Virus record (IMG/VR): IMGVR_UViG_3300007735_000652
Coordinates: 1 to 34,432 of that record
Source: a virus
Length of the DNA stretch: 34,432 nucleotides
Reading direction: 5' to 3' (one strand)
In this document: piece after piece, positions 1 to 34,432 of the stretch
Layout of the letters: each line of letters begins with the position of its first letter
How positions within the stretch are numbered: the stretch's first letter is position 1
Made by a program: the position numbers and the translations under genes
Notes under the pieces: model-generated
Database searches by the model: none
The model's input: the letters and a program-made list of their open reading frames with translations, nothing else
Told to the model about the DNA's origin: nothing

Positions 1-565
1 TTGAACCATTTAATCTCCACTGGTAGGTTAATCCACCACTTAATGATGCATCAGAAACCAGGGCAGTGATATTAAATGTTGTAAAATTTTCTGATGATGC
101 ATCAGTAACTGCAACTGGTTGTGAAATAATAGAAAGAGATGAAGTTACAGTTAGGGTTACTATAGATGAAGATATTGGTTCATTTATTGCATTTCCAGTA
201 GAACGACCAGTTCCTGCAGTAATTGGAGGTGTTCCATATGCAGAAGGAATATAGTCTGCAGTGAGATAAAATTGCCTCTTATTATCAGTTGGACTTGTGA
301 CTGGATTAAATGTTAAAGTTGTCGTTGCAGTTCCTGTGATAGTTGTAGTATTGGAAAGTTCTCTAACTGATCCACCAGCAACTTCATACCAACGATAAGT
401 CACAACTCCAGTGTTTGATGCAGGATTTGCAGGTATTTGTGTTGGAAAAGTTGCCGTTGCAATTCCAGTAAATGTTGCTACTCCTACAACATTAATCTTT
501 ACATCTTGAGGATTTGTAGTAAATGAAAGAATGGGGCCATTTAGATCTAAAGTTGTTTGTTTCAT
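1..565 (-). CDS. Ig-like tail fibre/structural protein, N-terminal part
   Basis: An open minus-strand frame begins with ATG at 565 (MKQTTLDLNGPILSF...) and is still open at the left edge, so only about 188 N-terminal residues are present. It starts 12 bases after the stop of the 1945-residue fibre gene and is probably co-transcribed with it. The sequence is Thr/Ser/Val-rich with no long hydrophobic helix. Features such as VTYRWYEVAGG and LTYQWRLNGS, each followed by short beta-strand-like stretches, resemble repeated Ig-like/PKD-type beta-sandwich domains found in phage fibres and surface proteins. The role is probably in the virion, perhaps receptor contact. Function is inferred from composition, the YRW/YQW motifs and position; the C-terminus, where specificity would lie, is not in the window. 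Confidence 0.75.
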   Translation of the reverse strand, partial: MKQTTLDLNGPILSFTTNPQDVKINVVGVATFTGIATATFPTQIPANPASNTGVVTYRWYEVAGGSVRELSNTTTITGTATTTLTFNPVTSPTDNKRQFYLTADYIPSAYGTPPITAGTGRSTGNAINEPISSSIVTLTVTSSLSIISQPVAVTDASSENFTTFNITALVSDASLSGGLTYQWRLNGS

Positions 566-576
566 TTTACTTTCTT

Positions 577-3500
577 TTAGTTAGCAAAGTTTTGACCGAC
601 AACCACTCCATAAAGTCCTGCACTGGTAATATTGCTACCATCAAAGGTCTTGAAACTGTAAATATCAGAACGACTTGCTGTTGGAGTTACAATTGGAAGA
701 ACACCACCACCAGGCCAATAAACAGGAATTGCTGTTCCAACAGAATTCTTAAAGGTATCAATTCCAACTGAATAACCAGTAGAACCTTGAGAAATCTTAA
801 GTGTAAATGATGTGGATTCTGCCGGGGGATTTAATAGTGTAAATGATATAACTGCTTCTGTAGGAGTAAATGTAAATGTTTGTGCCTTAGAAAGATCAAT
901 TGTCACAACACCAGAAGAACTTGTGACTGCCTCCACTGCCTCAGAGTATGATTTAAATCTTACAGAACCTTCAATATCAAGTTTTGCTCTTGGTACTGTA
1001 GTTCCGATACCAACTAATGATCCGGTACTTGTAGTAATAGCAGTTCCACCTGTTCCAATAGAAAGTGTGGTTGCAGTAATAATACCGGCACGAATATTAC
1101 TTGAGGTATTATCTAATCGGAATGATGTGGAAGTCAACATTCCACCGACAATCACATCTTGTGTCGTGGTAAATCCTGCAAAGATTGCCTTACCATTTAC
1201 ATAAAGTGATGTTGATGAGGTTCCAACTGCTCCAAGTTCCAAATTAAATCTTGGAACAGAAGTACCAATACCAATATTATTCAGATTTGTATTATAAAGT
1301 CCCCCTGTAATATTAGTCCAACCTGCAGCAGAAATATTTAAATTTGACAACAAACTTCCATCACCGGAGAAATAATTTGCATAGCAAGTTCCGATAATAT
1401 TTGTATTACCATTTACCTGTAACTTATATGAACCAGAGGTAGTTCCAATTCCAACACCAGTACCATTTACAGAGAATAGTGATGAACCTGAACCAACAAC
1501 AAGGGATGATGTTCCTGCTGATGTAGTTGCAATTCCGACACGATCAAAAATCATATGATTTTCGGTCGGAGAAAGACTAATGTTTCCGAAACGATACCAA
1601 CCATTCTCAAGAGTATAAACCCAACCAACATAACCACCTTTAGATGGATCAGAGAAATAAGTTATATCACCAGGATTTCCTGAAATGGATGGTTGACTTA
1701 TTCCGACAGTATACTTACGAGAGACTGTTGAATCTCCTTGTAGAAAGAGTGATGATGCCTCAATACCCTTACTTGAGTTTGATGTAATTTTGTTATTAAA
1801 AATAACTGGACCATCAAATTGTGAAATGAGTGTTGAGTCAGTTCCACCTTCCACACGAATTGAACGAGAGACTGAAATTTCAAGAGGAGTAAGTGCATCA
1901 AATCCTACACTCACACCAGATAGAACATCTTCACCGGTTATAGTTGGAACTGGAGAATCAAATACTTGCTCTTGACCTGTTGCAGAATTGACTTTCTTAT
2001 TTCCGACATAGAATGCACCCTTATCATTCATTCCTGTGAAGACATTAATACCACCATCAAGTTTTGTTGATGTTGCCAATAGTTCTTCCTGATCACTTAG
2101 TTGACGATCCTGACGATCTGGGAATGCAGTAGAATAATTACCAGGACCAAATCCAAGATACTCAAAGGTATGTCCAGATGCACGAATGATTGAATTTCTT
2201 CTGAATTCAATTGGTCTCAAACGAATTCTACGAACAACAGATCCGGAAGAATGAGTTGTTGCATCGGTTCCGTAAATACCCCTAAAGACACTAACAGGAT
2301 TTCCTGTTACGGTCTGATTTACTCTCACAATTTCAGTATCAATTAGTAAATAATCACCAATTTCTAAATTTAGATTTGTAACATTTGTGATATTAATTGA
2401 TGATGATATGGCATCGGTAATTGCTCCTGATAATGTCGTTGTAATTCCAGCATACTGAGTAACCAATCTTCCAGAAATATTTTCATTATCTGCGGTTACT
2501 GCACCACCCTGAGCAACAAATCCTCTAATAAAAACTCTCTTTGTTCCAGTAGTCGCAGGTGAAGTTGTTCCGATTCCAATATAGGTTTCAAATTGAGTCA
2601 GACTATTGATCTTGCGGACAATAAAATCTGAATTATAAATTGAACTTGTTGAACCACCCACAGTAAATTTATTTCCAATCAATAATCCGTGATTTTGAGT
2701 TGTTGTAACAGTACCAATACCAGAAGAATAATCATATGTGAGAGCACTTATGTCAATTGATTTGCCCGCATTAATCGCATTCGCATAAGTAGTTGCAGTC
2801 ACACCCAATCCGGTTGTGAGTGGAGGAGATATCGCAGATGCAGATTCTACATTAATTTCTTTTGGTTTACCTGTAGTAATACCAGTAATTCTATAGACAG
2901 TATTATATCCTTCAACTGATGCAGGAACAACACCGGCAACAGTCAGACATTCTCCAGTTGCATCATAAACACCACTAACAGTAACAACTGCCTGTGAATA
3001 TCCGGTTGTTGTTGCAACTCCTACAATGGCAAGAGTATTTCCAATACCATATGCACTACCACCATCAATAATTTTAACAGCAGTAATATTACCAGAGGAA
3101 TTGAAGGTAATTCTTGCGGTTGCGTGAGATCCTGTTGTAGATGTACCAATACCAACTAATCGTGCATTATAAAGATTTCCCGAAGTTCCACTACCATATC
3201 CGGCACCGGCATTAGTGACACTAACTGTCGTAATACGATTGAACCCGTGATCAATCTTGGTATAGAGTGTATGTGCTGTTCCTACAGAATTGGAAATAAT
3301 ATTTGTTAGTCCAATACCAACACCAAAATCAATCAGACCTTTTCCAAGACTTTCTTTTGTAATACTATTCTGTGGATCATCAATCACCACTTGCCCGATA
3401 GGATCCGAAAGTGCATAACATACTGCTGCTCTTGGATCTGAATTCGGATTATCACGATTTATTTGTGGATAAAAATTCTGAATTGGTTGTGAGAATCTTT

Positions 3501-6414
3501 GATTTGTAAATGGACTTACCGATGGACTATTTGAAGAATTTACCACCAATAAGTGATACACCCCATCCTGAACTCCAGGTACATATTTTGCAATTTCCTG
3601 AGATCTATAGACGGATAGGGTTTCTTTCAGTTTTCTCTTTACAAATCTTGGCAGAGATGTTGTTCTACTTGAAGTATTACTTTGGAATGTTCCTGGATTA
3701 GTGGTCAGTCCAACCGTAAATTGTTTGAGACTTGAGATACCAACAACAGCATAACCCCTATTATATCCAGACCCGTATGTTCCAGAGGTATTTGTAGAAC
3801 TCTGTACATTGTAAATATCTACTTGACTTCCAATTGATAAATCGTGAGGAATTTCTGTGTCAAAATATGCGTATGTACCATCCCAAGTTGAATTTGCAAT
3901 AATTCTAAAATTTCTTAATTGATTTTCATTACTCAATGTTGCCGATGTAGGACTATAAGGTGCAGCAACTTCTGTATCAGTAATTCCTATTGTAGAACTG
4001 GATTCCTGAATCACATATCCATCTAATGGTGGTCTTGCAGTTGCGATACCCGAAGAAGATGGAATTACATAACGAATTCTATAGATAGTATCTAATACAT
4101 TTCGGTTATCTACTTTTCTTAAAATATAGGATCTTGGCGTAACCGCACCAAGACTAGTTGATCCGAGACCAACAATTGTAGAATATAAATTATTTTCGGT
4201 AGAAGCAGAAGATACATTAATATACCAATTACTTTGAGAAGTGTCATATTGAATTGGATGCCCAATATCACCAGATATTTTATCAATGACTCTACTTTCA
4301 ATTGTTAAGATACCACCAGAATTATTAATTGCAATTGAACTTGAATTTGCGGCATCATTTAAAGTTTTTGCAATCTTAATTTGATCCGTACCAACTCCAG
4401 AAGTAATTGCATAGTAAACAGTATTTGGCAATAAACCATCTGGTAAATTCGCAGTATAACTCTTCACACGAATTGACTCACCATTTATAAAACTATGTGG
4501 TTGAGTAAATGATAGTGTATTGGAAGTAATGCTATTAATTCCTGTTGCGGACTGATTTACCTGAAAAGATTTGACCGCAGAAGTATTTGCAGTATTTGGC
4601 ATTACAATTTTTGCCGAATACTGACTGGATGATCCAGAGTTTGAAATTAATACATTTAGGGTATCATTTGTTTTTGCACCTATTCGGAAACCTTCAATTA
4701 CATTATTTGGTGGAGATCCTAAATTTGTTTCATTATAAAGATATAGTCTACTGGTACTTGCAACACCTACAGTTTTTGCAACATCAACACCAACAAACTC
4801 AATTGAATTTTCTAATGTTTCAAGTTCTCTTGGTGGAATGATGTGAGTAATATACCCAACATCATCTCTTGAAAATGCTTGTCTCTTAAATCCAGAAGCA
4901 ACTAATGACTTTGCACCGAAGTTTGAGTTGGAGTTATTGATGGATTGATCTCCACCAACATCTGTTGAAAAATGTTGTGCATAACCAATCGCAAAGATAG
5001 AAACATTCTGAATATATGCATCATTAATTGTTTTGATATGAAAGTTTGTATATGATGGTTTATAAATTGCTCTTGAATTATTACTAATTGTTTCATTTCC
5101 GGCAACAGTACTGTCGGTATATTGACCACTGTTTGAATTATATAAAACAAATGCACTATCATCTTTTTGCAAACTAATGCCAGTAAATTGGGCAAGAACC
5201 ATAGATTTAAATCCGGTTGCCTTGTCACCATCTGCAAGAACACCACACATACCATAAACAGATCTCAGTGATATGTTGAAGATATATGGTGATGCAGATG
5301 AGACAGTATCAGAACTTAAACTTAATGTTGCACCAGCAGGATTTGGTAGAGCATCTACGGGTGAATTCTGAACCTTATATGTAATCTGAGTACTACTCAA
5401 CTTTGTGCTAACAACAAATTGACCATTATATCCCGATGCAGAAATTCCTTGAACACGGAATGCGGTGTCTACATCTAAACCATCAACCTCCGAATTGGTA
5501 GTAACAGTAATTGTCGTTGTTGGTGTAATACCATTACCAGATTTGATGCTTGTAATGCCTACAGAACCACCAGTTGGTCCTACAATACGATATTCGTCAA
5601 TTTTAGCCTGAATATCAATGGATGAAGATGGATAATCGGGTTCAATTGCACGACCAGATGATTGACCATATGCAAGACCAACTTTCTCATAATACATATC
5701 CAAATCAGTACGATCTGTTGAATATGATAGGAAAGTATCATTAATATTTACACTGTTTACACCATCAACATACTCAAAACACGATAGTTTGTGATGAGAA
5801 AAGTTTGGAACAAATAGATTGCTTGTGTAATCAATATAGCACTGTCCATTTGGATCGGCATCAAACAAAGAAAACTGCCAAAAGTAACATCCACCAGTAA
5901 TTCTAAAGATTGTTGATCTTTCAATATTATTATTGGTTGGATTTGGAACATACTTCGGACGAAGTTTTGTTTTTCTCAAATCCATACCAACAATTGAAGT
6001 TCCACGAGGAACAATCACACCACCGTAAATACTATTCAGTTTATAAAGTTGATTATCTGCAGTAGTGACATCAAAGTTTGTTGTTAAATCAAATGGAGGA
6101 AAATTATTTGAATTTGATCCATTTCTTAAAAGGTAATTATTTGAACCGTCAGGAATCCATCCCGGACGATTATCTACAACGTGATCACCAGGATAAAGAA
6201 GAATGGTGGTCTTACCGAATCTATCGTTATTCAGACCTCTCTGATATGAAAATCTTGCTGATTCAATAAGAGCACGTTGCAGAGTGCGAAATGGGCGAAC
6301 CAAACTTGAACCAGTATTTTCAATACTATCAGTAGCATCAAGACTATTAGGATCCACGTAGAGTATCGTCCCACGTACGGATTTCAAAAAATTATCTAAT
6401 CTTGAAAGACCCAT
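577..6414 (-). CDS. Very large fibre-like virion structural protein (1945 aa)
   Basis: This is the largest gene in the window. The N-terminus (about residues 15-110) has the pattern ILYVDPNSLDATDSIENTG...RPFRTLQRALIEA, which matches the opening of right-handed beta-helix (pectin-lyase-like) proteins and is familiar from large structural proteins of marine T4-like phages. The middle is Ser/Thr/Gly/Asn-rich, with many short beta-type repeats. The last 400 residues contain several VGIGTT/VGIGTS-type motifs followed by KLxVxG, typical of trimeric phage fibre shafts. The end (SDIYSFKTFDGSNITSAGLYG) looks like a small fibre-tip domain. No S74 peptidase/chaperone domain is apparent. It is likely a tail-fibre or baseplate-attached component. 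A late promoter lies about 30 bases upstream. The exact T4 counterpart (gp10-like, gp12/34-37-like) cannot be decided by eye. Confidence 0.85.
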   Translation of the reverse strand: MGLSRLDNFLKSVRGTILYVDPNSLDATDSIENTGSSLVRPFRTLQRALIESARFSYQRGLNNDRFGKTTILLYPGDHVVDNRPGWIPDGSNNYLLRNGSNSNNFPPFDLTTNFDVTTADNQLYKLNSIYGGVIVPRGTSIVGMDLRKTKLRPKYVPNPTNNNIERSTIFRITGGCYFWQFSLFDADPNGQCYIDYTSNLFVPNFSHHKLSCFEYVDGVNSVNINDTFLSYSTDRTDLDMYYEKVGLAYGQSSGRAIEPDYPSSSIDIQAKIDEYRIVGPTGGSVGITSIKSGNGITPTTTITVTTNSEVDGLDVDTAFRVQGISASGYNGQFVVSTKLSSTQITYKVQNSPVDALPNPAGATLSLSSDTVSSASPYIFNISLRSVYGMCGVLADGDKATGFKSMVLAQFTGISLQKDDSAFVLYNSNSGQYTDSTVAGNETISNNSRAIYKPSYTNFHIKTINDAYIQNVSIFAIGYAQHFSTDVGGDQSINNSNSNFGAKSLVASGFKRQAFSRDDVGYITHIIPPRELETLENSIEFVGVDVAKTVGVASTSRLYLYNETNLGSPPNNVIEGFRIGAKTNDTLNVLISNSGSSSQYSAKIVMPNTANTSAVKSFQVNQSATGINSITSNTLSFTQPHSFINGESIRVKSYTANLPDGLLPNTVYYAITSGVGTDQIKIAKTLNDAANSSSIAINNSGGILTIESRVIDKISGDIGHPIQYDTSQSNWYINVSSASTENNLYSTIVGLGSTSLGAVTPRSYILRKVDNRNVLDTIYRIRYVIPSSSGIATARPPLDGYVIQESSSTIGITDTEVAAPYSPTSATLSNENQLRNFRIIANSTWDGTYAYFDTEIPHDLSIGSQVDIYNVQSSTNTSGTYGSGYNRGYAVVGISSLKQFTVGLTTNPGTFQSNTSSRTTSLPRFVKRKLKETLSVYRSQEIAKYVPGVQDGVYHLLVVNSSNSPSVSPFTNQRFSQPIQNFYPQINRDNPNSDPRAAVCYALSDPIGQVVIDDPQNSITKESLGKGLIDFGVGIGLTNIISNSVGTAHTLYTKIDHGFNRITTVSVTNAGAGYGSGTSGNLYNARLVGIGTSTTGSHATARITFNSSGNITAVKIIDGGSAYGIGNTLAIVGVATTTGYSQAVVTVSGVYDATGECLTVAGVVPASVEGYNTVYRITGITTGKPKEINVESASAISPPLTTGLGVTATTYANAINAGKSIDISALTYDYSSGIGTVTTTQNHGLLIGNKFTVGGSTSSIYNSDFIVRKINSLTQFETYIGIGTTSPATTGTKRVFIRGFVAQGGAVTADNENISGRLVTQYAGITTTLSGAITDAISSSINITNVTNLNLEIGDYLLIDTEIVRVNQTVTGNPVSVFRGIYGTDATTHSSGSVVRRIRLRPIEFRRNSIIRASGHTFEYLGFGPGNYSTAFPDRQDRQLSDQEELLATSTKLDGGINVFTGMNDKGAFYVGNKKVNSATGQEQVFDSPVPTITGEDVLSGVSVGFDALTPLEISVSRSIRVEGGTDSTLISQFDGPVIFNNKITSNSSKGIEASSLFLQGDSTVSRKYTVGISQPSISGNPGDITYFSDPSKGGYVGWVYTLENGWYRFGNISLSPTENHMIFDRVGIATTSAGTSSLVVGSGSSLFSVNGTGVGIGTTSGSYKLQVNGNTNIIGTCYANYFSGDGSLLSNLNISAAGWTNITGGLYNTNLNNIGIGTSVPRFNLELGAVGTSSTSLYVNGKAIFAGFTTTQDVIVGGMLTSTSFRLDNTSSNIRAGIITATTLSIGTGGTAITTSTGSLVGIGTTVPRAKLDIEGSVRFKSYSEAVEAVTSSSGVVTIDLSKAQTFTFTPTEAVISFTLLNPPAESTSFTLKISQGSTGYSVGIDTFKNSVGTAIPVYWPGGGVLPIVTPTASRSDIYSFKTFDGSNITSAGLYGVVVGQNFAN

Positions 6415-6443
6415 TTTTATTACTTTATAAGTTCCTTATGACT

Positions 6444-6451
6444 TATTTATC
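6444..6451 (-). promoter_or_regulatory. T4-type late promoter (GATAAATA)
   Basis: The minus strand reads GATAAATA, one base from the T4 late consensus TATAAATA. It lies about 30 bases upstream of the 1945-residue gene and just after the terminator of the preceding 60-residue gene, so it gives that large gene its own late start. Confidence 0.6.
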
Positions 6452-6453
6452 AT

Positions 6454-6486
6454 AAAAAATGGGAGACTGCACAAGCAATCCCCCAT
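6454..6486 (-). terminator. Rho-independent terminator after the 60-aa gene
   Basis: On the minus strand ATGGGGGATTGC pairs with GCAGTCTCCCAT across a TTGT loop, giving a 12-bp stem with two G-T wobbles, followed directly by a run of T. The hairpin covers 6459-6486 and the T run corresponds to 6454-6459. The opposite strand has no T run, so it acts on minus-strand transcripts. It lies 22 bases beyond the stop of the 60-residue gene. Confidence 0.85.
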
Positions 6487-6508
6487 AACAATTCCTTCAG
6501 GTATAAAC

Positions 6509-6691
6509 TTAAAGTGGATTTGCATACGAAAGAGTGTCTTCGTCCAATGTTTTACGAACAAATTGCAATACGTTCATAAATTGTTCAATACTATCACATA
6601 CAACTTTCTTTTCTGAACCACCGTGAGAATAAAGATACACTGTTCGCCTCAAAGGATCCACCACGCAACGGGAAAGGTAGTCATCGTTCAT
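6509..6691 (-). CDS. Small conserved-looking protein of unknown function (60 aa)
   Basis: A 60-residue protein starting MNDDYLSRCVVDPLRRTVYLYS, with an apparent beta-hairpin followed by a helix (DSIEQFMNVLQFVRKTL) and an acidic end. It has no signal peptide, no membrane segment and no recognisable enzyme motif; its two cysteines do not form a zinc pattern. The sequence has the look of small ORFs common in marine T4-like phages, but I cannot name a family. The setting is unusual: a consensus host-type promoter precedes it and a strong terminator follows it, so it forms a single-gene transcription unit inside a late structural region. Early expression as a small host-directed protein is a reasonable inference, with no direct evidence of function. 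Confidence 0.8.
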   Translation of the reverse strand: MNDDYLSRCVVDPLRRTVYLYSHGGSEKKVVCDSIEQFMNVLQFVRKTLDEDTLSYANPL

Positions 6692-6717
6692 TTGAGTCTT
6701 TTCGTGATAGTCTATGT

Positions 6718-6746
6718 ATTATAGGGTAAAATTGAAGATTTGTCAA
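6718..6746 (-). promoter_or_regulatory. Consensus sigma70 promoter (TTGACA-17-TATAAT)
   Basis: The minus strand carries TTGACA at 6741-6746 and TATAAT at 6718-6723, separated by exactly 17 bases: a full match to the bacterial vegetative promoter. The -35 box contains the TGA stop codon of the upstream 285-residue gene. Transcription would begin near 6711, about 20 bases before the start of the 60-residue gene, so the promoter serves that gene alone, with the terminator at 6459-6486 closing the unit. Confidence 0.85.
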
Positions 6747-7600
6747 GGGTTTGCTGCTTCATAATCCACGATGACACTTTGATTTGTTTCCATAGAATTA
6801 ATTGCACTGGTAACATCTGATAACTGTCCATCATATACATTGATTGATTGTGCATCATACCAACGATCTATTTGTGCATTTGTTTTTGGCCCTTTTAGGG
6901 CATTGATTCCAGAAAGCATTGTGTTTACTTCTGCTCTCAATAAATTAATCTCATTCGTAATTGAGGTGATAGAAGAAAGAGTTCCAGTGCAGGATCCTCC
7001 GGAAGCAGTTAGATAATAAGTTCCAATGCTAGATGCAGATCCTGCATTTATACCATTTGGATCAAAAATATCAGTATATAAAACTGTGGATACTCCAATT
7101 CCAAGATTTGAAGAAGTTATCTTTTGATATGTTGCTCCATCGGAATAAAAAGTTGAAGATGTATCATTATTTTCAAGTGAAGGATACACATATCCATAGA
7201 TACTATCTTCCACTATCAGTCCCGTTGCAATTACAGAACAAGTATCTCTATCTGTTGGACTTGAGCAATCATAATATGTGGTTGTCTTTGAAGATCCTAC
7301 AACAACATCAGAAGAGAAACTGGTTGAGGTTCCAATACCACATCCACCACCACCATTCTTATATTGTATAAAGTTATTCTTGGTTATTGCTGCAATTTCT
7401 GATTTTTTATTATTAATGATTTGCAGTTTTCCCAAAACAACATTGTCTAATGCTGCTGCAGGAACAACATATGCAGCAACTATGGTAGTTCCGGTTCCGA
7501 CATTTGTTTGACTATTTTCCTTTGCCTGATTTAATCTTTGCTGTGTTCCGGTTAAATCAGTATATACATATTGCGACTTAGGACTATCGGTAAAAATCAT
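6743..7600 (-). CDS. Predicted virion structural protein (285 aa)
   Basis: A 285-residue protein whose first half is Ser/Thr/Gly-rich (for example GGGGCGIGTSTSF) and whose last quarter is helical (TSITNEINLLRAEVNTMLSGINAL). It has four cysteines between about residues 87 and 205 and no catalytic motif. It is the last gene of a minus-strand run of structural genes and its start overlaps the stop of the 230-residue gene by four bases (ATGA), which suggests translational coupling. The GIGTS-type motif recurs in the fibre protein encoded downstream, consistent with a role in a fibre or its attachment. I recognise no named family; the structural call rests on composition and context. Confidence 0.7.
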   Translation of the reverse strand: MIFTDSPKSQYVYTDLTGTQQRLNQAKENSQTNVGTGTTIVAAYVVPAAALDNVVLGKLQIINNKKSEIAAITKNNFIQYKNGGGGCGIGTSTSFSSDVVVGSSKTTTYYDCSSPTDRDTCSVIATGLIVEDSIYGYVYPSLENNDTSSTFYSDGATYQKITSSNLGIGVSTVLYTDIFDPNGINAGSASSIGTYYLTASGGSCTGTLSSITSITNEINLLRAEVNTMLSGINALKGPKTNAQIDRWYDAQSINVYDGQLSDVTSAINSMETNQSVIVDYEAANP

Positions 7601-8289
7601 AGTTGAATATCTCCTTGAGCACGAACATCATAATGATATCCTGCAACAGAATATTGATCATTATTTCCAGGATAATCCGCAGGTGTTTCTCCTTGATACT
7701 CTGGAATTAGAGATTCAACATCCTTTCTTACTGCGTGAATCAGATAATAACAATCAATATTTGCACCATTTGCAGACTTGATATGAATTTTCTTTCCCCA
7801 CTCAATTTTTTCAACGATTAAGTCCTGTGAGTATCCAATTTGTGTCAAAGAAACCGTAATAGTTTCCACATCAATAAATCCAATCCAATAATCTGGTAGT
7901 TCAATTACATTTGAGTTAGTCAGACGACCTCTAAAAAATACTGCATTTTCCGGTCCTTCCAGACAAATATGTCGCAATCTCCATCCCTCTTTATTGGGAT
8001 GAGGAATGTCAAATGCCTTATTTCCTGTGGCATATCCATTCAGATTTCCATAAAAGTTTCCATAAAAGTTTCCACCTCTATAATTGGGAGAAAAAATCTG
8101 TGCATCTGCCCTTAAATTACTTACTCTTATATTGTAGTGAAGATATGGACTACAGGCATCTAAAGGATAGTCGGCATCTCCGGTTAGAGACTTAACGACA
8201 TAATCAAATTTTCCCGAAGGAATTCCCTTAACACTACGATCGGCACAATCTGCACTTCTAAAATTGTCATCAAAAATAAACTGGGACAT
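7597..8289 (-). CDS. Virion structural protein with LEGPE-type C-terminal domain (230 aa)
   Basis: The C-terminal two thirds (about residues 93-225) begin FDIPHPNKEGWRLRHICLEG and end PADYPGNNDQYSVAGYHYD. This domain is shared with the 264-residue neighbour and resembles one often seen at the end of marine T4-like phage structural proteins. The short N-terminal part (about 90 residues) ends in a repeated GNFYGN element and differs from its paralogue. It starts with ATG sharing one base with the stop of the 264-residue gene (TAATG) and overlaps the following gene by four bases, so the genes are probably translationally coupled. It is likely a baseplate or fibre accessory protein. The fold of the LEGPE domain and its binding partner are unknown to me. 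Confidence 0.8.
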   Translation of the reverse strand: MSQFIFDDNFRSADCADRSVKGIPSGKFDYVVKSLTGDADYPLDACSPYLHYNIRVSNLRADAQIFSPNYRGGNFYGNFYGNLNGYATGNKAFDIPHPNKEGWRLRHICLEGPENAVFFRGRLTNSNVIELPDYWIGFIDVETITVSLTQIGYSQDLIVEKIEWGKKIHIKSANGANIDCYYLIHAVRKDVESLIPEYQGETPADYPGNNDQYSVAGYHYDVRAQGDIQL

Positions 8290-9083
8290 TAATTTTCACC
8301 TTTGGTGTCATAATGATATCCGGAAACAGAATACTCATCATTATTTCCTGGATAATCTGCTGGACTTGTTCCCTCATATTCCGAAATCAACCTTTCACCA
8401 TCCTTTCTTTCTCCAAAGATATGATAGAAACAATGAATGGGCATTCCTCCTTTTGATTGAAGATATATTTTATCTTCATCAATTCTTTTTACAATCAAAT
8501 CCTGATGAGCACCAATCGGAGTGAGTGTTACTGTAATCGTTGTCCAATCAACAAAATCTTTCCAATAAGAAGGAAGTTCAATTTCGGTTCGGTTCAGAAC
8601 TTTTCCCCGTGCATAAACATCATTCTTTGGTCCTTCAAGACAAGTATGACGCAATCTCCATCCTTTTTTGGATGGATGAGGAATATCAAAGTTTTTCTTG
8701 GCCGATAAGATATGAGATCCACATCGTGACATTACTTCCCCCTGTGCCATAATATTCACTCCGGCAGTGATATCATCAAGCACATCTAAATTGCCAAAAA
8801 TTGCGGCATTTTTGGATACCGCAAAGGAATATGGACCTGTTTTAGGTTGCCCACACATAGATCCAAGTGCATCAATCTTTATCATTGGTTCTGCATTTGC
8901 CAATGGTCCGACCATTAGAGTTGCAACCACAGCAGGAAATTCTGTTGCGGATCCAATAATTTGAGGACCTTCTACGAATACAGATCCATTTACTTTTGTA
9001 GGACCAACTCCGAGTGCAATGGGAATACCTGCTCCCACCATAAGTTGTCCACCAATTGCCTGATCATCATTTAATGTTGACAT
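8289..9083 (-). CDS. Virion structural protein with LEGPK-type C-terminal domain (264 aa)
   Basis: This is a longer paralogue of the downstream 230-residue protein. The N-terminal half (about residues 1-128) is glycine/alanine-rich with hydrophobic beta-like segments (GQLMVGAGIPIALGVGP, GSVFVEGPQIIGSA) ending in an island AAIFGNLDVLDDITAG, a pattern seen in trimeric beta-structured shafts. The C-terminal half (about residues 129-260) carries FDIPHPSKKGWRLRHTCLEG, VYARGKV, a LPSYWKDFVD segment and PADYPGNNDEYSVSGYHYD. It lies 12 bases downstream of the 206-residue gene in the same operon. Closely similar proteins are, from memory, conserved in cyanophages as virion structural proteins. Exact location in the particle is not shown by the sequence. 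Confidence 0.8.
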   Translation of the reverse strand: MSTLNDDQAIGGQLMVGAGIPIALGVGPTKVNGSVFVEGPQIIGSATEFPAVVATLMVGPLANAEPMIKIDALGSMCGQPKTGPYSFAVSKNAAIFGNLDVLDDITAGVNIMAQGEVMSRCGSHILSAKKNFDIPHPSKKGWRLRHTCLEGPKNDVYARGKVLNRTEIELPSYWKDFVDWTTITVTLTPIGAHQDLIVKRIDEDKIYLQSKGGMPIHCFYHIFGERKDGERLISEYEGTSPADYPGNNDEYSVSGYHYDTKGEN

Positions 9084-9095
9084 AATTTACTTCCT

Positions 9096-9716
9096 CTATG
9101 AGATTAGTTGTTTAACTTGATATTCCTTTCCACCCACCTTTGAATCTTTTGTGGCAACTGCATCAGTTACTCCCTGAATTAAAGATCCATACACTTTCAT
9201 ACAACCATTGGCTGCCATCTCTATTTTACCACTTGATGCTATTTTAGTATAACTTTTTGAATTTAGCAATAGTTTTTTTCCATCAAGTTCAATACTTTCA
9301 GAAGCTTTCATCCGAATGTTTCCTTCAGATGGGTTTTCACCAACAGCAACAAATTCAATATCATCAGCAACCAATCTTATTTTACCGTTTAATGCAATAA
9401 TATTAATATTGCCATTATCGGCACATATCATCATCGCATCCTGTTCCTTTGTTCTTCCTTCATCAAATCCACAGCGAACCTGAAAATTTCCTGGTGCGGT
9501 ATGAGTTGTCCACCCTTTTCTCACTCCATCTTTATCCAAAGAAATTGAATGCCTACCATCAGATGCCTGCAATAAAACATCCGAAATTACATCCGCCTTT
9601 TGATGTATATGACCAAAGTTTATTGAACCGTGATCATTTCCTTGACGAATTGTAGTGTATGATTTTTTGGAAGTGTTACTATTCCTTGTATTTTTAGAAT
9701 TATTCGCTGTCGGCAT
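9096..9716 (-). CDS. Beta-prism/spike-like structural protein (206 aa)
   Basis: After a Ser/Asn/Thr-rich, probably flexible N-terminus of about 30 residues, the protein is a series of short alternating beta strands, such as GNINIIALNGKIRLVADDIE, GNIRMKASESIELDGKKLLL and GKIEMAANGCMKVYG. This repeat style is characteristic of the C-terminal triple-stranded beta-helix of T4 gp5 and of VgrG spikes. The OB-fold gp5 homologue upstream has no such C-terminal helix, so this gene may supply the spike shaft or tip separately; that is inference. A late-promoter variant (GTTAAATAG) lies about 25 bases upstream. Alternative: another baseplate structural protein with a beta-solenoid. Confidence 0.7.
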   Translation of the reverse strand: MPTANNSKNTRNSNTSKKSYTTIRQGNDHGSINFGHIHQKADVISDVLLQASDGRHSISLDKDGVRKGWTTHTAPGNFQVRCGFDEGRTKEQDAMMICADNGNINIIALNGKIRLVADDIEFVAVGENPSEGNIRMKASESIELDGKKLLLNSKSYTKIASSGKIEMAANGCMKVYGSLIQGVTDAVATKDSKVGGKEYQVKQLIS

Positions 9717-9738
9717 TATAGAAAAATTTCAAGATATA

Positions 9739-9747
9739 CTATTTAAC
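9739..9747 (-). promoter_or_regulatory. Late-promoter variant (GTTAAATAGTA)
   Basis: The minus strand reads GTTAAATAG followed by TATAT, about 23 bases upstream of the 206-residue gene and just after the stop of the 1656-residue gene. Nearly the same string lies at the same relative place ahead of gp5 and gp27, which supports it being a functional late promoter although it departs from TATAAATA. Confidence 0.45.
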
Positions 9748-9757
9748 TACATTATAA

Positions 9758-12700
9758 TCAGGTAGTATCTTGTGGAGTACCTGGAATATTAAGTCTTGGT
9801 TCATTACTCATAACATCAGTACCAAATCTCTCAATTGCACTTGGAGGTGTTGTAATCTTGGCAGTAATACTCTCTTGAAGAGTAGTATAAACTGGAATCG
9901 GTGTTCCGATTGTCTTATAATTTCCAGCATATCTAATACCATTTTCGTAGAAGACAGAACCATAATAGGGTCTCCCATTCACATATCCGGTCTGCTTGAG
10001 ACCAACAAGATCAGTAACCTGAATTAATTTATCGGTTGTAATTCCAATTGGATCTCTGACTACTGTAAAAATTGGTACAGCAGAAAAATTAATACCAGTT
10101 TCGGTTTCCATATAAATTGTTGGATATTCAACAAAACCAATTCCTGGTCGATCAACATTAACTCCGGTAATTACTCCAAATGCATCACAAGTATAACTAA
10201 CAACCGCACCATTATCAGGAACAATTTTAATTTTATCTACACCACAATTGTAATTAATTCCACCATTTGTAACTTCTATGTCGGACAATTGTAAAGTTGC
10301 CGGATATCCCCCTCCACCAGGAGTTGGAGTGGGAGTTGGAGTGGGAGTTGGAGTAGGAGGGGGAGTATAACCATTACCTGAATCAGTAACTACAATTTTA
10401 GATATAACTCCTCTTCCTGCAATTTTTCTAGGGCAAGGGGGTGGAATTAAAACCGCAGAAACTCCCATTGGATTAGAATACCAAGTTTGTTGATTGAGAG
10501 TACCAACATCTATTTTTTTGGTAATCAGGAGAGCCACTGCTGTTGGATTTTGTGTAAAAATTTGTGGTCCTCCGGTATCAATATTTGTAAGTGCAACTTC
10601 AATATCATGTTTTCCTTTCGTAATATTTGCAGTTATAGGATTGCCGGTCAAAACCGTTTTTGGTTTGCCAATATTTGTTGCAACAATTGTTGTTGCAACT
10701 TCTCTACCACCAATTTTAACAGTAGAAAAGTCATCAGAATCAAGTTCAATTATATACTCACCATCTTCTGGAAAATTTACATTAGACCATTTCATAACTT
10801 TGGTTCCAGATACTCTACTATCTGGTTCAGATATATTATCAAAAACCTTTGGAGAGACAGAATACTCTCCTATAAATGAAGTATATTCTTCAATAAAACT
10901 ATGAAATAATTCTGGACCAGAATAGGTTACCCCATCCTTGCTTGTTCCAGAACCGTAGATTCCCATAGTTGTAGTCGGCGCAGTTCTGGTGGTGATAGAT
11001 GTAGTAGGAACAGCAGTTGGAGCATAAAAGGCAACAAATTCCTTTACATAACCGTGATCTCCAAGATTTTTCATCTCTTCAACATTTGAAGTATAAAAAT
11101 GCTCTCCAGTAGATCTCCTAACATAACGTACGACTTCAACTCTATCTGGACCAGGTTGAGAATATGCCTTTCCAACAACCCCCTCATAAATCCAACCATT
11201 TAATACCGCAATATTTTTCTCTGCACCATCTGTTGTAAAGAAATGATCACCAATAGGTCCATTAAATAAGCGATAAACATCTACAGTTCCAGAAACATTT
11301 GAAGAACTATGAAACAGTTTAAATGCAGTTCCCTCAAGAATAAAATTATTTTCTTTAATAAATTCTTGATTTGGATCTGATGCAAAGAAATGAGTTTCTA
11401 ATGAGGGTCCACTAAAATCTGAGGTATAAAACCTCAACATATCAATTAATGATACACCACTAATAGGTATTGTATGAGTCGTAATTCCCACTGTTGAAGA
11501 TGGTGGTGCCTGCCAATCTTTGGTACTAAAGATCTTTTTATTGATGATATTGTTGGTTCCAATAGGTGAATTGTAGACTTCAACTGAAATGTTATGTTTA
11601 CCTTTTTTGAGATCAACTTTTGTTGTTTTTGGGTTGCTTACATTAAATCCTTCTAATTTATGAACTTCTTTACCATCAATTAATACTCTTCCAATATTAT
11701 CAACAGTCCCTCTGACACCATATTTTCCATCATAAGGAATATCAATTTCCCAAGAATTTGTGTATGTAATACCTGCTCTATCACTTCCTGGAGTATCTAA
11801 TGGTTTAGTTGGAGATATTGCATACTCATTCATAAATTTACTCCAAGGAGAACTTAGAACAGATTGAGGAGAAGAAGTAAAGTTAATTGTTTTTTGATTT
11901 GATATTTGATTCTTAATAGATTGTCCTTCTGTACTATTTGCATCAACAGTAATAGAACTTTTCACCCCAGTAACATCAATTCTGGTTACAGTTCTTCCAT
12001 TGCTTGGTGAAAGATTTGTAAAGAATTCTCCTTGGGAGTCTACTCCATAATAAATTTTCTTTGCCCCACCAAAGATTGATATTGATTGTGTCAAAGTTAT
12101 TTCTGTATCAGCAACTAATGATACTGGAGGTGCTGCACTAGTAGTTGGAGTAGTGCCCGTAGGAGGACTGGATACAATATATCTCACCGGATACCATTTT
12201 TCAGAGGAGTTTGGAAGTCTGGTAGTCCAAAATGGATTTGGTGGACATCTTCCTTCTTGAACTGGTAGTTTCTCTTGAGGAACAGGAGGTTCTGGGGCAT
12301 CAATTGTTAATGAAACTCCCATTGGATTTTCATTCCAAGACTTTGCAGAAATAATTTGTTGATTTACATACGAAGTCTGAATATCTATTGCCAGAGCCAT
12401 AGGATTTCCCCTTGACAAAGCCGTACCCTCAATTTGCTCTAATTCTGCAAGAATTTTATAGTTGCCTGCCTTGAAGTAATAAGGTTCATTTAAGTCACCA
12501 GTACCTGTAGAAGTTCCTGGGAAAAATCCTTCTTTTCTTATTGTAGTATTGCCGATATGCAAAGTTACATTATCATCAACTGCAATGCGTACATTATACT
12601 CACCATCTTCAGGAAAATTTATATTATCCCAAATAATTGTATGAGTACCAGCATAACTTTCTGATTGTGCAGAAGGAGAAAAAGTGGTATTTTTTTGATT

Positions 12701-14728
12701 AAAAATTTCCTGAGTAATAGATTTACCTACTGAACTATTTGCATCAACAGTAATAGAGGCTTTACCAGGAGTATTATTTCTACTTACAGGTTGTCCATTA
12801 GTTGGTGGAACACTTATAAAAAATTCTCCGGAAGAATCCTTTCCATAATAAATTGTCTTTGCATTACCAAAAACTGGTACCGGTGCAGTTAAGTTTATTG
12901 CAGTATTAGGAATTAATGGACTTGAATTTGGGTCAAAGGGTAAAATTCCATATTGATTTAGAAATCCAGATCCAGATCCGGCACTTGGATTAATTCTCCA
13001 AAGAGTACGATTTGCTTTTGTAATATAATCAATCGTATTAAAAACACTTACATTTTTAATCGGAGAAAGCGTTGTCGTTGTATTCGGAGTTATCGTTGTA
13101 TTTGTAATCGGTGTAACTGGAGCAGAAGTTGGAGCATAAAAGGCAACAAATTCCTTTACATAACCGTGATCTCCGAGATTTTTCATCTCTTCAATATCGG
13201 TAGCATAAAAATGTTCACCGGTAGATGGTTTAAAGTAACGTACTACTTCAACTCTATCTGGACCAGGTTGAGAATATGCCTTACCAACAACTCCTTCATA
13301 ATTATATCCACCCAATATAGCAGAACCTTTTTCTGCACCATCTATTGTGAATAAATGATCTCCTGCAACACCTTTAAATAGACGATAAACATCTACGGTT
13401 CCGGGAACACTGGAAGTATTTTTAAATAGTTTAAATGCTACCCCCTCAAGAATGAAATTATTTTCACGAATAAATTCATTATTTGGATCTGATGCAAAGA
13501 AATGAGTTTCTAATGCAGGACCACTAAAATCTGAGGTATAAAACCTCAACATATCAATTAATTCTGGTGGTGGAACGACAGGAGGTTGTTTTGGTGGAAT
13601 AACTGCTGTTGATTTTGTTACAAGTTCTTTAATTGGTACATTCAATAAATCAACACGAATCTTATGAATTCCCTTTTTAATAGTTTTCTGAAGTGGAGTA
13701 ACAGCATCATTAAATGCCGCTAGATCAGATACCGGTAAATTATCAATATAAAGTTTCGCATAATTATCACAAAGTCCTCTAAAGATGTATTCACCATCAT
13801 AGGGAAATTCTACATCCCATTGCATAATAAACAACTTTCCTGCATTATCACTTCCCGATACATTTGATGGCGGTACTGGAGATACTGCATACTCATTCAT
13901 AAATTTATTCCAAGCAGCAGGATAATCTACAAAATATGCCTGCACATAATTTTTTTTATCTGGTGCAACAATGCTTGATGGTTTGAATTTTCTTGTAGTC
14001 CAAAAAGGATTTTTATATTTGAGTAAACTTGCTTGATATTTTTGAATTTCTGCAATAATACTACTTTTTCCGGAATTGATATAGATATCAGGATCCCATG
14101 CACCAAGATTTTCACCATTTGGTCCATATATGTTTCCATATCCAGGATCATTTGGTTCACAAATTTCATAATCTTCAATATCATTTTCGTAAGTTTCTTC
14201 CACATCAACAATAGTACCTAAAGTTGCTGTGGCAACTGCTCCCGATCCAATTTTACATAAATCATTTATTTTAATTTGAGGTGCATATTGATATCCATAA
14301 CCACCGTGAACTAAATCAATAGCAAGCAAAGATCCATCTATACCAATTACAGGATTAGCTGCCGCACCTACTCCACCACCACCAAGTATTTGAATTGTTG
14401 GAGGAACATTACATTTTTTTGTTACTTGAAATCCCTCACATCCATTCTTTGGTTTTAGATCGTCCGTTTCTAATCCATTAACTTCATTAATGTTTATATA
14501 ATTAAGATTATTATCACCGTCTCTAAAAATAAATTTAGTTGCTGGATTTTTTTTGGCATAATCATTTGCCTGACAGATTGATACATCTATCACATATCCT
14601 TTATTTGGGTCAATATATCCTACTTTGATACTATCTTTTGTAATATCATCAAATATTGGTTTGATTAATTTATTGATATTTGGGTTATCCTGATTATAGG
14701 ACAAATCATAAGTTACTTTGTCTGCCAT
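9758..14728 (-). CDS. Giant modular structural protein with duplicated DUF5648/PA14-like modules (1656 aa)
   Basis: The protein is modular. After a unique N-terminal part (to about residue 235) comes a PFWTTRKF element, a PA14-like beta domain (about 275-375: KFMNEYAVSP, PYDGEYIFRG, LYIDNLPV), then a DUF5648-like domain (about 389-533: DMLRFYTSDF, VDVYRLF, GDHLFTIDG, STGEHFYATD, GYVKEFVAFYAP). A second beta domain follows near 690-790 (NFPEDGEYNVRI). The order PFWTTR, PA14-like, DUF5648-like (about 1092-1237) and NFPEDGEY domain (about 1270-1390) is then repeated. A Pro-Thr linker (about 1455-1468) precedes a C-terminal region. PA14 and DUF5648-like domains commonly bind carbohydrate or surface ligands, so a host-adsorption or baseplate-peripheral role is plausible. 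A late-type promoter precedes it. No close T4 homologue is recognised. Confidence 0.85.
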   Translation of the reverse strand: MADKVTYDLSYNQDNPNINKLIKPIFDDITKDSIKVGYIDPNKGYVIDVSICQANDYAKKNPATKFIFRDGDNNLNYININEVNGLETDDLKPKNGCEGFQVTKKCNVPPTIQILGGGGVGAAANPVIGIDGSLLAIDLVHGGYGYQYAPQIKINDLCKIGSGAVATATLGTIVDVEETYENDIEDYEICEPNDPGYGNIYGPNGENLGAWDPDIYINSGKSSIIAEIQKYQASLLKYKNPFWTTRKFKPSSIVAPDKKNYVQAYFVDYPAAWNKFMNEYAVSPVPPSNVSGSDNAGKLFIMQWDVEFPYDGEYIFRGLCDNYAKLYIDNLPVSDLAAFNDAVTPLQKTIKKGIHKIRVDLLNVPIKELVTKSTAVIPPKQPPVVPPPELIDMLRFYTSDFSGPALETHFFASDPNNEFIRENNFILEGVAFKLFKNTSSVPGTVDVYRLFKGVAGDHLFTIDGAEKGSAILGGYNYEGVVGKAYSQPGPDRVEVVRYFKPSTGEHFYATDIEEMKNLGDHGYVKEFVAFYAPTSAPVTPITNTTITPNTTTTLSPIKNVSVFNTIDYITKANRTLWRINPSAGSGSGFLNQYGILPFDPNSSPLIPNTAINLTAPVPVFGNAKTIYYGKDSSGEFFISVPPTNGQPVSRNNTPGKASITVDANSSVGKSITQEIFNQKNTTFSPSAQSESYAGTHTIIWDNINFPEDGEYNVRIAVDDNVTLHIGNTTIRKEGFFPGTSTGTGDLNEPYYFKAGNYKILAELEQIEGTALSRGNPMALAIDIQTSYVNQQIISAKSWNENPMGVSLTIDAPEPPVPQEKLPVQEGRCPPNPFWTTRLPNSSEKWYPVRYIVSSPPTGTTPTTSAAPPVSLVADTEITLTQSISIFGGAKKIYYGVDSQGEFFTNLSPSNGRTVTRIDVTGVKSSITVDANSTEGQSIKNQISNQKTINFTSSPQSVLSSPWSKFMNEYAISPTKPLDTPGSDRAGITYTNSWEIDIPYDGKYGVRGTVDNIGRVLIDGKEVHKLEGFNVSNPKTTKVDLKKGKHNISVEVYNSPIGTNNIINKKIFSTKDWQAPPSSTVGITTHTIPISGVSLIDMLRFYTSDFSGPSLETHFFASDPNQEFIKENNFILEGTAFKLFHSSSNVSGTVDVYRLFNGPIGDHFFTTDGAEKNIAVLNGWIYEGVVGKAYSQPGPDRVEVVRYVRRSTGEHFYTSNVEEMKNLGDHGYVKEFVAFYAPTAVPTTSITTRTAPTTTMGIYGSGTSKDGVTYSGPELFHSFIEEYTSFIGEYSVSPKVFDNISEPDSRVSGTKVMKWSNVNFPEDGEYIIELDSDDFSTVKIGGREVATTIVATNIGKPKTVLTGNPITANITKGKHDIEVALTNIDTGGPQIFTQNPTAVALLITKKIDVGTLNQQTWYSNPMGVSAVLIPPPCPRKIAGRGVISKIVVTDSGNGYTPPPTPTPTPTPTPTPGGGGYPATLQLSDIEVTNGGINYNCGVDKIKIVPDNGAVVSYTCDAFGVITGVNVDRPGIGFVEYPTIYMETETGINFSAVPIFTVVRDPIGITTDKLIQVTDLVGLKQTGYVNGRPYYGSVFYENGIRYAGNYKTIGTPIPVYTTLQESITAKITTPPSAIERFGTDVMSNEPRLNIPGTPQDTT
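10321..10363. repeat. Short tandem repeat encoding a Pro-Thr linker
   Basis: Near-perfect 12-base units (GGAGTTGGAGTG on the plus strand) are repeated about three and a half times. On the minus strand they encode alternating Pro and Thr followed by a Gly run, a stiff extended linker between the repeated modules and the C-terminal domain of the 1656-residue protein. Such units readily change copy number in steps of four residues without breaking the frame. Confidence 0.85.
11017..11451 (-). repeat. Direct repeat copy B (DUF5648 module of the 1656-aa protein)
   Basis: This 435-base segment aligns without gaps to 13129-13563, at an offset of exactly 2112 bases (704 codons). Identity is patchy: one end has about 65 bases with one mismatch and the other end has about 40 identical bases, while the middle is more diverged. 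It encodes the second DUF5648-like domain. Confidence 0.85.
13129..13563 (-). repeat. Direct repeat copy A (DUF5648 module of the 1656-aa protein)
   Basis: Partner of 11017-11451, encoding the first DUF5648-like domain. Both ends of the block keep the same 2112-base offset, so the copies contain no net insertion or deletion and recombination between them would stay in frame. Confidence 0.85.
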
Positions 14729-14769
14729 ACTTATAGTTCTCTTATTTTCTATTCATTCATAAGTATTAG

Positions 14770-14777
14770 TATTTATT
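14770..14777 (-). promoter_or_regulatory. T4-type late promoter (AATAAATA)
   Basis: The minus strand reads AATAAATA, overlapping the stop codon of the gp5 gene and lying 42 bases upstream of the 1656-residue gene. It differs from TATAAATA at one base. Confidence 0.5.
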
Positions 14778-16533
14778 GCTTTGGTTGAGAGATTTTTTCA
14801 AGAGATTGTGGGAATTGAGTGTAATTTACTTTGGTATCCAGCATTACAGGTGTTGCGAATGCAACTTCAGTATTGGGTTGCACATTTTGCATATTATTTC
14901 TTGAATTGAAATCAACTTCAGCAAGTCTTGGTAACTGTGGTTGTTCTACTCCACCACCACCTTCGTGAAGAGTATAGTTATCAGATACTGCACATTTTGG
15001 AGATAAATCGTTACCAAATATAGATAATTTAATGTTAGTAAAGCTCAGTGCAGACATAATACTACCAGTAATTCCATTAAGTGATGTATTAATATTTGAA
15101 ATTGATGCTCCTGCTGCTGTCAAGTCAGATGCCATATCTGCAAGAAATCCATTAACAATATTCAAAATATCTCTGGTAGTATCATCAATTTGTTGCATAT
15201 TAGTAGAAATAATTGCTCCGGTTAAAATTTCAACAGAACAGGATGTAGTAATTTGTGTATATATTTCTTGGGAAGAAGATTGTGATATTAAAGTGGGTAA
15301 ATTATCAGTGTTTAAATTTTTATCCAGATATTTTTGAGTCTGTCCACAAAGTCCGGTTGCAATCTGATTGAAAAGGCAATGAATCAATTCAATAATTTTC
15401 TCTTTGATTATCAAAAATAAATTTCTTTTATTAGGTGGCATTGATTGAATAGTAGGTGCCATTGCCTTATTGATCATTTTCATAATATATTCCATAATTT
15501 TATCAAAAATTATTTTCAAATACTTTGCAATTTGACAAGAAATGTCGGCAATAAATGCTCGTATTTGATTGATGATACTTGTTGCAGTATCAATATAACT
15601 CAATGCCTTATTCAAATATTTGTTAATCTTATTTGTTAGTTTCTCAAGTAATGTTTGAATTGCTTTGAGTGCAGATCCAACCATATCACACGGATTCATA
15701 ATGATAATTTTTTCATCATAGAGTTCCTGCCTTTTAATGTCTGCAACTGATTGTTGATGAGGATTATCAATATGTTCAATTATTGCACCAGGTTGAGAAG
15801 TAGTTGCTGCAGATTCTGCTTGTGCTGCGCGATTTTCAATTCCCTGTGTTACTATCTGACGAATAAAGGCATCTCTTGCTGAACCAGTTAATTCATTTTG
15901 ATTTGCAGATGCTGTTGCACTTGCAATATCTGCTGCCTGCTCCGGAGTTGGATTTGAGTTTGCAGGAAGTCCATACTGATTTAGAGTAACATTTGTTCTT
16001 GGTAAAAGTGCCTCTACTCCTTGTGAAGGAGATTTTGGTTTATTAATTACAATTCTATCATCTGGAACTTTTAAATTTGGATCTGGGTTTGCACCTTGAG
16101 CGTGTCCACTTGTGGGAACAAAACCTTTTTGACCAATCTTTGTGTTTAAAGTTGTCTGAGCATTATTGCCCAGTACACCCATAATTACAGGAACTTGTTG
16201 ATCGGCACCATCTAAAAAGAAACCGAAAACAAAGTTTCCTTGTCTCAAACCTGCAGTTGCCGTAACTCCTGCTTGTCCACCACCTGCCGTAACAGGGTAC
16301 ATTACCTGTGCCCAGGGAAGTTGATCATCTGCAATTGATTGTGCAGAATCCTGATCGTGAAGACCTATAATTCTAACTTTATATCTTCTACTTTGTCCAG
16401 GAATTTGAGAAGATCCTTCAAATTTATTAGAACTTATATTATCTCTCCAAGTAGAGTCGTCAACGATTTGACCAACCCACCAGTTAAAATGTACTCCAAG
16501 AAATCCCGAATTGAATAATGAACTTTGTTCCAT
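14773..16533 (-). CDS. gp5: Baseplate hub protein, gp5-like OB-fold, without lysozyme domain
   Basis: Residues about 10-130 match the OB-fold of T4 gp5: HFNWWVGQIVDDS, then RRYKVRIIGLHDQDSAQ, DDQLPWAQVMYPVTAGGG, and GNFVFGFFLDGADQQVPVIMGVLG. This domain sits on the gp27 trimer in the T4 hub. The middle (about 265-400) is a long helical region rich in Ile/Lys, followed by beta-like segments. Neither the lysozyme domain nor the C-terminal triple beta-helix of T4 gp5 is visible, although the total length (586 aa) is similar to T4 gp5. It lies directly downstream of the gp27-like gene, 40 bases apart, with a late-promoter variant between. The gp5 assignment is firm for the OB-fold; the central region's role is unknown. 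Confidence 0.85.
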   Translation of the reverse strand: MEQSSLFNSGFLGVHFNWWVGQIVDDSTWRDNISSNKFEGSSQIPGQSRRYKVRIIGLHDQDSAQSIADDQLPWAQVMYPVTAGGGQAGVTATAGLRQGNFVFGFFLDGADQQVPVIMGVLGNNAQTTLNTKIGQKGFVPTSGHAQGANPDPNLKVPDDRIVINKPKSPSQGVEALLPRTNVTLNQYGLPANSNPTPEQAADIASATASANQNELTGSARDAFIRQIVTQGIENRAAQAESAATTSQPGAIIEHIDNPHQQSVADIKRQELYDEKIIIMNPCDMVGSALKAIQTLLEKLTNKINKYLNKALSYIDTATSIINQIRAFIADISCQIAKYLKIIFDKIMEYIMKMINKAMAPTIQSMPPNKRNLFLIIKEKIIELIHCLFNQIATGLCGQTQKYLDKNLNTDNLPTLISQSSSQEIYTQITTSCSVEILTGAIISTNMQQIDDTTRDILNIVNGFLADMASDLTAAGASISNINTSLNGITGSIMSALSFTNIKLSIFGNDLSPKCAVSDNYTLHEGGGGVEQPQLPRLAEVDFNSRNNMQNVQPNTEVAFATPVMLDTKVNYTQFPQSLEKISQPKQ

Positions 16534-16561
16534 CAGGTATTATATAATTTAATTATTATTA

Positions 16562-16570
16562 CTATTTAAC
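16562..16570 (-). promoter_or_regulatory. Late-promoter variant (GTTAAATAGTAATA)
   Basis: The minus strand reads GTTAAATAG then TAATA, about 30 bases ahead of gp5 and four bases after the stop codon of the gp27-like gene. It matches the strings before gp27 and before the 206-residue gene. Confidence 0.45.
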
Positions 16571-16573
16571 ACT

Positions 16574-17914
16574 TTAAATTGTGATATTGGTTGCAGATCC
16601 TTTCTTACCAACAGAATCTCTGACCAACATTAGTTTAGTATAACCACCTTGCAACTTATTAATATAATGACACAAATCTGAAATTACATAAGACCCACTA
16701 TGAAAATCTCCCAATTCTCCTCCAGGAACTCCAGCATCAATAAAAACAGTATCTCCAGCGTGTAGACTAAAATCAGCAACAATTGTAATTTCTATATGAG
16801 TACCAAACATTTGATTATAACGCATTGTTGACTGACTCAAAATATTCTTGGCATCAAAGTTAACATCTTTTGATTTATCCAATTGTTGTTGCGTATTACC
16901 ACTAGGTAGAACACCACGATCAATTAACATATATTGACTTCTTGTATAATCTTTTCCAGATTCAACTCTATTAAATTCTGGATTCAATTTTGGAATATTT
17001 TTACCTGCTGTCTGAAGATTTTTTTCCGTATCTTCTATCTTCTTATTTACAACTTCATAATAACAATTAAAGGGATCAAATAATATTGTTCTAGTTGTAT
17101 ATGCTCCAATTTCCAACTTTGATTGCATATTACCACTTACGTCGTTAACATTATGTTCTAAAATTTTATCGTATCCTGCCGGAATATTTTTTCCTGCACC
17201 ATCAGAAGTCTGATTGTAAATTAAAGACTTTACTGGTTTACCAGACAACAAAGTTTCAATAGATTTGAATTTAAATCCGGAAGAAGTCTCATAAAAGAAA
17301 TATCCTGCAGTATTTCCTGTCGCTCCAGCAGCACCTGGTATAGATTTTTTGGATAACCAAAGACAAGTGTAAAAAGGTTTCTTATTGTTTCCGATAAAAT
17401 TATAATTATTTGATGTATCTTCAATATCCAGATTCTTTTTTGTATCTAAAAATTTGGAATCCGTAAGAATTTTTCGGATATGATCCGATATTTTTCCATC
17501 AAATCTACAGTTTAAACGAATTTTCTCATTTAAAATATGTTCTTTTGAGACAAGATCCAATCCAACAAGTGACTTGGTAGTATCTTGACTTAATGGAGAA
17601 ATTTTATTTACATATAATTTTAAATCTATCTTAACATCATTGGCATCCTTCATTATCAAAGAAACATTTTCTTGTCCTACAATCGGAAGTCCTTCTAAAA
17701 TCGTTTTTGTACCCTTTTCAGTCTGAATTGACCTACCGGCATCCACATATAATACAGATGCTCTGACTGTCTCTTGAAGAATACTTTCATAGTAATAAAC
17801 ATCTGTAATTGCGTCTACAATATCCTTCTTGCTCGTCTTATCGTTTGATGTAATTGTTAGGGTGGAGATATCAACTTCTCTAACCTGTCTTGTAATTAAT
17901 CCATTTTGTGCCAT
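16574..17914 (-). CDS. gp27: Baseplate hub protein, gp27-like
   Basis: A 446-residue protein without membrane segments. Its N-terminal part is beta-rich (DAITDVYYYESILQETV, VSLIMKDANDVKIDLKLYV). Residues about 175-220 contain NKKPFYTCLWLSKKSIP followed by AGYFFYETSSGFKFKSIETL, the arrangement typical of gp27/GpD-type tail hub proteins, where a W-x-L helix precedes an FFET-SGF strand pair. The C-terminal part has the barrel pattern HIEITIVADFSLHAGDTVFI and a late SGSYVISDLCH motif also typical of hub proteins. Position between the tape-measure-like genes and gp5 matches the T4 order 51-27 and the gp27-gp5 partnership. T4 gp27 is 391 aa, so this one carries about 55 extra residues. Confidence 0.75.
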   Translation of the reverse strand: MAQNGLITRQVREVDISTLTITSNDKTSKKDIVDAITDVYYYESILQETVRASVLYVDAGRSIQTEKGTKTILEGLPIVGQENVSLIMKDANDVKIDLKLYVNKISPLSQDTTKSLVGLDLVSKEHILNEKIRLNCRFDGKISDHIRKILTDSKFLDTKKNLDIEDTSNNYNFIGNNKKPFYTCLWLSKKSIPGAAGATGNTAGYFFYETSSGFKFKSIETLLSGKPVKSLIYNQTSDGAGKNIPAGYDKILEHNVNDVSGNMQSKLEIGAYTTRTILFDPFNCYYEVVNKKIEDTEKNLQTAGKNIPKLNPEFNRVESGKDYTRSQYMLIDRGVLPSGNTQQQLDKSKDVNFDAKNILSQSTMRYNQMFGTHIEITIVADFSLHAGDTVFIDAGVPGGELGDFHSGSYVISDLCHYINKLQGGYTKLMLVRDSVGKKGSATNITI

Positions 17915-17936
17915 TTAACTTCTTCTTTTTATATTA

Positions 17937-17945
17937 CTATTTACA
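17937..17945 (-). promoter_or_regulatory. Late-promoter variant (TGTAAATAGTAATAT)
   Basis: The minus strand reads TGTAAATAG then TAATAT, about 25 bases ahead of the gp27-like gene and immediately after the stop codon of the 959-residue gene. Confidence 0.4.
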
Positions 17946-20825
17946 CTATGTTCCAGCATACAGAGAATCATAACTTGAATCTGATGACCCCCCAGTTATA
18001 CCACCAAATCCACCGCCTCCAATTGGCATCGGTATTGGTAATGGAACCATTTGAGATTGTGGTATTACAACCTCAATAACTTCTTCTGCACCATCTTCAT
18101 AATCAGCATAAGATTGAAGAATGCTCATTAATTCGGGTTTAGTTTTTGCCGAGTTGAGATACTCTAAAAGATTTGGTGCAAGAGAGTCCAATCCTCTGGT
18201 AGTATCAGCATCAAAAATAAATTCCGGTCCCTTTTCACCAATCAGTGCTCTGGTTGGTTTTGCTACTCTACCACCTTTTGCAAGTTTTACATTTGATCCT
18301 CCTAAAAATTCCTTTAAAGCATCCCTGACTTTTGCGGATCCAGCATATTCTGTTTGTCCAATTGCACCAGAACCTCCCCACTGTGCTCCAGGAACATCAA
18401 ATGCTCTACCCACATAATGAAGAGAACCCGTATTATGACCATCACTAACATTAAGTTCATTAACTTGAAATCCTTTAGACTTAAAGAAATTAAATGCTCT
18501 TTGAGTTGTTGCTCTATCCTTAAATGCCAAGTGATCGTGATAGTTCTTAATTGTTCCGTGCCCATCTCTATCAAACGTTCCAAAAGGAGTCTTAGGATCT
18601 CCGGTTATATATTGCGATAGAGATCCACCAACTCCTCCCTTATCCATTGCACCTCCACCACCAGCAGTATATGTTCCCATTTCACCTTTCTGTATGGCAG
18701 CAAAAATTCTTGATGATTGTTGCCAACGATCACGAAGATCACCCCAACCAATGTATTTGTATGATGCAGATTTTAATTCTGCTTCTGTTGATTTTGGATT
18801 TAAAAATATATCCAATAGTCCATACTGCTTCAATTCCTGTTTAATCCATTTAACTTGTTCGCCATTATTTGCCTTTTCTAAAGGTTTTCCAAGGAATTTC
18901 TCTGCAGTTGTAATTCTTTCACGATTCCAACTAATCAACCCTTTATTTGTTCCTGCCCCATCATTAAGAACCCATGGAGTTCTTTGACCTCTCCATCCAG
19001 ATTCTGTCTGAACATTTCCTGCAAGTATCGCAGCTGCCAGCGGAGGAAACCCTTCTCCCATAAACAGTCTGGCACCACCAATAGCATCATTAGCATTTCC
19101 ACCAGGACCAAGATTTTCATCCGATGTCTGCTCGTCTACGTCATTTTTCTTCTCAACTACGGGTGGTTCCAATCCCAATTGCTTTTGCAAATCATTAAAA
19201 ATATCATTCATCTTTGAAGAAATATTACTCTCTAATGACTTTGCAATCATATTTGTCATATCTTCACCACTACCAAACATCCCAACATCTACAGAACCAC
19301 CTTCGGCAAATGCACCTCCGGTTCTCATTATTTCAGAACTAAACGTTCTTTGGATCCAGGCATTTAATCCTGCTGCTGCATTTTGATAGTCTAAATCAGA
19401 TGGTTTTTGTCCGAGTTGTACCTTTGATTGAATTGCAAATAATCCACCAAATCCAGGAATTGAAGACGATTTATCATAAGAAGACTTCATATAACCAAGA
19501 GTATTTACTTTTTTACCCTTATCTCCAGGTTTTACTTCCGGAAATATTTTTTTAATTTTATCTTCACCACCAACAGAAGCACCAGGTTTCACTTTTGTTG
19601 GTTGAATCTTTACGGTTCTCTTAATTGTTCTTTTTACAGGACCACTTACAGGTTTTCCACCTCTTGTGATTGGACCACCAGTTGCAGCTTTTGCTGTTTT
19701 TTGTTGAGTTGGTTTTTTACCACCAAAGAAAATATCATAAAGTGCTCCACCAAGAACATCTCCAGCAACTCCGCCAATTATACTACCAATAAAATTTCCT
19801 GCAACAGGTACTACTGAACCAACAGCAGCACCAACAAATCCAAGAAGACCTGCACCGATTGCCTTAAATGCTGCCCTACCTGGATCTTCTCCAAGAGCGA
19901 CAGACAAACCAAAATCAATCAGTGCCCCAATAATAGGAAGTCGTTTTAGAAAAGGTTTTGTAAATCCAAGAACTGCCTTTGCTCCACCTTTACCTGCAAG
20001 ACCAACGAATGCTTTTCTTGTAAGGGTTTCAACTCCAGACCTTGCATACCTTCCACCCAGTTTATTAAGACCTTTTTTTCCAAATTTTTTAAGAGCAGCA
20101 TCTTTACCATATCTTTCGGCATATCTTCTAGCAACTCTAGGGTCAACTCTTCCTTTACCTTTACCAACTCTTAATTTTCTACCACCAGGATCATCTCCAC
20201 CACCAAATTCTGTAAGAGCCAGGGCAGCAATGATTGTCGCATCAATTACCTTATTAACGGCATCACCAAATCCATCAAACAATTTTACGACATTATCACC
20301 ACCAAAACTCTTTAAAAATCCACGAGTTGCATCATATGCTCTATATCCCCAATCAATAAAACTGGCAAGACCATTAAACAATCCCACTGCAAGATCTGTT
20401 CCGAAATCAATTGCAAAACCAATTTTTCCAACAATATCAGGAAGTTTATTAATATGAGGAAGTAATCTTACCGTAACATATCCAAGTAAGATCTTAAAAA
20501 AGAAACTGTTAATTTTGTCAATAAATCCAAGTTTAGGAAGTCCGGGAATTTTAGATTTCTTGTTTTCATCTGTTTCATTCGGTTTTTCTTCTAATTTTTT
20601 CTCTTTATCATCAAATTTTTTTTCTTCGGTTGATATTCTCTGCCTTTCAGTTTCCTTTTCACTTAAAAGAGTTGTGTTCTTAACAAGATCTCTAATCTTA
20701 ATGACACGATTGCGAATTACAATCAAATCCCTTTTTGGAATAATTGTTGGTTTTGATCTTGTTTTTTTCTCTGGTTCTGCGGAAGTTGATCCAGGAAGAA
20801 ATTTTTGAGGATTTATATTTGCCAT
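17946..20825 (-). CDS. Tape-measure-like tail protein with lysozyme and M15-like peptidase domains (959 aa)
   Basis: The N-terminus is charged (about 30-95, KKTRSK... and EKKFDDKEKKLEEK), followed by hydrophobic helices (about 100-200 and 290-370, with glycine-rich IIGGVAGDVLGGALYDIFFGG) typical of tape-measure proteins. Residues about 575-705 resemble the phage tail lysozyme family: MGEGFPPLAAAILAGNVQTE, with E near 607 as candidate catalytic acid, then NKGLISWNRER. Residues about 738-845 hold YHDHLAF and SLHYVGRAFDVPGAQWGGSG, where His and Asp resemble the metal-binding pattern of M15-type peptidases. The KGGRVAKPTRALIGEKGPEF element near the end is common in tape-measure proteins. It starts one base inside the stop of the 975-residue gene. 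A role in tail length or hub and in local cell-wall opening is inferred. Confidence 0.8.
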   Translation of the reverse strand: MANINPQKFLPGSTSAEPEKKTRSKPTIIPKRDLIVIRNRVIKIRDLVKNTTLLSEKETERQRISTEEKKFDDKEKKLEEKPNETDENKKSKIPGLPKLGFIDKINSFFFKILLGYVTVRLLPHINKLPDIVGKIGFAIDFGTDLAVGLFNGLASFIDWGYRAYDATRGFLKSFGGDNVVKLFDGFGDAVNKVIDATIIAALALTEFGGGDDPGGRKLRVGKGKGRVDPRVARRYAERYGKDAALKKFGKKGLNKLGGRYARSGVETLTRKAFVGLAGKGGAKAVLGFTKPFLKRLPIIGALIDFGLSVALGEDPGRAAFKAIGAGLLGFVGAAVGSVVPVAGNFIGSIIGGVAGDVLGGALYDIFFGGKKPTQQKTAKAATGGPITRGGKPVSGPVKRTIKRTVKIQPTKVKPGASVGGEDKIKKIFPEVKPGDKGKKVNTLGYMKSSYDKSSSIPGFGGLFAIQSKVQLGQKPSDLDYQNAAAGLNAWIQRTFSSEIMRTGGAFAEGGSVDVGMFGSGEDMTNMIAKSLESNISSKMNDIFNDLQKQLGLEPPVVEKKNDVDEQTSDENLGPGGNANDAIGGARLFMGEGFPPLAAAILAGNVQTESGWRGQRTPWVLNDGAGTNKGLISWNRERITTAEKFLGKPLEKANNGEQVKWIKQELKQYGLLDIFLNPKSTEAELKSASYKYIGWGDLRDRWQQSSRIFAAIQKGEMGTYTAGGGGAMDKGGVGGSLSQYITGDPKTPFGTFDRDGHGTIKNYHDHLAFKDRATTQRAFNFFKSKGFQVNELNVSDGHNTGSLHYVGRAFDVPGAQWGGSGAIGQTEYAGSAKVRDALKEFLGGSNVKLAKGGRVAKPTRALIGEKGPEFIFDADTTRGLDSLAPNLLEYLNSAKTKPELMSILQSYADYEDGAEEVIEVVIPQSQMVPLPIPMPIGGGGFGGITGGSSDSSYDSLYAGT

Positions 20826-23752
20826 TACTTAATACCCAATACCTTTGTAACTTGAGAGTGTCCAGAAGGATGAGATACACTAAATGATGGCACTTTAGGT
20901 GTTCCTCCACCAGAAGAAATATTTGGTTTGGTTTTAGTATTGGATGCAGTCACATAAACAACTTTTGTCTTTGATTTTGATGATACAGCAGGAATAGATT
21001 TCTTTAATTGTGATTGTCTGTTTGCAAGTGTTAATTGACTTGCACCTCTTGCTTTTAATGATGAAATAGATCCTGCAGATGCTTGTTGATATTTCTTTTG
21101 TTGCGATAGAGCATCAACATCCTTATAAGCACCAGGATTTATCATTCTTCCCATCATTTCAAGAGGGTTGGATGTTCCTTCTACTGGTTGAGGACCTCTC
21201 ACATATACAGGTTTTCCACCTCTCATTGACTTATAACCAATAAAAGGTCTTCCCCTATCGTCAGACATTATTTGAGTTTTAGGCATATCTTTAAAAGACT
21301 GGTCTTTTAATCCAAACCCACCTTTGATTGCACCACCTCGATTTAAATTTCTTTTATCTAATTCTTTTTGCAATAAACGCAACCTATCATCTCCAGCAGC
21401 AGAATTAATAAGATCACCACCAAATTGAGAGGAAATGGATTTTGTTATTTTCATTTCTTCCATTATTTCTTTTTTCAAATCTTTATCACTTAAATTGCCC
21501 ATACCAATACCCAATTTATTAGATACATTTCCAACTGCTTCTTGAATTTGTGGTCTAAACATTTCAACCAATGTCATAACTATAGTGCCCGCCAAACCAC
21601 CTTTACCAATACCCCTTCCACCAGGAACATTCATATTTGTTAGTGGGTTTGTTGCTAATGCTCCTCCACCTTGTCTTGCTAATGCTCCTCCACCAGTATA
21701 AGGGACGATTGCACTACTTGCAGGAATAGGTGCTCTTACTGCTCTCATAGCATTAGCACTTGACTGCCCAGCAGCGGGGAGCATTTTGGTAGGATTAATT
21801 CTTGTTACTTTTGGTTTTGGTCTTGGTGTTGAAGTTGGTTTTGGTTTTGAGGACCTTCTTAACATTTTCGAATCAACTCTATCACTCATCATCTTAGAAA
21901 ATTCTTTACCAACTCCAAAATGTTGCTGATAAATTCTTCTCAATCCTTTAAATGTTTGTTCATCTGCACCTTCACTAAATGTATTAATATGTCCTTGTTG
22001 TAATCGAAGATATTCTTTTCTACCCAATAAATCTTCAAGATCAGGAACTTTATTTCCAGCACTACTTACTATTCTTGCTGCTTCTTCGTTAGTTCTAACA
22101 CCTAAGAGATTTTTCAAAGTATGAGAAGATCCAGACATTTCAAATGTAGTTGCAGGTCTTAATTTAACCTGCCCACTCATATAATCACCAATATAACCAC
22201 CACCAGCAGCTTGAGGAATTCCTGTAACCATTTTTGGTTTATTGGTTCCACCACCAGCAGCATTCATTGCTTCCAATGTATCAACACCGTGCTTTCTCAC
22301 TGCCCCAGCAGACATTACAAATTCACCATCAGAAAGCATTGCGGGAATTTTATCAACTCCTTTTTGTCCAGATACTAACCCATTAAAGAAATTTCCAAAT
22401 CCACCAAAGTTAAATCCACCACCCATAAACTTTGGAATTTTAATAACTCCACCACCGACACGACCCTCTACTTTTGATGGTTCTTGCTTTTCATCATTAC
22501 CAATTCCACCAAAATTTTCAATACCACTGCTTAATGCCAGAGTAGAACCAACGGTAGCAGCAACTTGTAATCCTGCACCAAGTAATCTACCACGTTCTCC
22601 ACCAAGAAATTTTGCGGCACCTGCAGCTTTACCGACTCCTGCCTTTACTAAAAGTTGTGCAGCAAGAGCAGCAAGTTTAATTCCACCCTTAATGACAATA
22701 TTAGATATTGCACCAACAAATTTACCAAGACCTGTTCCAAATCTCAAATATAGTGCTAAAAGAGCAGGCCATTGATCACCAAGAAATCGTAAAATACTAT
22801 CAAATTTATTTTTATTTGCAGGATCTGCAAGCCAATCAATAAGTTTGATGAGTGCTCTTCCAAAGAACACTATGGTTATGAAATCAATAATTTTTTTTAA
22901 GATTGATTTAACTGGTGCAAGAATTTTTTCGGCAATTTTCATTACCTTTCCAAAACCTTTCTCCAATTCAGACTCTTTTTTTGCCCTTTTTCTATTCTCT
23001 GCGGATCTTCTATCTAAATCTGATTTCTTTTTTGCATCCTTATTTTGCTGCGTTAAGTATCCAATAGTTTCTTTTAGAGCATCTTTAATTTCATCAATTT
23101 GATTAATCTTTTTGACACTCTCCATCGCAGGAGAAAGCATCAGAGGTGATGACTTGACTTCCTGTGATAATTTTTGAATATTTAATCCTACCGCTGTTCC
23201 TTTCTTAAAACTTTCTGCCGTAATTTTACTAACTTTAAATCTACCTTTACCTTTCCTTTTCTTTACTCGTTTAAATTCATCTTGAATTAATATCTCCTCT
23301 TCACGAGGAATTTTACTTTTACCTGTACTAATTAAAACAGATTGTTCCTTTAAAAGAGAGATATAAGTATCATAATCAATATCAAAGACATCATCAAGTC
23401 CAATTATCCTGAGAATTCTCTCATCTATTTTTTCATTAACAAGATCTTCACCACTTTTCCCAACAGGAACCAATGCCTCACCTTTTTGAGGTCCTTTTGT
23501 TGCAGTTGCGGTTACTTTTTTTCTTTCAACTGGAGATTCTTCATTTTCTTCAATAAATGAAGTTGCCATTTCGGAAAGATCATTCGTCTTTCCCATAAAA
23601 ATATCAATATCAATTTTACTCTGCTCGTCTTTACTCAAAGACTTATAATAACTAGAAATTAGTAAAATTTGTTCGTCAAAAAGTTTAGATGTGACATCCT
23701 TACCGAGTTTAAACTCGTATGCCTTACGCAATCTTTCAGAACGATTAGCCAT
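20825..23752 (-). CDS. Tape-measure-like tail protein (975 aa)
   Basis: The N-terminal 270 residues are charged and helical (many Lys/Glu runs such as AENRKRAKKESELEKGFGKV). Next come hydrophobic helical segments (about 285-400, IIDFITIVFFGRALIKLIDW and Ala/Gly-rich KLAALAAQLLVKAGVGKAAG). A GVDKIPAMLSDGEFVMSAGA motif near residue 470 is a hallmark of phage tape-measure and related tail proteins (VDxxPAxLxxGEFV). Much of the remainder is Gly/Lys/Pro-rich and probably flexible. It lies directly after gp51, sharing eight bases, and before the 959-residue protein with similar features, so the pair probably occupies the place of T4 gp29/gp28 between the hub genes. Which of the two sets tail length is not decidable here. 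Confidence 0.75.
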   Translation of the reverse strand: MANRSERLRKAYEFKLGKDVTSKLFDEQILLISSYYKSLSKDEQSKIDIDIFMGKTNDLSEMATSFIEENEESPVERKKVTATATKGPQKGEALVPVGKSGEDLVNEKIDERILRIIGLDDVFDIDYDTYISLLKEQSVLISTGKSKIPREEEILIQDEFKRVKKRKGKGRFKVSKITAESFKKGTAVGLNIQKLSQEVKSSPLMLSPAMESVKKINQIDEIKDALKETIGYLTQQNKDAKKKSDLDRRSAENRKRAKKESELEKGFGKVMKIAEKILAPVKSILKKIIDFITIVFFGRALIKLIDWLADPANKNKFDSILRFLGDQWPALLALYLRFGTGLGKFVGAISNIVIKGGIKLAALAAQLLVKAGVGKAAGAAKFLGGERGRLLGAGLQVAATVGSTLALSSGIENFGGIGNDEKQEPSKVEGRVGGGVIKIPKFMGGGFNFGGFGNFFNGLVSGQKGVDKIPAMLSDGEFVMSAGAVRKHGVDTLEAMNAAGGGTNKPKMVTGIPQAAGGGYIGDYMSGQVKLRPATTFEMSGSSHTLKNLLGVRTNEEAARIVSSAGNKVPDLEDLLGRKEYLRLQQGHINTFSEGADEQTFKGLRRIYQQHFGVGKEFSKMMSDRVDSKMLRRSSKPKPTSTPRPKPKVTRINPTKMLPAAGQSSANAMRAVRAPIPASSAIVPYTGGGALARQGGGALATNPLTNMNVPGGRGIGKGGLAGTIVMTLVEMFRPQIQEAVGNVSNKLGIGMGNLSDKDLKKEIMEEMKITKSISSQFGGDLINSAAGDDRLRLLQKELDKRNLNRGGAIKGGFGLKDQSFKDMPKTQIMSDDRGRPFIGYKSMRGGKPVYVRGPQPVEGTSNPLEMMGRMINPGAYKDVDALSQQKKYQQASAGSISSLKARGASQLTLANRQSQLKKSIPAVSSKSKTKVVYVTASNTKTKPNISSGGGTPKVPSFSVSHPSGHSQVTKVLGIK

Positions 23753-23918
23753 TTTTTTGTTGTTTGAGTTTTTCTTCTTCTAAATGTTGTTTTAATAATT
23801 CAACATAAATGTCTCTTTCCCAAGGTATCATTGCTTCAATCTCCCACAAGGACCATCGGTGATACTGCATCAAGGCAAAATTAAGACGGAAATAATTTTC
23901 CAGATCCATATGGATCAT
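23745..23918 (-). CDS. gp51: Baseplate hub assembly protein, gp51-like (57 aa)
   Basis: A short frame starts at ATG 23918 (MIHMDLENYF...) or at the in-frame ATG at 23909, which would give MDLENYFRLNFALMQYH. It ends with TAA at 23745, eight bases inside the next gene. The 57-residue product is helical and aromatic-rich (LNFALMQYHRWSLWEIEAMI, PWERDIYVELL) with a Glu/Lys/Gln tail. Small proteins with this MDLENYF...PWER.IY pattern follow gp26 in marine T4-like phages and are, from memory, labelled gp51 baseplate hub assembly catalyst. The start lies two bases after the gp26 stop, so the trio gp26-gp51-tape measure is tightly coupled. Existence is near certain from coding overlap and motif; the biochemical role is by analogy. 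Confidence 0.8.
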   Translation of the reverse strand: MIHMDLENYFRLNFALMQYHRWSLWEIEAMIPWERDIYVELLKQHLEEEKLKQQKNG

Positions 23919-23920
23919 CA

Positions 23921-24640
23921 CTATGCGAAAAAAGACGATAACCCTTCTAGAATAACTTCACTTTCCACTTCTGTTTTTGGATTAGTAACTTGAATCGTGT
24001 GAGAAAGTTTTGGCATAGTTTCAAAGAAGGTTTCAATTTCTTTGAATTGTGCCGAATTCAGATGATCAAGAAATTCCACCATATCTTTCTTTGTAACATC
24101 ACCGGAAGACCACACCTCTTCTTCTGTATAAATTTTGTCAATGCAGGGTATAATAAAATCAAATGACGTTTCCATCACATTATTTTTCTTAAAGTCAAAG
24201 TTATTCTTAATGAACTGATCCAAAGATGGGTACTTCATTTCCATCATAATTGAATCATCAATTTTAATCTTATTTGTATGATTTTCGTTTTTCTGAACCT
24301 TAATAGCATCCAAATCAATTTTCACTGTAACAGTTGTTTCTTCATCATCAGGACAAATGATATTTACTTCAATCTCTTCTCCAACTGATTTTGCGCGAAT
24401 ATTGAGAAAGAGATATTCAATATCAAAAGTGGGAAGAGTTTCTACCTTGATATTTTTTGTGAAAATACAACTTTTAATAACTGTTTTGATAGCAGTAGTA
24501 ATTTGCTTCGTGTCTTCACTTTCTAAAGCAATTAGCAATATTTTTTCTTCTTTAACAAGAAATGGTCTATATTGAATCGTTTCACCAGTTGAAGGCAACT
24601 CAAGTTCGTAAATCGGTGTCGCGGGTTTTGGTAAAGGCAT
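23921..24640 (-). CDS. gp26: Baseplate hub assembly protein, gp26-like
   Basis: A 239-residue soluble protein. The N-terminal half contains IQYRPFLVKEEKILLIALES, then TTAIKTVIKSCIF and LPTFDIEYLFLNIRAKSVGE, the conserved core of T4-type gp26 proteins. The C-terminal half is helical with acidic segments. T4 gp26 (208 aa) is required to assemble the baseplate hub. A GATAAATA late promoter sits 27 bases upstream and an AGGA ribosome-binding site precedes the ATG. The gene is followed two bases later by gp51, as in T4 order 26-51. Confidence 0.85.
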   Translation of the reverse strand: MPLPKPATPIYELELPSTGETIQYRPFLVKEEKILLIALESEDTKQITTAIKTVIKSCIFTKNIKVETLPTFDIEYLFLNIRAKSVGEEIEVNIICPDDEETTVTVKIDLDAIKVQKNENHTNKIKIDDSIMMEMKYPSLDQFIKNNFDFKKNNVMETSFDFIIPCIDKIYTEEEVWSSGDVTKKDMVEFLDHLNSAQFKEIETFFETMPKLSHTIQVTNPKTEVESEVILEGLSSFFA

Positions 24641-24666
24641 AATGTCCTATAAATTTCAGGTGTGAT

Positions 24667-24674
24667 TATTTATC
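24667..24674 (-). promoter_or_regulatory. T4-type late promoter (GATAAATA) in a short palindrome
   Basis: The minus strand reads GTGATAAATAATCAC, an imperfect palindrome containing GATAAATA, overlapping the stop codon of the gp54-like gene and 27 bases upstream of gp26. Confidence 0.6.
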
Positions 24675-25479
24675 ACATATCCACAACAGATCCTCCACGA
24701 GCACTTAAAGGACCGGGAAGAAATTGTGTTGGTGTTGGTATAGTAGAATCGGTTCCAAAATTATTACCAAATTGTGGATTTGCATATGCACTTGTATTAG
24801 AAGGATTTAATGATTTTGATGGAGAAAGTTGATTTTTAAGCACATATCTTGTGTAGGTGAAGGATACTGTACATTTTAATACTGATGAAGATTCGTATGA
24901 AACTGGCATAGATGTAATACTGATAGGATATGCCTGTATAAATCGGTATTGTAAATATTTACCAATATAATCTCTTTCAAATTTATTAATATAAATTGCA
25001 TCTGTTCTATAATCTTCAGGATAATGCATCCGATAGTAATATCCAAACTTTGTTATGGATTCTTCTGGACGTGTTTGAATACCACCGGTAGATTCTTTAG
25101 CATACTCTTCATTGGCAACATATGCCATCCAATTTTCAAAGAAATGAATAATTGAATAATCGTGATCGACATAAAAAGTAAAATCTGCTCGATCATCATA
25201 TTGTCTACGATATGCGTGTCTTTCCGTAACACCCGTAAAATCATCGTTTATATCATATGTTGCCAATGCTGATCCAGGAAGAGATGCGTCACAACACATT
25301 AATGATATAAATTCAGCATCATACGATTTACCCAGACCAGCCTTTGAACGCTCATCCACCCACCTTCTCACTTGATTTGGTGGATTAAACCAACACTGAT
25401 AATGAGAAGTCAGTGCCGGATTGAGAATAGAATCTTTTATTTGAGCAACTTTCTTCTTCTCTGGTTTAGGTGATGGCAT
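24673..25479 (-). CDS. gp54: Tail-tube-fold protein, gp54-like baseplate-tail tube initiator
   Basis: A 268-residue protein. Residues about 55-215 follow the pattern of the T4 gp19 tail-tube fold: SLMCCDASLPGSALATYDIN, then RQYDDRADFTFYVDHD, HFFENWMAYV, HYPEDYRTDAIYINKF, and AYPISITSMPVSYESSSVL ending CTVSFTYTRYVL. In T4, gp54 and gp48 share this fold and start the tail tube on the baseplate. The N-terminus is Pro/Lys-rich and the last 50 residues are Pro/Ser/Asn-rich and probably disordered. It is transcribed divergently from gp4 and heads the minus-strand hub cluster. The alternative is a tube protein gp19 proper, but gp19 is shorter and normally lies beside the sheath gene, which is absent here. 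Confidence 0.65.
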   Translation of the reverse strand: MPSPKPEKKKVAQIKDSILNPALTSHYQCWFNPPNQVRRWVDERSKAGLGKSYDAEFISLMCCDASLPGSALATYDINDDFTGVTERHAYRRQYDDRADFTFYVDHDYSIIHFFENWMAYVANEEYAKESTGGIQTRPEESITKFGYYYRMHYPEDYRTDAIYINKFERDYIGKYLQYRFIQAYPISITSMPVSYESSSVLKCTVSFTYTRYVLKNQLSPSKSLNPSNTSAYANPQFGNNFGTDSTIPTPTQFLPGPLSARGGSVVDM

Positions 25480-25488
25480 CTAAATAAA
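25479..25488 (+). promoter_or_regulatory. Possible plus-strand late promoter (TCTAAATAAA)
   Basis: In the 49-base AT-rich divergent gap between the gp54-like gene and gp4, TCTAAATAAA lies about 40 bases before the gp4 start. It resembles the late consensus weakly; the same TCTAAATAAA string recurs before gp48. No convincing late motif is visible here for the minus strand. Confidence 0.3.
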
Positions 25489-25528
25489 CTTGACATTATA
25501 TATTATGTATTAGACATAAGAACAAAAG

Positions 25529-25975
25529 ATGCCTAAAGATTCAAAATATAATCAGGGCAAATTTCATCCACAAAATCCTCAAAAATATAAGGGAAATATA
25601 AATAATATCATTTACAGAAGTTCTTGGGAATTGAAGTTTATGCAGTGGTGTGATAGGAATGAGAATATTTTAGAATATGGTTCGGAAGAATTTTGGATTC
25701 CCTATGTTTCTCCTGTTGATAATCGTGTTCATAGATACTTTCCAGATTTTATCATTAAAGTTAAAGAAAGTGACGAAAAAATTAAGAATTATGTGATAGA
25801 AGTAAAACCAAAGAGACAAACAGTACCACCAAAACAAAAATCAAGAGTGACTAAATCATATCTCTTTGAAGCACAGACTTATGCAGTAAATCAGGCAAAG
25901 TGGAATGCTGCAAATGAATGGTGTAAAGATCGTAAATTGGAGTTTAAGGTGATCACCGAGAAAGAACTTTTTTAG
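25529..25975 (+). CDS. gp4: Head completion protein gp4 (PD-(D/E)XK nuclease fold)
   Basis: A 148-residue protein closely following T4 gp4 (also called gp50/65): KFHPQNPQKYKG, IIYRSSWELKFMQWCDRN, WIPYVSPVDNRVHRYFPDF and KNYVIEVKPKRQTVPP. Asp73 (PDF) and Glu91/Lys93 (EVK) fit the active-site arrangement of a PD-(D/E)XK nuclease fold, which this family is known to have. In T4 the protein is needed to finish the filled head before tail attachment; length (148) matches T4 (150). It is the first gene of a plus-strand group reading against the rest of the window, divergent from the gp54-like gene across a 49-base gap. Confidence 0.92.
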   Translation: MPKDSKYNQGKFHPQNPQKYKGNINNIIYRSSWELKFMQWCDRNENILEYGSEEFWIPYVSPVDNRVHRYFPDFIIKVKESDEKIKNYVIEVKPKRQTVPPKQKSRVTKSYLFEAQTYAVNQAKWNAANEWCKDRKLEFKVITEKELF

Positions 25976-26020
25976 ATACTATACCCTTAAACAATGTGGA
26001 AAATTCATTAGGATAGAATA

Positions 26021-26419
26021 ATGGCACAAAATAAGGGGTTTGGTCAATATGTAGGTACTAATTCCACAGCAAGAGTCAAAGAACTGAAGAAAAGAATTAG
26101 AAAGGAGGGAAGTAAGGATCCGGAAGACCTAATGCTTGTGATTATGGATGTTTTTAAGGAAGAAGTTTTATATCCAGAACCAGGAAAGTTTTATACTTTT
26201 CTTTATATCGCAAAAACACCAAAAATCGAATATGACCAACACCCACTAATTGCCTGTACTTCTATAGAAAAATGGGGATTTAGAGGAATCAATTTTCATT
26301 GGAGAAAGGCAAGACAATATACTTGGCCTCAAGTAGTGGGAAAATTTCACGTTGTCGAATATAATGAACTTGATGAACTACTTGCTATACCTTATGCAAA
26401 ATTTATTCTAAATAAATAA
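26021..26419 (+). CDS. Conserved-looking phage protein of unknown function (132 aa)
   Basis: A basic N-terminus (ARVKELKKRIRKEGSKD) is followed by a mixed alpha/beta region with the distinctive stretch YPEPGKFYTFLYIAKTPKIE, DQHPLIACTSIEKWGFRGIN, then FHWRKARQYTWPQVVGKFHV. The WGFRGxNFHW pattern is familiar to me from marine T4-like phages in this position, but I know no assigned function. It has no membrane segment or signal peptide and no catalytic signature. It lies 45 bases after gp4 and 73 before gp48, so a role in head-tail or baseplate assembly is a guess from its neighbours. An ATTAGGATAG ribosome site precedes the ATG. Confidence 0.75.
   Translation: MAQNKGFGQYVGTNSTARVKELKKRIRKEGSKDPEDLMLVIMDVFKEEVLYPEPGKFYTFLYIAKTPKIEYDQHPLIACTSIEKWGFRGINFHWRKARQYTWPQVVGKFHVVEYNELDELLAIPYAKFILNK
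26408..26418 (+). promoter_or_regulatory. Possible plus-strand late promoter (CTAAATAAATA)
   Basis: CTAAATAAATA contains AATAAATA at 26411-26418, one base from the late consensus. It overlaps the stop codon of the 132-residue gene and lies about 75 bases before gp48, further than most late promoters here. Confidence 0.35.
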
Positions 26420-26492
26420 AAACCCTTATGTCAATGTTTAAAGAAAAACAGACATATATTTCAAGTGTCTTTATTGATGTGGAGGTATTCTG

Positions 26493-27884
26493 ATGGCAGA
26501 CACTCAAAATTTGTCAGATCCATTTAAACTCCCAAAAGGTAATGTAGATTTATCGGGTAATATACCTGGACAAAAAGGTTACGATAAAAATTCTCAAACA
26601 AAAAATATATATAAGATCGATATCCCAACAAGAGCAGGTCAAACAACCGGAGCAAATGAAAACAATCCTGTTGCAATTTATAGAGTTGGAGTAATTCAAC
26701 CAATAGGAACAATTACATCTCAAAGTGGATTTACTCCTAACCTAAGTTATCTTAGTGGAGTAACAGCAGCAGAAGAAAAAATAAGAAAGGCAGAACAAAA
26801 AGCAGTTAGAGGACAAACTGTAGAAATTAACAAACAGGTAATTAAACCAACTGCACAAAAATCCAATATAAAACCACCAATTAAAGATAATTCGGCAGTG
26901 AAGGATACACAACCTATTGACCCGAAGGCCGACGATAAAGCACAACAAGCAGCATTAAAAGATGATGTAGCAACTTCAGTTGATGGAGAAAGAACGGAAT
27001 ATGCATTTATAAAATATCCAAAATATCTAAAAGCAGAAGAGCAAGATTGTATTAAATTTTCAATTATAAAGTATAAAGAATCTGGTCTTCAGGTACAGAC
27101 ACCGAAAGGAAGAACTGTTTCTTTAGTAAATAATCAACCAACAATTAAAGGTAGGAATATTATAGGAACAATTACTCTTCCCATTCCTGCAGGCATAACA
27201 GATGGAAATATTGTAAGTTGGCAATCGGATAATATGACACCTTTTAAGGAGTTTCTTGGTAATATGGCAACAGGACTAATTGGTGAAGGAGCAGAAAAAG
27301 GAAAGGAAAATGCAAAGAATTCTATTGATGCTGCTACTGCCGGTGGAACTGGCGCCTTAAAAGGTCTCATTACAGCAAAATTCGTCGAGTCAATAACAGG
27401 AACAAATAATATATTAGCAAGAACTCTTGGTGCGATTGAAAATCCAAATACAGAATTGTTATTTAATAGTCCAGAACTTAGAACTTTTACCTTTAGATTT
27501 AAATTATCACCAAGAGGACCAGAAGAAGCAAAAGATGTTAGAACCATCATTAGATGTTTTAAACAAGCAATGTCAGTTAAAAGAACTAAATCTAGTCTTC
27601 TTTTAAGATCTCCACACACATTTGCTATTTCTTATATATCTGGCAATAAACAGCATCCATATTTAAACAAATTTAAGGAATGTGCTCTAACAAATTGCAC
27701 TGTAGATTATACACCATATGGATCTTATATGACATATGGTAAATATAAGAATGGTGCTCCAGATATAGATACTCATTCTATGGTTGCATATGAACTTAAT
27801 CTCATCTTCCAAGAACTTGAACCACTATTTGATGATGAATATGGTAATGAACCTTCAAACGAAATTACCAACATAGGGTACTAA
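26493..27884 (+). CDS. gp48: Baseplate tail-tube cap protein gp48
   Basis: A 463-residue protein. The first 170 residues are polar with Lys/Gln/Ala-rich helical stretches and look poorly ordered. The C-terminal part (about 305-460) carries the tube-related core: GAIENPNTELLFNSPELRTF, TFRFKLSPRGPEEAKDVRTI, then LRSPHTFAISYI, CALTNCTVDYTPYGSYMTYG and ELNLIFQELEPLFDDEYG. This agrees with the cyanophage and T4 gp48 family, which caps the baseplate and nucleates the tube together with gp54. T4 gp48 is 364 residues, so the N-terminal extension is notable. A strong GGAGGT ribosome site precedes the ATG. It is followed one base later by gp53. Confidence 0.85.
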   Translation: MADTQNLSDPFKLPKGNVDLSGNIPGQKGYDKNSQTKNIYKIDIPTRAGQTTGANENNPVAIYRVGVIQPIGTITSQSGFTPNLSYLSGVTAAEEKIRKAEQKAVRGQTVEINKQVIKPTAQKSNIKPPIKDNSAVKDTQPIDPKADDKAQQAALKDDVATSVDGERTEYAFIKYPKYLKAEEQDCIKFSIIKYKESGLQVQTPKGRTVSLVNNQPTIKGRNIIGTITLPIPAGITDGNIVSWQSDNMTPFKEFLGNMATGLIGEGAEKGKENAKNSIDAATAGGTGALKGLITAKFVESITGTNNILARTLGAIENPNTELLFNSPELRTFTFRFKLSPRGPEEAKDVRTIIRCFKQAMSVKRTKSSLLLRSPHTFAISYISGNKQHPYLNKFKECALTNCTVDYTPYGSYMTYGKYKNGAPDIDTHSMVAYELNLIFQELEPLFDDEYGNEPSNEITNIGY

Positions 27885-27885
27885 A

Positions 27886-28554
27886 ATGGCATCATATTTC
27901 CGTCAGGTTCCAAACTTTGATTACGTCAGTAGATTACCAGATGCTAAAATATCAGATTATATCTCTGTAAAAAACCTTTTTAAAAAAGGAAAACTCAGAG
28001 ATGATATTTTTCAGGATTTATCATTTTTTGAGAAATATAAAGTTATCGGTGATGAAAGACCTGATAATGTTGCATTTAAGGTCTATGATGATCCAACTCT
28101 AGATTGGGTAGTATTGCTCTCAAATAATATTATCAATATTCAAACAGAATGGCCATTGACTCAAAGTTCCTTTGATACTCATTTACTATCCAAGTATGGT
28201 GATTATGATACTCTCTACAATGGAATTCATCATTATAAGACTGCAGAGGTATTAAACAGTCAAGGAGTAACAATGGTTGCTGCTGGACTTGAAGTTTCAT
28301 CACCATATTCCGTAAGTTTTTATGATTACTTTGTCGGATATCAAGTTGACAGTGGAAATATTGCAGTACCAGTCACAAATTATGAATATGAAAATGAAAT
28401 AGAAGATAATAAAAGAAATATTTACGTTCTCAAACCATTCTATCTCAATATTGCAATAAATGATATGGGAGATATTATGCCCTACCAGCAGGGATCATCA
28501 CAGTATGTTAATGAGAATTTAGTTCGTGGTGATAATATTAGACTTTACTCTTAA
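27886..28554 (+). CDS. gp53: Baseplate wedge protein gp53
   Basis: A 222-residue protein with the gp53 signature FEKYKVIGDERPDNVAFKVY followed by DDPTLDWVVLLSNNI (about 49-83), matching the T4 region in which RPEELAFKIYG precedes YWVLLMCNDI. T4 gp53 (196 aa) joins the wedges around the hub. The extra length is in the C-terminal half. It begins one base after the gp48 stop. Its TAA stop lies in a TTAA palindrome that also supplies the stop of the convergent homing endonuclease gene, giving a four-base overlap. I see no terminator for this plus-strand operon. Confidence 0.9.
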   Translation: MASYFRQVPNFDYVSRLPDAKISDYISVKNLFKKGKLRDDIFQDLSFFEKYKVIGDERPDNVAFKVYDDPTLDWVVLLSNNIINIQTEWPLTQSSFDTHLLSKYGDYDTLYNGIHHYKTAEVLNSQGVTMVAAGLEVSSPYSVSFYDYFVGYQVDSGNIAVPVTNYEYENEIEDNKRNIYVLKPFYLNIAINDMGDIMPYQQGSSQYVNENLVRGDNIRLYS

Positions 28555-29168
28555 TTGTATTTTTTATTCCAAGGAACTCTTCCTTTAGTTGCCTCACTAA
28601 TTTTTCTTCGGGTTTCTTCGGAATGTTTTTTTCCTGGTTTTCCTTTCCTCTCCTGTTGAATTTTTTTGAGTCTTTCCAAACCTTCTTTGGTTTGTCTTGA
28701 TTTTCCTCTATTCGATTCTCCTATTTTTCTTTTGTGTTCTTCAGATAAAACTCTTCCTTTAAATTTTTTACTTATTTTTTCTTTTGCTTCTTCAGATTGT
28801 TTTCTTCCTTTACATACATCACTTAATTTTTTTCTTTGTTCCTCACTCATTTCCTTTCCTTTGTTATGAGGAATAGCACCTTTTCTACTAAAACCAGTAG
28901 AAGTTTGATATGCTCTATTAGCAAAATGTAGATTTTCTACTACTTTATAATAATGCTGCAAAATAATTTCATCAACATATGCTTCTTCTCTTGTAGCATA
29001 ATCACTTTTGAGTATTATTTTTTGAGTTGGTTTGAATTCTTTATTCTTAAAGGACCCGAAATACTTTACATCTTCTTCAGGTAAACATCTACAAGTTCTT
29101 GAACCAATATATCCCATTCCCCATTCTTCATAAGAATAATAGACATAGTGGTACTCTATGAATTCCAT
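28551..29168 (-). CDS. GIY-YIG-type homing endonuclease with NUMOD3 repeats (205 aa)
   Basis: The N-terminal domain has YHYVYYSYEEWGMGYIGSR (residues 6-24), a divergent GIY...YIG pair. A YFGSFKNKEF segment follows, and REEAYVDEIIL contributes the likely catalytic Glu. From about residue 95 the protein is a series of Lys-rich repeats of the NUMOD3 type (MSEEQRKKLSDVCKGRKQ, LSEEHKRKIGESNRGKS, HSEETRRKISEATKGRV), which contact DNA in homing enzymes. It is a free-standing gene inserted between the terminator of gp32 and gp53, on the gp32 strand, with its own TATAAATA late promoter about 30 bases upstream. Typical action is cutting the homologous locus in competing phages and spreading the gene by repair. 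The target is unknown. Confidence 0.85.
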   Translation of the reverse strand: MEFIEYHYVYYSYEEWGMGYIGSRTCRCLPEEDVKYFGSFKNKEFKPTQKIILKSDYATREEAYVDEIILQHYYKVVENLHFANRAYQTSTGFSRKGAIPHNKGKEMSEEQRKKLSDVCKGRKQSEEAKEKISKKFKGRVLSEEHKRKIGESNRGKSRQTKEGLERLKKIQQERKGKPGKKHSEETRRKISEATKGRVPWNKKYN

Positions 29169-29196
29169 AACTGCTCTTAAAACCGACTAGCGATAT

Positions 29197-29204
29197 TATT
29201 TATA
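29197..29204 (-). promoter_or_regulatory. T4-type late promoter (TATAAATA)
   Basis: A full match to the T4 late consensus on the minus strand, placed just after the gp32 terminator T-run and about 29 bases upstream of the homing endonuclease start. It would give that gene late expression independent of gp32. Confidence 0.75.
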
Positions 29205-29206
29205 CT

Positions 29207-29231
29207 AAAAAGGAGGAGATTTCTCTCCTCC
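29207..29231 (-). terminator. Rho-independent terminator of gp32
   Basis: GGAGGAGA pairs perfectly with TCTCCTCC across a four-base loop (29212-29231), followed on the minus strand by five T (29207-29211). It lies 40 bases past the gp32 stop. The plus strand has no T run after the hairpin, so it should not stop transcripts arriving from gp53. Confidence 0.85.
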
Positions 29232-29270
29232 AACCTTAAAGATGCTAGTCAGTTAAGGCTTCTTTATTTA

Positions 29271-30224
29271 TCAGTCATTTACAAGGCGAGAAAAATATGA
29301 CAAGGCATCATCAACATCCTCATCATCAGTATCATCATTGATCACTTTAGGAAGTGAAGGTGTCTTGGAACGGGTATAGGATTTCTCCAGTTCCTCCACT
29401 ACACGACTCTCTGCATTAGGTGTCTGCATATAAGACTCATACTCATCCTCCTGCACCATAACGGCACGGGAGTTAGAAGGAGAGGTCTTAAGACCTAGAA
29501 CCATATTCATCCGTCTTTCAAGTTCTTCGCAGGACTTGAATTGATCAGGAGCAGTCACAGCAGCAAGAGAGTACTCCTTCTTCCAGATTGCTTCCATTGC
29601 TTCATCATCATCAAGAAGAGGTCCTGGAACATCAAACTCAGACTTATCATAATTCCAGTAACCATCCTTCTTCACAATCTTCAACTTGAAGTTTGCACCT
29701 TCCCATAAATCAAAAGGATTGATAGGAGATTCATCCTCAAACTCAGGTTGCATAGATTCCATAATCTTATCAAAGATTTTCTTTCCATACTTTAGAAGAA
29801 AAACCTTACCTTCATTTTGTGGATTGGTAGGATCCTTAACAACATAAATGTTAGAATAATAATTCAGTTTACGTTTTTGTTTACGAACAGTTTCCTTATT
29901 TGATTCAGTACCAGTATTCCACAGTTCACGATTATATTCTCCGAGTGGATCTTTCTGACCAATGGTAGTGAGGCTATTTTCAATATACCATCCACCAGGA
30001 CCTTGAAAGGCGTGTGAATACATCTTTACCCAAGGAAGTTCTTCACCTTCAGGGGCAGGAAGAAACCTGATAACTGCAGATCCTACGCCAGTTTTATCCA
30101 TTTCTGGACGCCACAAACGTTCATCAGCACCATTAGCGGTAGAACTCATCTTCTCTACTTCTTTAACCAATTTCTGAGTTAGAGAACCAAGTTTAGATTG
30201 TTTCTTTAGATTTTCAAATGACAT
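29271..30224 (-). CDS. gp32: Single-stranded DNA-binding protein gp32
   Basis: A 317-residue protein closely following T4 gp32 (301 aa): GSAVIRFLPAPEGEELPWVK, WYIEN, NIYVVKDPTNPQNEGKVFLL, KYGKKIFDKI, DLWEGANFKLKI and NYDKSEF. The N-terminus (KKQSKLGSLTQKL) is basic, as expected for the cooperativity segment, and the C-terminus is acidic (DDTDDEDVDD), which in T4 contacts replication and recombination partners. His71 aligns with T4 zinc ligand His64. The three cysteine ligands of T4 (77, 87, 90) are replaced by Ser84, Leu94 and Tyr97, so zinc binding is probably absent. It coats ssDNA in replication, recombination and repair. It has its own host-type promoter, a GAGGT ribosome site and a strong terminator. 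Confidence 0.93.
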   Translation of the reverse strand: MSFENLKKQSKLGSLTQKLVKEVEKMSSTANGADERLWRPEMDKTGVGSAVIRFLPAPEGEELPWVKMYSHAFQGPGGWYIENSLTTIGQKDPLGEYNRELWNTGTESNKETVRKQKRKLNYYSNIYVVKDPTNPQNEGKVFLLKYGKKIFDKIMESMQPEFEDESPINPFDLWEGANFKLKIVKKDGYWNYDKSEFDVPGPLLDDDEAMEAIWKKEYSLAAVTAPDQFKSCEELERRMNMVLGLKTSPSNSRAVMVQEDEYESYMQTPNAESRVVEELEKSYTRSKTPSLPKVINDDTDDEDVDDALSYFSRLVND

Positions 30225-30268
30225 TAGATTACCTCGTATTTGTTAGATTTGGCCTTTGAGACAACTTT

Positions 30269-30297
30269 ATTCTATTTGTGATAGAAAGGGATGTCAA
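30269..30297 (-). promoter_or_regulatory. Sigma70-type promoter of gp32 (TTGACA-17-TAGAAT)
   Basis: The minus strand has TTGACA at 30292-30297 and TAGAAT at 30269-30274 with a 17-base spacer, eleven of twelve consensus bases. Transcription should start about 35-40 bases before the gp32 ATG. An AATAAATA late-like string at 30317-30324 further upstream could add a late start, but is weaker evidence. Confidence 0.8.
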
Positions 30298-30339
30298 GCC
30301 CGTGTGATTATAAAATTATTTATTTAGGGTTTCCATATT

Positions 30340-30687
30340 CTACAGATCAGAACCTGTCTTATCAATCTGCTGACGCATCAATTCAAGCATTTTTGACATA
30401 TTACCAAAAATTACATTCATATCCACTCCTGAGGGTAGTCCCATCATTTGTGCAGATTCTGCGATTTTATTCTTCATATATTGTGCTTCTGGATCATCCG
30501 ATAAACTTAAACGAGTATATAAAACTTGCTGCTTATGTAGAAGTTTATCCAAAATATCTACGTGATCAATTTTATCCTTCTTACTCATATGAGGAAATTT
30601 AAAAACATTCTTGTATATTTCTTCCTGCATCTCTGCAATTTCAGACATTTCTGCACGAACAACATCAGATTTAAAGAATTTACTCAT
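30340..30687 (-). CDS. DUF1825-like protein (115 aa)
   Basis: A 115-residue helical protein beginning MSKFFKSDVVRAEMSEIAEM, with HVDILDKLLHKQQVLYTRLS, LSDDPEAQYMKNKIAES and a C-terminal FGNMSKMLELMRQQI. The order FF-D/S-xVV, then a helix ending RxSLSDDxxA, then a short loop and an M-rich helix, matches the cyanobacterial DUF1825 family as I remember it (start AFFDSEIVQ, then RFELSEDFMAQ). The function of that family is unknown. The gene overlaps the gp59 stop by four bases and precedes gp32, so it lies in the replication operon and is probably made early. It supports a cyanobacterial host and may come from one; both points are inference. Confidence 0.7.
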   Translation of the reverse strand: MSKFFKSDVVRAEMSEIAEMQEEIYKNVFKFPHMSKKDKIDHVDILDKLLHKQQVLYTRLSLSDDPEAQYMKNKIAESAQMMGLPSGVDMNVIFGNMSKMLELMRQQIDKTGSDL

Positions 30688-31280
30688 GAGTCCTCCAAGA
30701 TAATTTCCTTCAATATTTTTTTATATCTTAGTATATCTATTTGAAGAAATGGTGTGTATTTTTTAATCTTACGGGTTACAGTTTCCCATACAGGATCTTT
30801 AAGTTTCTTATCAAAATTAGTTCCGTACAAGAATATTCTGTTGTAAATTACCATAGTTTCAAGACTAATCTTATCACTCAAAAACATTTTCAATAGAACC
30901 GGATGAGATTTAGAGCAATCAAATACTTGCTCAAACTTATATTGAGAAAATAGTTGTTCTGACTCTTCTTTAAACAAATATGAAAGAGATTGGACCTTTC
31001 TTTGCCAATCTGTATATCGGCATTCACCCTCTTTAATCATATCACCAATCCACAAAGATTGAGGGTCAGTACAAGAAACAAAATTCGCAACAAAAAATTC
31101 TTCTACTTCCTTATCTGTTTTCTGTCTAGATACTTTTTCAAACCAAAAACGGTCCCGTCGTTTATAGAATGAATCTAGTGATGCACGAATTTTTCCACAG
31201 TATTTGTGATAGTCGTAATTATCATCTACAAAATGCCGTTTTATAGCAAGATAGGTTGTATAGGCTTGAAAAGGCATCAT
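30684..31280 (-). CDS. gp59: Replicative helicase loader gp59
   Basis: A 198-residue basic helical protein matching T4 gp59 (217 aa) along its length: YTTYLAIKRHFVDDNYDYHK, FYKRRDRFWFEKVSRQK, FFVANFVS followed by SLWIGDM, and LLKMFLSDKISLETMVIYNR. T4 gp59 binds fork DNA and gp32 and loads the gp41 helicase. ATG codons stand at 31280 and 31277; either may be used. Its stop overlaps the start of the DUF1825-like gene (ATGA), and gp32 follows next, as in the T4 order where 59 and 32 are neighbours. The 57 bases upstream hold A/T runs only. Confidence 0.88.
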   Translation of the reverse strand: MMPFQAYTTYLAIKRHFVDDNYDYHKYCGKIRASLDSFYKRRDRFWFEKVSRQKTDKEVEEFFVANFVSCTDPQSLWIGDMIKEGECRYTDWQRKVQSLSYLFKEESEQLFSQYKFEQVFDCSKSHPVLLKMFLSDKISLETMVIYNRIFLYGTNFDKKLKDPVWETVTRKIKKYTPFLQIDILRYKKILKEIILEDS

Positions 31281-31337
31281 TTCAAAAAAGTAATATAAGG
31301 ATTTTTTTCTGGGATTTTTTTTCTCCCCAAAAAGGAA

Positions 31338-31595
31338 TTAAAACACTAATTTGGCACGGGAAGTCTTCTTAAGAAAATTAAGTTCCATTGCTTCATACTT
31401 AATCTTCTCTTTCAATGGTTTTGAAATCAGTTTGGGTACTGATTCCACATCAACATTATTCTTCTCGCAGAAGTGAATTATAGCATCAATATAATTCATA
31501 TCCTCATTGACCTGTACAAGTTCTTCTATTTGTTGTGTGAATTTTGTAGGGCAAAAGAATTTATCTTCTATTGCTTTTTGCAATTCATTCTCCAT
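31338..31595 (-). CDS. gp33: Late transcription co-activator gp33
   Basis: From the Met at 31595 the product is 85 residues: MENELQKAIEDKFFCPTKF, then MNYIDAIIHFCEKNNVDVES and VPKLISKPLKEKIKYEAMEL, NFLKK. This follows the T4 gp33 core, in which MSYLEATTAFLEENSIPE precedes IIEKIQSEAIDENLL. T4 gp33 bridges RNA polymerase and the sliding clamp and, with gp55, recognises TATAAATA late promoters. A longer frame starts at 31679, but its first 28 residues overlap the exonuclease gene, so the start at 31595 (11-base overlap) is preferred. It lies next to gp59, as in T4, in an operon with an early promoter, consistent with its being needed before late transcription. Confidence 0.85.
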   Translation of the reverse strand: MENELQKAIEDKFFCPTKFTQQIEELVQVNEDMNYIDAIIHFCEKNNVDVESVPKLISKPLKEKIKYEAMELNFLKKTSRAKLVF

Positions 31596-32268
31596 TCTTT
31601 GTCCCAGCGTTGTGATGTACAAATTCTTTAATATAACGAACCAATAACTTAATATAATAGTCTTTGTTTCTTTTGTCAAATACCTTTACTTCTCCTCCAG
31701 GAGTGACCATAATAGTGATTAACTTAACTGGAGCAATTTTAGTAAGTTCAAAGTACGCAGCAGCATAGAATGTTTCCTGAACGAAGTAGTTTTCCAACCA
31801 CTCTTCGGGTTTAATCTTTTCGGATGTCTTAAAGTCTATAACGGCAAGTTCTCCATCATATTCTCCAATACAATCGGCTCTACCTGCGAGTCCTAAGTAT
31901 TCTGAATAAAGAGTTCTTTCAATTGCATGAATATTATTTATCTTATCAAGATAAGGCTTTGCGTGAAAGAACATAAACTTTGAGAGAGGTTGATAATCGT
32001 CCCAGTTTAGTTCCTTATTTTCCAAATAGTCCTGACAGACCTGGTGAAAATCAGTTCCTCGTGCGGTTGCTCTTTTTGTAATCCGATTTGCTTCTTCGAG
32101 TCCTATACGTTTTCTCCACTTAACAAAAATCTCACGATTATAGAAAGAAGTCACAGAAGTAATTGATGGTACCCACTGACCATCAGGAAGATGATACAGA
32201 CGAATACCATTTGTTTCTTTCTTTTCTAGTTCAAGATCACCTAAAAAATTATGATGAATAAATGTCAC
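31585..32268 (-). CDS. RecB/Cas4-like PD-(D/E)XK exonuclease (227 aa)
   Basis: The protein has the RecB-like nuclease signature: a helix with His75 (GTDFHQVCQDYL), Asp132 in LAGRADCIG, then Asp145-Phe-Lys147 in ELAVIDFKTSEK, which supply the metal-binding Asp residues and catalytic Lys. A QETFYAAAYFEL helix follows, as in the RecB family QhxxY motif. Cyanophages carry similar proteins annotated as exonuclease, presumably acting in DNA recombination, repair or host DNA degradation. The start codon is GTG at 32268, whose first base is the last base of the preceding endonuclease stop (TAGTG). It heads the operon exonuclease-gp33-gp59-DUF1825 from an early promoter located inside the 3' end of that endonuclease gene. 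Confidence 0.85.
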   Translation of the reverse strand: MTFIHHNFLGDLELEKKETNGIRLYHLPDGQWVPSITSVTSFYNREIFVKWRKRIGLEEANRITKRATARGTDFHQVCQDYLENKELNWDDYQPLSKFMFFHAKPYLDKINNIHAIERTLYSEYLGLAGRADCIGEYDGELAVIDFKTSEKIKPEEWLENYFVQETFYAAAYFELTKIAPVKLITIMVTPGGEVKVFDKRNKDYYIKLLVRYIKEFVHHNAGTKNGE

Positions 32269-32993
32269 TATGTTCTCACTCTACCTTTATTATAGCACAT
32301 AGGTATAGATTCGTCAATTGTTATAAGTTTTTCTTCAGTACCATTATTAATCCAAATTCTTTTTGGACGATTTTTTGCTTTTTGTTTTAATTTTTCAATA
32401 GTTTCTGGAGAATGCTTTTTTCCATACATAGGATTGTTTTCTCCATTTACATCGTGGTGATTTTCACTTATTTTTTTTCTAGTTTCTTTACTAGCAACTC
32501 TACCAAGATTTAATTGTCGTAATCTTTCAATAGTTTCTGGACTGAGTTTCCTACCAATTAACCAAGGTTTAAATTTTCCTTTAGATGCCTCACTCATCTT
32601 TTTTTTGGTTTCATCAGTATGCTTTTTACCATACATACCAACTTTTTTCTCTTTATGAAGTTGTTTAACTCTTTCAGAGCATTCTTTTCGATATTCTTCG
32701 GTCGCTTCCCAACCAAAAATTCCATCACCACCATCAGTTATATTATAACCATAAGGAACTTTACTATTATACTCCATAATATAATACTGTTCCAATTCGT
32801 ATGCTCTTCCAGCAGTATCAACTTCTTCAATCAATTCAATAGAAAACTTATCCTCACCATATTTTTTGATTGCTTCAGTTAGAAGAAATCCCCTTTTGGT
32901 ATGTTGATAAAATCTTTCAGTAATGGAAAATTTGGTTATTCCGACATACTGTTTTTTATTTTCAAGATTGGTAATTAAGTAAATATTATACAT
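32268..32993 (-). CDS. GIY-YIG homing endonuclease with NUMOD3 repeats (241 aa)
   Basis: The N-terminal GIY-YIG domain reads YNIYLITNLENKKQYVGIT (residues 2-20), followed by Arg27 in SITERFYQH and Glu68 in YELEQYYIMEYN, which correspond to the catalytic Arg27 and Glu75 of I-TevI. GYNITDGGDG closes the domain. Residues about 115-215 hold repeated NUMOD3-type DNA-binding motifs (GMYGKKHTDETKKKMSEASK, SPETIERLRQL, NPMYGKKHSPETIEKLKQ). The end (IWINNG...IPMCYNKGR) matches a C-terminal element common in phage homing enzymes. It is a free-standing gene between phoH and the exonuclease, with a TATAAATA late promoter about 26 bases upstream. Its last 50 bases contain the early promoter of the exonuclease operon. 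Confidence 0.9.
   Translation of the reverse strand: MYNIYLITNLENKKQYVGITKFSITERFYQHTKRGFLLTEAIKKYGEDKFSIELIEEVDTAGRAYELEQYYIMEYNSKVPYGYNITDGGDGIFGWEATEEYRKECSERVKQLHKEKKVGMYGKKHTDETKKKMSEASKGKFKPWLIGRKLSPETIERLRQLNLGRVASKETRKKISENHHDVNGENNPMYGKKHSPETIEKLKQKAKNRPKRIWINNGTEEKLITIDESIPMCYNKGRVRT
32289..32317 (-). promoter_or_regulatory. Sigma70-type promoter inside the homing endonuclease gene (TTGACG-17-TATAAT)
   Basis: The minus strand has TTGACG at 32312-32317 and TATAAT at 32289-32294 with a 17-base spacer, eleven of twelve consensus bases. It lies within the coding 3' end of the endonuclease; TATAAT is the Tyr-Asn codon pair of the conserved CYNKGR end. It is placed about 20 bases upstream of the exonuclease GTG start and should drive the replication operon early. 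Confidence 0.8.
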
Positions 32994-33018
32994 TATCTAA
33001 CTCATAGAAGGTTATAAT

Positions 33019-33026
33019 TATTTATA
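33019..33026 (-). promoter_or_regulatory. T4-type late promoter (TATAAATA)
   Basis: A full match to the late consensus on the minus strand, in the 66-base gap between the phoH stop and the homing endonuclease start, 26 bases from the ATG. It would express the endonuclease late. Confidence 0.75.
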
Positions 33027-33059
33027 TAAATCTAAACTTCCACGAGTTAAACATATAAT

Positions 33060-33815
33060 TTACAATCCAAGTGCGTGTTGAGCAATTAGAAACTCCTTAA
33101 CTAACCCCGAGCGAATCACATCATCAATACCAAATTCAATTATATCAACAGAAGGCATCGTTCTCAAAATTTTCATAAAATCAATTACACCATTTTTTTC
33201 ATTTGTTTTAATTAAATCTGATTGAGTGGCATCACCACAGAACATAATTTTAGAGTTTTCCCCAACACGAGTTATTATAGAACATAATTCGTGGAAATTT
33301 GCGTTCTGGAATTCATCTACAATCACAATTGAATTATCAAGAGTTGTTCCTCTTAAGAATGAGGTGCTCCAGAACTTAATCGTTTCCTGAGACTTAAGAT
33401 TACCATAGAGCATCTCAAACTCGGCATCAGAAGGCATCTGGAACATATACTTCACCATATTCTTATAAGGAATCTGGTAGATGTCTGATTTGTCCTCATA
33501 AGAACCAGGAAGAAATCCAATCTCTCTGGTGGCAACTAAAGAACGAACCAAATAGATTTTCTCATAAGGAGTTCTTTCATCAAGAACTTCACGAAGAGCA
33601 TTATAAAGAGTAATGAATGTTTTACCGGTTCCTGCACATCCATAGGCAACTACATGTTTACCTTCGGCATATGCATCAAAAAGTTTTCTTTGATTGTCTG
33701 TTAAGGGTTCAATATCTAATAGATATTCATTTCCAAGTGCTTTTTTTCTTTTTGGTTGGCGACCTACAAGATCTGTGCCGGTTTGTTGTTCATTTGCTCT
33801 TTTTCTTCTTGCCAT
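33060..33815 (-). CDS. phoH: PhoH-like ATPase
   Basis: A 251-residue P-loop protein. The Walker A motif GCAGTGKT spans residues 59-66, the Walker B region is SIVIVDEFQNA, and a sensor-like MFCGDATQSD and GVIDFMKIL follow, the typical PhoH order. A basic, probably flexible N-terminus (about 28 residues, RRKRANEQQ, QPKRKKA) precedes the ATPase domain. PhoH-like genes are widespread in marine phages; they belong to the phosphate-stress regulon in E. coli, but an RNA-related role has also been proposed, and the phage function is unsettled. It lies nine bases after the 80-residue gene and is probably read from the late promoters upstream. No pho-box-like element was apparent. Confidence 0.92.
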   Translation of the reverse strand: MARRKRANEQQTGTDLVGRQPKRKKALGNEYLLDIEPLTDNQRKLFDAYAEGKHVVAYGCAGTGKTFITLYNALREVLDERTPYEKIYLVRSLVATREIGFLPGSYEDKSDIYQIPYKNMVKYMFQMPSDAEFEMLYGNLKSQETIKFWSTSFLRGTTLDNSIVIVDEFQNANFHELCSIITRVGENSKIMFCGDATQSDLIKTNEKNGVIDFMKILRTMPSVDIIEFGIDDVIRSGLVKEFLIAQHALGL

Positions 33816-33824
33816 ATTAGTAGT

Positions 33825-34067
33825 TTAGATTTTTTTGACTTTTGACCCAGGAGCCCTGCTTGATTTTTCAAGTACTTCGTTCCATCCAGGTTTTTTCTTC
33901 ACAAGTGTATCCATCCATTCACCAAGTTCTACACCAGAAGCACACCCTTCTGACCAATCTCTTTGCCACTCTGGATGATTTTCATACCATTCAGTGATAT
34001 CATGAACACTCATTTCAATCACCTTTTTTTCACCCGTTTCTTTATTTACAATTGGGAAAGTTGCCAT
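33825..34067 (-). CDS. Small conserved phage protein of unknown function (80 aa)
   Basis: An 80-residue protein: MATFPIVNKETGEKKVIEMS, then VHDITEWYENHPEWQRDW, a Cys-containing SEGCASG, and a basic end, GWNEVLEKSSRAPGSKVKK. The pattern NKETGEKKxIEMS...W.ENP.W....KKPGWNEVL recurs in marine T4-like phages, often described as FmdB-like, but the paired zinc cysteines of FmdB proteins are absent here. The start of the 52-residue protein encoded upstream is weakly similar (TG...F..I.LS..DF..FLKENPGI), so the two may be distant relatives. It is followed nine bases later by phoH; an AATAAATA late promoter lies 24 bases upstream. No function is known to me. Confidence 0.75.
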   Translation of the reverse strand: MATFPIVNKETGEKKVIEMSVHDITEWYENHPEWQRDWSEGCASGVELGEWMDTLVKKKPGWNEVLEKSSRAPGSKVKKI

Positions 34068-34090
34068 TTGATACTAATAATATACAGAGG

Positions 34091-34098
34091 TATTTATT
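34091..34098 (-). promoter_or_regulatory. T4-type late promoter (AATAAATA)
   Basis: Minus-strand AATAAATA overlapping the stop codon of the 52-residue gene, 24 bases upstream of the 80-residue gene. It would serve that gene and phoH. Confidence 0.55.
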
Positions 34099-34252
34099 CA
34101 ATAGTAATGGATGGTGCATCCTCACACTCTACACAATCAATACATTCATCAATACCTGGATTTTCTTTAAGAAACTTTTGAAAATCATTTTCACTTAAAA
34201 TAATTTTGAATATATGTCCAGTCAAATGATCTTTGATGCACCAACTTCTCAT
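34094..34252 (-). CDS. Small CxxCxxC protein (52 aa)
   Basis: A short frame from ATG 34252 to TAA at 34094 encodes 52 residues: MRSWCIKDHLTGHIFKIILS, ENDFQKFLKENPGIDE, then CIDCVECEDAPSITIE. Cys37, Cys40 and Cys43 form a C-x2-C-x2-C cluster, with Cys5 as a possible fourth ligand, which suggests a small metal-binding fold of the zinc-ribbon/FmdB kind. The middle resembles the start of the following 80-residue protein. A full TATAAATA late promoter lies 32 bases upstream; there is no obvious Shine-Dalgarno sequence. The coding call rests on the promoter, the in-frame Cys cluster, the neighbour similarity and the tight fit to flanking genes. Function unknown. Confidence 0.7.
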   Translation of the reverse strand: MRSWCIKDHLTGHIFKIILSENDFQKFLKENPGIDECIDCVECEDAPSITIE

Positions 34253-34283
34253 TTTGTTTTTTTTATTATAATTATTCTACCAC

Positions 34284-34291
34284 TATTTATA
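34284..34291 (-). promoter_or_regulatory. T4-type late promoter (TATAAATA)
   Basis: A full late consensus on the minus strand, extended as TATAAATAGTGG, five bases past the stop of the partial gene at the right edge and 32 bases upstream of the 52-residue gene. Confidence 0.7.
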
Positions 34292-34295
34292 GGAT

Positions 34296-34432
34296 TTAAG
34301 GACTTAAACGAGCTCTATGAAGTCTTTTCGCCTCATAATACTTCCATACATTAGGAGACCATTTTTGAAGTTCAGGAGCAATTGCATCACAAAGAGCCTG
34401 TATTTCCAACTGAGCATCAAGTTTTGAACGAA
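34296..34432 (-). CDS. C-terminal end of an unidentified protein
   Basis: An open minus-strand frame enters from the right edge and ends with TAA at 34296, giving the last 44 residues: SKLDAQLEIQALCDAIAPEL, QKWSPNVWKYYEAKRLHRAR, LSP. It is helical and amphipathic, with a basic end. It is preferred to the competing frame over the same bases because its codons give a plausible helical protein. Too little is present to name it. Confidence 0.55.
   Translation of the reverse strand, partial: RSKLDAQLEIQALCDAIAPELQKWSPNVWKYYEAKRLHRARLSP

Follow-up and report, generated by a model that had tools for sequence, protein, structure and literature searches.

Locus and flanking genes

The window, by which we mean the whole stretch of 34,432 nucleotides analysed here, is a fragment of a T4-like cyanophage genome encoding PhoH, gp32, a helicase loader, an exonuclease, a gp5-type hub/lysozyme, baseplate genes and a tail fiber. 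It has nearly no similarity to isolates at the DNA level. Between the gp5/hub block and the tail fiber gene the following features are found, given here in the direction of transcription:

6743..7600, minus strand: 285-aa gene, left-hand flank and last gene of the late gp5/hub block
6718..6746, minus strand: sigma-70 (host-type) promoter TTGACA-17-TATAAT, 12/12 matches
6692..6711, minus strand: putative short 5' leader, from the information content in relatives and the window sequence
6509..6691, minus strand: 60-aa gene of T4-GC 29 / PF23966 (DUF7294) / phrog_662, hereafter GC29, assigned by Pfam, PHROG and synteny
6489..6500, minus strand: CTGAAGGAATTG, match to a pre-terminator motif by similarity to the conserved GTGTGAAGGAAGTGCG
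6454..6486, minus strand: intrinsic terminator, a 12-bp hairpin with a T-run, from folding and the equivalent place in relatives
6444..6451, minus strand: GATAAATA, a late promoter of the NATAAATA type that serves the tail fiber gene and adjoins the terminator
577..6414, minus strand: tail fiber gene (phrog_529, E 0), right-hand flank of the island

An earlier note on this DNA had described a 12/12 sigma70 promoter, a 60-codon gene and a 12-bp hairpin with T-run, all of which we recovered on the minus strand. The virion genes with late promoters that it placed on both sides were also found, as the phrog_529 fiber gene is preceded by GATAAATA and a late promoter at 14776 heads the block upstream of GC29 (the hub operon). 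That first reading had not remarked on the late promoter abutting the terminator or on the conservation of both ends across cyanophages. The 285-aa gene (7600-6743) gave no match in PHROG, and a weak relative of it is present in locus L011 (29% over 230 aa). A structural RNA or tRNA at the locus was ruled out, since the window has no Rfam match at the gathering threshold and contains no tRNA.

GC29 is a conserved cyanophage gene

Membership of the gene product in DUF7294 follows from its syntenic position before the fiber gene and from a Pfam match over the whole domain (69.5 bits against a cutoff of 27; residues 1-59 on positions 2-64 of the 66-position profile); the phrog_662 match has an E value of 9e-17. 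The open reading frame is coding, with differences from its relatives mostly at third codon positions. The gene is annotated as T4-GC 29 at the same place in S-SM2, P-SSM2, P-HM2 and P-HM1. T4-GC 341 of S-SM1 is a divergent form of it, which Syn9 gp21 joins by similarity. The window gene shares family, locus and orientation, upstream of the fiber, with T4-GC 29 / GC 341, whose products are 60-70 aa long. Using four different queries, tblastn found GC29 in 44, 80, 42 and 279 phage records; the sets overlap, and every record comes from Synechococcus or Prochlorococcus phages, cyanophages or marine single-cell viruses. Moreover, more than 570 IMG/VR stretches encode it. Bacterial genome contigs gave three matches, all from metagenome-assembled genomes. 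In S-BM3 (locus L125) the gene is present at 3001-3165 and unannotated; the record lists only the adjoining tRNA-Gly.

The AlphaFold model of GC29 is a compact b-b-b-a-b fold (pLDDT 87.8). In a viral structure library, confident matches were restricted to cyanophage proteins resembling its own family (E 7e-6 to 7e-5). The best Foldseek match in the PDB, a periplasmic domain of FtsH (E 0.04, TM 0.51), and a ribosomal protein of the large subunit found with VIA-align in the PDB (Z 6.1) both fell short of supporting homology. A search with PADLOC gave no match, and comparison with PDB sequences gave no meaningful one.

The promoter and leader of GC29

The -35 box TTGACA (6746-6741) and the -10 box TATAAT (6723-6718) lie 17 nt apart on the minus strand, and the TGA stop codon that ends the 285-aa gene overlaps the -35 box, as the earlier note had stated. 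This is the sole 12/12 site in the 34 kb window, where 0.075 perfect promoters are expected under a first-order model that covers both strands and spacings of 16-18. The 125 loci in our sample represent 110 distinct upstream sequences, and 104 of these carry a promoter with at least 10/12 matches, compared with 3.5% of random positions in the same loci. Nearly all of these promoters are located at -48 to -56 from the ATG. Since the spacers between the hexamers are different in 97 of the 104 promoter-bearing relatives, the hexamers are held by selection and not by recent descent. The separate control of the gene that had been proposed is in agreement with these results, as a host-type promoter of its own inside a late-promoter region is a conserved property of the locus.

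GC29 has the sigma-70-type promoter upstream that is expected of an early cyanophage gene. Each of twelve cyanophage records (genomes or large contigs) contains 1-10 perfect (12/12) promoters, almost always in coding orientation, and in S-SM2 a host-type promoter with 11/12 matches lies upstream of the late sigma factor gene gp55. Both observations are consistent with a pre-late class of promoters. Sites of the sigma-70 type with 11/12 matches also occur in the replication-gene part of the window at 33167, 32317, 31679 and 30297 (minus strand), the last of them shortly upstream of gp32.

In most relatives the leader carries TATAAT-N5-GGTAATCA, of which the window has a degenerate version (GACTATCA); no evident Shine-Dalgarno sequence was found in the window leader (6692..6711). 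Aligned on the -10 box, GGTAATCA occupies +6 to +13 with 1.3-1.7 bits per position, more than at the two weakest -10 positions. We considered it as a Shine-Dalgarno sequence and rejected this, since it resembles the extended anti-SD complement but is too distant from the ATG and has a conserved mismatch. The pattern TATAAT-N5-GGTARTCA recurs at a small number of further host-type promoters in S-SM1, S-H25, S-SKS1 and S-SRM01, and one such site precedes a peptidase gene adjoining gp46. Allowing at most one mismatch, it is present at about 6% of promoter-bearing genes other than GC29 compared with 0.4% of random positions, and promoters of this kind are possibly a co-regulated set. Copies around the expected start lie at 123071 and 160479 in S-SM1, at 127472 and 159442 in S-H25 and at 78869 and 84209 in S-SRM01.

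The terminator and the late promoter of the fiber gene

The hairpin at 6486-6459 has 12 pairs and a folding energy of -19.3 kcal/mol (z -5.2 against shuffles), and is followed by T's. Two bases past the T-run and about 36 nt upstream of the fiber ATG lies GATAAATA, which is of the type NATAAATA, the published consensus of cyanophage late promoters (PMC2984593). In relatives the fiber late promoter lies roughly 37 to 40 nt upstream of the fiber start codon, with an exact ATAAATA in 59 of the 73 distinct loci in which the fiber start could be found. A terminator-like hairpin ending just before this promoter is present in 52 of these 73 loci, compared with 1.4% of random windows, and the mean folding energy at the pre-fiber site is -16.5 kcal/mol compared with -9.5 kcal/mol in the control. 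Directly 3' of GC29, a terminator-like hairpin was found among 125 loci in the window only and, weakly, in locus L101; at the other loci the next gene usually follows close behind GC29 and at times overlaps it. The terminator belongs to the locus and not to GC29.

These results bear on the view that promoter, gene and terminator form one cassette. In relatives as much as 3 kb, with tRNAs and other genes, can separate GC29 from the terminator, so that promoter and terminator are not inseparably paired with the gene.

In relatives we identified, at the downstream end of islands with cargo and immediately ahead of the terminator, the noncoding motif GTGTGAAGGAAGTGCG. With at most two mismatches it occurs in 13 of 65 loci, in nearly every case 88 to 92 nt upstream of the fiber ATG, compared with 1.3% in the control. 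The window has its match CTGAAGGAATTG at -86 from the fiber ATG, only about eight bases after the GC29 stop codon. Cargo-bearing loci conserve GTGTGAAGGAAGTGCG within the stretch -92 to -75 relative to the fiber ATG, although their hairpins vary in sequence.

Variable cargo between GC29 and the fiber gene

In the annotated isolates that were viewed, the gene order is hub, GC29, variable genes and fiber, with the fiber beyond the stretch shown in several of them. The distance from GC29 to the fiber ranges from 227 to 3084 nt. In most relatives GC29 is followed by cargo genes and tRNAs, whereas the terminator is next in the window; relatives have 0.6-2.9 kb of tRNAs and small genes in this place, and cargo is present in 64 of the 73 islands. 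The 269 cargo ORFs of the 73 loci fall into 30 protein families, 16 of which are singletons. Most loci carry tRNA-Leu(UAA) and tRNA-Thr(UGU); the remaining cargo comprises rarer genes and a handful of small families that recur. Among isolates, it includes genes for ACP, cpeT and a 2OG-Fe(II) oxygenase, and several longer cargo ORFs are possible HNH endonucleases as judged by eye. Within the islands there are also some NATAAATA-like sites (0.29 per kb), so that parts of them may be late-transcribed too.

Cargo islands have a promoter (at least 9/12) in 63 of 64 cases and a terminator in 52 of 64. The sole exception regarding the promoter is S-B43, where the start codon that was scored lies downstream of the annotated one. 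Of the nine cargo-free islands, five have a promoter and one has a terminator. Fisher's test gives p 5e-4 for the promoter and 7e-5 for the terminator, and treats the loci as unrelated although they are phylogenetically non-independent and one clade (L017, L019-L022) makes up five of the nine cargo-free islands. The promoter was lost in the cargo-free loci L017, L021, P-SSM2 and P-TIM68, and the window is the only one of the nine that keeps both promoter and terminator.

In cargo-bearing loci we also observed a conserved noncoding element after GC29, which reads approximately ATTTTTGGNSGAAAAAAATTCCSGCAAAAATTT and then TTACTTTTTT before the next ATG (L025:7184-7290, L001:6184-6260 and about 30 other loci). 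One more copy of this element is found elsewhere in S-SM2 (190749) and in Bellamy (177).

A proposed bounded early unit in the late region

We propose, with a probability of roughly 0.78, that T4-like cyanophages share a conserved early unit with defined ends, placed within their late region, and that the window locus represents its cargo-free form. In Kyanoviridae and kin this unit would occupy the interval from the gp5/baseplate-hub genes to the tail fiber gene, with promoter and GC29 as its fixed head and terminator and late promoter as its fixed tail. The strong host-type promoter would start a transcript whose first gene is always GC29. In most phages this transcript would run on through small genes, tRNAs, metabolic genes or possible HNH endonucleases and end at the intrinsic terminator directly before the fiber's own late promoter. 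With the terminator in this position, pre-late transcripts of the unit would not extend into the fiber gene. In the window, host RNA polymerase with the housekeeping sigma factor would start at about 6711, read GC29 and, given efficient termination, stop at the hairpin; later, gp55-type late transcription from GATAAATA would make the fiber. Early or pre-late transcription of GC29 by host RNA polymerase is likely, because its own host-type promoter lies in a late-promoter region and is under selection. Moreover, early or middle timing by the unmodified polymerase is suggested by the type of promoter and by what has been published on promoters of cyanophages (PMC2984593). GC29 is likely to be covered by late read-through as well: no terminator separates it from the upstream late genes, so transcripts of the hub operon (14776) may run into it.

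The lack of a terminator upstream of GC29 would also suit a late GC29 that is expressed from the late operon preceding it, with a relic promoter whose sigma-70 match no longer matters here, and the loss of the promoter in some cargo-free relatives, such as the four named above, is in line with this. However, drift would have eroded the control elements as in those relatives, whereas the window keeps a 12/12 promoter, a 17-nt spacer and an intact terminator, and we regard a relic as improbable. Even less credible is that GC29 is a true moron, which would have come in from outside together with its promoter and terminator and lodged between two late genes; the earlier note had spoken of a moron-type cargo gene or of a gene moved in with its own control. 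In the window promoter, gene and terminator do lie together within 290 nt, but the terminator follows GC29 directly only there, one weak further candidate aside, and the gene is found at the same place throughout T4-like cyanophages. No close relative was seen that has the flanks but lacks GC29, among loci collected by GC29 itself. The base composition is not foreign either, with 38.3% G+C in the ORF, 35.4% and 36.4% in the flanks and 35.0% in the window. Near-universal presence and native G+C led us to reject a moron or a recent insertion.

It could also be asked whether the unit works as proposed but the window never had cargo, which other lineages then gained. Cargo-free loci do exist in several lineages (the L017 clade, P-SSM2, P-TIM68 and the window). 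The others, however, have no terminator and often no promoter, the pre-terminator motif of the window is common to cargo-bearing islands, and locus L002, the closest relative by fiber (85%) and GC29 (77%), carries about 1.7 kb of cargo. An ancestral cargo-free state is therefore unlikely in our view. A deletion of cargo in the window lineage is the most likely course, if not a proven one, because the pre-terminator motif stands directly after GC29 and L002 has cargo; this call rests on a short motif and one close relative.

With an early unit bounded in this way, newly arrived cargo in the interval from GC29 to the fiber would be read early, and its transcription would end short of the late fiber gene. 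More tentatively, and with rather less than even confidence, we suggest that the gap between gp5 and the fiber is a standing expression slot and at the same time that the start region TATAAT-N5-GGTAATCA marks co-regulated phage genes. Any gene or tRNA landing in such a slot would be expressed early, with fiber expression undisturbed. The natural cargo-free versions of the unit are now available for comparison. As for GC29 itself, its strong pre-late promoter, cyanophage-wide conservation and small size would fit a host-directed early role, and our guess is that it acts inside the host early in infection. This near-universal and strongly promoted 60-aa protein is thereby singled out as a candidate host-takeover factor.

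Likeness to known systems

Lambdoid morons have their own promoter, gene and terminator between structural genes. The window cassette resembles them in this arrangement, and the window gene has both a promoter and a terminator of that kind. Unlike them, GC29 is a conserved gene of a phage group, with no sporadic presence across T4-like cyanophage lineages (rare absences could be missed by GC29-based sampling), and the terminator is that of the locus.

A PeSL (promoter-early stem-loop) consists of a terminator stem-loop immediately upstream of an early promoter. Such elements of T4-like phages, as cited in PMC4503421, are similar to the island in that composite junctions of stem-loop and promoter bracket variable modules. 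In the island, in contrast, the stem-loop at the right end is joined to a late promoter, and the early promoter at the left end is not preceded by a stem-loop; no terminator-like site was found immediately upstream of the promoter at 6746.

The variable region corresponds to a hot spot already known in cyanophages, which Sullivan et al. 2010 (PMC3037559) list as (i), 'near gp5 with tRNAs'. It occupies the same place between gp5/hub and fiber, with variable small genes and tRNAs in relatives. Position and variable content agree with our data, namely 30 cargo families in 73 loci and the same flanks in the window. The window copy differs in that it has neither tRNAs nor cargo, the terminator being directly after GC29. 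Fixed boundaries of promoter and terminator with GC29 as head gene are absent from the hot spot description as far as it is available to us (PMC3037559). A known but loosely defined hot spot would thus gain sharp boundaries and an expression logic.

Two further observations concern other parts of the window. Two predicted homing endonuclease genes (phrog_314) are located at 28551-29168 and 32268-32993 (minus strand), beside gp32 and the exonuclease gene. Besides, the same hairpin TTGAGGTTTTATACCTCAG occurs twice in the gene of a 1656-aa virion protein (11437-11419 and 13549-13531, minus strand), which suggests an internal repeat.
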